A stretch of 64,000 nt of DNA from the NCBI RefSeq assembly GCF_000092905.1, contig NC_014098.1:1550001-1614000 (forward strand), in the 5' to 3' direction. The position numbers and the translations under genes were made by a program. This stretch comes from Kyrpidia tusciae DSM 2912 (lineage in GTDB: Bacteria; Bacillota; Bacilli; Kyrpidiales; Kyrpidiaceae). A model generated the notes under the pieces. It made no database searches and was not told the origin of the DNA. It saw only the letters and a list, made by a program, of their open reading frames with translations. This document shows positions 1 to 64,000 of this stretch, in pieces (positions within the stretch are counted from its first letter, which is position 1; the number at the start of each line of letters is the position of its first letter).

Positions 1-356
1 ACGGCGAAAAGGTCGACATCGTCAAGTGGAGCGAAGACCCGGAGGAATTCGTGAAGAATGCCCTGAGCCCGGCGAAGGTCGTCAGCGTGGAGATCGCCGA
101 GGACGAACGGGTGGCCCGGGTTATCGTACCCGATTACCAACTGTCCCTGGCGATTGGTAAAGAAGGGCAGAACGCGAGACTTGCGGCGAAATTGACCGGT
201 TGGAAAATCGACATTAAAAGTGAGTCCCAGGTGGAAGCGAATCAGGCCGCGGCTTCCGAAGAAGCGAGGGAGCAAGAAGAATCCGAGAAGTGGTCCTCGC
301 CCGATGGCGATCCTGGCCAAGGCGCGGATGCCTGGGCGGCGGAACGGACCGAATGA
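1..356 (+). CDS. nusA: Transcription termination/antitermination protein NusA (3' end only)
   Basis: This is the C-terminal part of NusA, the RNA polymerase-associated factor that controls pausing, termination and antitermination. The reading frame is open from base 3, so the start lies outside the window. The visible protein carries the end of the KH1 region ([17 protein letters not shown]) and the KH2 RNA-binding domain ([19 protein letters not shown], with the GxxG-like loop IGKEGQNAR). It ends in an acidic tail of about 35 residues rich in E, Q and A. It is followed after 12 bases by ylxR, the usual order in Firmicutes, so it heads the nusA-infB operon. The identification rests on the KH motif and on synteny. 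Confidence 0.95.
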
Positions 357-368
357 GGAGGATCCACG

Positions 369-644
369 GTGTCGCCCAAACATGTGCCGCTGCGTAAATG
401 TATCGGTTGCCAAACGATGAAGGCCAAGCGCGATCTGATCCGCATCGTGGCCACTCCGGACGGCGCGATCCGGATTGATCCGACGGGAAAGGCGGCCGGG
501 CGGGGGGCTTACTTGTGTCCCACCGTCGCATGTTTCGAACTTGCCCTAAAGCGCAAAGCGTTGGAACGGGCTTTGAAACGCCCGGTTCCCGCTGAGATCT
601 GGGATTCGGTGAAACGGCAACTGGAGGGAACGGCCCATGGGTGA
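369..644 (+). CDS. ylxR: YlxR/RnpM family RNA-binding protein (DUF448)
   Basis: A small basic protein of 91 residues in the DUF448 family. It carries the family signature RKCIGCQ near the N-terminus and the GRGAYLCP motif around residues 45-52. B. subtilis YlxR has been described as an RNase P modulator (RnpM) and nucleoid-associated regulator; that role is family knowledge, not visible here. A GTG start at 369 follows a GAGGAGG sequence about 6 bases upstream. It lies 12 bases after nusA, and its end overlaps the next gene by 8 bases, so it is translationally coupled within the nusA-infB operon. Confidence 0.93.
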   Translation: MSPKHVPLRKCIGCQTMKAKRDLIRIVATPDGAIRIDPTGKAAGRGAYLCPTVACFELALKRKALERALKRPVPAEIWDSVKRQLEGTAHG

Positions 645-1092
645 TCCGCGAACCTTGGGTTTGCTCGGTTTGGCCCTGCGCGCCGGATGTCTGGCGCTCG
701 GGGAACGGGCGGTGCTGGAGCGCATCCGCAGAGGCGGAGCTCATCTGGTGCTGCTGGCGACGGATGCAGGTCCTAACACAAGAAAGCGAACGGTGGATAA
801 ATGTCGCTCTCACGGCGTGCCGTGGGCGGCTTGGGTCGATCGCTACACCTTGGGTAAGGCCGTCGGACGAGAGACCGTGGTCGTGGCGGCGGTGACGGAG
901 CAAGGATTCGCCGAAAACCTGCTGACCCAGTTGCGGCAACATCACGGAGGTGACAGATTTGAGTCAGAAACTCCGAGTGTACGAATACGCCAAACAACTG
1001 AATATGTCGAGCAAGGAAATTATAACCATCTTAAAACGCCTCGGGGTGTCGGTCAACAACCACATGAGCGTGATGGACCAGGAGATGATTAA
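637..1092 (+). CDS. ylxQ: YlxQ, L7Ae/L30e-type ribosomal protein-like, with an unusual overlapping C-terminal extension
   Basis: Residues 1 to about 100 match the YlxQ/L7Ae family of kink-turn RNA-binding proteins: the conserved N-terminal [11 protein letters not shown], the [13 protein letters not shown] strand/turn and the [20 protein letters not shown] segment. Members are normally about 100 residues. Here no stop occurs after the conserved domain, and the frame continues about 50 residues through the infB start region, ending at 1092. This gives a 134-base out-of-frame overlap with infB (TTG start). The extension is rich in R, G, H and P and looks like incidental coding. Either this is a genuine long overlap or a small frame error has removed the usual stop. 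The core identification is firm; the end coordinate is less certain. Confidence 0.8.
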
Positions 1093-3526
1093 TCAGGTGG
1101 AGCAATTTTTTGCCGACGTGAAAGCCCGGGCATCGAGGAAAAACGAAGAACAGGCCAGGAGGGCGGCTAAGGGGGCGGCATCTGGACCGGGTGAGACGGC
1201 CCGGACTGCATCCCCGGCGTCCGGCCCCACCCCGTCCCGAAACCAAAGGTCTGGGGGGCGAGGACGCGCCGATCAACCCCGGAGGGAACATGGAAATGGC
1301 CCCCGAGATGGCAACAGATCCAACCATGCTGAACGCCGGACGGCCCAGAGTGGAAACGGCGGGAATCACGAGCGGCGGCCGCAAGGCGCTCAGCGCCCCG
1401 GGGACGAAGGTCAAAGGGCTAACGGCGGTCAGCGCTCCGGAGGAAACGGCCAGAAGACCGGCGGGCAGCGGTCGGGAAACGGCGGCCAGCGAACCGGAGG
1501 ATCTCGGTCGGCTGTGGGCTCCGGGCGCCGAAATGGTTCCGGCGAGCGGTCCCGGCCGGCCGGCAAGGGTGCGGGTCCGGGAGGGCGCCGGGACGCAACG
1601 GCGGCCATGGTCATCGACCAGTATGAAGACCTCGATGCCCCCGTGATCCGGGGAGAGAGAATCGTTCGCAAGTCCAAACCTTCTCCAAAGGGCGATAAAG
1701 ACAATCGAAAAGTTGCGCCGCCTTCCCGGTCCCAGCAGCGACGGGAGCGGCGCGCCCAGCGGGAAGCGGCGGACGCGCCAAAACAGGTTGTCGTCGAAGG
1801 GCCGATGAGTGTCGGAGATTTTGCGAAAACGATCAAAAAAGAGCCGGCGGATGTGATTAAGAAGCTGCTGTTCCTCGGCGTCATGGCGACCATTAACCAG
1901 GAAATCGACGTGGATGCCATGACCCTGGTCGCCCAGGAATACGGCATCGAACTGCAGGTGAAAGAGCCCCGGGACGAAGAAATGGAAGAGCTTCTTTGGG
2001 AGACGGACAAACCCGAAGATCTCGTTCCCCGCCCCCCGGTGGTGACGATCATGGGTCATGTCGATCACGGAAAGACCACGTTGCTCGATGCGATCCGGCA
2101 GACAAACGTGACCGCCCAGGAAGCGGGCGGGATCACCCAACATATCGGCGCCTATCAAGTGGAAGTCGGCGGCAAGCGAATTACCTTTCTCGATACACCG
2201 GGTCACGAGGCTTTCACCAGCATGCGGGCCCGGGGAGCCCAGGTGACAGATGTGTGCGTACTGGTGGTGGCGGCGGACGATGGAGTGATGCCCCAGACCG
2301 TGGAAGCCATCAACCACGCCAAGGCGGCCGGGGTCCCCATCCTCGTGGCGGTGAACAAGATGGATAAACCGGATGCCAACCCCGATCGCGTCAAACAGGA
2401 GTTGACGGAGCACGGGCTGGTGCCGGAGGAATGGGGCGGCGACACGATCTTTGTTCCGGTGTCCGCCCTGAGGAAGCAAGGAATTGAAGACCTGCTGGAG
2501 ATGATCCTGCTGGTGGCCGAGATGGCAGAACTCAAAGCGAACCCATCTGCTCGGCCCCGGGGGACCGTGATTGAGGCGGAACTCGACAAGGGGCGGGGGC
2601 CAGTCGCCACGGTGTTGATCCAAAACGGCACCCTCCGGGTGGGGGATATCGTGGTGGCGGGTACGACCTTCGGCCGGGTTCGGGCTATGATCAATGACCG
2701 GGGGCGCCGGGTCAAGGAAGCCGGTCCTTCGACCCCTGTGGAAATCCTGGGCCTCGGGGGTGTCCCGATGGCCGGGGACGCCTTTGTGGTCTACGATGAC
2801 GAACGCAAGGCCCGGCTCCTGGCGGAGAAGCGGCAGACGAAACAGCGGGCCGAGGAGCTCAAATCTCAAACCAAAGTGACCCTCGATGACCTGTATAAGC
2901 AGATTCAAGAAGGACAAGTCAAAGAACTGAATGTCGTGCTAAAAGCAGATGTTCAAGGATCGGTGGAAGCCTTGGTGTCCGCCCTGGAGCGGATCGATAT
3001 TGAAGGAGTCCGGGTGAGGGTCATTCACCACGGGGTGGGGGCCATTACTGAAACGGACATTCTTCTCGCCTCGGCTTCGAATGCCATCGTGATCGGGTTC
3101 AACGTCCGCCCGGAACCCGGAGCGCGCCAAATGGCCGAAGCTGAAAAAGTGGATATCCGACTGTATCGGGTGATCTACAACGTGATCGAGGAGATCGAAG
3201 CAGCGCTGAGGGGTATGCTGGATCCGGAATATCGGGAAGTGATCCTCGGGCGGGCCGAGGTTCGGCAAACCTTTAAAGTGTCCAAGGTGGGGACGATCGC
3301 CGGATGTTACGTCGTGGAGGGCAAGGTCCAGCGCGGGGCCAGCGCCCGGGTAGTCCGGGATGGCATTGTGATCCACGAAGGAACCATTGATTCCTTAAAG
3401 CGGTTCAAAGACGATGTTCGGGAAGTGGCGGAAGGATATGAATGCGGCATGACCCTGGAGCGGTTTAACGACATTAAAGAAGGCGATATCATCGAAGTGT
3501 TCACGATGGAAGCGGTGAAAGTCTGA
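959..3526 (+). CDS. infB: Translation initiation factor IF-2
   Basis: IF-2 is the GTPase that places initiator tRNA on the small ribosomal subunit and promotes subunit joining. From the TTG at 959 the protein is 855 residues. It has an IF2-N domain (residues 1-55, [15 protein letters not shown]), a low-complexity G/N/R/Q linker (about 60-265), a second IF2-N (283-335), the GTPase domain with G1 GHVDHGKT (366-373), G3 DTPGHEAF, G4 NKMD, then the C-terminal domains. TTG 959 is preferred because GGAGGTGA at 946-953 is correctly spaced for it and the protein then begins [10 protein letters not shown] like other IF-2s; a GTG at 950 lies inside that Shine-Dalgarno sequence. The start is embedded in ylxQ. 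The linker contains repeated NGGQR-type units. Confidence 0.97.
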
Positions 3527-3543
3527 CTCCGGGAGGGAGTGCG

Positions 3544-3903
3544 GTGGCACGGATTCGCCCCAGTCGCGTAGCAGAGCAAATCAAAAAAGAGATTACCGAC
3601 ATTCTGTATCACGAGTTGAAAGACCCCCGCATCGGCTTTGTCACCATCACCGGTGTGGAAGTTTCTCGGGATCTTCAACACGCAAAGGTTTTTGCCAGCG
3701 TATTGGGGAGCGATGAAGAGAAAGCGCTTTCCCTGGAAGCACTGCAAAAAGCAACGGGGTTCATTCGCAGTGAAGTCGGAAGGAGGATCCGGCTGCACCA
3801 CACCCCGGAAATTGTATTCAAGCTGGATACTTCCGAGGACTATAGCCAACGGATCTCCCATGTCATTCGGCAGTTGCAGGGCGAAAGGGGAGATCGGCCT
3901 TGA
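3544..3903 (+). CDS. rbfA: 30S ribosome-binding factor RbfA
   Basis: A ribosome maturation factor of 119 residues that binds the 30S subunit near 16S helix 1 during late assembly and cold adaptation. The sequence shows the family features: N-terminal RPSRVAEQIKKEI, the DPRIGFVTITGVEVSRDLQHAKVF core of the KH-like fold, and LHHTPEIVFKLDTS near the end. The start is GTG at 3544 after GGGAGGG. It lies 17 bases after infB, and its last 4 bases overlap the TTG start of nrnA, consistent with co-translation in the same operon. Confidence 0.96.
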   Translation: MARIRPSRVAEQIKKEITDILYHELKDPRIGFVTITGVEVSRDLQHAKVFASVLGSDEEKALSLEALQKATGFIRSEVGRRIRLHHTPEIVFKLDTSEDYSQRISHVIRQLQGERGDRP

Positions 3904-4880
3904 ACCAGCTGGAAGAGGCCTATCGCCGGGCGGAGGAATTTCTTCGAAGCCATCACCGATTTCTGCTCCTTACTCACGTTCATCCGGACGGCGACGCGCT
4001 GGGCTCAGTTTTGGGCATGGCGTCGGTGCTGAAACACCTCGGCAAGGAGGTGGTGGTGGCTCACGAAGAACCGATGCCCGAACGATTCTCATATCTTCCG
4101 GGGATCGGAGAAGTGAGACCTGTGGATGAGGTCACTGATGTGTTCCCCGCCGCGGTATCCGTGGACTGTGCGGATCTTCGGCGACTCGGGAAGGCGGCGG
4201 AAAAGCTGACCGCGGAGACCCGGTTGCTCAATGTGGATCACCATGTGACCAACGATCGGTTTGGAACGGAAAACCTGGTCGATCCCTATGCATCCGCCAG
4301 TTGCCAGATCGTCAGTGAGTTGGCCAAACACCTGGGCGTTCCTCTTGCGGGCGAGACGGCGATTTGCTTATACACCGGCCTTTTTACCGATACGGGTGGG
4401 TTTCGGTACAGCAACACAAGCAGCGCGGTGCTGCGCTTGGCGGCTGAGATGATCGACGGCGGCCTGGACCCTTATCCCATCGCTCTTCAGGCGGTGGAAA
4501 CGGTGACCGAGAAACAGCTGCGCCTCTTGGTGGCGGCTTTGGATGGGTTGCGTACTGCCGCGAAGGGGAAAATCGCTTATCTCGCGGTGACCAGGCAGAT
4601 GATGGAAGAGACGGGAACCGGAGTGGAGGACACCCAGGAGCTGGTCAATTACGCCAGAAACCTCGCCGGAGTGGAGGTGGGCGTGATGTTTCGGGAGGAA
4701 GGGGATAACGAGATCAAGGTGAGCCTGCGGGCGAAATACGAAGTGAACGTTTCACAGATCGCCGCTCAGTTTGGCGGCGGCGGGCATCCCCGGGCAGCCG
4801 GCTGTACGGTGCAAGGCCCCCTGGACAAGGCGATCCGACAGGTGCTGGATGCGGTGGCAGCCCAGGTGGGGCAGGGGTAA
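3900..4880 (+). CDS. nrnA: Bifunctional oligoribonuclease/PAP phosphatase NrnA (DHH-DHHA1)
   Basis: A DHH-family phosphoesterase of 326 residues. NrnA degrades nano-RNAs of 2-5 nucleotides and hydrolyses 3'-phosphoadenosine 5'-phosphate in Firmicutes. Visible motifs in order are THVHPDGDALGS (motif I, metal binding), the motif II region VSVDCADL, the NVDHHVTND box (motif III), the motif IV region YTGLFTDTGGFRYSNTS, and the C-terminal DHHA1 RNA-binding motif FGGGGHPRAAGC. All metal-ligand positions appear intact. The start is a TTG overlapping the rbfA stop, with GAAAGGGGAG upstream. The position between rbfA and truB is as in Bacillus. Confidence 0.94.
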   Translation: MNQLEEAYRRAEEFLRSHHRFLLLTHVHPDGDALGSVLGMASVLKHLGKEVVVAHEEPMPERFSYLPGIGEVRPVDEVTDVFPAAVSVDCADLRRLGKAAEKLTAETRLLNVDHHVTNDRFGTENLVDPYASASCQIVSELAKHLGVPLAGETAICLYTGLFTDTGGFRYSNTSSAVLRLAAEMIDGGLDPYPIALQAVETVTEKQLRLLVAALDGLRTAAKGKIAYLAVTRQMMEETGTGVEDTQELVNYARNLAGVEVGVMFREEGDNEIKVSLRAKYEVNVSQIAAQFGGGGHPRAAGCTVQGPLDKAIRQVLDAVAAQVGQG

Positions 4881-4881
4881 A

Positions 4882-5784
4882 GTGAACGGGGTTCTCGTTC
4901 TCGATAAGCCCGCAGGGCTTACCTCCCACGACGTGGTGGGACGGGTGCGGCGATGGCTGGGTATACGTCGGATTGGGCACACGGGCACTCTTGATCCCGA
5001 CGCTACCGGCGTGCTGGTTCTCTGCGTGGGGAAAGCGACCCGGATAGCCGAGTACCTCAGTGGCGAAGACAAAGAATATATCGGGGTTTTGGCTTTAGGG
5101 GCGGCCACCGACACCGACGACTCTTCGGGTGAGGTGATCGAGCGCATGCCAAGTCCCTCTGCCGATCCCGAAGCCCTACGGCGGGCGGCAGCCGCTTTGA
5201 CCGGGGAGATTCTCCAACGTCCGCCCGCTTTTTCCGCCGTCCGAGTGGGAGGGAAGCGCGCTTACGAGCTGGCTCGGGCAGGACGTCCGGCGGATTTGCC
5301 GGCCCGCAAAGTGCAGGTCTACCGGTTCGATGTCGGCATGCCCACCCCGCGGGGGGAGCTGCTCGAAGTCCCGTTTCACGTTGCCTGCTCCAAAGGGACC
5401 TATGTGCGCAGCCTATGTCGCGACCTCGGGGTGAAGGTGGGAATTCCCGCCCACATGGCCTCCTTGCGGCGGGTCCGCCAAGGGCCCTTTACGGTAGAAC
5501 AAGCTTTGCCCTGGTCAGAGGCACAGCGGGGTGGAGAGGAGGGGCGGCTTGCAGAGGCCGTTCGACCGATGCTCTGGGCACTGCGCACATGGCCTCGGTT
5601 CACACTCCTGGCGGGCGAAGCGGATCGTCTCCGCCAGGGCCGGGAGATCATGGCCGACCCTGCCCGGCTCTCCCCGGGGTCGTCACCCCCCGGACTTTTG
5701 GTTGCTGCATATCAGGATCAATTGGTGGCGGTGTGTCGCCGCAACGGTGAACGGATTTTCCCGCTTAAAGTGCTTCTTACGTAG
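4882..5784 (+). CDS. truB: tRNA pseudouridine(55) synthase TruB
   Basis: TruB isomerises U55 in the T-loop of tRNAs. The protein (300 residues) starts at GTG 4882, directly after the nrnA stop, with GCAGGGGTAA acting as Shine-Dalgarno. The N-terminus then reads MNGVLVLDKPAGLTSHDVV, exactly the family pattern. The catalytic aspartate lies in GHTGTLDPDATGVL at about residues 33-46. The KRAYELAR, PFHVACSKGTYVRSL and C-terminal PUA-like segments follow. A longer in-frame extension back to 4771 exists inside nrnA but has no family support. Confidence 0.96.
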   Translation: MNGVLVLDKPAGLTSHDVVGRVRRWLGIRRIGHTGTLDPDATGVLVLCVGKATRIAEYLSGEDKEYIGVLALGAATDTDDSSGEVIERMPSPSADPEALRRAAAALTGEILQRPPAFSAVRVGGKRAYELARAGRPADLPARKVQVYRFDVGMPTPRGELLEVPFHVACSKGTYVRSLCRDLGVKVGIPAHMASLRRVRQGPFTVEQALPWSEAQRGGEEGRLAEAVRPMLWALRTWPRFTLLAGEADRLRQGREIMADPARLSPGSSPPGLLVAAYQDQLVAVCRRNGERIFPLKVLLT

Positions 5785-5794
5785 GAGGTTCCTC

Positions 5795-6742
5795 ATGGAA
5801 ACGATCCGCCTGACCTTACATGAGCACTGGTCGCCCCCCAGTCCTTCCGTGATGGCCCTGGGTACCTTTGACGGCCTCCATATCGGACATCAGGAGATTC
5901 TGTCCCAGGGAAAAGCCGAAGCGAAACGACGAGGAGTGCCTTTTGCTGTATTTTTGTGCGATCCCCATCCTCGCCAGGTGCTGGGCATCGGTGCGGAATA
6001 CGATGTACTCCTCACTCCATTGCCCGAAAAATTGCGCCTGCTGGAGCATTATGGAGCGGACTTGGTGTATATTCTCTTGTTCACCCGGGAGGTTGCCGCG
6101 GTGGCCCCGGAACAGTTTGTCCTCGACCTCTTACTCCCCTTGGCCCCCGAAGTGCTGGTGGCCGGTTTCGATTACACGTTTGGGGCGGGAGGCAAGGGGG
6201 ATGCAGCTTTACTCAAGGCGATGGGAGAGACGAGGGCTCTGCCCGTTTTCATTCTGCCGCCGGTTAACCTGTACGGAGAAAAGGTCAGTAGCTCCCTCAT
6301 TCGGGAAAAGTTGCGCTATGGGGAGGTCAAACTGGTTCGAGAGCTGCTCGGACGGCCCTACGCCCTCACCGGGCGTGTGGTCAAGGGGGAAGGGCGGGGG
6401 ATCGGGATCGGTTTTCCCACGGCCAATCTGCAACTGAATGATCCTTTTCTGATCCCAGGAACCGGCGTCTATCTCGTTCGAGCGTTCTGGGGCATGGAAA
6501 AGGGTCCCGGGCTGATGAACATCGGGGTTCGCCCCACTTTTCACGATCGGGGAACCCTGTCTCTGGAAGTTCATCTTCTTGACCACAGGGTCGACCTGTA
6601 CGGGGAAGAGATGAGGGTGGAGTTTCTTGATTATTTGCGGCCGGAGCAACGGTTCAATTCGGTGGATCGGTTGGTCGCTCAGATTGAGCAGGATGTGCGC
6701 ACCGCCCGGGATCTGTGGCGAACCGCCCAAGGAGACGAGTGA
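5795..6742 (+). CDS. ribF: Bifunctional riboflavin kinase / FAD synthetase RibF
   Basis: RibF converts riboflavin to FMN and then FAD. The protein is 315 residues, the family's usual size. The N-terminal adenylyltransferase domain shows MALGTFDGLHIGHQ (HxGH nucleotide-binding motif), FDYTFGAGGKG and VSSSLIRE. The C-terminal kinase domain shows GRVVKGEGRGIGIGFPTANL and GVYLVRA. ATG 5795 is chosen because TAGGAGG sits 8 bases upstream, overlapping the truB stop; a longer in-frame extension back into truB is not real. It is the last gene before the rpsO promoter region. No FMN riboswitch is seen ahead of it. Confidence 0.96.
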   Translation: METIRLTLHEHWSPPSPSVMALGTFDGLHIGHQEILSQGKAEAKRRGVPFAVFLCDPHPRQVLGIGAEYDVLLTPLPEKLRLLEHYGADLVYILLFTREVAAVAPEQFVLDLLLPLAPEVLVAGFDYTFGAGGKGDAALLKAMGETRALPVFILPPVNLYGEKVSSSLIREKLRYGEVKLVRELLGRPYALTGRVVKGEGRGIGIGFPTANLQLNDPFLIPGTGVYLVRAFWGMEKGPGLMNIGVRPTFHDRGTLSLEVHLLDHRVDLYGEEMRVEFLDYLRPEQRFNSVDRLVAQIEQDVRTARDLWRTAQGDE

Positions 6743-6772
6743 TTGCTTTCCCGGGAATCGATATGGTATACT
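6743..6772 (+). promoter_or_regulatory. Probable sigma-A promoter and leader of rpsO
   Basis: TTGCTT (6743-6748) and TATACT (6767-6772) are separated by 18 bases and lie immediately after the ribF stop, about 105 bases ahead of rpsO. This would give rpsO its own transcript with a leader of about 100 nt. In other bacteria the rpsO leader binds S15 for autoregulation; whether this leader folds that way was not tested. Confidence 0.5.
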
Positions 6773-6877
6773 TCACCATGGCGTTTTTCTGCCGCTTTTG
6801 AACCGATGGCGCGGTTTTCCGTTCTGCCGGCGGAGGACTGGGCTCTCGGCGATTTCGGTGTGAGGAGGTGAAGGCAG

Positions 6878-7147
6878 GTGGCGCTCTCTCAGGAGCGGAA
6901 AAAGGAATTGATCGACACGTTTAAAGTGCACGAGTCGGACACCGGGTCCCCCGAGGTTCAGGTGGCGTTGTTGACCGAGAAGATCAACACCCTCAACGAA
7001 CATTTGAAGATCCACAAAAAAGATTTTCATTCCCGTCGAGGCCTGCTGAAGATGGTAGGGCAGCGACGAAGTCTGCTCAATTACCTGCGCAAGAAGGATG
7101 TGGCCAGGTACCGCGTCTTGATCGAGAAGCTCGGTCTGCGAAAGTAG
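6878..7147 (+). CDS. rpsO: 30S ribosomal protein S15
   Basis: A protein of 89 residues, the exact family length. It contains the S15 signature [16 protein letters not shown] and the C-terminal [14 protein letters not shown] motif that contacts 16S rRNA helices 20-22. The GTG start at 6878 follows GAGGAGGTGA. It has its own likely promoter and is followed by a strong terminator, so it can be expressed independently of the upstream operon and of pnp. The rpsO-pnp order is widely conserved. Confidence 0.98.
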
Positions 7148-7153
7148 AAGCAA

Positions 7154-7182
7154 GGAAGCGGGAGTCCCCCGCTTCCCTTTTC
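7154..7182 (+). terminator. Intrinsic terminator after rpsO
   Basis: A 9-bp perfect stem (GGAAGCGGG at 7154-7162 pairing with CCCGCTTCC at 7168-7176) with a 5-nt loop is followed by CTTTTC. It begins 6 bases after the rpsO stop. Confidence 0.85.
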
Positions 7183-7269
7183 GTATTGAATTGTCTTGGC
7201 CCAAGCGCGGGCAGCGGGACAGCGGACAAGCTCGCAAAGGCGGGATGGGAAGGAGGCTGGCGTGAATCC

Positions 7270-9453
7270 ATGCCCCATATTTTTGAGACTGTGCTAGGCG
7301 GACGGCGTCTCGTTCTTGAGACGGGAAAACTGGCCAAACAGGCCACCGCCGCCGTGACGGTGCGCTATGGTGACACCGTGGTGTTGGCGACTGTAACAAT
7401 GTCAAAAGAACCCAAGGATCTCGATTTCTTTCCCCTCACGGTCAACTACGAAGAACGGCTCTATGCCGTGGGCAAGATTCCCGGGGGGTTCATCAAACGG
7501 GAGGGGCGTCCCAGCGAAAAGGCGATTTTGGCGAGCCGGTTAATCGACCGGCCGATCCGACCACTTTTCCCGGAAGGATTTCGAAATGAAGTTCAGGTGG
7601 TGGCGCTGGTCCTGTCGGTGGATCAGGACTGCCCCCCGGAGATTGCCGGTATGATCGGAACCTCCGCGGCTCTCACGATTTCCCCCATTCCTTTTGATGG
7701 GCCCATCGCGGGACTGGTGGTCGGCAGGGTGGATGGGCAATTCGTGGTGAATCCCACTGTGGCCCAAACGGAAAAAAGCGATATGCACCTGGTGGTGGCC
7801 GGTTCCCGGAGCGCCGTGGTGATGGTGGAGGCCGGTGCGAATGAAGTGCCGGAATCGGAGATGCTCGACGCGATCATGTTCGGGCATGAACAACTGCAGC
7901 CCTTGATCGATCTGCAGGAACGCATGCGCCAGGAGATTGGCCAAGAAAAGATCGTGCCCGAGTTGCACCGTCCTCAGGAGGAGATCGTTCAGGCGGTGAG
8001 GGAATTCGCCACGGAAAAGCTTAAGACCGCCATTCGCACCCCGGAAAAATTAGCCCGGGAAGACGCCATCCGGGCGGTGGAAGAAGAGACTCAGGAACAT
8101 TTTGCCGAACAGTTTCCGGAAGGAGCGGCAGACATTGCCGAGGTCCTGCACGATATCCTCAAAGAGGAAGTCCGCTCGGCGATTCTCAATGAGGGCATGC
8201 GACCGGACGGCCGGGCATTGGACGAGATTCGCCCGATCTCCTGTGAAGTCGGCCTCTTGCCCCGCACCCACGGGTCCGGTTTGTTCACCCGGGGCCAGAC
8301 CCAGGCGCTGTCGGTCTGTACCCTCGGGGCGCTCGGCGATGTCCAGATTCTCGATGGCCTCGATCTAGAGGAGTCGAAGCGCTTCATGCATCATTATAAT
8401 TTTCCACCTTTCAGCGTGGGCGAAGCGCGACCTATTCGGGCGCCCAGCCGGCGGGACATCGGCCACGGGGCCCTGGGGGAACGGGCGCTGGAACCCGTGA
8501 TCCCCAGCGAAGAGGAGTTTCCTTACACGATTCGCCTGGTGTCGGAGGTCCTGGAATCAAACGGATCCACCTCCCAGGCCAGCATTTGTGGCAGTACGCT
8601 CGCGTTGATGGACGCCGGGGTGCCCATTAAGGCGCCGGTGGCCGGGGTTGCCATGGGTCTCGTGAAGGAAGGGGATCGGGTGGCCATCCTCACGGATATC
8701 CAAGGAATGGAAGACCACCTCGGGGACATGGACTTTAAGGTGGCGGGCACCGCAGCTGGAGTGACGGCGCTTCAGATGGATATCAAGATTAAGGGTTTGA
8801 CCCGGGACATTCTGGCATCCGCTTTGGAACAGGCCCATCGCGGTCGGATGTTTATCCTCGGCAAAATGCTTGAAGTGATCCAACAGCCGCGGCAACAGCT
8901 GTCCCCCTATGCGCCCCGGATCATCACCATGCGCATTCACCCAGATAAAATCCGGGAGGTCATTGGCCCCGGGGGCCGGGTGATCAATAAGATCATCGAT
9001 GACACCGGGGTGAAGATCGACATTGAACAGGACGGGCGGATTTTTATTGCCGCCGTGGATCAAGAGGCCGGGGAGCGGGCCCGGAAGATGATCGAGGGAA
9101 TCGTGGCCGAGGTGGAGGTTGGACACACCTACCACGGGCGCGTGACCCGGGTGGAGAAGTATGGAGCTTTTGTGGAAATCCTTCCGGGCAAAGAAGGACT
9201 GGTCCACATCTCTCAATTGGCGGACGAGCGGGTGGGCCGGACCGAAGATGTCGTCCGAGTGGGGGACGAGATCGATGTGAAGGTGACGGAAATCGACTCC
9301 CAGGGGCGGATCAACCTCTCTCGGCGGGAAGTGCTGCAGGCTCGGCGGGGAGCTGCGGATGAGGTGCACCCCCAGGAAGCCGGTCGGCAGGTGGGAAAGG
9401 TCGTCGGAGGGGGCGCATCCCGGGGAGGACGCGGTCAGCGCCGGCGTTCATGA
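7270..9453 (+). CDS. pnp: Polyribonucleotide nucleotidyltransferase (PNPase)
   Basis: A phosphorolytic 3'-5' exoribonuclease of the RNA degradosome, 727 residues. Domains in order are RNase PH 1 (from the [12 protein letters not shown] start), the alpha-helical linker, RNase PH 2 ([26 protein letters not shown]), the KH domain (about 555-612, with IGPGGR as the GxxG loop) and the S1 domain (about 616-690, [20 protein letters not shown]). ATG 7270 gives the family N-terminus. AGGAGG at 7251-7256 lies 13 bases away, a somewhat long spacing. The C-terminal tail is rich in R and G. It is followed by a terminator, after which the conserved order is broken by the monooxygenase block. Confidence 0.96.
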
Positions 9454-9559
9454 CGCCAGGTGGTGAGGCCATGAAGCGGGAGGCGAGCGATCCGTGGATA
9501 TGGCGCCCTCCCGGAGCCGGCACCCATCGTGATCAAGATTTTGAGAGGGATAAGAAAGT

Positions 9560-9583
9560 AGGCGTGCAACCACGCCTTTTTTT
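9560..9583 (+). terminator. Intrinsic terminator after pnp
   Basis: A 7-bp stem AGGCGTG/CACGCCT with a 4-nt CAAC loop (9560-9577) is followed by a run of T to 9583. It separates the housekeeping operon from the sigma-54 regulated block. Confidence 0.88.
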
Positions 9584-9602
9584 CATGTCTGGCATGGCCA
9601 CG

Positions 9603-9619
9603 TTGGCATGAGAATTGCG
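9603..9619 (+). promoter_or_regulatory. Sigma-54 (-24/-12) promoter of the DUF4242 gene
   Basis: TTGGCATG-AGAA-TTGC fits the sigma-54 consensus (YTGGCACG-N4-TTGC) with one change. GG lies at 9605-9606 and GC at 9617-9618, exactly 12 apart. It lies 55 bases upstream of the DUF4242 start. No copy of the GTGAACAC motif lies upstream; the nearest copies are downstream, at 9954-10017. Confidence 0.75.
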
Positions 9620-9672
9620 TAGAAATTTTGTCGGTCCGAGTGGACCGAAAATAAAGATCAGGAGGTTTTATT

Positions 9673-9939
9673 ATGCCAAAGTACCTTGTCGAACGGCAAC
9701 TCGGGGGGCCGATTTCGGACGAAGACTTGAGGGAAGCGGTGGCTCGTTCAAAAGAAGTCATGGCGCAGATGTCCGAGATGCAATGGTTGCATAGTAATAT
9801 GACGGCGGATCGCTCCACCATTGTCTGTGAATACATCGCTCCGAATCCGGAGAGCATTCAGGAGCACTCTCGCCGCGCCAACCTGCCCTGTACGCGGATC
9901 ACCGAAGTAACGGAATTCGATGCCAAATCCTTTAAGTAA
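9673..9939 (+). CDS. DUF4242 domain protein (unknown function)
   Basis: An 88-residue soluble protein of the DUF4242 family, recognised from the N-terminal MPKYLVER strand, the repeated M-rich helix, the central WLHSNMTADRSTIVCEYIAPN segment and the HSRRANLPCTRITEV ending. A Streptomyces member of this family is reported to bind nickel, but nothing here proves metal binding; two His and two Cys are available. ATG 9673 follows AGGAGG at 9660-9665. Its own sigma-54 promoter and its position next to the alcohol dehydrogenase and monooxygenase genes tie it to that regulon. No function is assigned. Confidence 0.8.
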   Translation: MPKYLVERQLGGPISDEDLREAVARSKEVMAQMSEMQWLHSNMTADRSTIVCEYIAPNPESIQEHSRRANLPCTRITEVTEFDAKSFK

Positions 9940-9953
9940 GGACAATCGCAAAA

Positions 9954-10017
9954 GTGAACACTTTGTTTATTTTGTGTATCGAAATACATGAACACATTGT
10001 CAACCGTGAACGTATTG
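9954..10017 (+). repeat. Three upstream activator-type repeats ahead of the alcohol dehydrogenase gene
   Basis: GTGAACACTTTG (9954-9965), ATGAACACATTG (9988-9999) and GTGAACGTATTG (10006-10017) are three copies of one 12-nt motif in the same orientation. They lie 50-115 bases upstream of the -24 element at 10067, the usual place for enhancer sites of a sigma-54 activator. The first copy recurs exactly, inverted, upstream of the monooxygenase operon. The remainder of the 307-base gap between the two genes holds the -24/-12 promoter and no convincing ORF. Confidence 0.7.
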
Positions 10018-10066
10018 TCGCCGTGTAAATAAGCGGAATCGAGGATCACCAGGCCCGAAGAAGTGT

Positions 10067-10083
10067 TGGCACGCCTTATGCTT
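10067..10083 (+). promoter_or_regulatory. Sigma-54 (-24/-12) promoter of the alcohol dehydrogenase gene
   Basis: TTGGCACG-CCTT-ATGC-T matches the sigma-54 consensus at the whole -24 element and at all but one base of the -12 element. GG is at 10068-10069 and GC at 10080-10081. The start codon is 165 bases downstream, so the leader is long. A secondary extended -10-like TGGTATATT occurs near 10190. Confidence 0.78.
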
Positions 10084-10246
10084 AAACAAAGGATTGGGGG
10101 CTGCCGAACGTAGAATGTTTTGAGGGTCGGTTGCACCAATTGGCGGATAGTAGGGGGTGAGGATTTCTTTTACTGAGGGAATATGGTATATTGAGTGTAT
10201 TCGAAGAAGTCAAATTTCATTATCAGTGAGGAGGTTATCAACTCCT

Positions 10247-11302
10247 ATGAGAGCTGCCCGCTTAGTTGAGCACAAGAAGCCCCTTCCGGTCATGGAGGTT
10301 CCCGATCCGAAGCCGGGCCCGGGGGACGCTGTTCTTCGAGTCGAGGCGTGTGGGATTTGCCGCAGCGACTGGCACGCATGGCAAGGTGACTGGTCTTGGA
10401 TCGGGCTTTCCCCGGAATTGCCCATCACGCCGGGGCACGAGTTTGGAGGCGTGGTGGAGGAAGTCGGGAAAGATGTGAAAAACTATAAGCGCGGCGACCG
10501 GGTTACGGTGCCCTTCCATGCCGGGTGCGGGCATTGCCAATATTGCCTAAGTGGAGTGCCGAACCTGTGCGAGAACATACAAATCTATGGCTTGGTCAGC
10601 GGCTTTGATGGTGGATATGCGCAGTATGTCCTGGTCAAGAATGCCGATTTTAACCTCATCCCGCTCCCGGAGAATGTGGACGGAGTGACGGCGGCAGCGA
10701 TCGGGTGTCGATACATGACCGGATATCACGGTGTGGTTCGGGGCAACGTGAAACCCGGGGACTGGGTGGCCATTCAAGGGGCCGGAGGTGTGGGCTTATC
10801 CGCCGTTCAGGTGGCCGCGGCACTGGGCGGTCAAGTCATCGCCGTGGACATCGACGATGCGAAGTTGGAGAAAGCCCGGCAAGAAGGTGCTGTGGCGACG
10901 ATCAACGCGAAACGCGAAAACGTCCCGGAAGCAATCAAAGAGATTACAAAGGGCGGGGCCCATGTCGGTATCGATGCCCTCGGTGTTCGTGACACTGTTC
11001 TCAACTCGGTTCTGTCCCTGCGCAAAGGGGGCCGGCATGTGCAGGTTGGCTTGACCACCTCGGAAGAGGGGGGAATGGTATCGTTGCCGGTGGACGCCAT
11101 CACAGCGATGGAATTAGAGTTCGTGGGCAGTCTTGGCAATCCCCATCCTGCCTATCGGGGTCTGCTCAGCCTCGTGGCATCTGGCCGGTTGAAACCAAAG
11201 ACGCTGGTGAACAAAGAAGTCGGGCTCGAAGATGTCTCTGAAACGTTTGAAGACATGAGCAACTTTCGCACGAAAGGATTTCATGTGATTACAAGGTTTT
11301 AA
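10247..11302 (+). CDS. Zinc-dependent medium-chain alcohol dehydrogenase
   Basis: An NAD(P)-dependent MDR alcohol dehydrogenase of 351 residues. The catalytic zinc region is CGICRSDWHAW and GHEFGG (His-Glu); the structural zinc site has four cysteines in CGHCQYCLSGVPNLC; the Rossmann motif is GAGGVGLSA. ATG 10247 is used; AGGAGG is at 10229-10234, a rather long 12-base gap. In propane and acetone oxidation clusters such an enzyme oxidises the alcohol made by the monooxygenase, which fits the neighbouring prm genes. Substrate cannot be read from sequence. It is followed by a strong terminator, so it forms a single-gene transcript under its own sigma-54 promoter. Confidence 0.9.
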   Translation: MRAARLVEHKKPLPVMEVPDPKPGPGDAVLRVEACGICRSDWHAWQGDWSWIGLSPELPITPGHEFGGVVEEVGKDVKNYKRGDRVTVPFHAGCGHCQYCLSGVPNLCENIQIYGLVSGFDGGYAQYVLVKNADFNLIPLPENVDGVTAAAIGCRYMTGYHGVVRGNVKPGDWVAIQGAGGVGLSAVQVAAALGGQVIAVDIDDAKLEKARQEGAVATINAKRENVPEAIKEITKGGAHVGIDALGVRDTVLNSVLSLRKGGRHVQVGLTTSEEGGMVSLPVDAITAMELEFVGSLGNPHPAYRGLLSLVASGRLKPKTLVNKEVGLEDVSETFEDMSNFRTKGFHVITRF

Positions 11303-11324
11303 TTCAATCATAGGCCATCTTGTT

Positions 11325-11358
11325 CCGCCACGGGAGGAAGGACTCCCGGGCGGTTTTC
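11325..11358 (+). terminator. Intrinsic terminator after the alcohol dehydrogenase gene
   Basis: CCGCC-A-CGGGAG pairs with CTCCCG-GGCGG (11 bp with one bulged A) around a 6-nt loop, followed by TTTT. This isolates the dehydrogenase gene from the monooxygenase operon. Confidence 0.88.
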
Positions 11359-11377
11359 TATTGTTATCACAGCTGGC

Positions 11378-11406
11378 CAAGTGTTCACGGCAAACAAAGT
11401 GTTCAC
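11378..11406 (-). repeat. Two inverted copies of the activator motif ahead of the monooxygenase operon
   Basis: CAAGTGTTCAC (11378-11388) and CAAAGTGTTCAC (11395-11406) are reverse complements of the GTGAACACTTTG motif found upstream of the alcohol dehydrogenase gene; the second copy is exact over 12 bases. They lie 105-135 bases upstream of the -24 element at 11512, a typical enhancer distance. Confidence 0.72.
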
Positions 11407-11511
11407 GAACAGAATGACCTATTGCACAGACGTTGGCAGATGGATCGCGCAGAAAGAGCAGAAGAAGGCGGAAAATATGGATTATATCGAGACCATGGAA
11501 TCGGCATCGAA

Positions 11512-11528
11512 GTGGCACGGTTCGTGCT
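11512..11528 (+). promoter_or_regulatory. Sigma-54 (-24/-12) promoter of the prmABCD operon
   Basis: GTGGCACG-GTTC-GTGC-T keeps the TGGCACG -24 element and the GC of the -12 element (GG 11514-11515, GC 11526-11527). It shares TGCTTAA with the alcohol dehydrogenase promoter just downstream. A weaker candidate with the same 12-base spacing is at 11434-11448. Confidence 0.7.
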
Positions 11529-11539
11529 TAAGAGAATGA

Positions 11540-11843
11540 GTGCTCAAACCCGTCACGACGACACACACACAGAGGAGGGAGAAGGGTACAACCGAAACGA
11601 TCATAGTCTGCATGAGTTTCGTGGCCAAGAACGCTTTTTCACACGGATTTCGGTCAGAAGGGAGGTGGTGATCCAGGAAGTGTGTTCCCGCCAGTAAGTT
11701 TCATCTTTTCAAGCAGCATGAAAACGAAGATCAATCTCAAACCTAGCCTCTTGCTGATCGTGGGTTTGAGCTGATTGTTCAAAGGCCATTCATTTTGTCT
11801 GCTGAGCGAAAATGAGAATAGATTGCGAATGGGAGGGCTTAGG
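11540..11843 (+). other. Long 5' leader of the monooxygenase operon
   Basis: About 300 bases separate the sigma-54 promoter from the prmA start. No convincing gene is present. An inverted repeat CTCAAACC (11736-11743) / GGTTTGAG (11763-11770), extended by CAAT/ATTG across a bulge, could form a hairpin some 75 bases before the start codon. A frame running through the upstream terminator and promoter (11320-11697) is not accepted as a gene. Confidence 0.45.
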
Positions 11844-13469
11844 ATGGCGTCACCTGCGGCATTTGTTAACAAGGTTCACGAGCGGATTCCCCTCCTTGAT
11901 TGGGATCCGCAGTATGCGGAACGCCCGGAACGATATCCAACAGCTTACAGGTTTCCCAAGAAATCATCGAAAGACCCGATGAAGCAAATCCTTCATTCCT
12001 ATTTCCCCATGCAAGCGGAAAAGGATACTCGGGTGTTTGGAGGGCTCGATGCGGCTCTTCGTGGAAATATGTTCCAGAAACTGTCGCCGCGTTACACCGA
12101 ATATCTCAAACCGTTTCTAAGCGTGTTTCCCTTTATTGAGCTACAGGCGGCGCATGCCATGTCCAACTTGATTGATGCCGTTGACGCCCCCGAGTTGCAC
12201 AATGGTTACGCACACCAAATGATTGATGAATTCCGCCATGCCAATATTCAGCAAAACCTGGCCAGGTATTACATGGAACATTATGTGGATCCTTGGGGGT
12301 TCAATAACAATAACCTGATGAACGTCACCACACCAGTTGGCGCCATTGGGCGACAGTTTGCCGAAGCGTTCACGGCGGGAGACGCCGTAACCGGATCCAG
12401 TATTTTTCTTCAAGTGGTTGGCGAGACCGCCTTTACCAACGTACTGTTCGTCGCTAATCCTTCGGAGGCGGCGGCGAACGGGGATATTGCACTGCCGTCG
12501 GTGTTTCTGTCGGTACAATCGGATGAGGCGCGGCATATCAACAACGGTTTTGCTACCCTGGCTTTGGCTTTGGAGAACCCGGATAACCACCGGCTTATCG
12601 AACGGGATCTTCGGTACGCGTTCTGGATCCTCCACACCGCCGTGGACGGCATCATGAGCGTGATCCTTGAATACGGGGACGAATCCCGGCGTCCGGATAA
12701 ACCGGCTTATTACGAGTTGTGGAAACGCTGGGTGTACGATGATTACTATCGCACATACCTGCTACCCCTTGAAAAATACGGGATACGGATCCCCTCGGAT
12801 CTGATCCAAGAGATCTGGGAACGCTTCATGGTGAAAGATTGGCATCACAAAATGGCGATTGAACTCTCGGCTATGTGGATGTTTAATTCTTGGCGATTTG
12901 AACCGTTAAATGAGCGTGATTTCGAATGGTTCGAAAAGAAATATCCCGGATGGTATTCAAAATACGGCAATTATTGGGAAAACTATCGCCGACTGTCGGT
13001 ACCCGGTCCCGGACAAAGTCCTCCCTGTTTAGCGGGTATCGGCCATGTCTTGCCGTATACCTGTTACACCTGCCTCGAGCCGGTGGCGATCCGGGAAGAG
13101 TTGCAGATTGCTGAACACAATGGGCGGGTGTACACGTACTGCTCAGATACCTGCAGATGGGTGCATGAGACGACGTTGAACGATCCGGTTCCGATGGTGC
13201 GGCTCGCTCCTCCGGAGGCCCGCATGTTTACGGAAACGCACGCCGGGCAGTCCCTGGAGGAGGCCCTGCGCAGCAGTGGCTTGGTGCGCAGCGATGGCCA
13301 GACGCTGGTGGCGCAACCCCATCTCCTCTTCGATGACAAGTACATGTGGCGATTGGAACACCTGCCGAACATTGAGCTCAGCAGCCAATTGGACGCGTTG
13401 ACTCGAATGACTCCGGAAGAGCGCGCCCGAGCGGTGGACGAATACCGGAAAGGTATCACGTTTCACTGA
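11844..13469 (+). CDS. prmA: Propane-monooxygenase-type soluble di-iron monooxygenase, hydroxylase alpha subunit
   Basis: The catalytic subunit of a soluble di-iron monooxygenase that hydroxylates small alkanes, ketones or phenols with O2. It has 541 residues, close to PrmA/MimA. The di-iron site has two ExxH pairs: E99, E129 and H132 (in DEFRHA), E194 (in VGETAF), E228 and H231 (in DEARH), so all six expected ligands are present. A C-terminal YHS-like zinc motif has C407-x2-C410 and C433-x3-C437. ATG 11844 is chosen over ATG 11829 because GGGAGG lies 7 bases upstream. The order alpha-reductase-beta-coupling matches propane monooxygenases (prmABCD, mimABCD). No GroEL-like assembly gene follows. 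The exact substrate is unknown. Confidence 0.9.
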   Translation: MASPAAFVNKVHERIPLLDWDPQYAERPERYPTAYRFPKKSSKDPMKQILHSYFPMQAEKDTRVFGGLDAALRGNMFQKLSPRYTEYLKPFLSVFPFIELQAAHAMSNLIDAVDAPELHNGYAHQMIDEFRHANIQQNLARYYMEHYVDPWGFNNNNLMNVTTPVGAIGRQFAEAFTAGDAVTGSSIFLQVVGETAFTNVLFVANPSEAAANGDIALPSVFLSVQSDEARHINNGFATLALALENPDNHRLIERDLRYAFWILHTAVDGIMSVILEYGDESRRPDKPAYYELWKRWVYDDYYRTYLLPLEKYGIRIPSDLIQEIWERFMVKDWHHKMAIELSAMWMFNSWRFEPLNERDFEWFEKKYPGWYSKYGNYWENYRRLSVPGPGQSPPCLAGIGHVLPYTCYTCLEPVAIREELQIAEHNGRVYTYCSDTCRWVHETTLNDPVPMVRLAPPEARMFTETHAGQSLEEALRSSGLVRSDGQTLVAQPHLLFDDKYMWRLEHLPNIELSSQLDALTRMTPEERARAVDEYRKGITFH

Positions 13470-13581
13470 AATAGTCATTCAGGAATAGAGTCGGGGGCTT
13501 GGCGGGGAAGGGTTTTCTTGGTTTCCCCCCAGGTCCCACCGCACAGGGTAGTGTCCTTTAGGCGAGGAGTGGGGATAAACC

Positions 13582-14613
13582 GTGAGCTACAAGGTGAAAT
13601 TTCTTCCCGTGAATGTGGAGATTGAGATCGAAGAAGGAGAAAAGGTTTTGGACGCAGCCTTCCGCCAAGGAGTCCTGTTGGCCCACGGGTGTCGGGAAGG
13701 CCAATGTTCGGCTTGTAAGTCGGTGATGGTCGATGGGGATTATGACTTGGATCGGTATTCTACCTTTGCTTTACCGGATTATGAGTCAGAACAGGGATAT
13801 GTCCTCCTTTGTCAAACCCTTGCGTACAGCGATCTTACGATTGAACTTTTGAATTACAACGAAGAGCATATGTTTTTGGATAATCCGATCCGAACGGTGT
13901 CGACTGAGGTCAGCGAGATCAAACGCTTGACTCACGACATCACCCGCCTTCGCCTGCGTCTGAAGCCAGGTGAATCTTTATCGTTTAAAGCTGGCCAATA
14001 TGTCGATATTCGGCTTCCCGGAGTCGATCCGGCTCGCTCGTTCTCCATGTCCTCGCTGCCCAGTCAGCCCGAAGAACTCGAGTTTATGATCAAAATCATT
14101 CCCGGGGGCTATTTTTCAGGCATCTTAGATCAGAGGCTCCAGGTGGGCGATGAACTGGAAGTTACAGGACCTTTCGGCAATTTCTACTATAGAGAAGGGG
14201 CGGAAGAAATGTATGTCATCGGCGGCGGGGCGGGCATGGCTCCTTTGTGGTCCCTTATGTGCGATATGGCGGAAAAGGGTATTGATCGAAAAATTCGCTT
14301 TTTCTACGGAGCCCGCACTGCGCGAGATCTGTTTTACTTAGATGAGATTCGGGAATTGCAAGATCGGTTCAGCGATTTCGCGTTCGTTCCAGCGCTATCG
14401 GAGCCTTCCGAAGGTGACAACTGGTCGGGCGCCACCGGTATGATCACGGAAGTGTTGGAGAATTACTTGCAGGCCCACCCACCTGCCGCCGGCATTCAGG
14501 GATATCTTTGTGGCCCTCCCCCCATGATCGACGCGGCAATTCGTGTCCTCACGAATCACGGAGCAGAGGAGCGCAACATCTTTTATGACAAATTTACTGC
14601 TTCCACGAAATGA
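13582..14613 (+). CDS. prmB: Monooxygenase reductase component (2Fe-2S ferredoxin-FAD-NAD(P)H)
   Basis: This subunit passes electrons from NAD(P)H through FAD and a 2Fe-2S cluster to the hydroxylase. It has 343 residues. The plant-type ferredoxin domain has the CREGQCSACKSV motif (C-x4-C-x2-C) and a distant cysteine in LLCQT. The FAD domain has RSFSMSS, and the NAD domain has YVIGGGAGMAPLWSL and the terminal LCGPPPMI. The start is GTG 13582, with GCGAGGAGTGGGG upstream. It lies 112 bases after prmA with no terminator between, and its stop abuts prmC. Confidence 0.93.
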   Translation: MSYKVKFLPVNVEIEIEEGEKVLDAAFRQGVLLAHGCREGQCSACKSVMVDGDYDLDRYSTFALPDYESEQGYVLLCQTLAYSDLTIELLNYNEEHMFLDNPIRTVSTEVSEIKRLTHDITRLRLRLKPGESLSFKAGQYVDIRLPGVDPARSFSMSSLPSQPEELEFMIKIIPGGYFSGILDQRLQVGDELEVTGPFGNFYYREGAEEMYVIGGGAGMAPLWSLMCDMAEKGIDRKIRFFYGARTARDLFYLDEIRELQDRFSDFAFVPALSEPSEGDNWSGATGMITEVLENYLQAHPPAAGIQGYLCGPPPMIDAAIRVLTNHGAEERNIFYDKFTASTK

Positions 14614-14648
14614 GGTATAGGCGGAGGATGAAGGAGGAGGATTGGAAT

Positions 14649-15737
14649 ATGGCGCAAACGGAACCGATGGAGCGGACAGTTCGAACCGCAGAGGCGGGGG
14701 CGTTCAAGTTCACCGGATCGGAGGATCGCCGTTTTGTGTATTTTCAGCCGCGAAAAAGGCGGCCGACCACGTATGAAGACGTCACCATCGACATTCAACC
14801 CCATACCGGGCGTCATTTGAAACAAGGGTTTCTCCTTGCAATGTTGGATGACTCCCCGAATTACAATCCGGAACGAACCCGTGTGCAATGTTCAGATTGG
14901 AACCGGATCGTCGACGTCAACGAAGAGTATGAGCGAATCTTTTACCAAAGGCAACACGCGGTGGAGGAACAGTTCCGCCGCACCCTCGAGACCGCGAAAT
15001 CCAGGCAGGTGTTTGAAACCTTCCATCCGAGGTGGACCCGGGTGCTGGAGATCCATCTGTCCGCCTTCAAGCACGCAGAATACGGTCTGGGCATGTACAG
15101 TTTTGCGATCATGCAGCGCGAGGCATTGACGATCATGTTGAACAATGTTTTCACTGTTCAATCGGCGGAGAAATTGCGGTTCGCCCAGGATCTCACCATC
15201 TACATGATGGAACTGGCCGAGCAGATTACCGGATTCAGTGAGAGCCGCGGACGAGAATCGTGGCTTTCGGCGCCCGAGTGGCAGGGAATTCGAAAGGCCG
15301 TCGAGCAAATCAATGCTTCTACCGATTGGGCGGAGCAATGGTTTGTGATCAATTTGCTCTATGAACCGCTCATTGGCCAGCTATTCCGGGGCCGTTTTAT
15401 CATGTTGTTTGGATCGCAAAACGGCGACTTCGTTACGCCTGTCCTCGTTTCCACCGCGGAAGCGGATTACGATCGGAATCTGCGCACCACGGTGGAAGCA
15501 TTCAAAGTGCTTCTGGGCGATGAACAGCATGGCGCGGCAAATCGCACGCTGGTGGAAGGGTGGGTCGAAAAATATTTGCCCTTGTGTACTGAGGCATCCA
15601 AAGGTCTCGAACCCCTTTGGGAAATGCCGCAGGTACAAGTGGCGGCCTTCTCTGACAGCTACGAGCGGGCTGCGAGCAAGTGTTTGCACAACCTGAGCGC
15701 GCTGGCGATCACCTTGCCGAAAGGGGTGCGGGTATGA
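14649..15737 (+). CDS. prmC: Monooxygenase hydroxylase beta subunit
   Basis: The structural small subunit of the hydroxylase, 362 residues from ATG 14649, related to the alpha subunit fold but lacking iron ligands. Recognisable family parts are FVYFQPRKRRPTTYEDVTID near the N-terminus, PNYNPERTRVQCSDW, LEIHLSAFKHAEYGLGMYSF, and LLGDEQHGAANR towards the end. ATG 14649 follows AGGAGGAGG at 14632-14640. An upstream ATG at 14610 overlaps the prmB stop (ATGA) but would add a poorly conserved basic leader. The stop overlaps the start of prmD by 4 bases. Confidence 0.9.
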   Translation: MAQTEPMERTVRTAEAGAFKFTGSEDRRFVYFQPRKRRPTTYEDVTIDIQPHTGRHLKQGFLLAMLDDSPNYNPERTRVQCSDWNRIVDVNEEYERIFYQRQHAVEEQFRRTLETAKSRQVFETFHPRWTRVLEIHLSAFKHAEYGLGMYSFAIMQREALTIMLNNVFTVQSAEKLRFAQDLTIYMMELAEQITGFSESRGRESWLSAPEWQGIRKAVEQINASTDWAEQWFVINLLYEPLIGQLFRGRFIMLFGSQNGDFVTPVLVSTAEADYDRNLRTTVEAFKVLLGDEQHGAANRTLVEGWVEKYLPLCTEASKGLEPLWEMPQVQVAAFSDSYERAASKCLHNLSALAITLPKGVRV

Positions 15738-16054
15738 ACCTAAAACTTGATTCCGGTGTATTAAACGGCTGTGGCATCACGATGAACGACAGTGAGCAGG
15801 CTAGAGTCATCGCCGAGGTGATGCGTACCAAGCCCGGAGTGAGAGTGTCGGAAGAACCGGCATTGATCAATATCGATGCCGATCGCAATCTCGTTTTCAA
15901 CATGGCGGAATTGTCCGAGGCCATGGGGTCTGACTTTGATGTATATCAATTTCAAATAGAAGTAACAGCCTATTATGGCCGCATGGTGGTGCAGGACGAT
16001 CAGGTCATCTTATTCGCGAATCAAGAGGAAGCAATGAAATATTATAAGGGATAA
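15734..16054 (+). CDS. prmD: Monooxygenase coupling/effector protein
   Basis: A small cofactor-less regulatory protein (106 residues) of the MmoB/DmpM family. It binds the hydroxylase to couple electron transfer with oxygen activation. Family features are the C-G-I-T-M-N-D-S segment near residue 12, the IAEVMRTKPGV helix, and the VYQFQIEVTAYYGRMVVQDD core strands. The ATG at 15734 overlaps the prmC stop. It is the last gene of the prmABCD set and is followed by a large hairpin. Confidence 0.9.
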   Translation: MNLKLDSGVLNGCGITMNDSEQARVIAEVMRTKPGVRVSEEPALINIDADRNLVFNMAELSEAMGSDFDVYQFQIEVTAYYGRMVVQDDQVILFANQEEAMKYYKG

Positions 16055-16070
16055 TGAACAGCCGGACAGT

Positions 16071-16107
16071 GCCGGGCAAAAAAACGATTGCGCTCTTTTT
16101 GCCCGGC
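16071..16107 (+). other. Hairpin after prmD
   Basis: GCCGGGCAAAAA and TTTTTGCCCGGC form a 12-bp stem with a 13-nt loop, 17 bases after the prmD stop. The T run lies inside the stem rather than after it, so a classical terminator reading is doubtful. It may instead attenuate transcription or protect the 3' end of the prm message while letting part of transcription reach the acyl-CoA synthetase. Confidence 0.5.
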
Positions 16108-16194
16108 GCCTCTTGAATTTCACCAAGTGGTGGATCGCCGTGTAGACGAAATAAATTCACTGCGAACATTCGCTGAAAGAGAGGAAAAGCCAAC

Positions 16195-16250
16195 GTGATT
16201 ACTGCATTGACACCCATGGAGTGGAAACGCCGAGCGGTTAAATACTATCC
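16195..16250 (+). pseudogene. First 18 codons of the acyl-CoA synthetase gene, cut off by the IS110 element
   Basis: After GAGAGGAAAAG a GTG start at 16195 opens a frame reading MITALTPMEWKRRAVKYYP. It then enters foreign sequence and meets a stop at about 16275. The second part of the gene resumes at 17821 with TATCCGGATAAG (Y-P-D-K). Joining the two at the shared CTATCC (16245-16250 and 17821-17826) restores one uninterrupted frame of about 534 codons, with the usual acyl-CoA synthetase N-terminus KRRAVKYYPDKIAV. The insertion therefore falls in this gene, and this stub is its severed start. Confidence 0.85.
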
Positions 16251-16355
16251 TATCCTGAAAATCAATGAGCACTAAGGGTGTTTTTAAGGCATACCAAACT
16301 AAGCCCTGTGATATGCAGGGTGTCGAACGGGCGTTTCAATGTTTTGAGTGTACGT

Positions 16356-17573
16356 TTAGGCCACCGGTTTTACGGATACTTCCATACCGAGTGATTGCAA
16401 CTTTCGGATGGCCTGTTTTATAACTGCATCTTTTCTACGTTCCTCGTAATATGTTGGACCGAGTTCGATATAAGGATGCCGCCGTTGTAACATGTGATAC
16501 ACGATCGTTAGGATGCTATGGGCCACTGCGACTGCTGCACGATTTTTTCCTCGTCGAGCTGCAATTCGATGATATTGTGTAGACAGGTATGTGTTCTTGG
16601 TTCTCGCCGCCGCACGTGCTGCTTCCACAAGCGCTGCTCGGAGCTTTTGGTTCCCTTTACGCGTTTTCCCCGACTTTCGTTTCCCCGCACTCTCGTTGTT
16701 CCCTGGAGCCAATCCTGCCCATGAACACAGATGGGCCGCAGACGGAAATTGAGCCATGTCCGTCCCGATTTCAGCGAGAATCTGCTCCGCTGTCCGTCGA
16801 CCGACACCGGGGATTGTGTCTATTAACTCCAGGTCCTCCTCAAAAGGGAGCATACGCCTCTTGACCTCTTCGTCGAGCCGGGCAATTTCTTCATCCAGAT
16901 AATCGATGTGGCGCAGTTGGGCGGCTAACATCATTCGTTGGTGTTCCCCCATCAGCCCGTTCAGCGCCTTTTGTAGTTCTGGCTTCTTCGTCTTCATCCG
17001 ACCCTTGGCCAACTCGGACAATACCTCCGGATTCTTCTCTCCATCGATCATTGCCTCCAGTATCGCCCGCCCGGACTTGCCAAGCGTGTCACTGGCTACT
17101 GAGGACAATTTAATATTGGCGCCTTCAAGTACCTTTTGAATCCGGTTTACTTCCCTGGCTCGCTCTTCAATTAGGCTCCGGCGGTAACGAATGAGTTCCC
17201 TCAACTCCCGTTGTTCACGGTTAGGGATGTAACTGGCTTGCAGCAGCCCATGGCGGAGTAATCCGGCGATCCACTCTGCATCCTTCACATCGGTCTTACG
17301 GCCCGGAACATTCTTCATATGCTTGGCATTCACCACGAGCACGTTGAACTCCGCTGATTCCAGAAGGTTATAGATCGGCTTCCAGAACGAAGCGGTGCTT
17401 TCCATTGCAACATGGGTACATCCGTGCTTCCCGAGCCAATCGACCATCTCCAAAAGATCGTCGGTCATCGTAGAAAAGGTACGAATCTCTTTGGTTTCGG
17501 GCGTCAGCACACAAGCAACAACCATCTTCTTGTGAACATCGAGGCCGCAGCAACGGTCGTACACGACATCCAT
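16356..17573 (-). CDS. IS110-family transposase (DEDD recombinase)
   Basis: An RNA-guided recombinase of 405 residues in the IS110 family. The N-terminal RuvC-like DEDD domain shows GLDVHKK (first D), VAMESTASFW (E) and GRKTDVKDAEW (two D). The C-terminal Tnp domain shows IDTIPGVGRRTAEQILAEIG and FCSWAGL-like LCSWAGLAPGNNES, with the family's serine. The start at 17573 (minus strand) is chosen because AGGAAGGA lies 6 bases upstream and the protein then begins MDVVYDRCCGLDVHKK; a 15-residue in-frame extension lacks support. It appears intact. It is antisense to the surrounding operon. Confidence 0.93.
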   Translation of the reverse strand: MDVVYDRCCGLDVHKKMVVACVLTPETKEIRTFSTMTDDLLEMVDWLGKHGCTHVAMESTASFWKPIYNLLESAEFNVLVVNAKHMKNVPGRKTDVKDAEWIAGLLRHGLLQASYIPNREQRELRELIRYRRSLIEERAREVNRIQKVLEGANIKLSSVASDTLGKSGRAILEAMIDGEKNPEVLSELAKGRMKTKKPELQKALNGLMGEHQRMMLAAQLRHIDYLDEEIARLDEEVKRRMLPFEEDLELIDTIPGVGRRTAEQILAEIGTDMAQFPSAAHLCSWAGLAPGNNESAGKRKSGKTRKGNQKLRAALVEAARAAARTKNTYLSTQYHRIAARRGKNRAAVAVAHSILTIVYHMLQRRHPYIELGPTYYEERRKDAVIKQAIRKLQSLGMEVSVKPVA

Positions 17574-17820
17574 GTGAATCCTTCCTGGTGGGCTGGTAAG
17601 ATTAAAGGGCTGGTGCAACGACCATATCCGATCATTCTATCCTACGTGCTTCCCAATGCGGGAGCGACATTCTGTGGTGCACCTGGTCGTCGTAGTCAGT
17701 CTATTCCGCGGGCTCAAGGCACCAAGCAGTGACGACCTGCCTTCGCCAGCCACCAAGGAAACAATTCAACACCAGGCCATTTTCATCCTTCTGCTGGTGC
17801 CGCCCCGGCGGCATGGCAGT
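17574..17820 (-). ncRNA. Candidate bridge-RNA region in the long non-coding end of the IS110 element
   Basis: In IS110-subgroup elements the non-coding end upstream of the transposase encodes a bridge RNA whose loops pair with target and donor DNA. This 247-base stretch is in the right place and contains short matches to the DNA it would have to recognise: CTATCCTA at 17637-17644 equals the left junction 16245-16252, TATCCG at 17625-17630 equals the right target flank 17822-17827, and CAGTCTAT at 17697-17704 resembles the right element end (GCAGTCTAT). Matches are short and the fold was not computed, so this is an inference from family knowledge. Confidence 0.5.
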
Positions 17821-19372
17821 CTATCCGGATAAGATTGCGGTGATTGATGATGATTATCGTTACACCTATCGTGAACTGGGGCAAAGAATCAACCGGCTGT
17901 CTCATGCTCTTCGTGGGGACGGAATTGGTAAGGGTGATCATGTAGCTGTCATATTACCCAATATTCACGAGATGATCGAATGTTTTTTTGGGATTGGCCA
18001 ATTGGGAGCCGTGGTGGTTCCTCTGAATTACCGATTAAACCCGGATGATTTCGCGTATATTCTCAACCACAGTGATGCCAAACTACTGATTCTGGATGCT
18101 GAATATGCGGCGGTAATCGAACAGATTCGAGATCGGCTCCCAGGAATTCGACAATTCGTCCTGGTCTCGCGGGGAGCCGCATCGAGCACACTTCCTCATA
18201 TCGAGTATGAACAATGGTTGTCTTCGGCTTCGCCCGACGACCCTCCGGCTGTCGATATTGATGAAAACCAAACGCTGACGATTAATTACACCAGTGGGAC
18301 CACGTCCAGGCCCAAGGGGGTCATGTTGACTCACCGCAATAATTACTTGAATGCGGCGAATTTCTTGTATCACTTGCAGGTCATTCACGATGACATGTAT
18401 CTGCACACATTACCGCTTTTTCATGTAAATGGTTGGGGAGGCGTATGGGCCACCACGGGTGCAGGGGCTACCCACGTATGCTTGCGCAAAGTTGACCCCG
18501 CCCGAATCATCTCTCTGTTCAACACTGAAAAGATCACTCTGTTGTGCGGAGCCCCAACGGTTCTGAACATGATGGTGAACGCCAAAGAGGCATCCGAGGT
18601 GGATCGTTCCATTCCGCGACGAATGGCGGTTGCCGGCTCCCCGCCGCCCGCGGCGGTTCTGAAAAGGGCGCATGAACTCCTCGCCCTGAATGTGATCCAC
18701 GTCTACGGAATGACAGAAACATCCCCTTTTATTACCTATTGCGAATGGAATCATCACTTCGATTCCCTGGACGATGAACAGAAGGCGACGGTGCGGGCGC
18801 GCCAGGGAATTGAACAGATGTTCAGTGGAGAAGTTCGAGTGGTCTCCCAGGAAGATCCGACCTGGGATGTGCGCTGGGATGGGCAGGAAATTGGAGAAAT
18901 CGTCACCCGGGGAAATGCCGTGATGGCCGGGTATTATAAACAGCCCGAAGAAACGGCCAAAACGATTATAGATGGCTGGCTGCATACAGGAGACCTGGCC
19001 GTGGTGCATCCGGACGGCTATATCGAGATCCTCGACCGGCAGAAAGATATCATTATCTCCGGCGGCGAAAATATCTCATCCACTGAGGTGGAGGGAGTGA
19101 TTTACCAGCATCCGGCAATTCTTGAAGCGGCGGTCATTGCGGTGCCGGACGAGAAATGGGGGGAAGTGCCCAAGGCTCTGGTGGTGGTAAAACCGGGTTT
19201 CTCGCTCACGGAATTGGAACTCATCAAGTATTGCCGAGAACGCCTGGCGCACTTCAAGGCGCCGAAATCTGTAGAGTTCGTGGAGTCTTTGCCACGAACC
19301 GCAACAGGGAAATTGCAAAAATTCAAATTAAGGGAAGCGTACTGGAAAGGTGTCCGAAAGCGGGTCCAATAA
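17813..19372 (+). CDS. AMP-forming acyl-CoA synthetase, 5' end replaced by IS110
   Basis: An ANL-superfamily enzyme that activates a carboxylic acid via an acyl-adenylate. Visible motifs are NYTSGTTSRPKGVMLTHRN (P-loop), HVYGMTETSPF, the GWLHTGDLAV hinge region and the C-terminal catalytic lysine in RTATGKLQKFKLR. The first 18 codons lie at 16195, beyond the inserted element. What remains can start at ATG 17813 (MAVYPDKIAV) or, within element sequence, at GTG 17729; neither has a good Shine-Dalgarno. It may be a weakly expressed truncated protein or a pseudogene. In the operon it would activate the acid made by the aldehyde dehydrogenase. Confidence 0.8.
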   Translation: MAVYPDKIAVIDDDYRYTYRELGQRINRLSHALRGDGIGKGDHVAVILPNIHEMIECFFGIGQLGAVVVPLNYRLNPDDFAYILNHSDAKLLILDAEYAAVIEQIRDRLPGIRQFVLVSRGAASSTLPHIEYEQWLSSASPDDPPAVDIDENQTLTINYTSGTTSRPKGVMLTHRNNYLNAANFLYHLQVIHDDMYLHTLPLFHVNGWGGVWATTGAGATHVCLRKVDPARIISLFNTEKITLLCGAPTVLNMMVNAKEASEVDRSIPRRMAVAGSPPPAAVLKRAHELLALNVIHVYGMTETSPFITYCEWNHHFDSLDDEQKATVRARQGIEQMFSGEVRVVSQEDPTWDVRWDGQEIGEIVTRGNAVMAGYYKQPEETAKTIIDGWLHTGDLAVVHPDGYIEILDRQKDIIISGGENISSTEVEGVIYQHPAILEAAVIAVPDEKWGEVPKALVVVKPGFSLTELELIKYCRERLAHFKAPKSVEFVESLPRTATGKLQKFKLREAYWKGVRKRVQ

Positions 19373-19424
19373 ACACCGATGGGCGGACAGGAGCCACGGT
19401 TAACGCTAATGAGGAGGTAAATTC

Positions 19425-20945
19425 ATGATTTACGAGCAACCGGGTCGTCGCGGAAGCAAGGTCAGTTTCCAAAGTCGTTATGGCAACTATATTGGGGGCA
19501 AGTGGGTGCCGCCGGTCAAAGGCAGTTATTTTGTGAACGTTTCGCCTGTGAACGGTCAGCCCTTTTGCGAAGTCGCCCGCTCGACTGCGGACGATATTGA
19601 ATTGGCCCTGGACGCCGCCCACGCGGCGAAAGAGGGCTGGGGTCGAACCTCCGTCGCGGAGAGGGCCAATATCCTGAACCGAATCGCCGATGAGATGGAA
19701 GTGAACTTGGAGAAGTTGGCAGTGGCGGAGGTGTGGGACAACGGAAAACCGATCCGGGAAGCTCTGGCTGCCGACATCCCCTTGGCGATCGACCATTTTC
19801 GCTATTTTGCAGGGGTGATCCGAGCCCAAGAGGGGGGCATCAGCGAAATCGACGCGGATACCGTGGCCTACCATTATCACGAACCCCTGGGTGTGGTCGG
19901 CCAGATCATCCCCTGGAACTTTCCCATCCTGATGGCGGCGTGGAAATTGGCACCAGCCCTGGCCGCCGGTAACTGCGTTGTTCTCAAACCGGCGGAGCAG
20001 ACTCCGGCGAGCATCATGATCCTGCTGGAGGTCGTGGGGGACATCATTCCCCCCGGGGTCGTCAATGTGGTCAATGGGTTCGGGGTGGAGGCCGGCAAAC
20101 CCCTCGCCCAGAATCGGCGGGTGAATAAAGTCGCGTTTACCGGCGAGACCACGACGGGTCGCCTGATCATGCAATATGCGTCGGAGAACATCATCCCCGT
20201 GACGCTGGAATTAGGTGGAAAATCGCCAAACATCTTCTTTGAGGATGTGATGGCCCAAGAAGATGAGTTTGTCGATAAAGCGTTGGAAGGGTTCACGATG
20301 TTTGCCCTCAACCAGGGCGAGGTGTGCACCTGCCCGTCCCGGGCGCTGATCCAAAAGAGCATCTACGACGAATTCCTGGAAAGGGCCGTGGAGCGCACCC
20401 GGGCGATTAAACAAGGCAATCCCTTGGATACCGAAACGATGATCGGGGCTCAGGCGTCGACTGACCAGATGGAGAAAATCCTTTCGTATATCGACCTCGG
20501 GAAACGGGAGGGCGCCGAACTGCTGCTGGGCGGAGAGCGCAACGAACTCCCGGGGGAGTTGGCGGCAGGGTATTATATCCAGCCGACGATTTTTGCCGGT
20601 CACAACAAAATGCGGATCTTTCAGGAGGAGATTTTTGGGCCGGTGTTGTCGGTCACATCCTTTGAGAACGCGAATCACGCGCTGGAGATCGCCAACGACA
20701 CCCTGTACGGTCTGGGGGCGGCGGTTTGGACCCGGGATATCAACAGGGCGTATCGGATGGGCCGGGGGATTCAAGCGGGTCGGGTTTGGGTGAACAATTA
20801 CCACGCCTACCCCGCCCATGCGGCGTTCGGCCGGTACAAGCAGTCGGGGATCGGCCGGGAAACCCACAAAATGATGCTGGAGCACTATCAACAGACGAAA
20901 AATTTGCTGATCAGCTACAGCACGAAGCCGTTGGGCTTTTTCTGA
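19425..20945 (+). CDS. NAD-dependent aldehyde dehydrogenase (AldB/AcoD/ExaC type)
   Basis: A 506-residue aldehyde dehydrogenase that oxidises an aldehyde to the acid. The catalytic cysteine is in [11 protein letters not shown] (C301, with C303 two residues on), the general base glutamate in LELGGKSPN, and the cofactor region in [21 protein letters not shown] and FTGETTTGR. The N-terminal [15 protein letters not shown] is typical of the acetaldehyde dehydrogenase group that co-occurs with DUF779 proteins, which is what follows here. AGGAGG precedes ATG 19425. It sits 52 bases after the acyl-CoA synthetase, in the order monooxygenase-synthetase-dehydrogenase. Confidence 0.93.
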
Positions 20946-20977
20946 GATGAGGCGCAGGCGAAGAGGGGGGCGTCGGG

Positions 20978-21346
20978 GTGGATACGCGGAAGGTGATAGC
21001 CACGGAGGCGGCGTTGCAGTTGATTGAGAAACTGAGATCGCTGCACGGGCCCCTGATGTTTCATCAATCGGGCGGGTGTTGCGACGGCAGTGCCCCGATG
21101 TGTTATCCCCAGGGGGAATTCAAGGTGGGGTCCCAGGACGTGCAGTTGGGCGAGATCGGAGGTTGTCCATTTTATATGAGCCGATCCCAGTACGAATACT
21201 GGCGGCACACCCAACTGATCATCGATGCGGTGCCGGGGCGGGGGAGTGGATTTTCCCTGGAAAGTCCTGAGGGGATGAGGTTTTTGACCCGTTCCCGCCC
21301 CTTTACGGATGAAGAAATGGAAGAAATTGATCGTGCTGAAGGTTAA
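20978..21346 (+). CDS. DUF779 family protein
   Basis: A 122-residue protein of the DUF779 family, a partner of aldehyde dehydrogenases in many genomes with no proven biochemical role. It contains the cysteine-rich signature HQSGGCCDGSAPMCYP and a further cysteine in IGGCPFYM, so metal binding is possible. The GTG at 20978 follows a GAGGGGGG-type Shine-Dalgarno. It is the last gene of the sigma-54-driven operon and converges on the activator gene. Confidence 0.87.
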   Translation: MDTRKVIATEAALQLIEKLRSLHGPLMFHQSGGCCDGSAPMCYPQGEFKVGSQDVQLGEIGGCPFYMSRSQYEYWRHTQLIIDAVPGRGSGFSLESPEGMRFLTRSRPFTDEEMEEIDRAEG

Positions 21347-21358
21347 GCAGGTGTATGG

Positions 21359-21415
21359 GGCCGCTGCCGAAGGTTTCCCGTTTATCGAGGGCCGAGGCTG
21401 CGGCCGCGTTTTCGT
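21359..21415 (+). terminator. Possible terminator between convergent genes
   Basis: GGCCGCTGCC (21359-21368) can pair with GGCTGCGGCC (21396-21405) with one mismatch around a long loop, followed by GCGTTTTCG. It lies in the 69-base gap between the convergent DUF779 and activator genes. The long loop makes it only moderately convincing. Confidence 0.4.
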
Positions 21416-23455
21416 TTACACCTCGATATTGTACTGTTTCAAGCGTTTATACAGTGTGCCTCGAGAAACCCCTATCACTCTCGCGGCCTTAGAAATGTTG
21501 TATCGCGTACTTTGCAGAACTGAGAGAATACGTTGTTTTTCCTCGTTGTCCGATCTCATCTGATTTATAGATTCATTTGATTTTGCAGTTTTTTCGGGAT
21601 GTGCGGACTCTTGACTGATGGATGTTCCCTGTCCAGCTTGTCGAATGTGCTCCGGGAGGTGTTCCGGACCAATTACGCCGCCATCGGCGAATAAAGAAGC
21701 ATATTCGATCGTGTTTTTTAATTCCCTCACGTTCCCTGGCCAATGATACGCGGTTAAATAGTGCAAGGTTTCCGGTGATATCGTGATGGAACGCCCGTTC
21801 CTTCCTGTCTTGCCATTGTGCATATTGTACAGAAAATACCCCACGAGCAGGGGGATGTCGCTCGGCCTTTCCCGGAGAGGAGGCAGGTACAGAGTCACCG
21901 TATTCAGGCGGAAGTATAGATCTAGGCGAAACTTTCCCTCCCGAATTGCTGTTTCGAGATCGCGATTCGCTGCAGCGATGATCCTGACGTTTACTGGACG
22001 GCTCTCATATTCCCCGATTCGTGTGACTTTCTTTTCTTGCAGGACGCGTAACAACATGGCCTGCACCGACACCGGAAGTTCGGAAATCTCGTCCAAAAAC
22101 AGCGTGCCACCGTTCGCCGATTCAAAAAGACCGACCTTCCCGGTCCGAAGAGCTCCGGTGAACGCTCCCGGAGCATATCCGAACAATTCGCTGGCAGCCA
22201 AATCATGGGTCACGACCGAGCAATTGTAGGCGAGAAATGGCTGATTTCGCCGATCGCTCATGGAATGAATATACTGGGCGATTTCTTCTTTTCCCGTGCC
22301 GCTCTCCCCGCAAAGCAAAACGGTGACGTCACGCGTTGCCACACGCCGGGCCCGATTCATGATTTCGATCCATTTTGGCGATTCACCCACAGGCGCTTGC
22401 AAAGACGCCGCCGTCTCTTCATCTGGCAAGTCAGGTGGGCAAGGAGAGTGCGAGACAGACAACTTGCTAGAATTCGGCAACACGATTTGGGCACGTTGTT
22501 CCAGCGCATGAGATCGCGAGTGTGGAATCTGGATCACGGCTCCAATGGGTCGTTCGTCAGACAGGATTGGAAAGACATTGACACTCATCATGGAGGGGGC
22601 GGTGTCTGTCTGCATATTTAAAGGCAACTCTGTCCACTTATTGGGTTTGACTTTATCAAAGTGTTCGAACATTTCGCTCCATTCCACGCGACGCACTCCG
22701 CAAGCAGCGAGGAGCCTGTTCCATTGTTCTACGAGAACATTCGTTCGGATCATCCGGCCTTCAGAATCGATACAAACGAGGATATCATTGGGAAGCGTCC
22801 AGGTCCAGTGCAAGAATTGATTTTCGAGGATGAGTTTCTCCATCTGCCGCTCCTTATTGAGCTCACGTTCGACCTTTTTCGCTAACAGGTTGGTCAATAA
22901 CAGGCTGTTGTCGGGAAACTCCTCGGCAAAACACGTCATGTCGATGACCCCGGCCACGGTGTGATCCGTCAGATCATACACAGGCGTTCCGGCACAGGAA
23001 AACGGTTGCCAAGATTCGCAGTAGTGTTCGGCATCGTTAATGACAACGCTTTCGCCAACGGCCAAGGCCGTGCCAATGGCATTGGTGCCAGTGTGTTCCT
23101 CCTTCCAAAGTCCTCCCGGAGAAAAGTGCACAGAACATAGCTGTTCGTATAGCCTTCCCCTTGCGAATAAATCGACGATTCTCCCTTCCTGGTCTGCTAT
23201 CGCGACGGCGTATTTCTCATCAAAAAACGGTTGTAACTCCCCCACGATATGAGCAACGACTCTTTGAATCCGCGGAAGCTGTCGATTACAGGGCTCTTGA
23301 TCGTCATAACATTCTGCCGGCGCCTGGCGAATGAGCGGATCAATACGATACTTTCGACTGCGTTCCCATGATTTCGAAATAACAACCCGTGCCCGCGGTT
23401 CATCGGTGGATTCGGAGAGGAATTGGTCCCGGGCTCGAATGCGTTTTTCGTACAT
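21416..23455 (-). CDS. Sigma-54-dependent transcriptional activator (AcoR/MimR type)
   Basis: A bacterial enhancer-binding protein of 679 residues, expected to open sigma-54 promoters when it senses the substrate. The N-terminal half has a GAF-type sensor (EEHTGTNAIGTALAVG, WQPFSCAGTPVYDL) and a PAS-like region. The AAA+ domain has Walker A GESGTGKE, the GAFTGA loop (GYAPGAFTGAL) that contacts sigma-54, Walker B GGTLFLDEI and WPGNVRELKN. The C-terminus is a Fis-type helix-turn-helix (YNISKAARVIGVSRGTLYKR). The gene lies convergent to the prm operon. Three -24/-12 promoters and five copies of one motif nearby make it the likely regulator of this block. Confidence 0.92.
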   Translation of the reverse strand: MYEKRIRARDQFLSESTDEPRARVVISKSWERSRKYRIDPLIRQAPAECYDDQEPCNRQLPRIQRVVAHIVGELQPFFDEKYAVAIADQEGRIVDLFARGRLYEQLCSVHFSPGGLWKEEHTGTNAIGTALAVGESVVINDAEHYCESWQPFSCAGTPVYDLTDHTVAGVIDMTCFAEEFPDNSLLLTNLLAKKVERELNKERQMEKLILENQFLHWTWTLPNDILVCIDSEGRMIRTNVLVEQWNRLLAACGVRRVEWSEMFEHFDKVKPNKWTELPLNMQTDTAPSMMSVNVFPILSDERPIGAVIQIPHSRSHALEQRAQIVLPNSSKLSVSHSPCPPDLPDEETAASLQAPVGESPKWIEIMNRARRVATRDVTVLLCGESGTGKEEIAQYIHSMSDRRNQPFLAYNCSVVTHDLAASELFGYAPGAFTGALRTGKVGLFESANGGTLFLDEISELPVSVQAMLLRVLQEKKVTRIGEYESRPVNVRIIAAANRDLETAIREGKFRLDLYFRLNTVTLYLPPLRERPSDIPLLVGYFLYNMHNGKTGRNGRSITISPETLHYLTAYHWPGNVRELKNTIEYASLFADGGVIGPEHLPEHIRQAGQGTSISQESAHPEKTAKSNESINQMRSDNEEKQRILSVLQSTRYNISKAARVIGVSRGTLYKRLKQYNIEV

Positions 23456-23679
23456 TGCGATCCCTCCTGCACAATCCTCTTACCGTTCGCGTTTCCGCCC
23501 GAGACCATTATACCGGTTTCCAGTGGTACAGTAAATATTTTTGTTCATTCCTGTATATAAAAACAATTATATACGATTACTTCTATTCCAGCAGCCGGCC
23601 CGATGGTCCTCGTGCATACGATCGGGATCATTAGCCCCACGTTAAAAGCACAGTCTGTCGTTAGAAGGAGGGGAAAGTC
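23456..23679. other. Divergent intergenic region (activator / ylxY)
   Basis: 224 bases between the start of the activator gene and that of ylxY. It includes an AT-rich stretch near 23530-23590 (TATATAAAAACAATTATATACG) that could hold promoters in both directions, but no clear -35/-10 pair was settled. No copy of the GTGAACAC motif is present, so there is no sign of autoregulation through that site. Confidence 0.4.
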
Positions 23680-24636
23680 TTGAAAAAACGTTTTCTCCCG
23701 ATCATCAGAATGTTGGTTGCCTTTCTTGTCATGACGGGAGTTTCCCGGTGGGCTGTTGATCTCCCGATACTTGCCATGGCAGCTTCAAGTCGTGTTGCCA
23801 GTTCATCGGAGTGGACCCGGGAGGACCTGGAACGTGAGGCGGCCAAGCTCGCAAGACCCCCTCAAAATGCCCGCATCGATCGGGTATGGAAAGCGATCCC
23901 CGATCTCAACGGCATCGAGGTGGATGTGGAAGAGACGTGGAAGCGGGTGCAGTCCGGGGTTCGGGGGGCCGGGGGAGGAATTCCGTGGGTCATTCGTCAA
24001 GTTCCCGCCGAAGTCAGGCTCAAAGACCTTCCTCCGGCGCCGATCTACCGTGGAAATGGCTCAAAAAAGCAGATGGCTCTCATGGTCAATGTTTCCTGGG
24101 GCGAAGAACATGTCCCCGACCTGCTTCAGGTGCTCGATCGGCACCGGGTGAAAGCCACCTTCTTTTTGGATGGCAAATGGGCGGCCGAACACAAGGATTT
24201 GGCTTCCGCCATTGCCAAAGCCGGCCATGAAATCGGAACCCACGGCTGGGGCCACCCGGATCTAAGGGGAAAATCTGTGGGACAGATCAGGCAGAATTTG
24301 GAGCGGAGCCGGAGGGTGATCGAGGAGGCGTCGGGCGTCCGTCCTGCCTTTTTTGCACCACCAGCCGGTTGGTACGACGATCGGGTCGTGAAGCAGGCCT
24401 GGGGCATGGGAATGTACACGATTATGTGGACTTTGGACACGGTAGACTGGAAAAGGCCCCCGGTTCATCTGATGGTTCGGCGGATCGTGGGGCATGCCGA
24501 ACCCGGGGCCCTGGTGTTGATGCATCCCACGCCGGGAACCCCGGCGGCCCTTGAGGGTATCATCCAAGGCCTTCGGGGCAAAGGATATGATCTTGTCACA
24601 GTGTCAAACCTCCTCTCACCGCAGCGGCCGCTTTAG
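23680..24636 (+). CDS. ylxY: Polysaccharide deacetylase-like protein YlxY
   Basis: A secreted or membrane-anchored NodB-fold protein of 318 residues. The N-terminus is a signal peptide/anchor (MKKRFLPIIRMLVAFLVMTG followed by a hydrophobic run). The NodB core is seen in ATFFLDGKWAAEH, GHEIGTHGWGHPDL, FFAPPAGWYDD and GALVLMHPTP. The usual first motif TFDDG is replaced by VNVSWGEEH, so the catalytic Asp-Asp pair is missing, as in YlxY-type proteins; one His of the zinc motif (HGWGHPDL) remains. TTG 23680 follows AGAAGGAGGGG. In B. subtilis ylxY lies between pnp and mlpA, which shows where the backbone resumes. Confidence 0.88.
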   Translation: MKKRFLPIIRMLVAFLVMTGVSRWAVDLPILAMAASSRVASSSEWTREDLEREAAKLARPPQNARIDRVWKAIPDLNGIEVDVEETWKRVQSGVRGAGGGIPWVIRQVPAEVRLKDLPPAPIYRGNGSKKQMALMVNVSWGEEHVPDLLQVLDRHRVKATFFLDGKWAAEHKDLASAIAKAGHEIGTHGWGHPDLRGKSVGQIRQNLERSRRVIEEASGVRPAFFAPPAGWYDDRVVKQAWGMGMYTIMWTLDTVDWKRPPVHLMVRRIVGHAEPGALVLMHPTPGTPAALEGIIQGLRGKGYDLVTVSNLLSPQRPL

Positions 24637-24714
24637 CGTACTGGAGGGATAACAGGGCGCCCGGGGCCGGATGTCCTCGTGGCCCCCTTGCAGACAGCCT
24701 GCCCACCCGCCACG

Positions 24715-24743
24715 TTGTGGTAGGTTCCGGATTCTGTTATAGT
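24715..24743 (+). promoter_or_regulatory. Sigma-A-type promoter of mlpA
   Basis: TTGTGG (24715-24720) and TATAGT (24738-24743) are spaced 17 bases apart, about 70 bases ahead of the gene. The -35 hexamer is the same as in the rnjB promoter of this window. Confidence 0.6.
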
Positions 24744-24816
24744 AGACGTGAATTGCGACGGCGCTCTGGGAAGCGCCGGTTCTGCGTTAAGGGTAGCGTG
24801 GACGAGGAGGATGAAC

Positions 24817-26064
24817 TTGATCGACCGGCAGCAGCTCTCCAACGGATTGACGGTGGTCGTGGAAGAGATTCCCGGCATCCGTTCTATTTCTGTGGGGATT
24901 TGGGTCGGGACGGGGTCCCGACATGAAACCCCCGAGATCAACGGGATCTCACACCTTATCGAACATATGTTGTTTAAGGGGACGGAGACAAGATCCGCCA
25001 AGGAATTGGCGGAAGTGTTCGATCACGTGGGGGGACAGGTGAACGCTTTTACCGCTAAAGAGTACACCTGTTTTTACGCCAAGGTCCTGGACCTTCATTT
25101 CAGGCGGGCCATGGAGACTTTGGCAGATATGTTTTTCCACTCCCGATTTGCCCCCGAGGAATTGGCGAAAGAACGCAAGGTGATCGTCGAAGAAATCCGC
25201 ATGTACGAGGATACGCCGGACGAACTGGTTCACGATCTCCTGGCCTCGGTAGTATGGGGCGATCACCCGCTGGGGTTCAACATACTGGGAACCGAACAGA
25301 CATTGCAAACCTTCGAGCGACAAAACCTGGTGGATTATCTGTCCCAGCGATACGTCGAGACCAACACGGTCATCACCGTGGCCGGTCACGTGCGGACCGA
25401 CGAGGTGATGGCTATTGTTGAGGAGCTGTTCGGGGGCCCGTGGAATCGCCGGGCCGAACGAGTAATCACCGAGCCGCCGACTTTTACGCCCGAGCGGGGC
25501 ACCCGGGTGAAACAGACCGAACAGGAACACTTCTGTTTGGCCGTACCCGGTCTGCCGGTGGACCACGAGGATTTGCACGCTATGATCTTATTGAACAACA
25601 CCCTGGGCGGGACGATGAGCTCCCGGTTGTTTCAGTCGATTCGCGAGGAAAAGGGCATGGCTTATTCGATTTATTCCTACCACACGGCGTACCGGGATAC
25701 GGGGCTCTTGGGAATTTATGCCGGAATGGCGCCCGAATATACCGGGGAGGTCGTTCGGGAAGTACGCCGGATTTTTGAAGACGTCGCCGAATCCGGGATC
25801 ACGGAGGGAGAACTGGAGCGCGGTAAGGAACAAGTAAAAGGAAGCCTCATGCTCAGCCTGGAGAGTACCACCAGTCGGATGACCCGATTGGGCAAGAATG
25901 AACTGCTTCTCGGACGGCACTACACCCTGGACGAGACCCTGGAGCGAATCGATGCAGTGACGTTGGAGGATGTCCGACGGGTGGCGCAATGCTTGCGAAA
26001 TGTTCCGGCCGTGGCGGCGGTGGGCCCGGTGCCCGGAGAGGAATTGGAAAGGTTGTTCGATTGA
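24817..26064 (+). CDS. mlpA: M16 family zinc protease MlpA (YmxG)
   Basis: A processing-peptidase-like zinc protease of 415 residues. The inverted zinc motif HLIEH (H-x2-E-H) lies at about residues 47-51, with the distal glutamate in IVEEIRMYEDTP. The C-terminal M16 half has the NNTLGGTMSSRLFQSIREEKGMAYS motif. TTG 24817 is chosen because GAGGAGG at 24804-24810 is 6 bases upstream and the protein then begins like B. subtilis MlpA; ATG 24811 abuts the Shine-Dalgarno, and the longer frame back to 24748 has no support. It lies between ylxY and dut. Confidence 0.92.
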   Translation: MIDRQQLSNGLTVVVEEIPGIRSISVGIWVGTGSRHETPEINGISHLIEHMLFKGTETRSAKELAEVFDHVGGQVNAFTAKEYTCFYAKVLDLHFRRAMETLADMFFHSRFAPEELAKERKVIVEEIRMYEDTPDELVHDLLASVVWGDHPLGFNILGTEQTLQTFERQNLVDYLSQRYVETNTVITVAGHVRTDEVMAIVEELFGGPWNRRAERVITEPPTFTPERGTRVKQTEQEHFCLAVPGLPVDHEDLHAMILLNNTLGGTMSSRLFQSIREEKGMAYSIYSYHTAYRDTGLLGIYAGMAPEYTGEVVREVRRIFEDVAESGITEGELERGKEQVKGSLMLSLESTTSRMTRLGKNELLLGRHYTLDETLERIDAVTLEDVRRVAQCLRNVPAVAAVGPVPGEELERLFD

Positions 26065-26107
26065 GGTGTCTGTTGAGGTGTCTAGGGAAAGAAGCGAGGT
26101 GCGGACG

Positions 26108-26581
26108 GTGCAACTCAAGGTGAAGCGGCTGGAGAAGTCGGGGGTGCCTCCGATGCCCGTGGCGTACCAGACCGAGGGCTCTGCGGGCCTCGATCTGGCT
26201 GCGGCCATCTCTGAACCCCTAGAAATCAACCCCGGGGAGGTGATTCTCATTCCCACCGGCATCGCCGTGGAACTGCCGGGGCCGGAGTTTGTCGGCCTGG
26301 TGTTTGCCCGCAGCGGTCTCTCGACCCGGGAGCAGTTGGGACTGGCCAATGGGGTTGGCGTTATTGACAGTGACTATCGGGGTGAGATCCACGCGCCTTT
26401 GTATAACTTTGGAAAACAGCCGCGTCGGATCGAACCGGGCCAGCGCGTGGCCCAATTGGTGGTCATGCCGATCTGTCGGGTGGAAGTGGCCTACGTGACT
26501 CAACTCGGGGAGTCCCGGCGGGGAGAAGGCGGGTTCGGGTCGACGGGGCGCCTGATTGAGCCGGAGGGGAATGTTCGGTGA
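26108..26581 (+). CDS. dut: dUTP diphosphatase
   Basis: A trimeric dUTPase that hydrolyses dUTP to dUMP and pyrophosphate. It has 157 residues with all five motifs: GSAGLDLAA (I), ARSGLS (II), NGVGVIDSDYRGEI (III), RIEPGQRVAQLVV (IV) and the glycine-rich RRGEGGFGSTG (V). GTG 26108 has GAGGTG six bases upstream; a longer frame beginning inside mlpA is not real. The stop overlaps the GTG of the next gene, so the two nucleotide-metabolism genes are coupled. Confidence 0.96.
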   Translation: MQLKVKRLEKSGVPPMPVAYQTEGSAGLDLAAAISEPLEINPGEVILIPTGIAVELPGPEFVGLVFARSGLSTREQLGLANGVGVIDSDYRGEIHAPLYNFGKQPRRIEPGQRVAQLVVMPICRVEVAYVTQLGESRRGEGGFGSTGRLIEPEGNVR

Positions 26582-27255
26582 CGACGCTCCTCATCGATAT
26601 GGATTCGGTGATTGTCGATTTGATGTCCGCTTGGTGTCGCCGGTATAACGCCGACTGGGCCGATAACCTGACCCCGGACGACATTTTGACCTGGGAATGG
26701 GAAAAATACGTAAAACCCGAGTGCGGGCGTAAAATTTATCAATATCTCAACGAACCCGGGATGTTTTTGCATCTCGATCCCCTGCCCCACGCCGTTGACG
26801 TATTGGAACGCCTGTCAAAACGGTATGAGGTGCTCATCGTGACCAGCGCCCGGCGCAGTGCCATGGCAGAAAAGGACGCGTGGGTGACCCAACATCTTCC
26901 GTTTATTGGGCGGAAAAATCTGATTTTTGCCCACCGGAAAGACCGAGTATGTGGAGACCTGCTGTTCGACGATGCCCCACACAACCTTGAGGCATTCCTG
27001 CGGTCGGGCAGGAGGGCGGTGGCAATGGATTACGCGTATAATCGCCACGTCCCCTGTCTCCGGGTCAAGGGCTGGTTGGAATTCGAGGAGCTGGTGTACC
27101 GGTTGTTTCCCGAATCGGGAGGTGAAGGAGGAGGCGAGAGTGTCGGAGCGACAGAAGGTGGACCTTGCCGTGGTGGGTGCCGGTCCAGCCGGCATCAGCG
27201 CGGGGATTTGGGCGAGGCGAGTGGGGCTTACGGCCGTCGTGATCGAGGCCGCTGA
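26578..27255 (+). CDS. HAD-type 5'(3')-deoxyribonucleotidase, with overlapping C-terminal tail
   Basis: A 225-residue protein whose first 180 residues match the 5'(3')-deoxyribonucleotidase (NT5C-like) HAD family: LLIDMDSVIVDLM (the catalytic D-x-D), VLIVTSARR (motif II), HRKDRVCGDLLFDDAP (motif III lysine region and DD). It would dephosphorylate deoxynucleoside monophosphates, which fits the neighbour dut. The GTG overlaps the dut stop. The last 38 residues or so, rich in G and R, are read through the start of the next gene in another frame (116-base overlap) and are probably not a conserved domain. Confidence 0.82.
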   Translation: MTTLLIDMDSVIVDLMSAWCRRYNADWADNLTPDDILTWEWEKYVKPECGRKIYQYLNEPGMFLHLDPLPHAVDVLERLSKRYEVLIVTSARRSAMAEKDAWVTQHLPFIGRKNLIFAHRKDRVCGDLLFDDAPHNLEAFLRSGRRAVAMDYAYNRHVPCLRVKGWLEFEELVYRLFPESGGEGGGESVGATEGGPCRGGCRSSRHQRGDLGEASGAYGRRDRGR

Positions 27256-28078
27256 ACCCGGGGGACAATTGCGAGGAGTGCGCGGCCCCATTCCAGATTA
27301 CCCGGGATGGGGCGAGGTCCAGGGTCCGGAACTGGCCCGCGCCCTGGTGGATCACCTCGTGCGCTCGGGGACACCTCTGGTCGATTCGGCGGGACCCGTT
27401 CGAGTGGATACCGCCGGGCGTCGGGTTCACACGGCGGCCGGCGTGTGGGAAGCTGAGGCCATCGTATTGGCCACTGGCGCCCGGCCTCGGCGTCTGGGGA
27501 TTCCCGGGGAAGCGGAAATGGAAAGGCGGGGGGAAGTGTGGTCCGCTTCCCGGGATGCCGGCAGGTTTCGCCATCTGCCGGTGGTGGTCATCGGAGGAGG
27601 TGACCGGGCGTTGGAAGGGGCGTGGCTCTTGGCCGAGGCGGGGGCACAGGTGACCATCGTGCATCGGAGGACGTCCTTTCGGGCCCGCCGGCAATGGTGG
27701 GAGCGCGTGTTTCGGCATCCCGGCATCACCGTTATGGCCCCGGCCTGGGCGGTGGCCATCCAAGGGAGCGACCAGACCCAAAGCGTCAGGATTCGGCTCG
27801 GAGGCGCGGGAGAGATCGAGGTCCCTGCTGCGGGAGTTTTTGTTCGGATCGGCACTGAGCCGAATCTCGAGGGGATCCACGATCTTCCTCGCCTGGATTC
27901 TTACGGCGTAGTGGCGGTGGATCGGTGGGGGAGGACTTCCCTTCCCGGCATCTATGCGGCGGGGGATGTGTGTACCCCGGCTCCTTATACGGGTGTTGCT
28001 TCGGCGGTGGCCGACGGCATGCGGGCGGTGAAGGCGGCGGTTCAGGACATGGAGGGAGCCAATCCATTCAAAGGTTGA
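27140..28078 (+). CDS. Thioredoxin-reductase-like FAD/NAD(P) oxidoreductase lacking the CxxC site
   Basis: A 312-residue two-dinucleotide-domain flavoprotein with the fold order of TrxB. It has the N-terminal FAD motif VVGAGPAGISAGIWA, PGGQLRG, the ATGARPR motif, the NAD(P) motif VVIGGGDRALEGA, and the C-terminal GIYAAGDV. The position of the redox pair (normally CATCDG) reads SASRDA here, so both cysteines are missing and it cannot be a classical thioredoxin reductase. It may be a ferredoxin/flavodoxin-type or other NAD(P)H oxidoreductase. GTG 27140 follows GGAGGAGG. It overlaps the nucleotidase gene and is followed by a terminator. Confidence 0.83.
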   Translation: MSERQKVDLAVVGAGPAGISAGIWARRVGLTAVVIEAAEPGGQLRGVRGPIPDYPGWGEVQGPELARALVDHLVRSGTPLVDSAGPVRVDTAGRRVHTAAGVWEAEAIVLATGARPRRLGIPGEAEMERRGEVWSASRDAGRFRHLPVVVIGGGDRALEGAWLLAEAGAQVTIVHRRTSFRARRQWWERVFRHPGITVMAPAWAVAIQGSDQTQSVRIRLGGAGEIEVPAAGVFVRIGTEPNLEGIHDLPRLDSYGVVAVDRWGRTSLPGIYAAGDVCTPAPYTGVASAVADGMRAVKAAVQDMEGANPFKG

Positions 28079-28120
28079 CGGAGCGCGTTTTTAGGTACCG
28101 GGGCGCTCCGTTCTGTTTTT
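28078..28120 (+). terminator. Intrinsic terminator after the TrxB-like gene
   Basis: ACGGAGCGC (28078-28086) pairs perfectly with GCGCTCCGT (28103-28111); TCTGTTTTT follows. It starts at the last base of the stop codon. Confidence 0.8.
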
Positions 28121-28159
28121 GCGCGACCCTGCATATGGGCTAGGCAGGAGGGGATGAGG

Positions 28160-28483
28160 GTGCGCTGGAGTGAGGTTGTGGGGCGGAAAATTATTGACAC
28201 GGCAGATGGACGGTGTCTCGGCGACCTTGCGGATGTCGATCTCATATTGGATGACGACGGGCGGATCCTCGCTTTGCGCATCCGGGTCCAGGGTCGGTGG
28301 GGACGGAAGCGTAGTTATGTGGACATTCCGTGGCAGGCTGTACAACACATCGGGGCGGACGTGTGCCTTCTGGATCGTCGGAGGATTCGGTCGGGGGAAC
28401 ATCGGGACTTCGGCCCACCCCTCAACAATTCGACAATGGACGAAAACCACGGCGGTTTCACGGGTGCCCAGCGGGATGCATAG
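28160..28483 (+). CDS. ymxH: PRC-barrel protein, YlmC/YmxH family
   Basis: A 107-residue PRC-barrel domain protein. YmxH/YlmC proteins are sporulation-associated with no defined activity. The sequence shows RWSEVVGRKIIDTADGRCLGDLADVDLILDDDGRI and YVDIPWQAVQHIGADVCLL. GTG 28160 is preferred to ATG 28154 because AGGAGGGG ends too close to the ATG; the protein then begins MRWSEVVGRKII like relatives. The C-terminal 25 residues are hydrophilic and less conserved. It occupies the same place as in B. subtilis, just before dipicolinate synthase. Confidence 0.82.
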   Translation: MRWSEVVGRKIIDTADGRCLGDLADVDLILDDDGRILALRIRVQGRWGRKRSYVDIPWQAVQHIGADVCLLDRRRIRSGEHRDFGPPLNNSTMDENHGGFTGAQRDA

Positions 28484-28532
28484 GATACTCCCGGGGACGA
28501 CGGCCGGGAGGCGGATCGCGAACCTTCAAATC

Positions 28533-28560
28533 TTGCAATTCTGCGCCGATCGCGTAAAAT
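28533..28560 (+). promoter_or_regulatory. Possible promoter of dpaAB
   Basis: TTGCAA (28533-28538) and TAAAAT (28555-28560) are spaced 16 bases apart, 22 bases ahead of dpaA. In Bacillus this operon is read by sigma-K in the mother cell. A clear sigma-K -10 (CATANNNTA) was not found, so the assignment is uncertain. Confidence 0.35.
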
Positions 28561-28582
28561 GTGGTGAAAGGAGTCTGCCCGG

Positions 28583-29461
28583 ATGTTGACGGGGAAGAAA
28601 GTTGCCTTTGTCGGCGGCGACGCCCGTATCCTTGAGGTGATCCGACATCTCATCGAGCTGGATGCCGGGGCTGTACTGATGGGGTTCGACCGATTGGAAG
28701 CAGGGATTCCCGGTGCGGAGAAGGTGGGCCTCACCGTCGAAGCATTGGCGGATGTGGACGCCTTGGTGTTGCCCCTGGCCGGTCTCGACGAGGAGGGGTA
28801 TGCGGACTCTGCGTACAGCGCGGGGCGGATTCGCCTCCAGGATGAACACTTTTCGGCGCTGCCGAGTTATTGCCAAGTGTTTTCCGGCATCGCGGGTCCT
28901 TATCTCGAACAGATCTGCCGTCGACACGGACTTCGTTTGGTGAAGTTGATGGATCTGGACGAGGTGGCGATTCTGAACTCCATTCCCACGGCGGAAGGCG
29001 CCATACAGATGGCCATGGAGAACACCGATATCACCATTCACGGGTCCCGATCCATGGTTTTGGGATTCGGCCGGTGCGGAATGACCCTGGCCAGGATCTT
29101 GGCGGCCATGGGCGCAAAAGTGAAGGCGGGGGCGCGCAAACCTGCTGACCTCGCCCGCATCCGGGAGATGGGGCTGACAGCCTTTCCCATGAAAGATCTG
29201 GGGGACCAGGTTGGAGACGCCGAGATCATTTTCAACACGATCCCGGCCCCGGTGCTGACAGCGGACATTCTTGCCCGGGTGCCGCGGAATTGCCTGATCA
29301 TTGACATCGCCTCGAAACCCGGGGGCACCGATTTTCGTTATGCCCAGCGTCGAGGCATTCGAGCCCTGCTCGCGCCGAGCCTTCCCGGCATCGTCGCCCC
29401 AAAGACGGCCGGCCAGATCTTAGCGGGAACGCTGTCCCGGTACATCTGGGAATCCGGCTGA
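28583..29461 (+). CDS. dpaA: Dipicolinate synthase subunit A
   Basis: The NAD(P)-binding subunit of the enzyme that oxidises dihydrodipicolinate to dipicolinic acid, the main solute of the spore core, in the mother cell. It has 292 residues. Visible features are VAFVGGDARILEVIRHLIE at the start, SIPTAEGAIQMAMENTDITIHGS, the Rossmann motif GFGRCGMTLARIL, and FNTIPAPVLTADIL. The stop overlaps the ATG of dpaB (TGATG). It occurs only in spore formers, which supports the organism call. Confidence 0.95.
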   Translation: MLTGKKVAFVGGDARILEVIRHLIELDAGAVLMGFDRLEAGIPGAEKVGLTVEALADVDALVLPLAGLDEEGYADSAYSAGRIRLQDEHFSALPSYCQVFSGIAGPYLEQICRRHGLRLVKLMDLDEVAILNSIPTAEGAIQMAMENTDITIHGSRSMVLGFGRCGMTLARILAAMGAKVKAGARKPADLARIREMGLTAFPMKDLGDQVGDAEIIFNTIPAPVLTADILARVPRNCLIIDIASKPGGTDFRYAQRRGIRALLAPSLPGIVAPKTAGQILAGTLSRYIWESG

Positions 29462-30072
29462 TGGGGGTATCGAGCGTGGAACTCGAAGGGAAAACGGTCG
29501 GTTTTGCCATCACCGGCTCCCACTGCACGTATGATGCCGTCTTTCTCGAGCTCGTTCATTTTGTGGAGAAAGGGTGCCGGGTGGTCCCGATTGTGTCTGG
29601 CACCGTTTCTTCTACAGACACTCGATTCTGGGAGGCGTCGTCCTGGCTGGCCAAGATCGAGGAGACAACGGGAACGAAAGTGATCGATCGCATTGTGGAC
29701 GCGGAGCCCCTCGGACCTTCCACAGCCCTGGACGTTCTGGTGATCGCCCCGTGCACGGGGAACACGTTGAGCCGCCTTGCCAATGCCATCACCGATTCCC
29801 CGGTACTCATGGCGGCGAAGGCCACATTGCGCAATGATCGGCCTGTGGTGGTGGCGATCTCGACGAACGATGGATTGGGGCTGAACATGGTCAACCTGGC
29901 CCGGTTGATGACGACGAAAAACATCTTTTTTGTTCCCTTTGGGCAGGACGATCCCGACCGGAAGATCAATTCGCTGGTGGCGAGAATGGACTTGCTGGTT
30001 CCCACCGTGGAGGCGGCCTTGGAAAAACGGCAGTTACAGCCTGTACTCATAGAACGATTCCGTTATCATTAA
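29461..30072 (+). CDS. dpaB: Dipicolinate synthase subunit B (flavoprotein)
   Basis: The flavin-binding partner of DpaA, 203 residues from ATG 29461. The flavoprotein fold shows GFAITGSHCTYD near the start, VIAPCTGNTLSRLANAITDSP (flavin-binding Cys-Thr-Gly-Asn), KATLRNDRPVVVAISTNDGLG and NIFFVPFGQDDP. A GTG at 29476 with GGGGG eight bases upstream would give MELEGKTVGF, closer to the B. subtilis N-terminus, so the true start may be 15 bases later. The operon is dpaA-dpaB-asd-dapG-dapA, joining dipicolinate and lysine/diaminopimelate synthesis. Confidence 0.95.
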   Translation: MGVSSVELEGKTVGFAITGSHCTYDAVFLELVHFVEKGCRVVPIVSGTVSSTDTRFWEASSWLAKIEETTGTKVIDRIVDAEPLGPSTALDVLVIAPCTGNTLSRLANAITDSPVLMAAKATLRNDRPVVVAISTNDGLGLNMVNLARLMTTKNIFFVPFGQDDPDRKINSLVARMDLLVPTVEAALEKRQLQPVLIERFRYH

Positions 30073-30087
30073 AGGAGTTGTCGAAAG

Positions 30088-31128
30088 ATGACCGAGGAAC
30101 TCACCGTGGCCGTCGTCGGCGCAACCGGCGCCGTGGGGCGGAAGATGATCGAAACGCTGGAAACCCGACGTTTCCCCGTTAAAACCCTGGTGCCCATGGC
30201 CTCATCGCGTTCGGCGGGAAAGTCGGTGACGTTTCGAGGAGAGAACGTGACCGTCTTGGAAGCCCAGCCCGAGGCCTTCAAAGGGGTGGATATCGCTTTG
30301 TTCAGCGCTGGGGCCAAAACGAGTCGCGCCTTGTCTCCCGAGGCGGCCCGGCGGGGAGCCGTCGTCATCGACAACTCCAGTGCTTTTCGCATGGATCCCG
30401 AAGTTCCCCTCGTGGTACCCGAAGTGAACGGCCGGGCGGCCCTTGGGCACCGTGGGATCATCGCCAATCCAAACTGCTCCACAATCCAGATGGTGGTGGC
30501 CCTTAAACCCATTTATGACCGCTTTGGAATCGAACGGATCATCGTTTCCACGTACCAAGCGGTATCCGGGGCCGGAGCCCGGGCGGTGGAGGAATTGATG
30601 ACCCTAACCCGGTCGCAGCTATCCGGCGAGAAGCGCCCGGCGGAGATTCTCCCGGTGTCGAGCCTGCCCGTGCACCACTCCATCGCTTTCAACGTCCTTC
30701 CCCAGATCGACGTGTTCGAGGACAACGGCTTTACCAAAGAAGAGATGAAGATGGTCAATGAAACCCGTAAAATCTTGGATGACCCCGAGATCCTCGTCAG
30801 CCCGACCTGTGTCCGGGTTCCGGTTGTAACCGGGCACTCTGAAGCCGTCTACGTGGAGACCGAGGAGCCCTTCGAGCTCGAAGATATCTACGGGGTTTTG
30901 GAGCATGCACCGGGGGTCGTGGTGCTCGATGACCCCGCTTCTCAAAAATACCCGATGCCCGCCGACACCGAGGGGCGGCCCGAAGTGTTTGTGGGACGCA
31001 TTCGCAAAGATCTCGGGCATCCCCGGGGCCTGAATCTCTGGGTGGTATCCGATAACCTGCTCAAGGGAGCTGCTTACAACGCCGTGCAGATTGCGGAACT
31101 GCTCGTGGAACAGGGAGGTCTGCGTTGA
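30088..31128 (+). CDS. asd: Aspartate-semialdehyde dehydrogenase
   Basis: It reduces aspartyl phosphate to aspartate semialdehyde for lysine, diaminopimelate, threonine and dipicolinate. It has 346 residues. Motifs are VVGATGAVGRKM (NADP), ASSRSAGK, NSSAFRMDPEVPLVVPEVN, the active-site cysteine in NPNCSTIQMV (about residue 130), and the substrate-binding segment YQAVSGAGARAVEEL. ATG 30088 follows AAAGGAGTTG. The stop overlaps the dapG start (TGATG-type junction). Confidence 0.97.
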   Translation: MTEELTVAVVGATGAVGRKMIETLETRRFPVKTLVPMASSRSAGKSVTFRGENVTVLEAQPEAFKGVDIALFSAGAKTSRALSPEAARRGAVVIDNSSAFRMDPEVPLVVPEVNGRAALGHRGIIANPNCSTIQMVVALKPIYDRFGIERIIVSTYQAVSGAGARAVEELMTLTRSQLSGEKRPAEILPVSSLPVHHSIAFNVLPQIDVFEDNGFTKEEMKMVNETRKILDDPEILVSPTCVRVPVVTGHSEAVYVETEEPFELEDIYGVLEHAPGVVVLDDPASQKYPMPADTEGRPEVFVGRIRKDLGHPRGLNLWVVSDNLLKGAAYNAVQIAELLVEQGGLR

Positions 31129-32351
31129 TGCGGATCCTGGTCCAGAAGTTCGGCGGCACCTCCCTGGCCGGGGATGAGCCGAGACAGTGGGCGGTTCACC
31201 ACGTCGAGAAAGCCCTCGCCCAAGAGTTCCGGGTGGTGGTGGTGGTATCGGCCATGGGGCGACAAGGGGCTCCTTACGCGACGGATACGTTGCTCGGACT
31301 CATTCCTCCCGGGGCGAGTACGCCCCGGGAAACGGACCTCCTGCTTTCTTGCGGGGAGATTATTTCTGCGGTGAGTTTTGCGGCTCTCCTCAGGACTCAT
31401 AAGATTCGGGCCACGGCCCTGACCGGAGGCCAGGCGGGAATTGTCACCGAAAGTGAATTTGGTGCAGCTCCCATCCTCGAAGTAAAGCCGGGCCGAATTA
31501 TACGGGAATTAGAACAGGGACACGTCGTGGTGGTGGCCGGCTTTCAGGGGCGAACCGCTGATGGGGAAATCACCACTCTGGGCCGGGGGGGCAGCGATAC
31601 CACCGCCGCGGCCCTGGGGGTGGCTTTGGATGCTGAACGCGTGGATATTTTTACGGATGTGGAGGGGATCATGACGGCCGACCCGCGCATCGTCCGGGAT
31701 GCCCGGCGACTCCCCCAGGCCACGTACACGGAGATTTGTAATCTCGCCTATCAAGGGGCCAAAGTGATTCACCCCCGGGCCGTGGAGATTGCGATGAGGA
31801 AGAATATCCCAGTGCGTGTCCGGGCGACCATGAGCGATGACGAGGGGACCCTGGTCACCAATGTTGAAGACGACGGAAGGCTGGAGGGGCGAGACCCCGG
31901 CGACCGATTGGTGACCGGCATCACACAAACTTCCCGGATCGTGCAAATTAAGATTGCCCAGCCCTCCGGGGCGCCTCCGGTTCATCGCGCGGTGTTTCAG
32001 GCGATGGCCGACGCCGGCATCAGTGTGGATTTCATCAACGTCGGACCGGGGGGCGTGGCGTTCACCGTTTCCGAGGCGGAGGCGGGGCGTGCGGAGAAGA
32101 TTCTTCGGAACTTGGGCGTCGAGGTGGAGATCGTTCCGGACTGTGCCAAGGTATCGGTGGTAGGGGCGGGCATCGCCGGGGTTCCCGGCGTGATGGCCCG
32201 CATCGTCGGAGCTCTGGCGGAAGAAGGCGTTGAAATCTTACAGTCGGCCGACAGCCACACCACGATCTGGTGCCTGGTGCGGGAGGGAGATATGAATCGG
32301 GCAGTCTGCGCGCTGCACCGCCGCTTCGGCTTGGACGGCATCCTGCGGTAA
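31128..32351 (+). CDS. dapG: Aspartokinase (DapG-type)
   Basis: It phosphorylates aspartate, the first step of the aspartate family pathway. It has 407 residues. The kinase domain shows VQKFGGTSL at the start, FQGRTADGEITTLGRGGSDTTA and FTDVEGIMTADPR. Two C-terminal ACT domains follow (SGAPPVHRAVFQAMADAGISVDFIN and SVVGAGIAGVPGVMARIVGALAEEG), the sites of feedback control, by diaminopimelate in B. subtilis DapG. ATG 31128 is chosen from TTG/ATG in tandem; GGGAGG is 9 bases upstream. No lysine riboswitch is seen, consistent with its place inside the spore operon. Confidence 0.95.
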   Translation: MRILVQKFGGTSLAGDEPRQWAVHHVEKALAQEFRVVVVVSAMGRQGAPYATDTLLGLIPPGASTPRETDLLLSCGEIISAVSFAALLRTHKIRATALTGGQAGIVTESEFGAAPILEVKPGRIIRELEQGHVVVVAGFQGRTADGEITTLGRGGSDTTAAALGVALDAERVDIFTDVEGIMTADPRIVRDARRLPQATYTEICNLAYQGAKVIHPRAVEIAMRKNIPVRVRATMSDDEGTLVTNVEDDGRLEGRDPGDRLVTGITQTSRIVQIKIAQPSGAPPVHRAVFQAMADAGISVDFINVGPGGVAFTVSEAEAGRAEKILRNLGVEVEIVPDCAKVSVVGAGIAGVPGVMARIVGALAEEGVEILQSADSHTTIWCLVREGDMNRAVCALHRRFGLDGILR

Positions 32352-32383
32352 AGAAACACGATGAACGGATGGGGGAAGAAAAG

Positions 32384-33262
32384 GTGGATTTTGGTCGCTT
32401 ATTGACGGCGATGGCGACGCCGTTTACTGAAGATGGACAGTTGGATCTTCCAGCGGTGGACCGGTTGGTGGACCGCTTAATTGAGACCGGGACGACGGGA
32501 ATTGTTGTGGCGGGGACGACGGGGGAATCTCCGACCTTGTCCCACGAGGAAAAGTTACAGCTCTTTGAACGGGTCCTCGGCCGGGCAAAGGGCAGGGCGG
32601 CGGTGATCGCCGGGACCGGCAGCAATGACACCCGGGCGACGGTGGCGTTGACCCGGGAGGCGGAGGCCCTCGGAGTCGATGGCATCATGTTGGTGTGCCC
32701 GTATTATAACAAGCCTTCCCAGGAGGGGCTGTATCAGCATTTTCGGGCGGCGGCCGAAGCCACCCACCTTCCGGTGATGGTGTACAACGTCCCGGGCCGC
32801 ACCGGGGTCAACTTGTCCGCGGCAACGACCCTGCGCCTTGCGGAAGTGGACAACATTGTATGCGTGAAAGAAGCCGGCGGTGACCTGGGGCAGATCGCGG
32901 AGATCGTGGAACGAGCACCGGACGGGTTTCGTCTGTACAGCGGGGACGACAAGCTGTTTCTTCCCACCCTGGCCGTGGGCGGATACGGTGTCGTCAGCGT
33001 GGCGTCCCACTTGGTCGGGCGGGAGATGACCCGGATGATTCAAGCGTTTCTCTCAGGACAAGTCGCCGAAGCGGCATCTTGGCACCGGCGGCTGTTGCCG
33101 CTGTTTGAAGGGCTTTTTTGGACGTCGAGCCCCGTATTGTTAAAAACGGGGTTGGCGATGGTCGGACACCCGGTGGGGCCGGTGCGTTTGCCGCTGGTGG
33201 AGGCACCCCAGAACATGGTGGAAGATTTCCGTCGGATTCTCGAGGAACTGAGGTTAGTCTGA
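32384..33262 (+). CDS. dapA: 4-hydroxy-tetrahydrodipicolinate synthase
   Basis: It condenses aspartate semialdehyde with pyruvate to give the precursor of dipicolinate and diaminopimelate. It has 292 residues from GTG 32384, matching the B. subtilis N-terminus (MDFGRLLTAMATPF). Features are GTTGESPTLSHEEK, the catalytic tyrosine in YNVPGRTGVN and the Schiff-base lysine in VCVKEAGGD. GGGGGAAG lies upstream; longer in-frame starts inside dapG have no support. A second, divergent dapA homologue lies at 38512 in the aromatic cluster; this one is the biosynthetic gene by synteny. Confidence 0.96.
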   Translation: MDFGRLLTAMATPFTEDGQLDLPAVDRLVDRLIETGTTGIVVAGTTGESPTLSHEEKLQLFERVLGRAKGRAAVIAGTGSNDTRATVALTREAEALGVDGIMLVCPYYNKPSQEGLYQHFRAAAEATHLPVMVYNVPGRTGVNLSAATTLRLAEVDNIVCVKEAGGDLGQIAEIVERAPDGFRLYSGDDKLFLPTLAVGGYGVVSVASHLVGREMTRMIQAFLSGQVAEAASWHRRLLPLFEGLFWTSSPVLLKTGLAMVGHPVGPVRLPLVEAPQNMVEDFRRILEELRLV

Positions 33263-33350
33263 GACGCTGCGGGATTTTCATAATGCGCTGCAGCCATGAA
33301 GCATTCAAATCGCCGGGGGAACCCCGGTTCGTCGTTCAGGGAGAGAACGG

Positions 33351-33379
33351 TTGTGGCCGGCCCCTCGGTCATGTATAAT
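33351..33379 (+). promoter_or_regulatory. Sigma-A promoter of rnjB
   Basis: TTGTGG (33351-33356) and a perfect TATAAT (33374-33379), 17 bases apart, lie about 77 bases upstream of the rnjB start. Confidence 0.72.
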
Positions 33380-33455
33380 GGTCGTGACGGTCTTGGTGCG
33401 GCTTTTTTGCGTTTCGTGGTACGCGAAGGAGCGGGAATTATTCGGAGGTGCAGGA

Positions 33456-35123
33456 TTGAGCAAGTCCAATCACAAACTGTCGATCATTCCCCTGGGAGGT
33501 CTTGGTGAGATCGGGAAAAACATGACGGCCTACCAGTATGGGAATGATATTGTGGTGGTGGACGCGGGTTTGAAGTTCCCCGAGGAGGACATGCTGGGGA
33601 TCGACGTGGTCATCCCGGACGTCACGTATCTGGTGGAGAACAAGAACCGGGTGCGGGGAATCGTTTTGACCCACGGTCACGAAGACCACATCGGGGGGTT
33701 GCCGTACGTTTTAAAGCATATTAACGTACCCGTGTATGGCACCCGTCTGACTTTGGGGTTGGTGGAGGCGAAACTTCGGGAGCACAACCTTTTGGATGTC
33801 ACGAAGCTCGTGACGGTCACCAACCGCAGTCAGATCAAACTCGGACAGTTCTTAGTCTCTTTTTTTCACACGAACCACAGCATCCCGGATACTGTGGGGA
33901 TCGCGCTGGAGTGTCCGGAAGGAATCTGTGTACACACCGGGGATTTTAAGTTCGATTTTACGCCGGTGGACGGGCGAATGGCGGACTATCACAAGTTGGC
34001 AGAACTCGGCGAGCGAGGAGTGCTCTGCCTGCTGTCCGACAGTACGAACGCCGAACGGCCGGGTTACACGATGTCCGAACGGGTGGTCGGCCAGACCATT
34101 GATGACGTATTCCGGCAAGCGGAGAAAAGGATCATTTTAGCGACTTTTGCGTCGAATATTCACCGCATCCAGCAGGTGATCGACGCCGCCGAACGGTATG
34201 GCCGCAAAGTCAGCGTGGTCGGGCGGAGCATGGTCAACAATATCAATATCGCTGTAGAACTCGGGTATCTGCGGGTGAACAAGGGAACCATGGTCGACCC
34301 GGACGACATCGCAAAACTTCCCGCTCACAAGGTCGTCATTCTGTCGACGGGCAGCCAAGGTGAACCCATGTCCGCACTTACGCGCATGGCCAGGGCCACG
34401 CATCGGAAAGTGGAGATCGTCCCCGGGGACACGGTGATTGTGGCGGCTTCCCCGATTCCGGGGAACGAGAAAGACATCGCCCGCACCATCGACCAACTGT
34501 TTCGTATCGGCGCCAACGTCATTTATCAGCAGGTCTCGGGGGTTCACGTGTCCGGCCACGGCAGCCAGGAGGAATTGAAACTGATGCTGAACCTGGTGCG
34601 GCCCAAGTATTTTATTCCTGTACACGGCGAGTTTCGCATGTTGAAGATTCATTCGGAGCTCGCCCAGGCCACCGGGGTGCCCGAAGACCGGATTTTCATT
34701 CTGGATAACGGAGATGTGATGGAATTCCAGGGCGGCGAGGCGCGTCAGGCCGGAAAGGTCACCGCGGGGGCCGTCCTGATCGACGGGCTCGGCGTCGGGG
34801 ACGTGGGCAACATTGTGCTCCGGGATCGGAAACTGCTCAGTCAGGACGGCATCCTGGTGGTGGTGGTGACGATGTCCAAGCAGGATGGAACCATCCTGTC
34901 GGGCCCGGACATTATTTCGAGAGGGTTTGTGTATGTGCGGGAGTCAGAAGCACTCCTGGAAGAGGCCAATCGGATCGTGACGGTGACTTTGAAGAAATTG
35001 GTCGCTGAAAATGTCAGCGAGTGGTCGTCGATCAAAACGGGGGTCCGGGATGCTTTGGGTCGCTTCTTATACGAGCAGACCCGACGCCGCCCGATGATTC
35101 TCCCCATCATCATGGAAGTGTGA
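33456..35123 (+). CDS. rnjB: Ribonuclease J
   Basis: A beta-lactamase-fold/beta-CASP ribonuclease with 5'-3' exo and endonuclease activity, central to mRNA turnover in Firmicutes. It has 555 residues. The metal site motif HGHEDHIGG lies at about residues 73-81, the HTNHSIPDTVG and HTGDFKFD motifs follow, and the beta-CASP/C-terminal part has ASPIPGNE, HVSGHGSQEE and FIPVHGEFRML. TTG 33456 follows TCGGAGGTG; a longer frame would begin inside the promoter. Its place after dapA matches B. subtilis ymfA (rnjB). I cannot fully exclude that it is the only RNase J, that is, rnjA-like. Confidence 0.94.
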   Translation: MSKSNHKLSIIPLGGLGEIGKNMTAYQYGNDIVVVDAGLKFPEEDMLGIDVVIPDVTYLVENKNRVRGIVLTHGHEDHIGGLPYVLKHINVPVYGTRLTLGLVEAKLREHNLLDVTKLVTVTNRSQIKLGQFLVSFFHTNHSIPDTVGIALECPEGICVHTGDFKFDFTPVDGRMADYHKLAELGERGVLCLLSDSTNAERPGYTMSERVVGQTIDDVFRQAEKRIILATFASNIHRIQQVIDAAERYGRKVSVVGRSMVNNINIAVELGYLRVNKGTMVDPDDIAKLPAHKVVILSTGSQGEPMSALTRMARATHRKVEIVPGDTVIVAASPIPGNEKDIARTIDQLFRIGANVIYQQVSGVHVSGHGSQEELKLMLNLVRPKYFIPVHGEFRMLKIHSELAQATGVPEDRIFILDNGDVMEFQGGEARQAGKVTAGAVLIDGLGVGDVGNIVLRDRKLLSQDGILVVVVTMSKQDGTILSGPDIISRGFVYVRESEALLEEANRIVTVTLKKLVAENVSEWSSIKTGVRDALGRFLYEQTRRRPMILPIIMEV

Positions 35124-35148
35124 AAAGCATATGGATGCTAAGTAAAGC

Positions 35149-35181
35149 AAAAGGCTCCGGGGTTCCCCGGGGCTTTTTGTT
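35149..35181 (+). terminator. Strong intrinsic terminator after rnjB
   Basis: AAAAGGCTCCGGGG (35149-35162) pairs over its whole length, with two G-T wobbles, with CCCCGGGGCTTTTT (35165-35178), and a T-rich tail follows. It marks the end of the spore/diaminopimelate block. Confidence 0.88.
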
Positions 35182-35249
35182 TACCAGTCCGCGACAACTG
35201 GATTTGTCGGTTTTCCTCCACTCCTCTATAGGAACGGGAAAAATAAGAT

Positions 35250-35278
35250 TTGACAAGATATATGATTTCGTATATCAT
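35250..35278 (+). promoter_or_regulatory. Sigma-A promoter of hpaBD with overlapping operator
   Basis: A perfect -35 TTGACA (35250-35255) and a -10 TATCAT (35273-35278) are 17 bases apart. TATAT-N7-TATAT (35259-35263 and 35271-35275), extended as the palindrome GATATA-N8-TATATC, covers the spacer and the -10. The same TATAT-N7-TATAT sits at the same place in the gntR promoter, so it is a likely binding site for that GntR repressor. Confidence 0.75.
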
Positions 35279-35317
35279 TCGATACGAAGCCAGGTTATCA
35301 AAAAGGGGAGTGGAACG

Positions 35318-36772
35318 ATGGGGATCCGAACAGGGCAACAGTACTTGGACGATTTGGATCGGAACCCGCGGGAGATCTGGATCGACGGGGAAAAGATCAC
35401 TGAAGGGATCACCAAGCACCCGGCGTTTCGGAACATCGCCAGAAGTGTCGCCCATTTGTACGATATGCAGAATGATCCGGCTTTGATCGATGAGATGACG
35501 TACATCTCCCCGAAAAGCGGAGAGCGGGTGGGCACGTCGTTTCTCCAACCGAAGACGGTGGAGGATCTGATCAAACGGCGCACGATGATGAAACATTGGG
35601 CGGACTATTCCGGAGGCATGATGGGGCGGTCCCCGGATTACCTCAACAGCGACCTCATGGCTTTGGCCGCCGCGTCAGACTTTTTCGCCGAAAACGATCC
35701 GCGGTTTGGGGAAAATATCCGGGCTTATTACGAGTATGTCCGGGAGAATGATCTGTGCACGACTCATACGTTGATTCATCCCCAGGTGAACCGGGCAGCG
35801 GGGGCCGCCGGCCAGCCGGATCCCTACGTGGCCGCCCGGGTCGTGGACAAAACGAAAGACGGGATCATTGTCCGGGGGGCGCGGATGCTGGCTACCCTGC
35901 CCTTGGCGGATGAACTTTTGGTCTTCCCATCCACAGTGGTGCGGTCCACCGAGGAAGACCGGCCCTACGCTTACGCTTTTGCGGTACCTCTCAGCACGCC
36001 GGGGCTGCGGTTCCTGTGCCGGGAAACCTTCGATTACGGAAAACCGGCTTTTGACCATCCCCTTGGAGCCCGTTTCGAAGAAATGGATGCCGTCGTGGTT
36101 TTCGACGATGTGTTGGTGCCCTGGGACCGCGTGTTCCTGTTGGACAGCCCGGAGCTTGCAAACCGGATGTACATGGAGACCAACGCTGTGGTCCACATGA
36201 CGTACCAGGTGATGGTGAAAGACATCGCCAAAGCCGAATTTATCCTCGGCGTCGCCAGTCTGATGACCGACATGATCGGAATCGGACAATTCCAACACGT
36301 TCAGGAGAAACTTGCGAAGATCATCATGACCGTGGAGGCCATGAAAGCCTTCCAGAGGGCGAGCGAAGTGGACGCCTCGGTCGATCGCTGGGGGATTATG
36401 ACTCCTGACTTCAAGCCGCTGAACGCAGCCCGCAATCTCTTCCCCCGGATCTACCCGAAACTGGTCGAGATTCTGCAGTTGCTGGGAGCTGGAGGTCTGA
36501 TGGCCATTCCCACCGAAGCGGACATGAACAGTCCCATTCGCCCGGATATCGATCACTATTACCAGGGCCGCAACGCCAATGCCGACGAGCGGATTCGTTT
36601 GTTCCGGCTCGCCTGGGACATCGCCGTCAGCACCTTTGGAGGCCGGCAGGTGTTGTATGAGCGGTTCTTCTTCGGCGACCCGGTTCGCATGGCCGGCGCA
36701 TTGTACCAGTGGTATGACCACGAAGACATCAAAAAGCGGGTGAGGCAGTTTTTGTATCGCAATGACGACTGA
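35318..36772 (+). CDS. hpaB: 4-hydroxyphenylacetate 3-monooxygenase, oxygenase component
   Basis: An FADH2-using hydroxylase that converts 4-hydroxyphenylacetate to 3,4-dihydroxyphenylacetate. It has 484 residues and family features RTGQQYLDDLDRNPREIWIDGEKI at the N-terminus, DLCTTHTLIHPQVNRAA, GARMLATLPLADELLVFP and FDDVLVPWDRVFL. ATG 35318 follows AAGGGGAG. It needs reduced flavin from a separate reductase (HpaC), which is not in this window. It is followed 17 bases later by the ring-cleavage dioxygenase, which supports the substrate; the broader HpaB family also includes other phenol hydroxylases. Confidence 0.9.
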   Translation: MGIRTGQQYLDDLDRNPREIWIDGEKITEGITKHPAFRNIARSVAHLYDMQNDPALIDEMTYISPKSGERVGTSFLQPKTVEDLIKRRTMMKHWADYSGGMMGRSPDYLNSDLMALAAASDFFAENDPRFGENIRAYYEYVRENDLCTTHTLIHPQVNRAAGAAGQPDPYVAARVVDKTKDGIIVRGARMLATLPLADELLVFPSTVVRSTEEDRPYAYAFAVPLSTPGLRFLCRETFDYGKPAFDHPLGARFEEMDAVVVFDDVLVPWDRVFLLDSPELANRMYMETNAVVHMTYQVMVKDIAKAEFILGVASLMTDMIGIGQFQHVQEKLAKIIMTVEAMKAFQRASEVDASVDRWGIMTPDFKPLNAARNLFPRIYPKLVEILQLLGAGGLMAIPTEADMNSPIRPDIDHYYQGRNANADERIRLFRLAWDIAVSTFGGRQVLYERFFFGDPVRMAGALYQWYDHEDIKKRVRQFLYRNDD

Positions 36773-36789
36773 CGGGAGGAGTGAACACC

Positions 36790-37785
36790 GTGAGGGATTT
36801 TGAAATCCTGCGGACCGCGCATGTGGAGTACCGCGTGACCGATCTCGACCGCGCCCGGGCCTTTTATGTCGAAACCCTCGGGTTTGTGGAGACGGCCTCG
36901 GATGAACGGCGGATGTATTTGCGGGGATATGAGGACCGATTTCATCATTCCCTCGTGTTGACGAAATCCCCATCCCCCGGAGTGTCACACGTGGCTTTTC
37001 GGGTTCGCTCGGACGACGAGGTGAGGGCGGCGGCGACCTTTATGGAAGGCCAAGGGCTGACTGTGCGCTGGATGGATGATGGGGAGGAACGAGGCCAGGG
37101 GTTGGCCTTTCGGGTCCAGGATCCCTTTGGATTTCCCGTTGAGTTTTTCGCCGGAATGGAAGAGGTGGAGTGGTACCTCCAGCGCTTCGATTTGCACCGG
37201 GGCGCCAATATCCTGCGCATCGATCATGTCAACTTTTTCACTCCAGAAGTTCAGCGGGCCTACGATTGGTACACCGGGGAACTTGGGTTTCAGTGTTCTG
37301 AATATACGGTGACCGATGATGACCCGCCCAGGCTGTGGGGAAGCTGGTTGAGGCGCAAGGCAACCTCTCACGATCTGGCGATCTCCATGGGCACGGGACC
37401 TCAGATCCATCACGCCTCTTTTGTCGTGGACGGTCGGGAGCACATCCTCCGCATCGCCGATGTTCTCGCTGCAAAAGGGTATTACACAAATATCGAGCGA
37501 GGACCGGGTCGGCATGGAACCACCAATGCGTTTTTCCTGTATCTCCGGGACCCGGATGGGAATCGCATCGAGCTGTTCACCGGGGATTATTTGATCGCCG
37601 ATCCGGATTGGCGTCCAGTTCAGTGGAAGATCAGCGATCCCATGCGGCAGACATTCTGGGGAGCGGCGGCCCCGAGGCGATGGTTCAATGAGGCGATGGC
37701 GGTGGAATCGGTGCTGACCGGAGAGTTGTTGCCCGTGACGGCTCCGGAGACGATGGTGCTTCCTCCCCACATCGCGGATGATTGA
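36790..37785 (+). CDS. hpaD: 3,4-dihydroxyphenylacetate 2,3-dioxygenase (extradiol, VOC fold)
   Basis: It opens the catechol ring of homoprotocatechuate next to the hydroxyls (meta cleavage), using Fe(II) or Mn(II). It has 331 residues and two vicinal-oxygen-chelate modules: residues 12-130 (HVEYRVTDLDRARAFYVETLG) and 140-285 (IDHVNFFTPEVQRAYDWYTGELG, IHHASFVVDG, DPDGNRIELFTGDY with the metal glutamate). It is similar in layout to the Brevibacterium enzyme. GTG 36790 is used; GGGAGGAG at 36774-36781 leaves 8 bases, while GTG 36781 lies inside it. It is co-transcribed with hpaB. Confidence 0.9.
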   Translation: MRDFEILRTAHVEYRVTDLDRARAFYVETLGFVETASDERRMYLRGYEDRFHHSLVLTKSPSPGVSHVAFRVRSDDEVRAAATFMEGQGLTVRWMDDGEERGQGLAFRVQDPFGFPVEFFAGMEEVEWYLQRFDLHRGANILRIDHVNFFTPEVQRAYDWYTGELGFQCSEYTVTDDDPPRLWGSWLRRKATSHDLAISMGTGPQIHHASFVVDGREHILRIADVLAAKGYYTNIERGPGRHGTTNAFFLYLRDPDGNRIELFTGDYLIADPDWRPVQWKISDPMRQTFWGAAAPRRWFNEAMAVESVLTGELLPVTAPETMVLPPHIADD

Positions 37786-37802
37786 ATCGACGTGATTTTT
37801 CA

Positions 37803-37832
37803 TTGACGATCCTATATTTTATCCTATATAAT
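37803..37832 (+). promoter_or_regulatory. Promoter of gntR with overlapping operator; leaderless transcript likely
   Basis: TTGACG (37803-37808) and TATAAT (37827-37832) are 18 bases apart. The -10 ends only 7 bases before the ATG at 37840, so transcription should begin at or next to the start codon. TATAT-N7-TATAT (37813-37817, 37825-37829) overlaps the -10 just as in the hpaB promoter. Confidence 0.7.
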
Positions 37833-37839
37833 TTGAGAC

Positions 37840-38508
37840 ATGAAACAGGGACTTGAAACGGGCGTCAACAAGCAGGAAGTGGCCTATCAGACAATTCGAC
37901 AGCGGATTTTGGAAGGGCGGTACGGCCCGGGGCATCGCTTCATCATCGACGAGTTGTCCCGGGAGCTCGGAGTGAGCCAGACCCCCGTCCGGGAGGCCAT
38001 CCGGCGCCTGGAGGCGGAGGGCTTGGTGCAGTACCAACGGTACAGCGGAGTGCGGGTGGCGCCGATCAATCCCGAAGCCTACGTGGAGACGTTGTCCGTG
38101 CTCGCCGTACTGGAAGGATACGCCGCGTCGGCGGCAAGCCCCCATCTGACCAAAGAAGATCTGGAGCAACTTCGGAAGATGCTCTTGGAGATGGAGAGGG
38201 CCTTGGCGGGAATGGATTTTATGGAATTTGGCCGGCTGAACCGGGAATTTCACTGGGTGACCGTTCAGAGGTGCGGGAATGCCTGTCTGCTGGACAACAT
38301 TCGCAATTTGAGAGCCAAGGTGGACGCCGTGCGCCGCAATATTTTCATGGTAATTCCCAGGCGGGGTGAGGAGTCCTTGGCGGAGCACCGCCGAATCTAT
38401 GAGCTTCTCGCGGCGCAGGCGGCCCCCGAAGAGATCGAAACCTTTGTGCGCCGGCACAAACTGCGGACTGTGGAAGCCTTTCAGATCTGGAAAAGGGAAG
38501 GAGGTTGA
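37840..38508 (+). CDS. GntR-family (FadR/VanR-type) transcriptional regulator
   Basis: A one-component regulator of 222 residues. The N-terminal winged helix has AYQTIRQRILEGRYGPGHRFIIDELSRELGVSQTPVREAIRRLEAEGLV (helix-turn-helix about residues 32-60). The C-terminal all-helical FCD ligand domain has the metal-type residues in FGRLNREFHW, NACLLDNIR and AEHRRIYELL. It probably represses hpaBD and its own operon until an aromatic intermediate binds. The ATG at 37840 has no Shine-Dalgarno and lies just after the promoter. The next gene starts 3 bases after its stop. Confidence 0.88.
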   Translation: MKQGLETGVNKQEVAYQTIRQRILEGRYGPGHRFIIDELSRELGVSQTPVREAIRRLEAEGLVQYQRYSGVRVAPINPEAYVETLSVLAVLEGYAASAASPHLTKEDLEQLRKMLLEMERALAGMDFMEFGRLNREFHWVTVQRCGNACLLDNIRNLRAKVDAVRRNIFMVIPRRGEESLAEHRRIYELLAAQAAPEEIETFVRRHKLRTVEAFQIWKREGG

Positions 38509-38511
38509 CCC

Positions 38512-39429
38512 ATGTCCACGGACATCGACAGACTCAAGGGGTCGATCGTCCCTTTGGTTACGCCCTTTGATGAGGAAGGTCGCTTTGACGAGAAAACCTT
38601 TCAGAGGCTCATCGACTTTCAGATCGAATCCGGAAGTCACGGAATCTCTTGTACCGGAACCACCGGTGAACCCAGTTCTCTATCCCTGGAGGAGCGGGAA
38701 TACGTGATCGAGACGGCTATTCGTCACGTGGGGGGCCGGGTGCCGGTGGTTCCCGGGACGGGAACGAACAATTACGAAGAAACCCTGAGACTCACCCGGC
38801 ACGCCCAGCGACTGGGCGCCGATGCCGCCCTCGTCATTGTTCCGTATTATAACCGCCCGAGCCAGGAGGGATTGTATCGGTATTTTCGGGCGCTCGCGGA
38901 CGAGGTCGACATTCCCATCATCATCTACAACATTCCGGGCCGGACGGCGACCAACATGGAGCCGAGCACCGTCGCCCGGCTCCGGAGAGAGAGCAAGAAC
39001 ATCATCGGGATCAAGGAATCGAACAAGAATTTTGAACAAGTGAGTTGGGTCCTTCATTTGAATGGCCGAGATTTTCTCGTCTACTCGGGGATCGAAACCC
39101 TCTGTTACCCCATGTTGTGTTTGGGGGGAGCGGGCCACGTCAGTGCCACGGCGAATCTTCTCCCCAGGGAGGTTGCGCGGCTATACGATCTCACCGCCGC
39201 CGGGCGCTGGGAAGAAGCCCGGGATTTGCATTATCAGCTTCTCGAATTGAATGACGTCCTGTTCGTGGAAACCAATCCTGGGCCTCTCAAATACGCCATG
39301 GGGTTAGCGGGGATGATTCACCCGAGGCTACGGCCGCCTCTGTGTGAACCGTCGCCGGAGAACCGAGAAAAGATTCGCACCGTACTGGCCAAGTACGGCC
39401 TGTTGGCGAAGGAACGGAGTGAATCATGA
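38512..39429 (+). CDS. DapA-family aldolase/lyase in the aromatic cluster
   Basis: A class I aldolase of the DapA/NAL superfamily, 305 residues. It has GTTGEPSSLSLEERE, the catalytic tyrosine in YNIPGRTATN and the Schiff-base lysine in IIGIKESNKN. AGGAGG precedes the ATG. It is not the biosynthetic DapA (that gene is at 32384). Its place between gntR and hpaG, with no HpaI-type aldolase present, suggests it acts in the lower 4-hydroxyphenylacetate pathway, perhaps splitting 2,4-dihydroxyhept-2-enedioate to pyruvate and succinic semialdehyde. That role is inference. Confidence 0.85.
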   Translation: MSTDIDRLKGSIVPLVTPFDEEGRFDEKTFQRLIDFQIESGSHGISCTGTTGEPSSLSLEEREYVIETAIRHVGGRVPVVPGTGTNNYEETLRLTRHAQRLGADAALVIVPYYNRPSQEGLYRYFRALADEVDIPIIIYNIPGRTATNMEPSTVARLRRESKNIIGIKESNKNFEQVSWVLHLNGRDFLVYSGIETLCYPMLCLGGAGHVSATANLLPREVARLYDLTAAGRWEEARDLHYQLLELNDVLFVETNPGPLKYAMGLAGMIHPRLRPPLCEPSPENREKIRTVLAKYGLLAKERSES

Positions 39430-40193
39430 AGCGAGCGAGATTCATAGCGGACGGCCGGATCCACGATGGAGAATGGAAGGACGGCGCTTTATGGGATGAG
39501 GCGGGGCGGGATCACGACCCCGAAAGGGTGGTCTGGCTGCCCCCGGTCCAGCCGAGCAAGATTATTGGTCTCGCACTGAATTACGCGGACCATGCTGAGG
39601 AGCTTGGACTGGAGAAACCCCCGGAACCGGTGTTGTTCTTCAAACCTCCCACAAGTCTGACCGGGCACCGAACGCCGGTGGTGTATCCGAGTGGAGTGCA
39701 GTTTATGCACTACGAGGTAGAGTTGGGAGTGGTCATCGGACGTCCCGGCCGGGGAATACCGGAATCCAGAGCCCTGGATTGGGTCGGTGGTTATACCGTG
39801 GTGAATGATGTCACGGTGCGGGATTTTATCCGGGATATGTACCGCCCGCCCGTTCGGGCAAAGGGATGGGACACCTTTGGCCCGGTGGGACCGTTTCTCG
39901 TGGATCGAGAGGAGATTCCGGATCCGAACGATCTGGACCTGGCTGCCTATGTGAACGGGGAGCTGCGCCAGAGCGGCCACACATCCAAACTGATTTATTC
40001 TGTGCAAGAACTCATTGCTTACCTGAGTTCGTTCATGACGCTTCAGCCCGGGGACCTGATCCTCACCGGCACGCCTAAGGGAATCAGTCGGGTGGAGCCC
40101 GGAGACCGCATGAGATTGGAGATCCCGGGAGTTGGGACGTTGGAGAACTGGGTTGTGGCGGAGGAGATTTTACAGAGGGGGGAGCAGCGGTGA
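39426..40193 (+). CDS. hpaG: Fumarylacetoacetate hydrolase family protein, HpaG-like
   Basis: A 255-residue FAH-fold enzyme, probably the 5-carboxymethyl-2-oxohex-3-ene-1,7-dioate decarboxylase/isomerase of homoprotocatechuate degradation. Visible are ALNYADHAEELG, PPTSLTG, the metal-binding Glu pair in MHYEVELGVVIG, GGYTVVNDVTVRDF, KGWDTFGPVGPF and the DLILTGTPKG motif. The E. coli HpaG is a tandem of two such domains; here there is a single domain. The ATG overlaps the upstream stop, and the stop overlaps the hpaE start. Confidence 0.87.
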   Translation: MKRARFIADGRIHDGEWKDGALWDEAGRDHDPERVVWLPPVQPSKIIGLALNYADHAEELGLEKPPEPVLFFKPPTSLTGHRTPVVYPSGVQFMHYEVELGVVIGRPGRGIPESRALDWVGGYTVVNDVTVRDFIRDMYRPPVRAKGWDTFGPVGPFLVDREEIPDPNDLDLAAYVNGELRQSGHTSKLIYSVQELIAYLSSFMTLQPGDLILTGTPKGISRVEPGDRMRLEIPGVGTLENWVVAEEILQRGEQR

Positions 40194-41674
40194 CCCAGGA
40201 GACGACGATTTTGCCGATTAAGCACTACATTGGAGGCGCGTTTACCGACGGCGTTTCAGGCCGCGTGTTCCCAACCATCAATCCGGCCACCGGCGAGGTG
40301 ATCACCGAAGTGGCCGAAGGGCTGGCCGAGGATGTGGACCGGGCGGTGGCCGCCGCTCGCCGGGCCTTCGATGAAGGCCCCTGGCCGCGGCTCAAGGCGG
40401 CGGAACGGGCCCGGTTTCTCCGGGCGATCGCCGAGGGATTGCGCCGGCGCAGCGCCGAAATGGCATATCTGGAGTCTCTGGACACTGGAATCCCGATCCA
40501 CCAGACGAAGGGGCAGATCGAGCGGGCGGCCCAGAACTTTGACTTTTTTGCAGAAATGGCCGTTCGCATCACCGGAGAGTCATACCCCCTGGACAATCGA
40601 TTCCTGAACTACACAGTTCGCCGCCCGGTGGGAGTGGCCGGGCTCATTACGCCTTGGAACACGCCGTTGATGCTGGAGACCTGGAAGATCGCCCCGTGTC
40701 TGGCGGCGGGTAACACCTGCGTTCTCAAACCCGCCGAATGGTCGCCCTTGACCGCTTTTGCCCTGGCCCAGATCATCCACGAGACGGAGCTGCCCGCCGG
40801 GGTGTTCAACGTGGTCAACGGGTTTGGAGAAACTGCGGGGGATGCCCTGGTGAAGCATCCTGGAGTTCAGCTTATCTCTTTTACCGGGGAAACGGTCACC
40901 GGACAGTTGATCATGAAAAATGGCGCCGACACACTAAAACGTTTTTCCATGGAACTCGGCGGCAAGTCCCCGGTGGTGGTCTTTGCCGACGCCGATTTTG
41001 ACCGGGCGGTGGACGCGGCGATCTTCGGCCTGTTCTCTCTCAATGGAGAGCGGTGCACCGCTGGCTCCCGGGTGTTCGTCCAGCGGGATCTGTACGATCG
41101 CTTCGTGGACGCCCTGGCTTCCCGGGTGCGAAATCTTCGGGTGGGAGACCCCATGGACGACCGCACCGAAGTGGGGCCGCTGATTCACGCCGATCATTTG
41201 GAGCGGGTGATGGGGTATATCACCCTGGGGCAGGAGGAAGGGGCGAAAATGTTGGTGGGAGGGGCCAGGCATCCGGGATTCCCCCGGGGGAATTATTTGC
41301 AGCCCACTTTGTTCGTGGATGTAAGAAACGACATGAGGATCGCCCAAGAAGAGATTTTTGGCCCCGTTATGACAGTGATCCCCTTCGATTCGGAAGACGA
41401 AGCCCTCCGGATGGCGAACGATGTGAAATATGGCCTTGCGGCTTACGTATGGACAAAGGATCTGGACCGGGCGAACCGGATGGCTCTGGGCCTGGAGGCG
41501 GGAATGGTGTGGGTCAATTCCCAGAATGTCCGGGATCTGCGCACCCCCTTTGGCGGGAGCAAATTTAGCGGGATCGGCCGGGAAGGTGGCCACTACAGCT
41601 TCGAGTTTTACACCGAGTTAAAAACGATTCATGTGGCGCTGTCTGACCATCCGATCCCGAAATTTGGGCAATAG
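40190..41674 (+). CDS. hpaE: 5-carboxymethyl-2-hydroxymuconate semialdehyde dehydrogenase
   Basis: An NAD-dependent aldehyde dehydrogenase of 494 residues that oxidises the ring-cleavage product of HpaD. The N-terminal IKHYIGGAFTDGVSGRVFPTINPATGEV, TPWNTPLMLETWKIAPCLAAGNTCVLKP, FTGETVTGQ, the glutamate in MELGGKSPVVV, the catalytic cysteine in NGERCTAGSRV and FGGSKFSGIGREGG are all present. The GTG at 40190 overlaps hpaG and follows a GGGGGGAG sequence. The specific name rests on the hpa context; the family alone says only aldehyde dehydrogenase. Confidence 0.88.
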   Translation: MTQETTILPIKHYIGGAFTDGVSGRVFPTINPATGEVITEVAEGLAEDVDRAVAAARRAFDEGPWPRLKAAERARFLRAIAEGLRRRSAEMAYLESLDTGIPIHQTKGQIERAAQNFDFFAEMAVRITGESYPLDNRFLNYTVRRPVGVAGLITPWNTPLMLETWKIAPCLAAGNTCVLKPAEWSPLTAFALAQIIHETELPAGVFNVVNGFGETAGDALVKHPGVQLISFTGETVTGQLIMKNGADTLKRFSMELGGKSPVVVFADADFDRAVDAAIFGLFSLNGERCTAGSRVFVQRDLYDRFVDALASRVRNLRVGDPMDDRTEVGPLIHADHLERVMGYITLGQEEGAKMLVGGARHPGFPRGNYLQPTLFVDVRNDMRIAQEEIFGPVMTVIPFDSEDEALRMANDVKYGLAAYVWTKDLDRANRMALGLEAGMVWVNSQNVRDLRTPFGGSKFSGIGREGGHYSFEFYTELKTIHVALSDHPIPKFGQ

Positions 41675-41678
41675 GTCG

Positions 41679-41710
41679 GGGCGAAGCGGGGAGCTTCCCC
41701 CGCTTCGCCC
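41679..41710 (+). other. Long GC hairpin between hpaE and livK
   Basis: GGGCGAAGCGGGG (41679-41691) and CCCCGCTTCGCCC (41698-41710) form a perfect 13-bp stem with a 6-nt loop. No T run follows, so it is more likely an mRNA-stabilising or attenuating element than a full terminator. It would let expression differ between enzymes and transporter. Confidence 0.6.
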
Positions 41711-41740
41711 ACATCCTGCGATGGGTAGGGGGAGATCGAT

Positions 41741-42940
41741 GTGATCAAAAAATTCCGTATGATCATTCCAACTCTGGCTTTGGCTTTGGGGTTGGCGGGT
41801 TGTGGAGGCAGTCCGGCGAACTCCGGAGGCGGGCAGGGTACTTCTCCAGGGGGAGGGGCGCCTTCGGATACGGTTAAGATCGGCGCCGAGCTCTCGGTCA
41901 CAGGGCCGGCCTCTTCCTTGGGACGCCCAGAACGGGACACCCTCCAGATGGTGGTGGATGAAATCAATGCCTCTGGGGGCGTCGGAGGCAAGAAACTTCA
42001 ACTGATCACCTACGATGACGAGAGTAACCCGACAAAGGCCGTTCTGAATCTGAAGAAAATTCTGGACCAAGACCACGTGTCGGCCGTGATCGGTGGCACC
42101 ACGAGCGCCATTAGCCTGGGTTTGATTCCCACCATCGAGCAGGCGAAAGTCCCCTTTTTCTCCCTTGCCGCTGATCAGCGCATTGCGACACCGGTCAAGC
42201 CCTGGGTGTTCAAGCTGCCCCAAGGGGATAATCTCGTGGTGGAACGGATCCTCGCTTATCTGAAGTCTCAAAACATCACCAAAGTGGGATGGCTGAGTTC
42301 CTCGGATGATTTTGGACAAGGGGGGAAGAACACTTTTGAGGCCCTGGCCCCGAAATACGGGATCCAAGGGGTTGCCTTTGAAAGTTACGTGCCCACAGAT
42401 AAAGACATGATCCCGCAGTTGACCCGGATCAAAAACGCAAGCCCGCAAGCGGTGATTATCTACGGCATTCCGCCCGGGGCGTCCATTGCCACGAAAAATT
42501 TTGCCCAACTCGGCTTTAAGGTACCGCTCATCCATAGTCATGGCATTGCCAACCAGGACTTCTTGACACAAACCGGGTCGGCCTCCAATGGCGTCGTGTT
42601 CCCGGCCTCGAAACTGTTGGTGGCGAATCAGTTGCCCGACACGGACAAGCAGAAAACCGTTTTATTGAAGTATAAGGACGATTTTGAGAAGAAGTTTGGT
42701 TACCCGGCCAATGCTTTCGGAGGCCACGCCTGGGATGCCATCCAAATAGTGGCCAAAGCCGCGGGTGCTGTGGGCGGAGATCCTCAGAAAATTAGAGACT
42801 ATGTCGAAAACAATACCAAGGATTTTGTCGGATGTACCGGTGTGTTCACCTTTAACCCCGCCGATCACAACGGACTCACTAAAGAAGCGTTGGCTTTGAT
42901 TAAAGTGGTGGACGGCAAGTGGACACTGCTGCAGGAATAA
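41741..42940 (+). CDS. livK: Branched-chain-type ABC transporter substrate-binding lipoprotein
   Basis: A periplasmic-binding-protein-fold receptor (type I, LivK/HmaX-like) of 399 residues, anchored by a lipobox LAGC at residues 18-21 after a short signal peptide. A G/S-rich spacer follows, then the conserved start of the domain TVKIGAELSVTGPASSLG, QLITYDDESNPTKAVLNLKKIL and AVIGGTTSAISL. The downstream genes complete the importer. Context with the hpa genes suggests an aromatic acid rather than leucine as the ligand; this is inference. Confidence 0.9.
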   Translation: MIKKFRMIIPTLALALGLAGCGGSPANSGGGQGTSPGGGAPSDTVKIGAELSVTGPASSLGRPERDTLQMVVDEINASGGVGGKKLQLITYDDESNPTKAVLNLKKILDQDHVSAVIGGTTSAISLGLIPTIEQAKVPFFSLAADQRIATPVKPWVFKLPQGDNLVVERILAYLKSQNITKVGWLSSSDDFGQGGKNTFEALAPKYGIQGVAFESYVPTDKDMIPQLTRIKNASPQAVIIYGIPPGASIATKNFAQLGFKVPLIHSHGIANQDFLTQTGSASNGVVFPASKLLVANQLPDTDKQKTVLLKYKDDFEKKFGYPANAFGGHAWDAIQIVAKAAGAVGGDPQKIRDYVENNTKDFVGCTGVFTFNPADHNGLTKEALALIKVVDGKWTLLQE

Positions 42941-42965
42941 AGGAAAGCGCGGGGAGGGATGGCCG

Positions 42966-43841
42966 GTGAGCGGAGCGTCATTGTTGCAACTGTTTTTCTC
43001 GGGTTTGACCATCGGCTCGATTTACGCGTTGATCGCCGTCGGGTTTGTGGTGACCTTCAGCGTGACGGGCATCCTGAACCTCGCCCAAGGGGAATTCGCC
43101 GCCGTCGGGGCGCTCACGGCGGCCTCTCTCCACATGCACGGTGCGGCCCTGTGGGTGTCGGTGTTGGCCGGGACCGCTGCGGCGGTGCTCCTGGGCATCG
43201 TCATGGAGCGAGCCGTGATCCGGCCGGCCCGGCGCATCGACCTGTTGTCGGTGGTGATCATCACCATTGGGGTGGATATTGTGATTCGGGGCGCCGCCCT
43301 GATGATCTGGGGGGCCGATCCCCTGACCCTGGCTCCTTTTACCGATCGGCCGCCTTTGCACCTGGGAGGGGCCACCCTCGATTGGCAGACCGTGTGGACT
43401 GTGGCGATCAGCGGTGTCTTCTTCGTCGCCCTGATCTGGTTCTTTCGAACGTACCAGGGAAAAGCGGTGCGGGCTGCAGTGATGAACCACACTGCCGCCA
43501 GGCTCGTCGGCATTCGCCCGTCGCGCTTGTCCTTTTACGCCTTTGCCGTCTCCGCTGGGCTCGGGGGGCTGGCGGGCACCATCGTGGCCCCCATCACCGG
43601 CGCCACCTACGACATGGGACTCATGCTCGGGCTCAAGGCCTTTGTGGCTGCGGTCATCGGTGGACTGAACAATGCGCCGGCTGCCGTATTGGGAGGACTT
43701 CTGGTAGGACTGCTGGAAGCTTTCACCGCTGGGCTGATTTCTTCCGATTACCGGGATGCGATTACGTTTATCGTCCTGCTTCTCATGCTTTTTGTGCGGC
43801 CGTCGGGATTGTTCGGCCGAACCGCGGGAAAGCGCGTATAA
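42966..43841 (+). CDS. livH: ABC transporter permease, LivH type
   Basis: An inner-membrane permease of 291 residues with about eight hydrophobic segments. It shows the LivH features GLTIGSIYALIAVGFVVTFSVTGILNLAQGEFAAVGA at the start and the conserved coupling loop near AVMNHTAARLVGIRPSRLSFYAFAVSAGLGGLAG. GTG 42966 follows GGGAGGG. A 457-codon overlapping frame (42959-44332) is a shadow caused by the GC-rich codons. Confidence 0.94.
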   Translation: MSGASLLQLFFSGLTIGSIYALIAVGFVVTFSVTGILNLAQGEFAAVGALTAASLHMHGAALWVSVLAGTAAAVLLGIVMERAVIRPARRIDLLSVVIITIGVDIVIRGAALMIWGADPLTLAPFTDRPPLHLGGATLDWQTVWTVAISGVFFVALIWFFRTYQGKAVRAAVMNHTAARLVGIRPSRLSFYAFAVSAGLGGLAGTIVAPITGATYDMGLMLGLKAFVAAVIGGLNNAPAAVLGGLLVGLLEAFTAGLISSDYRDAITFIVLLLMLFVRPSGLFGRTAGKRV

Positions 43842-43853
43842 GGAGGGCGTGCC

Positions 43854-44891
43854 ATGATTCGCCGTGGGCCGCTTGCACAACTGTATCCACCGTCTTGGCC
43901 GGCCATTGTCACGGTGGGGATCGTTTTGGCCGTCATTCCTTTTGCTTTCGGGCCATACGTCCTCAGCGTTCTCATTGCGGTCGGGCTCTCTTCCATCGTT
44001 GCGGTGGGACTGTCCCTGTTTATTGGGTATGCCGGGCAGATCTCCTTGGGGCACGCCGGATTCTACGGAATCGGGGCGTATACCTCGGCCATTCTCGCCC
44101 TTCGGGGAGTGGACGGCTGGGCGACCATTCTCATTGGCATGGCGATCACCGGAGGAGTGGCCTGGCTGGTAAGCCGCCCCACCCTGAGGTTGGAAGGACA
44201 CTACTTGGCCATGGCCACCCTCGGCTTGGGAATGATCCTGAATATCATAATGATCCAATGGACCTCTGTGACCGGAGGGCCGTCTGGACTGACCGGAATT
44301 CCCCCGCTGACTGTGGGATCCTTCGTCTTTGACGCGGACTGGAAGCTTTATTACTTAATCTGGGTAATGGCACTACTCGTGATTTGGGGATTTCGAAATT
44401 TGGTGCACTCCCGGGTCGGGCGGGCTCTGAAAGCCCTGGCGGAAAGCGAAGCGGCGGCTTCGAGCCTCGGGGTGCCGACGGCCCGTTTCAAAGAGATGGC
44501 TTTTATCCTCAGCGCCATGGCCGCTTCCCTGGCCGGCAGTCTGTATGCTTTTTATCTGTCCTTCGTCAGTCCTTCTACCTTTGACGCCATCGCGTCCATC
44601 GAGTTTTTGATCATGGCTATCGCCGGAGGCGTGCGCAGCGTCTGGGGGGCTCCCGTGGGGGCGGCGGTGGTGACGATTCTGAGTCAGGCGATGAAAAGTG
44701 TCGTTCCAGCGCTGTTTCCGTCGGCGGGCGGGGAGTATTCGATCCTTGTCTTTGGTGTGTTGCTCGTGGTTATTCTGTTGTTTCTGCCCCAAGGGATTGT
44801 GCCCGGTCTAGCACGGGGCGTGCTCACGATCCGGCACCGCTGGACTCGGCCCGGGGATTCGGGATCGGCGGCTCCAGGAGGGGAGGGGTGA
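43854..44891 (+). CDS. livM: ABC transporter permease, LivM type
   Basis: The second permease of the importer, 345 residues, polytopic. Family features are GLSLFIGYAGQISLGHAGFYGIGAYTSA, the long EGHYLAMATLGLGMIL, TGGPSGLTGIP, and the coupling segment RVGRALKALAESEAAASSLGVPTARFKEMAFILSAMAASLAGSLYAF. ATG 43854 has GGAGGGCGTG upstream. It is 12 bases after livH and its stop is just before the livG start. Confidence 0.94.
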   Translation: MIRRGPLAQLYPPSWPAIVTVGIVLAVIPFAFGPYVLSVLIAVGLSSIVAVGLSLFIGYAGQISLGHAGFYGIGAYTSAILALRGVDGWATILIGMAITGGVAWLVSRPTLRLEGHYLAMATLGLGMILNIIMIQWTSVTGGPSGLTGIPPLTVGSFVFDADWKLYYLIWVMALLVIWGFRNLVHSRVGRALKALAESEAAASSLGVPTARFKEMAFILSAMAASLAGSLYAFYLSFVSPSTFDAIASIEFLIMAIAGGVRSVWGAPVGAAVVTILSQAMKSVVPALFPSAGGEYSILVFGVLLVVILLFLPQGIVPGLARGVLTIRHRWTRPGDSGSAAPGGEG

Positions 44892-44893
44892 GG

Positions 44894-45664
44894 ATGGCCG
44901 AACCGTTGTTGGAGATTCGAAACCTGTCCAAGCGATTTGAGGGCGTCGTTGCCCTGGAAGATATCGGATTTACCGTCCAAAAAGGCCATATCTCCGCCGT
45001 GATCGGGCCAAACGGTGCCGGAAAAACGACGTTATTCAACCTTCTGACCGGCATGGTGAAGCCCGATCAAGGCAAAATTCTTTTGGAAGGGCGGCGGATC
45101 GACCGGCTTCCAGCCCACGCCATTGCCCGGGCGGGGATCACCCGGACCTTTCAAAATATCGAGATCTTCCAAAACATGACGGTCGTGGAAAATGTGATGG
45201 TGGGGCGGCATTTGAGGACCACATCGGGCTGGCTGACCTCATTTTTCTCCTTGCCGGGCAGACTTCGCGATAACCGCCAAGCTTTCCATCGGGCGATGGA
45301 GTTGCTGGAAACCTTTGAGCTTGCCGACCGGGCTTTCCAACCTGCGGGAATTTTGCCCTATGGCCTGCAGCGCATGGTGGAAATCGCCCGGGCTTTGGCG
45401 GCGGAGCCGAAGCTTTTGCTTCTCGATGAACCGATGGCGGGGCTCAATGCGGGCGAATCCCGAAAGTTGGCGGCCTTCATGCAAGAAATACGGCACACCG
45501 GCGTGACGATTCTCTTTATTGAGCACGACATGGAAATGGTCATGGAAACGGCTGACGATATCGTGGTACTGGATCAAGGAAAGATGCTCGCCCAGGGACC
45601 GCCGGCCGCCATGCAGCGAGATCCCCGGGTGATTGCCGCCTATTTGGGAGAAGAGGTGATCTAG
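44894..45664 (+). CDS. livG: ABC transporter ATP-binding protein, LivG type
   Basis: An ATPase of 256 residues that powers the importer. Walker A is GPNGAGKTT, LivG-type ARAGITRTFQNIEIFQNMTVVENVM follows, the signature region is PYGLQRMVEIARALA (a degenerate LSGGQ, as is usual in LivG), Walker B LLLLDEPMAGLN and the H-loop IEHDM. ATG 44894 is preferred to GTG 44888, which lies inside the Shine-Dalgarno GGAGGGG. It abuts livF. Confidence 0.93.
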   Translation: MAEPLLEIRNLSKRFEGVVALEDIGFTVQKGHISAVIGPNGAGKTTLFNLLTGMVKPDQGKILLEGRRIDRLPAHAIARAGITRTFQNIEIFQNMTVVENVMVGRHLRTTSGWLTSFFSLPGRLRDNRQAFHRAMELLETFELADRAFQPAGILPYGLQRMVEIARALAAEPKLLLLDEPMAGLNAGESRKLAAFMQEIRHTGVTILFIEHDMEMVMETADDIVVLDQGKMLAQGPPAAMQRDPRVIAAYLGEEVI

Positions 45665-46417
45665 GTGCTCCGGGTGGAGAATCTGCACACGTTTCGAGGC
45701 CGTATCCACGCCCTCAAAGGAGTCGGGATTCATTTGAATCCCGGGGAGATTTTTGCCGTGGTCGGGCCAAATGGCGCTGGGAAAAGCACCCTATTGGGCA
45801 CCATCGCCGGGCTTTACCGGCCATCCCAGGGCAGAGTTTGGTTTGAAGGCGCTGAGGTCACTGGAACAGCGCCGGAAGAGTTGGTACGCCGGGGTCTAGC
45901 CTTGGTTCCCGAACGCCGGCAGGTCTTTCAAGGGCTCAGTGTCCGGGATAACCTACTTCTTGGCGCCTATCACCGATACCGCAAGCAGAGAGAGAGTCTA
46001 GAAAAGGACATGGATGACATTCTGACTCTCTTTCCCCGTCTGCGCCAGCGGGTCGGCCAGGCGGCGGGGAGTTTGAGCGGCGGGGAACAGCAGATGCTCG
46101 CCGTGGGTCGGGCGCTGATGGCGAGACCCAAGTTGCTGATTCTCGACGAGCCTTCCTTGGGTCTTGCCCCCAAGATGATCGCGGAGTTGTTCGAAGCCTT
46201 TGTGGATATGCGGAAATCCCGGGGATTGACGATCCTGTTGGTGGAGCAAAACATCCGGGCCGCCCTGGGGATCGCCGATCGGGGAGTGGTTCTTGAGCGC
46301 GGCTGGGTGAAAGTCGAGGGCTCGGTCTCCGAATTGAAAACTCACCCCCAGGTGGAGGTAGCGTATTTGGGGAGATATGCAGAAGCTTCCGCATCTCCCG
46401 GCGGCCCGGCGGGATGA
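45665..46417 (+). CDS. livF: ABC transporter ATP-binding protein, LivF type
   Basis: The second ATPase, 250 residues. Walker A is GPNGAGKST, the signature SLSGGEQQMLAVGRALM, Walker B LLILDEPSLGLAP, and the H-loop VEQNIRAALGIAD, where the usual His is replaced as is normal for LivF. The GTG is the base after the livG stop. The C-terminus ends in a short G/P/S tail. It closes the livKHMGF operon; 212 bases of promoter region for the next operon follow. Confidence 0.93.
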   Translation: MLRVENLHTFRGRIHALKGVGIHLNPGEIFAVVGPNGAGKSTLLGTIAGLYRPSQGRVWFEGAEVTGTAPEELVRRGLALVPERRQVFQGLSVRDNLLLGAYHRYRKQRESLEKDMDDILTLFPRLRQRVGQAAGSLSGGEQQMLAVGRALMARPKLLILDEPSLGLAPKMIAELFEAFVDMRKSRGLTILLVEQNIRAALGIADRGVVLERGWVKVEGSVSELKTHPQVEVAYLGRYAEASASPGGPAG

Positions 46418-46510
46418 GGCCGGGCCGCCTGGTTGGCATGGCCTTTTTACGGGTCACCACCCCGGCGGTGGCCACAAAATCCGTTTCATTTTTTAGCAAT
46501 TTCAGCCGCA

Positions 46511-46547
46511 CCCGCCCCTTGTACGTTTGCGGGGCGGGCGTTATAAT
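46511..46547 (+). promoter_or_regulatory. Promoter of the E1 alpha/beta operon inside a GC palindrome
   Basis: TTGTAC (46519-46524) and TATAAT (46542-46547) are 17 bases apart. A perfect 8-bp inverted repeat CCCGCCCC (46511-46518) / GGGGCGGG (46531-46538) flanks the -35 element and part of the spacer, so it may be an operator, or a terminator stem for livF without a T run. An AT-rich leader of about 80 bases follows. Confidence 0.6.
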
Positions 46548-46629
46548 GAAATTGTGTTACTAAAAAATTTTACGTTTATTACATTTTTGGTTGTAAATTT
46601 GCGTTTTCGATACACGAGGAGGGTCGAGG

Positions 46630-47721
46630 ATGAGCGAGCCGGCTCTGCAAAGTAAGGATGGAGTCCGGGACGTCGGCGTTCAAGAGGCAGAGGCGCCCCT
46701 AAGGGAAGTGAATATTCCGCCAAAGGAACAATGTGTGGAGATGTACCGGTGGATGGTCAAGATCAGGGCCTTTGACCGGCGCTGTGTCCGCCTTCAGCGT
46801 CAGGGTCGCATCGGGACTTACGCTCCATTGGAAGGTCAGGAAGCGGCCCAAGTGGGGAGCGCCTTCGCCCTGGACCCCGGAGATATGATGTTTCCCACGT
46901 ACCGAGATCACGGGGCTATGGCTGTCCACGGTGTGCCCTTGGAGCGGATTCTATTGTACTGGAACGGCCGGGTGGAGGGGACGGACTATCCCCAGGATGT
47001 TCAAGTGTTTCCCCCGGCGGTGCCCATCGGAACCCAGATCCCCCACGCCGTCGGTTATGCCATGGCCAGACAGTACCGCGGGGACACGGGAATCGCACTG
47101 GGGTATTTTGGGGATGGAGCCACCTCCGAAGGAGATTTCCATGAAGGATTGAATTTTGCCGCCGTATTTCGGGCACCCGTCGTCCTGTTCTGCCAGAACA
47201 ATCAATATGCCATCAGTGTTCCCTTTTCCCGTCAGACGGCGACTCAGACGGTGGCGGAAAAAGCGGCGGCCTATGGCATCGAAGGAATTCGCGTGGATGG
47301 GAATGATCTCCTAGCGGTGTACGCGGCGACCCGGCACGCGGTGGAAAAGGCGAGAAGGGGAGAGGGGCCGACGCTGATCGAAGCTTACACCTACCGGTTC
47401 CACTCCCACACCACGGCTGACGACCACACCCGCTACCGCGCCGCCGAGGAGGTGGAAATGTGGAAGAGCCGAGATCCCATTCGGCGGTTTCGGGCGTTTT
47501 TAGAAGCCCGGCGGTGGTGGGACGATCAGTCGGAAAGGGCTCTCGCCGATGAGGTGGAAGAGCGGATCGAGCAGGCCGTTCAGACCATGGAGCAGTGGGA
47601 AGCGGTAAACCCGGCGGACATGTTCAACCATTGTTTTGCAGATCTTCCGGAGGCGTTGCGAGAGCAGGAGGAAGAGCTCTCGGAAGTGCTGCGGGGGGGG
47701 GGGGGGGGTGACCGGTCGTGA
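46630..47721 (+). CDS. pdhA: 2-oxoacid dehydrogenase E1 component, alpha subunit
   Basis: The thiamine diphosphate subunit of a pyruvate or branched-chain 2-oxoacid dehydrogenase, 363 residues. Features are YAPLEGQEAAQVGSAFAL, YRDHGAMAVHG, the TPP motif GYFGDGATSEGDFHEGLNFAAVFRAPVVLFCQNN (GDG...NN) and the phosphorylation-loop-like YRFHSHTTADDHTRY. GAGGAGG precedes ATG 46630. The 3' end runs through a 16-G tract that encodes a short glycine run before D-R-S-stop. The substrate (pyruvate, acetoin or branched-chain) is not decidable. No E2 or E3 gene follows. Confidence 0.9.
   Translation: MSEPALQSKDGVRDVGVQEAEAPLREVNIPPKEQCVEMYRWMVKIRAFDRRCVRLQRQGRIGTYAPLEGQEAAQVGSAFALDPGDMMFPTYRDHGAMAVHGVPLERILLYWNGRVEGTDYPQDVQVFPPAVPIGTQIPHAVGYAMARQYRGDTGIALGYFGDGATSEGDFHEGLNFAAVFRAPVVLFCQNNQYAISVPFSRQTATQTVAEKAAAYGIEGIRVDGNDLLAVYAATRHAVEKARRGEGPTLIEAYTYRFHSHTTADDHTRYRAAEEVEMWKSRDPIRRFRAFLEARRWWDDQSERALADEVEERIEQAVQTMEQWEAVNPADMFNHCFADLPEALREQEEELSEVLRGGGGGDRS
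47693..47708 (+). repeat. Homopolymer of 16 G at the pdhA-pdhB junction
   Basis: Sixteen consecutive G lie in the last codons of the E1 alpha gene, ending 9 bases before the GTG of the E1 beta gene. The tract also serves as the Shine-Dalgarno region of the downstream gene. Such runs slip easily during replication. A change of one or two bases would alter the alpha C-terminus and the coupling to beta. Confidence 0.95.
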
Positions 47722-48707
47722 GAGACAACCGGAACATGACGATAATCCAAGCCATCCAAGATGGGCTTTACACCGCTCTGGCCGAAGATGATCGGGTTCT
47801 GGTTTTCGGAGAGGATGTGGGCCAAAACGGCGGCGTGTTTCGGGCTACCGATGGCTTGCAGGATGCCTTCGGCCCCCGGCGGGTGTTTGATACCCCTCTC
47901 TCTGAATCGGGTATTGTGGGCACAGCGGTGGGCATGGCGGCTGCCGGCCTAAGACCGGTGGTGGAGATTCAGTTCATGGGGTTTATTTACCCTGCCTTTG
48001 AACAAATTATCAGTCATGCGGCCCGGGTGCGCACCCGCACCCGGGGGCGACATTCGGCTTCCCTGGTCATTCGCGCCCCTTACGGCGGGGGGATCCGGGC
48101 GCCCGAACTTCACTCGGACAGTAGCGAGGCGTTTTTTGTGCATCAGCCGGGGCTGAAAGTTGTGGCGCCTTCCGGACCTTATGATGCAAAGGGGCTGTTG
48201 CTCGCGGCCATCGACGATCCGGATCCGGTGGTCTTTTTGGAGCCGATTCGACTGTATCGGGCGTTTAAGGAAGAGGTGCCCCTGGGGTACTATACGGTGC
48301 CGATCGGGAAGGCCAAAGTGGTGCGGGAAGGCGGAGATCTCGCCATATTCGTCTGGGGCGCGATGGTTCCCCGGGCGATGGAGGCGGCGGAAAAAGCGGC
48401 CAGAGAGGACGGGATCGAGACTCGGGTGGTGGATTTGCGCACACTGTTTCCCTTGGATGTGGCAACGATCGTGGAGTCAGTGGAGAAAACCGGCCGGGCG
48501 ATGATCGTTCACGAAGCTCCCCGCACGGCTGGGGTTGGGGCGGAAGTTGCCACTCTTATCCAGGAAAGGGCCTTTTATTCTCTGGAAGCGCCCGTGGTCC
48601 GGGTGACGGGACTTGACGTGCCGTTTCCCCTCTTTTCCTTGGAAGATCTTTATCTTCCGGGGGTTGCTCGGATTCTGTCGGGCATACGCCGGGCCGTGGC
48701 CGCTTAA
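47718..48707 (+). CDS. pdhB: 2-oxoacid dehydrogenase E1 component, beta subunit
   Basis: A transketolase-like beta subunit of 329 residues. Features are EDVGQNGGVFRATDGLQDAFGPRRVFDTPLSESGIVGTAVGMA, FGFIYPAFEQI-like FMGFIYPAFEQIISHAARVRTRTRGR, APYGGGIRAPELHSDSSEAFF (the HSxSxEA loop) and TVIEAPRTAGV-like VHEAPRTAGVGAEV. The GTG overlaps the alpha stop (GTGA). An internal ATG at 47736 (MTIIQAIQDGL) is another possible start, closer to typical N-termini. Confidence 0.9.
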   Translation: MRDNRNMTIIQAIQDGLYTALAEDDRVLVFGEDVGQNGGVFRATDGLQDAFGPRRVFDTPLSESGIVGTAVGMAAAGLRPVVEIQFMGFIYPAFEQIISHAARVRTRTRGRHSASLVIRAPYGGGIRAPELHSDSSEAFFVHQPGLKVVAPSGPYDAKGLLLAAIDDPDPVVFLEPIRLYRAFKEEVPLGYYTVPIGKAKVVREGGDLAIFVWGAMVPRAMEAAEKAAREDGIETRVVDLRTLFPLDVATIVESVEKTGRAMIVHEAPRTAGVGAEVATLIQERAFYSLEAPVVRVTGLDVPFPLFSLEDLYLPGVARILSGIRRAVAA

Positions 48708-48812
48708 AACCCCGGGGGAAGGACGGGCTTGGAGCGCCCTCATGCCAACCGTCGCTTCTACCTACACACCTCGCCGCCGTCTCTTTGCCGAATCGCCCGA
48801 TCTCCGCGGAGG

Positions 48813-48840
48813 TTCCGACTCGTTAGCGACGTGATATAAT
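48813..48840 (+). promoter_or_regulatory. Possible promoter of the YheO-type regulator
   Basis: A perfect TATAAT (48835-48840) lies 42 bases ahead of the gene with a poor -35 (TTCCGA, 48813-48818) at 16 bases. Only the -10 is convincing. Confidence 0.4.
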
Positions 48841-48881
48841 AAATTTCGACTGCAGTTGTGCCGGGGCGAGGTGAAAAATGA

Positions 48882-49538
48882 ATGGGGGAGAAGGAACTTC
48901 TTTTCAGCAATATTCAAACATTGATGGAGACTTTGGGGAGGTTGCTGGGAGAGGACTGCGAAGTCGTTCTGCACGATTTTGACCATCCGGAACGTTCCAT
49001 CGTCGCTATTATCAACAACCGGGTGACGAATCGACAGGTGGGAGACCCAATCTCGGAGTATGCTTGGAAAGTCCTCCGCCGCGGGATCGAGGAGAACGAA
49101 CACGCCATTGTGTACCGCACTTACACCAAGGAAGGAAAACGAATTCGATCCACCAATGTGTTTCTTCGGGACGCCGGGGACCGGGTGGTGGGCTGTGTGA
49201 GTTTCAATCAAGATTTGAGCCGCCTGGAGTGGATCCGGGGTTGGGTGGACAATTTTCTGCGGGACGACGCAGATTCCGTGGATGAGGTGGCCGATGAGTT
49301 TGCCCACGATGTGATGGCAATCCTGAATAAAATGGTAGAGCAGACCATTGCGGGACCGGGGAAAGAGATTCATCGCCTCACGAAAGACGAAAAATTGATG
49401 ATCATCGAAGAGTTGGACGAGAAAGGTGCGTTTCTGATTAAAGGGGCGGTGGATCTCATCGCTTCCCAACTTGGCGTATCGAGGTACACGATCTACAATT
49501 ATTTGGACGAAATTCGTGCCAAAAACCGGATGATGTGA
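48882..49538 (+). CDS. YheO/DauR-family transcriptional regulator (PAS + HTH)
   Basis: A 218-residue protein with an N-terminal PAS_6 (YheO) domain (about residues 5-120: LGEDCEVVLHDFDHPERSIVAIINNRVTNRQVGDP) and a C-terminal YheO-type helix-turn-helix (about 155-215: LTKDEKLMIIEELDEKGAFLIKGAVDLIASQLGVSRYTIYNYLDE). Relatives include the D-arginine regulator DauR. Targets are unknown; it stands alone between the E1 operon and the PHA genes. The ATG is 8 bases after GAGGTG, and a terminator follows. Confidence 0.87.
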   Translation: MGEKELLFSNIQTLMETLGRLLGEDCEVVLHDFDHPERSIVAIINNRVTNRQVGDPISEYAWKVLRRGIEENEHAIVYRTYTKEGKRIRSTNVFLRDAGDRVVGCVSFNQDLSRLEWIRGWVDNFLRDDADSVDEVADEFAHDVMAILNKMVEQTIAGPGKEIHRLTKDEKLMIIEELDEKGAFLIKGAVDLIASQLGVSRYTIYNYLDEIRAKNRMM

Positions 49539-49555
49539 CGACTGGTCCGAATTCC

Positions 49556-49578
49556 ACCGCCCAAAAGGCGGTTTTTTT
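49556..49578 (+). terminator. Intrinsic terminator after the YheO-type regulator gene
   Basis: ACCGCC-CAAAA-GGCGGT (49556-49572) is followed by TTTTTT, 18 bases after the stop. Confidence 0.85.
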
Positions 49579-49579
49579 A

Positions 49580-49623
49580 TTTACACGAGGAAATGAATGG
49601 AGTAGAATGCTTATAGATGTAAA
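49580..49623 (+). promoter_or_regulatory. Promoter and operator of the first pha gene
   Basis: TTTACA (49580-49585) and TAGAAT (49603-49608) are 17 bases apart. The 16-nt sequence TGCTTATAGATGTAAA (49608-49623), immediately downstream of the -10, is repeated exactly in the phaQ promoter. The match suggests one repressor, probably PhaQ itself. The left arm TATAGA also has an inverted partner TCTATA 11 bases on. Confidence 0.65.
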
Positions 49624-49704
49624 TAGCCTCTATAGGCAAACAACCAATCGTGTTTCTGCACGTGGCGATTATCCGGAGAAAACTTGTGGAGGCGATCACT
49701 ATTG

Positions 49705-50439
49705 ATGAAAGATAAGGTGGCGGTCATCACCGGCGCGGCCAATGGCATCGGACGGGCGACTGCGCGCCTCTTTGCTGCCCATGGCGCAAAAGTGGTGTTG
49801 GCGGACGTGGGGGACGCGGAGGGCTCAGCTTTAGAATCGGAACTCAAGGAAGGCGGGACGGAGGCCCTCTTCCTCCACGTGGACGTTCGAAAAGAAGACC
49901 AGGTACAAGAGATGGTGGACAGAACCCTGGAGCGATTCGGACGAATCGACGTCCTGATCAATAACGCCGGGATTACCCGGGATGGATTGTTGGTCAAACT
50001 TCCCCTTGTCGCGTGGCACGAAGTTTTGGCGGTCAATTTAACAGGTGTCATGCAGTGCACAAAATCGGCTGCCCCGGTGATGATCCAGCAGGGAGGAGGC
50101 GTAATCCTCAATGCTTCTTCGGTGGTGGGCTTGTACGGCAACATCGGTCAGACGAATTACGCGGCCACCAAAGCCGGCGTGATCGGCTTGACGAAAACCT
50201 GGGCCCGGGAATTGGGGACCAAAGGCATTCGGGTCAACGCCGTCGCCCCGGGGTTCATTGAAACCGGCATGACCGCGAAGGTGCCAGACAGAATCTTACA
50301 GATGGTGGAAGAGCGCACACCTCTCAAACGCATGGGGCGTCCCGAGGAGGTGGCGCACGTCTACCTCTTTTTGGCGTCAGATGCCGCCAGCTTTATTAAT
50401 GGCGCGATCATTCCGGTGGACGGAGGATTGGTCCTCTGA
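49705..50439 (+). CDS. phaB: Acetoacetyl-CoA reductase-type short-chain dehydrogenase
   Basis: An NADPH-dependent SDR of 244 residues, of the PhaB/FabG type, that would reduce 3-oxoacyl-CoA to the (R)-3-hydroxyacyl-CoA monomer of PHA. It has GAANGIGRATARLF (TGxxxGxG), NNAG in LINNAGITRDGL, the catalytic Ser in ASSVVGLYG and Tyr-x3-Lys in NYAATKAGVIG. ATG 49705 is preceded by TGGAGGCGATC. Family overlap means FabG cannot be excluded, but the pha neighbours and the shared operator favour PhaB. A second copy lies at 52427. Confidence 0.88.
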   Translation: MKDKVAVITGAANGIGRATARLFAAHGAKVVLADVGDAEGSALESELKEGGTEALFLHVDVRKEDQVQEMVDRTLERFGRIDVLINNAGITRDGLLVKLPLVAWHEVLAVNLTGVMQCTKSAAPVMIQQGGGVILNASSVVGLYGNIGQTNYAATKAGVIGLTKTWARELGTKGIRVNAVAPGFIETGMTAKVPDRILQMVEERTPLKRMGRPEEVAHVYLFLASDAASFINGAIIPVDGGLVL

Positions 50440-50448
50440 CATTCGGGA

Positions 50449-50478
50449 TTGACATGGGCGTGCTTATAGATGTAAAAT
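50449..50478 (+). promoter_or_regulatory. Promoter and operator of phaQ-phaP
   Basis: TTGACA (50449-50454) and TAAAAT (50473-50478) are 18 bases apart. The repeated 16-nt TGCTTATAGATGTAAA occupies 50461-50476, covering the spacer and most of the -10. TGTA-AAA-TACA adds local symmetry of a PadR-operator kind. Confidence 0.7.
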
Positions 50479-50498
50479 ACACTTAGAGGTGAATTGAG

Positions 50499-50990
50499 AT
50501 GACGGAGACGCCAATGGAAAGGGGGCTCCTTGGCAAAACGCCAAAAAATTTTCTCCTGCCGTACATCCTGTTGATCCTGCGGGAAGTTCCGGTTCACGGG
50601 TACGAATTGGTTCAAAAGTTGGCTGTTTTTGGTTTTCAAGATCTAGACCGGGGGAACGTGTACCGGATCCTTCGGCAACTGGAAAAAGACCATTACGTAC
50701 AGTCCGAGTGGAACACGGAGACAGCGGGACCTGCAAAGCGCCTCTATTCCCTTACGGACGCCGGAGAGGCGTACCTGCGGTTGTACGCTGCGGAATTGGA
50801 GCGTTACCAGAGTATGTTGGACCAGTTTTTTCGGACCTACAGCAGTATCTTGAATCTGTACAACCCGTTTTTGGGGGTTTCCGGCGAATCTTTGACAGAC
50901 TCAGCCAATTCAACGAAAACAGGGAGGAGTCACCATGACCCAGGCCACCCCGAATCCAAAGAAACCCGAGAAGACGACCTACCGGAGTGA
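50499..50990 (+). CDS. phaQ: PadR-family regulator PhaQ
   Basis: A winged-helix PadR-type protein of 163 residues. The N-terminal domain has NFLLPYILLILREVPVHGYELVQKL, DRGNVYRILRQLEKDHYVQSEW and PAKRLYSLTDAGEAYL. In Bacillus megaterium PhaQ is reported to repress its own promoter and phaP and to sense PHA. ATG 50499 lies 7 bases after GAGGTG. The last 18 codons or so overlap phaP in another frame (56 bases), and this tail is rich in S, T, H and E. Confidence 0.87.
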   Translation: MTETPMERGLLGKTPKNFLLPYILLILREVPVHGYELVQKLAVFGFQDLDRGNVYRILRQLEKDHYVQSEWNTETAGPAKRLYSLTDAGEAYLRLYAAELERYQSMLDQFFRTYSSILNLYNPFLGVSGESLTDSANSTKTGRSHHDPGHPESKETREDDLPE

Positions 50991-51495
50991 CACCATTCTC
51001 GACCCAGCCTGGAAATATTACGAAGACAGGGCCGGCGATTGGCAACGGTTTATCGAAAAGCGGGAAAACGACTATTTGAATGCCGTCGCCGAATCTCGAA
51101 AACTGCTCGCCACCGCTCGGAAAAATGTAGAGGGTTTGACCAAAGATTTGATCCGGGAGTCAGAACAGGTGTGGAAAAGTTTCTTGCCGAAGGGCTCGAA
51201 TCCCGGGGACGCCCAGCAATCTCAGAATCAGTCCTGGGAGACTTTGGCCCAGAAGGCCCAGGATCTGTGGTGGACGCCCTGGAAGTCGTATATGGACTGG
51301 AGCGAAGCCTACGAGGCGCGGTGGGAGGAGCAAAACCAGACTTGGATCCGGCAGGTTCAGGAACAGCGTAAAGTGTTTTGGGACTTCGTCGATCAAAATC
51401 AAGATGCGCTGAAAAAAGCCCAATACCAATGGTTTCATGCCCTGGAGGACGGAGTGCGTCCTTGGTTGAGCGCCTGGGGCAAAGAGAACGCTTAA
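50935..51495 (+). CDS. phaP: Phasin PhaP (PHA granule-coating protein)
   Basis: A Bacillus-type phasin of 186 residues, hydrophilic and helical, with many aromatic and charged heptads (DPAWKYYEDRAGDWQRFIEKRE, WWTPWKSYMDWSEAYE). It would coat the PHA granule surface and control granule number. A GGGAGGAG precedes ATG 50935, inside the end of phaQ, so the pair is translationally coupled. A strong terminator follows, after which the synthase genes have their own transcription. Confidence 0.85.
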   Translation: MTQATPNPKKPEKTTYRSDTILDPAWKYYEDRAGDWQRFIEKRENDYLNAVAESRKLLATARKNVEGLTKDLIRESEQVWKSFLPKGSNPGDAQQSQNQSWETLAQKAQDLWWTPWKSYMDWSEAYEARWEEQNQTWIRQVQEQRKVFWDFVDQNQDALKKAQYQWFHALEDGVRPWLSAWGKENA

Positions 51496-51870
51496 AGGGA
51501 TCAGCCCGGCATCTTTCCCGATGAAACGAAGAACCGCCCGTTTTTGCGGATTGGCGCAAACGGGCGGTTTTTTGTGAACATCGAATCGGTCGGGAATATT
51601 GAAGAGGGGGTAGCGCTATATATCAAAGGTGTGACAACAAGAGATCATCAAGATCGAGGATTTCTTATCATATTCTTAACATATTTTTCACATGTTCTTC
51701 GACATCAGTCGACGACTTTGTTACATGAGTTTTGGTACACTTGGTCGTAGAAAGACCGTCAACTGATAGTGCGCCAAGGGGGTGGGAGCCCGGTCGGGGG
51801 CGGGGGGCAATGACTGTCGGTCGCCGGTACCATTGCGTTAGAATCGGAGCTTGACGAAGGAGCGGATGGC
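51496..51870 (+). other. Gap between phaP and phaR
   Basis: 375 bases holding the phaP terminator (51533-51573) and then an AT-rich stretch (51600-51740). The latter may hold the phaR promoter: an extended -10-like TGGTACACT occurs near 51735. A frame at 51544-51750 begins inside the terminator and shows no family features. No 16-nt pha operator is present here. Confidence 0.5.
51533..51573 (+). terminator. Intrinsic terminator after phaP
   Basis: ACCGCCCG-TTTTTGCG pairs with CGCAAA-CGGGCGGT with a small T bulge; the run TTTTTT follows. It starts 38 bases after the phaP stop. Confidence 0.88.
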
Positions 51871-52311
51871 ATGACCGTTCAGTATTCAGATCCTTTCTTA
51901 GCATGGAAGAAAATCTACGATGAATGGGAACCACAGGCTGCCGAGGCATGGAACACTCTTCTGACGAGCGAAACCTATTCCATCGTATCCGCCCAAATGA
52001 TGCAGGCTTTTCTTCAAATCAACCAATTAGTTTCCCAAACGATGAAATCCGTCGCCGAGAAATCCCACCTCCCCTCCATCGACGACGTGGCGAGGCTCGG
52101 GGAAATGGTGGCGGCGGTGGATGAAAAGATCGATGCCATAGACGAACGACTCATTCGGGTGGAAGAAACCTTGAAAAAGATGCAAGAGGCTCTGGAGAGT
52201 CGAACCCGACTTGGCCAAGGAAGCCGGGGCCGGCGGACCGCGAGTCGGGACGAGAGTCCTGAGGATCGGGAAGTCTCGGGGGATGCGCCCTCTTCCGGGG
52301 GCGAGGAATAG
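51871..52311 (+). CDS. phaR: Class IV PHA synthase subunit PhaR
   Basis: A 146-residue partner required by PhaC in class IV (Bacillus-type) PHA synthases. It has the N-terminal DPFLAWKKIYDEWEPQ segment, a helical central region and a coiled coil with AAVDEKIDAIDERLIRVEETLKKM (residues 70-105). The C-terminal 35 residues are charged and low-complexity (R/S/E/D). AAGGAGCGG precedes the ATG. Order phaR-phaB-phaC as in Bacillus. Confidence 0.9.
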   Translation: MTVQYSDPFLAWKKIYDEWEPQAAEAWNTLLTSETYSIVSAQMMQAFLQINQLVSQTMKSVAEKSHLPSIDDVARLGEMVAAVDEKIDAIDERLIRVEETLKKMQEALESRTRLGQGSRGRRTASRDESPEDREVSGDAPSSGGEE

Positions 52312-52426
52312 CTCCGGACTGGGCGCAAAAGGCTTCTGAATGCTCTTCTTTCAGGATTCGCGTGTCGTCCATGAGTTTTATGTACGGTAATGACCGACCA
52401 CGATGGGGAGAACGGGGGAGATCAGA

Positions 52427-53200
52427 ATGGCACTTGCTGAGGAAATGGTCGTTCAAGGACGTGTATTGGTGGGTAAGGTTGCGCTGGTCACCGGGGCCTC
52501 TCGGGGGATTGGCGCGGCCATCGCCCGGGAGTTAGCCAGGCTCGGGGCGACCACAGTTCTCAACTATTGCCGAAGCGCAGAACAGGCTGAGGCTTTGGTG
52601 CGACAACTCAGCGCGCACAATGATCGGGTTGCCGCCGTGAGGGCCGATGTTTCCCAACCGGAGGAGATCGATCGGTTGTGGAAGGAAGTTTCCGACGGAT
52701 TTGGACCGATCGATATCCTCGTCAACAACGCTGGGATCACCCGAGACTCTCGGTTCCTCAACATGTCTGCAGCCCAGTGGGAAGATGTGATGCACACCAA
52801 TCTGGACAGCATGTTCCACCTCACACAACGGGTTCTCCCCTCGATGATCGAGAACGGGTTCGGTCGTATTATCAACGTTTCTTCCATCATTGCCCAAACA
52901 GGCGGGTTCGGTCAAGTGAATTACTCCGCGGCAAAGGCCGGCATCATCGGATTCACCAAGTCCCTCGCCCTGGAGACGGCCAAATATAACATCACCGTCA
53001 ACGCCGTGTGCCCGGGATTTATCTGGACGGATATGGTGGCGGCGGTCCCTGAAAAAGTTCAGGACAAAATCAAAGCGAGGATTCCTATGGGCCGGTTCGG
53101 TCTTCCAGAAGAAGTGGCAAAAGTTGTCCGGTTCCTGGTGGTGGACGGAGATTACATCACCGGACAATGCCTGAATGTGAACGGTGGCATGTACATGTAA
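52427..53200 (+). CDS. phaB: Acetoacetyl-CoA reductase (second SDR of the pha cluster)
   Basis: An SDR of 257 residues with GASRGIGAAIAREL (cofactor), NNAGITRDSRFLNM, the catalytic Ser in NVSSIIAQTGGFG, Tyr-Lys in NYSAAKAGIIGFTKSLALE and the Bacillus PhaB-like ending GQCLNVNGGMYM. It lies between phaR and phaC, the classical place of Bacillus phaB, so it is the better candidate for the main acetoacetyl-CoA reductase than the copy at 49705. ATG 52427 follows GGGGGAG; a longer start at 52403 is less likely. Confidence 0.92.
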   Translation: MALAEEMVVQGRVLVGKVALVTGASRGIGAAIARELARLGATTVLNYCRSAEQAEALVRQLSAHNDRVAAVRADVSQPEEIDRLWKEVSDGFGPIDILVNNAGITRDSRFLNMSAAQWEDVMHTNLDSMFHLTQRVLPSMIENGFGRIINVSSIIAQTGGFGQVNYSAAKAGIIGFTKSLALETAKYNITVNAVCPGFIWTDMVAAVPEKVQDKIKARIPMGRFGLPEEVAKVVRFLVVDGDYITGQCLNVNGGMYM

Positions 53201-53236
53201 CATTCGGAGAAACTCGCCAATTGCGAAAGGGGAGCG

Positions 53237-54361
53237 ATGATGGCGGCAGAGAGTTGGCAGACCATGTGGAATGCGATGTTTCTTCAACAGGATGCCCTGG
53301 CCAGAATGGGTTCCCGGTGGCTGGAACAAGCGCCGACCGGTTGGCGCCGGTACCGCAAAGCCGCGGAAATCCTCAGCCAGGCTGAACCGCCGGCCGGACA
53401 AACACCCAAGACCACCATCTGGCGAAAGAATAAGATGCGCCTGTATCATTTCTCGTTACCCGGTGTGGAGCGTGTACACCAATTTCCGGTACTCATGGTG
53501 TACGCGATGATCAACAAACCCTACATCCTCGACATGGAGCCCGGACATTCCTTTGTCGAATTCCTTGTGCAGCAGGGGTTCTCGGTTTACATGATCGATT
53601 GGGGTGTCGCTGGACCTGAAGATCGACACAACGGGTTCGCGGAGTACATGTTCGACTATCTCGACAAGGCCGTGGGGCGGGTTTTGAGGCACGCAGGCGC
53701 GGACCGAATTCACATGTTCGCCTACTGCATGGGCGGAACGATGGGAGCGATGTATACCGCGCTTTTTCCAGACAAAGTCAAGGATTTGACCCTGCTCGCC
53801 GCGCCGATCGACTTTCGACATGCCCCGTTGTACAATCAATGGCTGCGCAAAGAGTATTTTGATGTGGATAAGCTTGTAGAAACCTTCGGCAACGTTCCGC
53901 CCGAAGTGATTGATTTTGGCAACAAAATGTTGAAGCCCATGAGTAATTTTGTCGATCCCTGGGTTTCATTGCTGGATCGGGTGGATGACGAAACTTTTGT
54001 CCACAGTTGGAGGATGTTGAACAAATGGGTCAACGACGGAACTCCGTTCCCGGGTGAGGCGTACCGCGAGTGGATCCACGAGTTCTACCAGGAGAACAAA
54101 CTGGTCCAAGGGAAATTGATCCTGCGGGACCGTCCCGTGGATTTAAGTCAGATCCGTTGTCCCGTTCTTCTGCTGACGGCCGAGCGGGACCACATCGTTC
54201 CCCCTCCACAAAGCGAGGCGCTGTTTGAACACATCTTAAGTTCCGATCGGACGGAATACCAATTCCCCGTCGGACACGTCAGCCTCGTGTACGGCGGGAC
54301 GGCCAGTAAGCGGGTATATCCGCGAACGGCTGACTGGTTGAAGGCGCATGATGCAATGTGA
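53237..54361 (+). CDS. phaC: Class IV poly(3-hydroxyalkanoate) synthase PhaC
   Basis: An alpha/beta-hydrolase-fold polymerase of 374 residues that links (R)-3-hydroxyacyl-CoA into PHA. The lipase-like box contains the catalytic cysteine (YCMGGTMG, about C164), the aspartate is in LLLTAERDHIVPP and the histidine in PVGHVSLVYGG. Its length and the separate PhaR place it in class IV. GAAAGGGGAGCG precedes tandem ATGs at 53237 and 53240. It ends the second accessory block; a weak terminator-like sequence follows. Confidence 0.94.
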   Translation: MMAAESWQTMWNAMFLQQDALARMGSRWLEQAPTGWRRYRKAAEILSQAEPPAGQTPKTTIWRKNKMRLYHFSLPGVERVHQFPVLMVYAMINKPYILDMEPGHSFVEFLVQQGFSVYMIDWGVAGPEDRHNGFAEYMFDYLDKAVGRVLRHAGADRIHMFAYCMGGTMGAMYTALFPDKVKDLTLLAAPIDFRHAPLYNQWLRKEYFDVDKLVETFGNVPPEVIDFGNKMLKPMSNFVDPWVSLLDRVDDETFVHSWRMLNKWVNDGTPFPGEAYREWIHEFYQENKLVQGKLILRDRPVDLSQIRCPVLLLTAERDHIVPPPQSEALFEHILSSDRTEYQFPVGHVSLVYGGTASKRVYPRTADWLKAHDAM

Positions 54362-54627
54362 ACATGGTGTGAGGGACAGGGTCGCCGGACGCTCACGTGC
54401 ACCGGCGGCCCCGTCTGTCGTCCCGTCGACTGCTCGAACTCAAGGAATCCGGGACGATGCCGCTCCCCGCTTTTTACCATTGTCAATCGATTCAGAATCA
54501 TATATCCTCAAGCCTTTCTCCCAGCCACCCAAGGTTTTCCTCCTCATCCGGACATACTAAGGGCAACGGGGCCCGACGGGCGGGCCGCGGAATCTGAGCT
54601 ACCGTGAGATGTCGAGGGGGATCAAAC

Positions 54628-55401
54628 ATGGATCAATACCACCCAAAACCGTTTGTTATTGCGGGTGAGGGGGAGGAGACACCGGGCGCCCCTCCTCAGG
54701 CGACACCGCCTCCTTCCGGCCCTTTGCAGGCTTTAGAGCGGCTGGGACAAACCCAGGTTCCGGAGGTGGACAGCGATCTGTATTGCATCACGATTATCGG
54801 GCAGATCGAAGGCCACATCATTTTGCCCCCCCAGAATAAGACGACGAAGTATGAGCACGTGATTCCGCAACTGGTGGCCGCGGAGCAAAACGACAAGGTG
54901 AAAGGGGTGCTCATCGTTCTGAACACCGTCGGAGGGGATGTGGAGGCCGGGTTAGCCATCGCCGAGATGATCGCGACCCTCACCAAACCGACGGTGACTT
55001 TGGTGCTCGGCGGGGGGCATTCGATCGGCGTGCCCATCGCCGTGGCCGGGCAGTACAGCTTTATCGCCGAATCGGCGACCATGACCATTCACCCGATCCG
55101 ATTGACGGGTATGGTCATCGGCGCGCCAGCTTCCTGGGAGTACCTGGAGCGCATGCAAGAACGGGTGGTGCGCTTTGTGGTGGATCACTCCAAGATCTCT
55201 GAAGCCCAGTTTCGGGAATTGATGATGAAAACCGGAGAGTTGGCCCGGGACATCGGAACCACCGTGGTAGGCAAAGATGCCGTCCGCTACGGACTGATCG
55301 ACGAGATCGGCGGCATAGGTCGGGCGCTCGGAAAATTGCGGGAGATGGTGGACGCCGCTGCAACCCGCCAACCTCCTGCGGGAAAGCCGGTGATCCAATG
55401 A
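54628..55401 (+). CDS. tepA: ClpP-fold protease TepA (translocation-enhancing protein)
   Basis: A cytoplasmic ClpP-like serine protease of 257 residues. The central part has [39 protein letters not shown], the nucleophile serine in [20 protein letters not shown] and the histidine in [11 protein letters not shown]. subtilis TepA is described as enhancing protein translocation and degrading small acid-soluble spore proteins. ATG 54628 follows GAGGGGGATC; a GTG at 54604 would only add a poorly conserved leader. Its appearance here marks the return to the rnjB-tepA-spoIIIE gene order. Confidence 0.91.
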
Positions 55402-55622
55402 TTCTCTACACCGCGGTGCCTCTTTCCCTTGTTTTTGCAGGAGAAGCGCGGCCTGCTGCCCCCAAAATGGAAATCCGGGTCGGGTCCGCCTGTCTGGAAG
55501 TGGAGTCCATCGGCGCGGATCGCGTGCGGATCGTGCGTTTAATCAGCCCAAACCCCGCCGATTATCTCCGGCCGGAATACCAGCCGGGCCGCGAACTTTC
55601 CCTTTATCTCGGAATCCCATAA
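55398..55622 (+). CDS. ylzJ: YlzJ-like small protein
   Basis: A 74-residue protein of the YlzJ family, of unknown function. Family features are [13 protein letters not shown] at the start and [23 protein letters not shown] near the end. The ATG overlaps the tepA stop by 4 bases, as in other spore formers, and spoIIIE follows 122 bases later. Confidence 0.88.
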
Positions 55623-55744
55623 CAATTTGGCCGATGCCAGCCGGGGCGAAACCGGCCCGGGAACCTCGTCCGGAAGGAAAAGCCGATTCCCTTGGAGAAA
55701 TGTAGTAGAACGTACAGCGGTTTTTCCGAGGGAGTGGGCATGGC

Positions 55745-58120
55745 GTGAGTAAGGTCGAGCAGGCCAAGGAATGGATGAAAACGGAGATTACGGGGCTGGC
55801 CATTGTTGCGGCCTCCTTGATTTGTCTAGCCCAGCTGGGGTGGATCGGCCGATCCCTCGCTCACCTCGCCATGTGGGTGGCGGGGGGGTGGTATGTCCTC
55901 GTCCCCCTGGCCATGCTGTGGGTCGGGGGCTATGTGATTGTCAAAGGCCGCGCCCCTTCTTGGAACCTTCGGGTGACGGGAGTCTTTCTGTTTATCGCCG
56001 TTCTTCTCACCTGGGAGCAGCTCAACCTCTACACCTCCCTTATCCGCAGCCATCCTTTGACTCCACCGGATCTGTGGACGATCACCACCCACCGGATTGA
56101 CCAGTTGTATTTGGCCAGCACCGGTGCAACCGAAGGCGGGCACCCCGTCGCACCCCCGGAGCGTGTGGGGGGTGGGGCGGTGGGGTATGCCCTTTTTTCC
56201 GCCACTCACTTTTTATTCGATACTTTAGGCACCGAGATCGTGCTGCTCATATCCGCCATGGCGGCGATCATTCTGGCCACCGGCCAGTCGGCCCTGTCAG
56301 TGTGGGAGACCTTGAAAAGGTGGGGTGTCCAGTTGGCTCAGGGGATTTCCACCCGCATCAAAGCCCTCGCCGACGCCTGGCGGGCGACCTCTGACGCGGA
56401 TGCTCAAGCGGCCGGACGCCGTCGAACACCAAAGGGGGGCCGAAAGGCGTCCGAAGAAGCGTTTCCCATTCGCGATTTTTCCGAAGCCGGGGCGTGGGTC
56501 GAGGAGGAAGCGCAACCCGACACCATCGTTGCTCCACCCGCTGTCGATGCGGGGACAGAGGCCGACGAGGACGACCCGGTTGCCGTTGTCGATGAGGCCA
56601 AATCCCGGATTCAAGTACGGCTGTCCAAAGACCGGCCATCTGGGGTTGGGCCGACTCCGGAGGAAGGAACCGTCGTGTCCGCCAGTCCTCTTGGGCGCAC
56701 GTACCACCTGCCGTCCATCGGGTTATTAAACCCGGCGCCGCCGGGGCGAAACAGCTCGGATCTGAAGGACGTTGCGGCCAATGCCCACAAACTTGAGCAA
56801 ACCCTTGAAAGTTTTGGCGTGAAGGCAAAGGTGTTGCAGGCTTACCGGGGGCCAGCGGTCACCCGTTATGAGATCCAACCGGCCGTGGGCGTCAAAGTAT
56901 CCAGGATCGTGGCGTTGACGGATGATTTGGCTTTGGCTTTGGCGGCCCCGGATATCCGCATGGAAGCTCCCATCCCGGGGAAGTCGGCCATAGGCATTGA
57001 GGTTCCCAATCGGGAAATCGCGATCATCCCCTTGCGGGAGGTGTTAGAAACCCCGGAGTTTACTCAGGCGAAAAGCCTGCTCACCCTGGCTTTGGGCCGG
57101 GATATCTCCGGCACGCCGGTGATGGCGGATCTCGCTAAGATGCCCCATCTGCTCATCGCCGGTGCCACGGGATCCGGTAAGAGCGTGTGTATCAACAGTT
57201 TGATCATCAGCCTGCTATTTCGTGCCGACCCGGATCAGGTGAAGCTTGTCATGATTGATCCGAAAATGGTGGAACTGGGGGTATACGGGGGGATCCCCCA
57301 CTTGATGGCTCCGGTGGTCACCGACATGAGGAAAGCGGCCGCCACTCTAAAGAAAGTCGTGGAGGAGATGGAAGGGCGATACGCCTTGTTCGCCCGGGAA
57401 GGGGTCCGGGACATGGAACGGTACAACGAATTGGCCCGTCGATTCGGACGCCCTCTCTTGCCATACATTGTCGTCGTGGTGGACGAGTTGTCCGATCTGA
57501 TGATGGTCGCTCCCGGAGAGGTGGAGGATGCGATCTGCCGCCTGGCCCAGATGGCCCGGGCGGCCGGGATCCACCTGATCGTCGCCACCCAACGGCCTTC
57601 CGTGGACGTGATCACCGGGCTCATCAAGGCCAACATTCCTTCCCGGATCGCCTTCGCGGTCTCCTCCCAGGCAGATTCCAGGACGATCCTCGACATGGGC
57701 GGTGCAGAAAAATTACTCGGCCGGGGGGACATGCTGTTCCTTCCCGTCGGCGCTCCAAAGCCGATTCGGGTACAGGGTGCCTTTGTCTCCGAGGCGGAGG
57801 TGGAACGGGTGGTGGAAGCGGTCAAAACCCAAATGCCGGCCCAGTATCGAGAAGACTGGGATGTGTCGGGCGGGGAAGAGAGTCCTCAAGAGGATTTGGA
57901 CCCCTTGTTCGACGAGGCCGTCGCCCTGGTGGTGGGCTCCGGGCAAGCCTCGGTATCCCTTTTGCAGAGGAGGCTCCGCATCGGATACACCCGGGCCGCC
58001 CGGCTTATCGATCAGATGGAAGGGCGCGGCGTTGTCGGCCCCTTTGAAGGCAGTAAACCCCGGGAAGTTCTGTGGACTCCGGCACAGCTCGAACGGCGCC
58101 GGGGCTCTCAGCACCCTTAG
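55745..58120 (+). CDS. spoIIIE: DNA translocase FtsK/SpoIIIE
   Basis: A hexameric dsDNA motor that pumps the chromosome into the forespore or clears it from the septum. It has 791 residues. Four or five N-terminal membrane segments (about residues 18-195) anchor it; an acidic and proline-rich linker (about 200-340) follows; then the alpha domain, the motor with Walker A GATGSGKS (about 474) and [12 protein letters not shown] (Walker B), and the C-terminal winged gamma domain with [21 protein letters not shown], which reads KOPS/SRS sequences. GTG 55745 follows GAGGGAG. In this position it is normally the sporulation paralogue. Confidence 0.94.
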
Positions 58121-58147
58121 TGCTGGGCATCCCTCGCAACCGCTGGC

Positions 58148-59341
58148 TCAGTTCTCGTAACCGAGGCGTCGACTTTGTGCCACCGGAGCGAAACCGACGG
58201 CAAAGGCGGCACCACCGGCGGCAGTCAGGAAAAAACCGAGGCGAAAGGCCGTTTCGGTGGGCAAGACCAGAGCGCCAGCCATGAGAATCGTCAAAGATCC
58301 AAGGCGTCCCGCCGTGAGAAACCACTCTCGCATCAAAAAATATTGTCCCATGTGGGTGCCCGCCTGAGGAAGACCGCCTATGATATCCATGCTCGCAGCC
58401 CCGTAGGAGGCAGCGGCAAAGGGCACAGCCAGCGCATTGGCTGCGCCAAAGATATAGAGGGCTGCCGAGCTGGGAAACAGGGTGGGCCCGAGCCCGGCTA
58501 TGACGAGTACCGCAGCGGAAAGCCACAACAGGCGACGCCGGGACCGGGCGGTGAGCCATCGTTCCACCAAGAATCCGCCCATGAGCGTCGCGGTGGAGGA
58601 GAGGATGAGATAGAGACCGCTGGCCGCCTCGGTGCCAGTGACGACGTACACGAAGACGAGAGGGAGAGCGAGCGCCAGTGACTCTCGGCTTCCCCAGAGG
58701 AGACTCGCGCCGAGGAGACCCCGCCAGCTGCCGGACAGGGGCGGTGTTTCTTTCCAATCGAACAGCTCCGGCGGCGGAGGGGCAAGACGCCTGGATGTCC
58801 GGTATAATAGGACCAGCAGCACAGCGACAAGGCCGAACAGGAAAGGGTGCTCCCCTCGAGGCAACGTGCGGAACACGATTTCAGCGGCCAAGGGCGTAGA
58901 AATCGAGGCCGTGGAAGCGGTGAAAGTGTGAAGCCTCTGGTAATGGTCCCGGGTGCGGGGGGCGGTGGCCCGAAGCCATTGTTTGTTAAATCCCCACCAG
59001 TAGAGCCCGGTCCCTAAGCCGTTCAGAAATCCCGCCGCGAGGGGTCGGTGCCCCAACCAGTGTTCCGCCAGAGCCGCCCAGACGGCCACGGCGGCGAGGA
59101 CCACCGCCCCGGTGCGCAAAGGGATGCCGGGGTCGAAGCGCTCCAGAATCCCTGCAAAGGCAAAACCGAGTCCGGCGAACAGAAACACGGCGGCTTGGTA
59201 GGTTAAAAAAGGAACCAGATCTGGGTTTGACGTCCAAATGACCAGGTTGAGCAGTGCCGTTTCCAGCGTGGTGGCGGCGGCAAACAGCCCGCCGACGAGG
59301 ACCAAGGTTCGCCCGGGGTTGACGCCGCGGTTGCGGGCCAT
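58148..59341 (-). CDS. Major facilitator superfamily transporter
   Basis: A 397-residue membrane protein with about 11-12 hydrophobic segments, MFS-like, on the strand opposite to all neighbours. Hydrophobic runs include LVLVGGLFAAATTLETALLNLVIW, AVFLFAGLGFAFAGIL and LYLILSSTATLMGGFLVERWL, with the latter two flanking the mid-protein loop. The substrate cannot be inferred. In B. subtilis an MFS gene (ymfD) lies in the same neighbourhood, but orthology is not shown. The start is at 59341, with GGAGAGGGGGG upstream on the minus strand. It converges on spoIIIE and diverges from ymfK. Confidence 0.82.
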   Translation of the reverse strand: MARNRGVNPGRTLVLVGGLFAAATTLETALLNLVIWTSNPDLVPFLTYQAAVFLFAGLGFAFAGILERFDPGIPLRTGAVVLAAVAVWAALAEHWLGHRPLAAGFLNGLGTGLYWWGFNKQWLRATAPRTRDHYQRLHTFTASTASISTPLAAEIVFRTLPRGEHPFLFGLVAVLLVLLYRTSRRLAPPPPELFDWKETPPLSGSWRGLLGASLLWGSRESLALALPLVFVYVVTGTEAASGLYLILSSTATLMGGFLVERWLTARSRRRLLWLSAAVLVIAGLGPTLFPSSAALYIFGAANALAVPFAAASYGAASMDIIGGLPQAGTHMGQYFLMREWFLTAGRLGSLTILMAGALVLPTETAFRLGFFLTAAGGAAFAVGFAPVAQSRRLGYEN

Positions 59342-59437
59342 GCCAATCCCCCCTCTCCTTCTTTGAGACTAACCGGATTCACCACGCTTTACACACTGGG
59401 GATTTCGGGATTTTGACATGGGGAGGAGCTCGATTTC

Positions 59438-60202
59438 ATGGAGGACTGGTACTTCGAGTACGACATTCACAAGAACCGCCCCGGGCTTTTGGGGGATATT
59501 TCTTCTCTCCTGGGTATGCTATCCATAAACATCCTCACCATCAACGGGGTGGAGAACACTCGTCGGGGTCTTCTCATACAAGTCGAAGACCGGCAAAAGA
59601 TTTCGGTGCTGCGCCAATTGCTGAGACATGTCAACAGCATCAAGGTCACCGCCCTCCGGCAGCCTACGTTGATCGACCGCATCGCCCTTCGCCATGGCCG
59701 ATTCATCGCCCGGGAGTCGAGTGATTTAAAAACCTATAAATTTACCCGAGACGAGTTGGGAATTCTGGTGGATTTTCTGGGAGAACTGTTGAAGCGACCC
59801 GGGCATCAGGTGATTGGGGTGCGGGGGATGCCCAGGGTGGGGAAGACGGAGTCCATCGTCGCGGCGAGCGTGTACGCCAATAAACATTGGACCTTTGTCT
59901 CGTCGACGTTAATCAAGCAAACCATTCGCACCGATTTTGACCCGGACGAGCGCAATCCGTCCACCAACGTCTATATTATTGATGGCATTGTGTCCACTCG
60001 CAGGGCCGGGGAAGAACACCGCAGGCTGGTTCGAGAAGTCTTGAAAATCCCCGGTCCGAAAATCATTGAGCATCCGGATATTTTCGTGCGCCATTCGGAG
60101 TACGGATGGGATCTGTTCGACAGGATCATCGAGCTGCGGAATACCCCTGAAGAAGAAATTACGTACGAAGAGTTGCCCTGTGTGTTGAGTGACTATGAGT
60201 AA
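59438..60202 (+). CDS. ymfK: YmfK-like protein (DUF3388) with ACT domain and P-loop
   Basis: A 254-residue protein matching the YmfK/DUF3388 family found in Bacillus near ymfM and pgsA. Residues 4-75 form an ACT-like domain (FEYDIHKNRPGLLGDISSLLGMLSINILTING, with the ligand-loop glycine). A Walker A-like motif GMPRVGKTES lies at about residues 130-140, and an acidic helical end follows. This looks like a ligand-sensing ATP/GTP-binding regulator, but the function is unknown. GGGGAGGAG lies about 8 bases before ATG 59438. It forms an operon with the RodZ-like gene. Confidence 0.83.
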   Translation: MEDWYFEYDIHKNRPGLLGDISSLLGMLSINILTINGVENTRRGLLIQVEDRQKISVLRQLLRHVNSIKVTALRQPTLIDRIALRHGRFIARESSDLKTYKFTRDELGILVDFLGELLKRPGHQVIGVRGMPRVGKTESIVAASVYANKHWTFVSSTLIKQTIRTDFDPDERNPSTNVYIIDGIVSTRRAGEEHRRLVREVLKIPGPKIIEHPDIFVRHSEYGWDLFDRIIELRNTPEEEITYEELPCVLSDYE

Positions 60203-60228
60203 AACCACGCCGCCAAGGAGGAGGAGCC

Positions 60229-61023
60229 ATGGAGGACGTCGGGCAATTGCTCCGGAAAACCCGGGAGGGCCGGGGGTTGACTCTCGAGGAGGTCGCCGAA
60301 GCGACAAAAATCCGTTCCGTGTACCTAGAGGCGATCGAACGGGGGGATCTGAGCGCGCTGCCCCCGGGGGTGTATGCCCGGGGGTTTGTACGGGCATACG
60401 CTGAGTTTCTGGGATTGGACGGAAATGAGGTGTTGACCCAGTCGGGACTGTCGGCGCCTGCCGCCCCGCTATCTCGGGAGGTTACGGGGGACGGAGACGT
60501 GACCACCCTGTCTCAGCCCGGCCGCATCCGCCGAGCCGTCCCACAAATTGCCGCGAGCGCAGCCCTTTTAGCCGTGCTGCTTGGCGGGTACTGGTTTCTG
60601 GCGAACCGGCACCCGGGTTCGGCGCCCCCCGCGTCCCAACCGAATGGCACGACCGCTTCCCAGGTGCCAGCAGCCCCGCCGCCGGCTGCACAAAGCCCCC
60701 CTGCCCCAGCGCCTCCTCAACCGGTGCTTCAAGTGGTGAAGCGCAATGCTTCTCAATATATGGTGGATGTGGGGAAGGTGGATCAATTAGAGGTCGTTTT
60801 ACGGGTCGGACCCCATCCGTGCTGGATTGATGCAGAAGCGGACGGCCACCCGGTCGAGCAAAGAACATTGCAACCGGGGGAAAGCAGAACCTTTACAGGG
60901 AATCAAGAGGTGAGGATTGTCGCGGGTCGGGCGTCGTCGTTAACTGTCATGGTCAACGGTCAGCAGCTCGAGCCGGTGACCTCGGACGTCCTGACCTATA
61001 CGGTGAAGAAAAGCTCCTCCTGA
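60229..61023 (+). CDS. ymfM: RodZ-like HTH membrane protein (YmfM)
   Basis: A bitopic membrane protein of 264 residues. The cytoplasmic N-terminal HTH_25 domain (about residues 4-75) has GQLLRKTREGRGLTLEEVAEATKIRSVYLEAIERGDLSALPPGVYARGFVRAYAEFLGLD. A single transmembrane segment (about 104-125, AAVPQIAASAALLAVLLGGYW region) is followed by a P/A-rich spacer and a C-terminal DUF4115 beta domain. RodZ links MreB to the elongation machinery; YmfM is the Bacillus homologue beside pgsA. ATG 60229 follows AAGGAGGAGG. Confidence 0.9.
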   Translation: MEDVGQLLRKTREGRGLTLEEVAEATKIRSVYLEAIERGDLSALPPGVYARGFVRAYAEFLGLDGNEVLTQSGLSAPAAPLSREVTGDGDVTTLSQPGRIRRAVPQIAASAALLAVLLGGYWFLANRHPGSAPPASQPNGTTASQVPAAPPPAAQSPPAPAPPQPVLQVVKRNASQYMVDVGKVDQLEVVLRVGPHPCWIDAEADGHPVEQRTLQPGESRTFTGNQEVRIVAGRASSLTVMVNGQQLEPVTSDVLTYTVKKSSS

Positions 61024-61110
61024 GGTGCGGCGTCGGGCATCAGGCAGGTTGCGCATAGTTGCCATCGGTGCGGCGATACTAACGGTACCTAGGGTGAGAG
61101 GGGGACTGTC

Positions 61111-61707
61111 ATGGATCGCCGTACGTTGCTCGCCGTGACATTGACAGCGACCATATCGTTGTTTGCAACTGGATGCGGAGTATCCCGGGAGGCCAATCCT
61201 GGAGCTCCGGCCCCGGCGCCCGCGCCAGCTCCAGCACCGGGGGGTGCTCCGGCTCCGGCGCCCGCGCCGGCACCTCGTGCAATGGGCGTGCGGGTGGCGG
61301 ACGACCTGGCGCAAAAAGTCGTTCAGATTCCCGGCGTTCGCGCCGCTACGGTCTTTGTCTCCGGAGATACCGCCTATGTGGCCCTGGATCAGGGAACCAC
61401 CCAAGGACGACCGCCGGCACCCGGCGGTGTGGCGCCCGGACAGCCAGCGCCGAGTCCTTCACCCAGCGGCGGAGCCACTTACGGACAAACCGATGTGGCG
61501 GTGTCCAATCAATTGAAACAACGGGTCACCGACGTGATCCGAAGAGCCGATCCGTCGATTCGCATCGTCCGGGTCAGCGCCAACCCGGCGGTGATGCAAC
61601 GGTTTCAGACGTTCTCCCAAGATCTTCAAAACGGTCGACCCGCTTCAGGGGTTGCCGATCAATTTCGGGCATTCGTCCAACGGCTATGGCCGGCGCCTTA
61701 TTACTGA
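61111..61707 (+). CDS. YhcN/YlaJ-like sporulation lipoprotein
   Basis: A lipoprotein of 198 residues: a signal peptide with lipobox FATGC (residues 18-22), then two (AP)n low-complexity tracts (about residues 32-56), then the conserved part RVADDLAQKVVQIPGVRAATVFVSGDTAYVALD and VSNQLKQRVTDVIRRADPSIRIVRVSANPAVMQRF. This arrangement fits YhcN/YlaJ proteins of the spore membrane and cortex, whose function is unclear. GAGAGGGGG precedes ATG 61111. The short PGG/APS linker between the two halves is also low-complexity. A long stem follows 68 bases downstream. Confidence 0.82.
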   Translation: MDRRTLLAVTLTATISLFATGCGVSREANPGAPAPAPAPAPAPGGAPAPAPAPAPRAMGVRVADDLAQKVVQIPGVRAATVFVSGDTAYVALDQGTTQGRPPAPGGVAPGQPAPSPSPSGGATYGQTDVAVSNQLKQRVTDVIRRADPSIRIVRVSANPAVMQRFQTFSQDLQNGRPASGVADQFRAFVQRLWPAPYY

Positions 61708-61774
61708 GGCACGACAATCACAGGTACAGCCCGATTGGCGATGAGTGCTCCCGGTTGACGTCGGCGGCTCTCCG

Positions 61775-61813
61775 AACCCGGAAACCACTCGGTTTCCGGG
61801 TTTCCTGTTTTCT
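61775..61813 (+). terminator. Intrinsic terminator upstream of yajQ
   Basis: AACCCGGAAACC (61775-61786) and GGTTTCCGGGTT (61791-61802) form a perfect 12-bp stem with an ACTC loop. TCCTGTTTTC follows, giving a moderate T tail. Confidence 0.7.
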
Positions 61814-61823
61814 GCCTGGACTG

Positions 61824-61832
61824 TGGTATAAT
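61824..61832 (+). promoter_or_regulatory. Extended -10 promoter of yajQ
   Basis: TGTGG-TATAAT, with TATAAT at 61827-61832, carries the extended -10 TGG just before it. No good -35 was found at the expected distance. The start codon is 26 bases downstream. Confidence 0.55.
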
Positions 61833-61858
61833 ATGCCGTGGTGATGGGAGGGAGTGCC

Positions 61859-62350
61859 GTGGCCAAAGAGAATAGTTTTGACATTGTCTCCAAGGTCGAC
61901 TTTCAGGAAGTGGATAACGCCGTCCATCAAACGATGAAGGAACTGGAGACCCGTTTTGATTTCAAAGGCAGTGTCAGTCGCGTGGAACGCCAGGGGGCGG
62001 AACTGGTGATTCTCAGCGATGATGAATATAAACTCCGCAGTGTCATCGATATTCTTCAAGGAAAGCTGATTAAACGCGGAGTGTCCTTAAAAGCGTTGCA
62101 ATCCGGCAAGATTGAGCCCGCCGCCGGGGGAGCGGTGCGCCAGCGGGTGAGTATTCGTCAAGGGATCGATGCGGACAACGCCAAACGGATCGTCCAAATC
62201 GTGAGGAACAGTAAGCTCAAAGTCCAGGCAGCTGTTCAAGGCGACCAGGTGCGGGTTTCCGGAAAAAGCCGAGATGACCTGCAAAAAGTCATTCAATTGG
62301 TCAAGGATGCTGACCTTCCGTTAGATGTCCAGTTTACCAATTTTCGTTAA
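61859..62350 (+). CDS. yajQ: YajQ family cyclic di-GMP-binding/nucleotide-binding protein
   Basis: A 163-residue YajQ (UPF0234) protein. It contains SFDIVSKVDFQEVDNAVHQTMKELETRFDFKGS near the start and the repeated module KLIKRGVSLKAL and QGIDADNAKRIVQIVRNSKLKVQAAVQGDQVRVSGKSRDDLQKVI. Some members bind cyclic di-GMP or nucleotides; the role in Firmicutes is uncertain. GTG 61859 is chosen because GGGAGGGAG lies 4 bases upstream and the family begins M-x-x-x-x-SFD; a longer in-frame start at 61838 is less likely. Confidence 0.92.
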   Translation: MAKENSFDIVSKVDFQEVDNAVHQTMKELETRFDFKGSVSRVERQGAELVILSDDEYKLRSVIDILQGKLIKRGVSLKALQSGKIEPAAGGAVRQRVSIRQGIDADNAKRIVQIVRNSKLKVQAAVQGDQVRVSGKSRDDLQKVIQLVKDADLPLDVQFTNFR

Positions 62351-62368
62351 AGTGGCGATCTGGGCGCC

Positions 62369-62398
62369 TGTACACGCCCATCAGTTTTGGAGTATACT
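62369..62398 (+). promoter_or_regulatory. Possible promoter of rimO
   Basis: TGTACA (62369-62374) and TATACT (62393-62398) are 18 bases apart, 41 bases ahead of the rimO start. The -35 is weak. Confidence 0.4.
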
Positions 62399-62438
62399 GT
62401 AGTGTACATGTCAATCGACGGCGGTTGGAGGATTCATA

Positions 62439-63767
62439 ATGGGGCGTCAGATTGCGGTGGTCACCCTCGGGTGCGAAAAAAACCAGGTGGATTCCGAGGT
62501 GATGATGGGCCTCATGGAACGCTGGGGGTTTGACTTGGTCGCGGATCCCCAGGAAGCCGATGTCATCGTCGTGAATACCTGCGGGTTCGTCGACCAAGCC
62601 AAGGCCGAATCGGTGAACACGATCCTTCAGATGGCTCAGTACAAGGAAAACGGTCATTGCAAAGCCTTGGTGGTGGCCGGATGCCTCGCCCAGCGTTATC
62701 AGGAGGAACTCATGCGGGAGATTCCCGAGATCGACGGGATGCTCGGAACGGGCGAGTTTCACCGCGTCCCGGAAGTGGTGGAACAGGCTTTAGCGGGTAG
62801 GCACCCGATGCGATTTGGAAATCCTGTGTATCTCTATGACGAGGTCACTCCTCGAAAACGAGTTGGTCTGCCGTATTCTTCCTATGTCAAGATCGCCGAA
62901 GGATGTGACCACGGCTGCACTTTTTGTGCCATTCCCTTAATGCGCGGAAAGTTTCGCAGCCGCCCGATCCCGTCCATCGTTGAAGAGGCTCGGCGCCTGG
63001 CCGCGGATGGGGTTCGGGAGATCAGTCTGATTGCCCAAGACTCCACCCAGTACGGTTTGGACTTGTACGGTCGGCGACGGTTGCCCGACCTGTTAAAAGC
63101 GTTAAACGATGTGGATGAACTGCGGTGGATTCGCTTGCATTATGCGTACCCGGGGTATTTTACCGACGAGTTGATCGACGCGATGGCCGGGTTGCCCAAG
63201 GTGTGCAAGTACGTGGATTTGCCGCTGCAGCATTCGGAAGACGAGATTCTTCGGGCTATGCATCGCCCGGGCCGGAACAGTCAAGTTCGGAAGTTGTTGG
63301 AGCGGATTCGAACCCGCATACCCAATGTGGCGATACGCAGTTCGTTTATCGTGGGGTTCCCCGGGGAAACCGAGGAACAGTTTTTGCGGCTGGCCGATTT
63401 CGTAGAAGAGATGGCCTTTGACCGAATCGGCGTCTTTGCCTTCTCCCGGGAGGAAGGCACCCCTTCAGCTGCCATGGAGGGCCAGATTTCCGAAGCGGAA
63501 AAGGAGCGCCGGGCAGCCTGGTTGATGGAAGTGGGGAGAAAAGCCTCGGCGGCCCGGGGAGCGGCCCGGGTGGGCCAGGTGATCGATTGCCTGCTCGAAC
63601 GCCAAGACGACCGGCGCCCGGATATCTGGATCGGTCGCTCGGAGTACGACGCTCCGGAGATCGACGGACAGGTTTTTGTGTCTGGTGCAGGTGGGCGGCC
63701 CGGGGAATTCGTCAAAGTGCGAATCACCCATTCCTTCGATTTTGATCTGGCCGGGGAGGGCGTCTAG
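62439..63767 (+). CDS. rimO: Ribosomal protein S12 methylthiotransferase RimO
   Basis: A radical SAM enzyme of 442 residues that adds a methylthio group to an aspartate of ribosomal protein S12. The N-terminal MTTase domain has cysteines in TLGCEKNQVDSE, NTCGFVDQAK and AGCLAQRY for one iron-sulfur cluster. The radical SAM cluster is C156-x3-C160-x2-C163 (GCDHGCTFC). A C-terminal TRAM domain follows. GGAGGATTC precedes the ATG at 62439. The next gene, pgsA, begins on the first base after its stop. Confidence 0.95.
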   Translation: MGRQIAVVTLGCEKNQVDSEVMMGLMERWGFDLVADPQEADVIVVNTCGFVDQAKAESVNTILQMAQYKENGHCKALVVAGCLAQRYQEELMREIPEIDGMLGTGEFHRVPEVVEQALAGRHPMRFGNPVYLYDEVTPRKRVGLPYSSYVKIAEGCDHGCTFCAIPLMRGKFRSRPIPSIVEEARRLAADGVREISLIAQDSTQYGLDLYGRRRLPDLLKALNDVDELRWIRLHYAYPGYFTDELIDAMAGLPKVCKYVDLPLQHSEDEILRAMHRPGRNSQVRKLLERIRTRIPNVAIRSSFIVGFPGETEEQFLRLADFVEEMAFDRIGVFAFSREEGTPSAAMEGQISEAEKERRAAWLMEVGRKASAARGAARVGQVIDCLLERQDDRRPDIWIGRSEYDAPEIDGQVFVSGAGGRPGEFVKVRITHSFDFDLAGEGV

Positions 63768-64000
63768 GTGAATCTGGCCAACCGCATCACCATCGCCCGC
63801 ATTTTCCTGGTGCCGGTTGTCATGTTTTTCCTCTTGGTGCATTATAACTTCGGTCGGGTGTCGCTGGCGGGGCATGTGCTGACGGTCAATGAAATCGTGG
63901 CCGCGCTGATTTTTATCGTCGCCGCAAGCACCGACGGGTTGGACGGGTACATTGCGCGAAAGCGCAGGATTGTCACGAACTTTGGGAAGTTCCTCGATCC
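63768..64000 (+). CDS. pgsA: CDP-diacylglycerol-glycerol-3-phosphate 3-phosphatidyltransferase (5' part)
   Basis: The start of a CDP-alcohol phosphatidyltransferase, cut by the window end after 77 codons. It makes phosphatidylglycerophosphate, the precursor of phosphatidylglycerol. The GTG at 63768 opens MNLANRITIARIFLVPVV, typical of PgsA, with a membrane segment. The catalytic motif DG-x2-AR-x8-G-x3-D is seen as STDGLDGYIARKRRIVTNFG followed by KFLD. Position after ymfM and rimO agrees with Bacillus-type order. Confidence 0.93.
   Translation, partial: MNLANRITIARIFLVPVVMFFLLVHYNFGRVSLAGHVLTVNEIVAALIFIVAASTDGLDGYIARKRRIVTNFGKFLD

Follow-up and report, generated by a model that had tools for sequence, protein, structure and literature searches.

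Kyrpidia tusciae is a heat-loving spore former whose genome is a single contig of 3,384,766 bases; the nearest genome, G001, has 3,352,175 bases. The window analysed here, a stretch of 64,000 nucleotides from that contig, carries a gene for a two-domain pyridine-nucleotide flavoprotein (Pfam Pyr_redox_2, 2.4e-42) for which thioredoxin reductase (TrxB) is the closest relative. As the first-pass annotation had stated, the gene lies between a nucleotidase gene and ymxH, and dut stands further upstream (Table 1). The open frame of the nucleotidase extends 116 bases into the flavoprotein gene (27140-27255). Over this overlap the nucleotidase tail is identical between G000 (the window genome) and G001 at 31/38 residues, against 184/187 over the remainder; the shared stretch therefore appears to be governed by the flavoprotein frame. 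Elsewhere, in several families, the spacing of the two genes points to frames that overlap by a few bases.

Table 1. Genes and sequence features around the flavoprotein gene, in window coordinates
Feature	Position	Strand	Remarks
dUTPase (dut) open frame	25970..26581	+	stop overlaps nucleotidase start by 4 bases
NT5C-family 5'-nucleotidase (PF06941), DMDSV motif	26578..27255	+	conserved partner; homologous part ends near 27114
Flavoprotein gene (Q)	27140..28078	+	312 aa, Pyr_redox_2, GTG start
FAD dinucleotide-binding motif GAGPAG, residues 13-18	27176..27193	+	sequence motif
SASRDA, residues 135-140	27542..27559	+	by alignment with TrxB CATCDG / CAVCDG (CAxCDG)
NAD(P)H motif GGGDRALEG, residues 152-160 (GGGDRA, 152-157)	27593..27619	+	Arg156 in 24/24 core members, 0/26 TrxBs compared
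HRRTSFRAR, residues 175-183	27662..27688	+	at the place of TrxB HRRDxxRA, by alignment
AAGDVC, residues 273-278 (AAGD, 273-276)	27956..27973	+	GD motif and C278
Possible intrinsic terminator, 10-pair stem then T-rich tail	28077..28121	+	after the flavoprotein gene
ymxH (YlmC/YmxH sporulation family, TIGR02888)	28154..28483	+	neighbour here and in G001

The FAD and NAD(P)H dinucleotide-binding motifs of TrxB are all present in the flavoprotein (GAGPAG, GGGDRA, HRR..FRA and AAGD; we take the GD motif in AAGDVC to be FAD-binding), which bears out the earlier claim that both such motifs are intact. In TrxB, electrons pass from NADPH to FAD, from FAD to a CxxC, and thence to thioredoxin. Here the CxxC motif is replaced by SASRDA, and C278 is the sole cysteine of the protein; a two-cysteine active site inside one chain is therefore impossible, and the original observation that disulphide chemistry is excluded at this position holds. 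A sequencing error or a decaying gene is ruled out: SASRDA is found again in G001, another complete Kyrpidia genome, whose flavoprotein is 96% identical, and the gene is under purifying selection: a simple counting method applied to four pairs gave dN/dS values of 0.138, 0.186, 0.191 and 0.264 (dS exceeds 1 in the pairs at 0.186 and 0.191). In-match stops seen in G137 and G733 in a genome profile search are, by their coordinates, the genes' own stops. Since the change recurs across a family of such proteins in related bacteria, often encoded beside one particular nucleotidase, the flavoprotein is probably a working enzyme whose job is other than that of TrxB. A single-sequence AlphaFold2 model of it was poor (mean pLDDT 46).

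Distribution and conserved residues of the subfamily

A first search of 61 genomes turned up several relatives whose CxxC site is replaced in a similar way. With a subfamily profile built from 13 members, 28 of 398 genomes sampled from the class were found to contain a member, at 290-495 bits; the next match is a TrxB at 261.5 bits, and scores fall from there. Twenty-four of these genomes score 358-495 bits and four (G015, G191, G288 and G085) 290-322 bits; 13 of the 28 supplied the profile rows and are high by construction, and the 15 others score 290-463. A sample of 398 genomes drawn from the phylum gave no score above 290 bits apart from that of the window genome itself; G733 reached 279. 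The gene is present in 12 of 14 genomes in the order of G016 and G149, in 4 of 15 in the order of G036, and in both genomes (2/2) of the order of G026.

Alignment of 29 members (one from the window, 27 from the further genomes that exceed 290 bits, and one from G733) places no cysteine at position 135 or 138 in any of them (0/29), the residues that define the redox-active CxxC of TrxB. Ser occupies position 135 in 27 members and Arg in the other 2; at position 138 there are 21 Arg, 5 Lys and one each of Glu, Val and His (Arg or Lys in 26/29); Asp139 is found in 24/29. In the 24 core members W24, D53, S135, R156 and R236 are invariant, E132 is present in 23 and a cysteine stands at 278 in 19. 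The residues W24, D53, R156 and R236 are absent from the 26 TrxBs compared, which at positions 24, 53, 135, 156, 236 and 132 usually carry Y, N, C, S, Y and V. The SxxRD pattern is broken in the most divergent members (G015, STSEQ; G191, STSKS; G288, RSSVH; G733, RPSHD). Because cysteine is lacking at 135 and 138 throughout the alignment and dN/dS lies at 0.14-0.26, the lost-cysteine site is not due to chance. These proteins constitute a real, conserved and uncharacterised enzyme subfamily, in the whole of which the disulphide has been swapped for a conserved Ser-x-x-Arg/Lys, and its members are easily mistaken for thioredoxin reductases. The HRRDxxRA motif of TrxB serves the 2'-phosphate of NADPH, according to the available text of PMC5627308; position 177 is Ser rather than Arg in many members (HRS..FRAR), so it is uncertain whether NADPH is preferred to NADH.

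A phage or mobile origin was considered and rejected. Viral contigs gave 45 pattern matches, none of them confirmed, and no relative of the flavoprotein; among plasmids, all 669 records are below 60% identity to it, the 20 matches listed being 33-38% identical, 11 of them annotated trxB. A scan of named genomes gave a single match, from Mangrovicoccus, 25% identical and without the motif.

Neighbouring genes

The conserved neighbour of the flavoprotein gene is the nucleotidase, not ymxH. A nucleotidase profile of 11 rows, applied to the same 398 class genomes with an E threshold of 1e-50, identified this nucleotidase subfamily in 18 genomes (11 of which built the profile): in 17 it stands directly upstream of the flavoprotein gene on the same strand, and the eighteenth is G116. 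Over the 398 genomes the association has a Fisher p of 1.2e-21, uncorrected for relatedness. The pair occurs in six families (f1, f14, f20, f24, f27 and f36) amid varying outer neighbours: dut and dpaA in f1, a MidA-type methyltransferase and a Nudix gene in f14 and f36 (which are alike), and others in f20, f24 and f27. The nearest solved relative of the nucleotidase is 3BWV, a putative 5'(3')-deoxyribonucleotidase; other NT5C proteins, from seven loci in six genomes, are merely 28-34% identical to that of the window. As the most faithful genomic partner found, the nucleotidase offers a lead toward a new substrate for the thioredoxin reductase (TrxR) fold.

A YtkD-like Nudix hydrolase is the next gene downstream of the flavoprotein in 13 of the 28 genomes, in G004 after a gap of 225 bases; the four copies tested score 110-134 bits with TIGR02705, under its cut-off of 154.4. 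The YtkD of B. subtilis is described as part of a defence system against oxidised guanine (available text of PMC10968225). A MidA-type methyltransferase gene lies upstream of the nucleotidase in 10/28 (Methyltransf_28 in the two copies shown, G053 and G116). Neither the nucleotidase nor the Nudix hydrolase is an obligatory partner, since 11 of the 28 flavoprotein genomes are without a nucleotidase of the subfamily and 15 without an adjacent Nudix gene. The converse case is G116: its locus L132 keeps the usual order of methyltransferase, nucleotidase, Nudix and racemase-like gene, the nucleotidase and Nudix frames overlap, and the flavoprotein is absent both from between them and from the rest of the genome. 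This is a natural loss of the flavoprotein gene, available for comparison with its neighbours, and because the methyltransferase, nucleotidase and Nudix genes are kept, the flavoprotein is dispensable to the nucleotidase and the Nudix hydrolase.

Several further arrangements were observed. Within one genus, a nucleotidase gene precedes the flavoprotein in G026 (L043) and is missing in G044 (L042), where some of the upstream sequence is alike by eye. In two families the Nudix-flavoprotein genes are faced, in convergent orientation, by genes for a 2-oxoacid:ferredoxin oxidoreductase (L044, 3098-5696, of G053, with Pfam assignment for this copy, and L119, 2029-4622, of G094). The Nudix gene is followed at L110 (by Pfam) and at L112, L116 and L132 (by eye) by a gene whose product combines an alanine-racemase N-terminal domain with a D-serine dehydratase domain. 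At L045 of G037, a genome without the subfamily nucleotidase, the flavoprotein gene follows rimM- and trmD-like genes (by eye).

Conservation beside ymxH, which the first-pass annotation had proposed to look for, was not borne out. In G002 and G003, of the same family as the window genome, ymxH is not at the flavoprotein gene and the next window gene found is dpaA; the stretches fetched from other families gave no BLAST match to the ymxH, dpaA or dpaB of the window (the search used window genes over about 6 kb per side, contig permitting). A function tied to ymxH or the spore block was accordingly rejected, the linkage being lost in G002 and G003 and not seen outside f1. The possible terminator that follows the flavoprotein gene shows no folding advantage over shuffled sequence (z -0.98), and the region is without a clear excess of terminator-like sites.

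Position among the thioredoxin reductase-like families

All 29 members fall into one clade of a FastTree tree (support 0.844, moderate), beside yet apart from TrxB; the tree is midpoint-rooted, with selected outgroups and only two rows of the ferredoxin reductase (FNR) type, L004 and L005. These two proteins are encoded in the window genome itself, match FNRs best among solved structures (327 and 391 bits), and lie far from the clade. Compared with bacterial and archaeal low-Mr TrxB, the flavoprotein is similar over its whole length of about 312 aa, with the FAD and NAD(P)H motifs and the HRRxxxRA region, and differs in its missing CxxC, its separate clade, its D53/E132/R156/R236 signature and its score with TIGR01292 (TRX_reduct), where it reaches 217.4 bits against a cut-off of 343.45. 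The member from G085 scores 180.3 bits with the same model, whereas L002, the normal TrxB that the window genome also encodes (CAVCDG), passes at 377.7. By definition, then, the flavoprotein is not a TrxB: the CxxC is absent and the cut-off is missed.

Among solved structures, the best matches of the subfamily profile are 3F8D and 3F8P, which we take to be Sulfolobus TrxB-3, and 36 chains labelled TrxR or AhpF (174-243 bits) outrank every FNR-type chain. The FNR-type group, at 102-173 bits, includes 2ZBW, which carries a TrxR label and is FNR-type by the structure matches of L004 and L005; among chains labelled TrxR, some from plants, yeast and elsewhere, at 98-172 bits, do no better than the FNRs. 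Descent from FNR, as judged from the tree and this ranking, is not supported, and the clustering proposed with the original annotation thus went against its suggestion of a ferredoxin or flavodoxin reductase; its other suggestion, a TrxB-like, non-disulphide and unrecognised oxidoreductase, agrees with the scores, the alignment, the tree and the absence of both cysteines. Like the flavoprotein, TrxR-like FNRs of the FNR1/FNR2 type possess FAD and NAD(P)H domains and no CxxC (available text of PMC10294844); they belong to a different clade, and at the old CxxC the loop of the flavoprotein exceeds that of L004 and L005 by one residue in the alignment. The same source describes for these FNRs a C-terminal extension with an FAD-stacking residue (His, Val, Tyr or Phe); FNR-labelled chains extend 21-47 residues past the profile-aligned part and the window protein less, while some TrxR-labelled chains also extend 22-51.

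Three further groups bear comparison. The YpdA/Bdr bacillithiol disulphide reductases are TrxR-like flavoproteins that also lack CxxC; judged by the YpdA model TIGR04018, where it scores 67.6 bits and the cut-off is 339.9, the flavoprotein is not one of them. The CxxC-less ferric reductases FeS of Thermus scotoductus and Trx of Thermoanaerobacter indiensis, likened here by description, are TrxR-like and disulphide-less, and their flavin is thought to feed a small oxidant; the available text on them (PMC4142287) reports the absence of CxxC as advantageous in Fe(III) reduction and, unlike what is seen here, mentions no gene cluster of the nucleotidase type. The NAD(P)H-independent thioredoxin reductases of the DvTRi type, a branch of the TrxB lineage that is without half of the electron path, are the mirror image: as described in the available text of PMC5627308, TRi can still reduce thioredoxin and carries a different motif where TrxB has HRRD, whereas the flavoprotein keeps HRR and has lost the CxxC. 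A search of the literature that covered few subscription papers found no paper on the subfamily or on a nucleotidase-flavoprotein-Nudix cluster. TrxR-like proteins without CxxC are already known; what is new, as far as searched, is a TrxB-derived SxxR/K branch with a dedicated nucleotidase.

Possible reactions of the flavoprotein

With somewhat less than even confidence, we favour the reading that the flavoprotein is an NAD(P)H:FAD reductase of the TrxB lineage whose flavin passes electrons directly to a small, perhaps anionic, acceptor, in the vicinity of nucleotide metabolism. The NAD(P)H-to-FAD half of the TrxB cycle looks intact and the FAD-to-disulphide half is impossible: NAD(P)H would reduce FAD, and the reduced flavin would hand its electrons to an acceptor in the room vacated by the CxxC. 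Positions 135-139 and 152-159 of the TrxB structure presumably face flavin or nicotinamide; Ser135, Arg/Lys138, the retained Asp139 and the subfamily-specific Arg156 and Arg236 may form a positive pocket there which, with a proton donor nearby, would suit a small anionic acceptor. What the sequences show is the lineage, the absence of both cysteines, the conservation, the pairing with the nucleotidase gene and the purifying selection; the use of FAD and NAD(P)H, the direct transfer from flavin, the arginines at the pocket, the anionic acceptor and the nucleotide context of the function belong to the tentative reading. The enzyme would act alongside its dedicated 5'-nucleotidase and, in many relatives, the YtkD-like Nudix hydrolase, in a setting of nucleotide housekeeping to which, in Kyrpidia, the dUTPase adjoins. 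As genes acting on nucleotides are its most constant neighbours, a nucleotide-derived acceptor is an economical guess, against which stand the 11/28 genomes without the nucleotidase and G116 without the flavoprotein. A more specific proposal, which we consider improbable, is that flavoprotein, nucleotidase and Nudix hydrolase form one route of nucleotide repair or salvage, in which the flavoenzyme would directly reduce a nucleotide-derived compound (such as a fragment of a cofactor, or a nucleotide that has been oxidised or N-hydroxylated), its phosphate being held by the arginines gained with the loss of the disulphide; if true, a thioredoxin reductase would have turned into a reductase of the nucleotide pool.

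The strongest of the alternatives, unlikely though still deserving of weight, is a general NAD(P)H diaphorase (an NAD(P)H oxidase, or a ferric, quinone or free-flavin reductase of the T. scotoductus FeS kind) with an unspecific acceptor, its link to the nucleotidase being historical: a flavin without a competing disulphide might be expected to react with small oxidants, and TrxR-like proteins without CxxC have been tied to Fe(III) reduction (available text of PMC4142287). A specific job is nonetheless suggested both by the dedicated nucleotidase partner and by the strong subfamily-specific conservation, which includes the lost-CxxC site (W24, D53, E132, S135, R138, R156 and R236).

Decidedly less probable is the ferredoxin or flavodoxin reductase of the earlier annotation, with which the missing CxxC and the 2-oxoacid:ferredoxin oxidoreductase genes convergent next door in G053 and G094 would agree; the clade lies far from FNR-type proteins in the tree, no FNR-type chain approaches the best TrxBs (up to 243 bits), and the genome already has two FNR-type proteins. 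A role without catalysis, in which the flavoprotein would bind NAD(P)H and FAD as a partner or redox sensor of the nucleotidase, would fit the loss of the catalytic cysteines and the adjacency of the two genes in 17/28 genomes, often with overlapping frames, and is very unlikely, given that both nucleotide-binding motifs and, in 24/29 members, Asp139 are kept, and that the flavoprotein occurs without the nucleotidase in 11/28 genomes and the reverse is seen once (G116). About as unlikely is an enzyme that still acts on thiols, through C278 or a YpdA/Bdr-like mechanism: C278 is conserved in 19/24 core members and a TrxR-like FNR homologue acts as a bacillithiol disulphide reductase (available text of PMC10294844), but 5/24 are without Cys at 278, C278 sits after the GD motif rather than at the old disulphide site, and the YpdA model score is far under its cut-off.

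A paralogue in the window genome, L003 (G000:C1:348610-349494, minus strand), fuses a glutaredoxin domain to a TrxR-like protein and is the mirror image of the flavoprotein, with CxxC kept (CSTCDA) and the NADPH motifs lost (GDSEEA, LIPGSSLKG). Matches of the L003 type of at least 300 bits are present in 14 of the 61 genomes. A complementary pair of flavoprotein and L003 was considered and not adopted: L003 is commoner in genomes with the flavoprotein (6/14) than in those without (8/47), yet the pairing is not obligatory.
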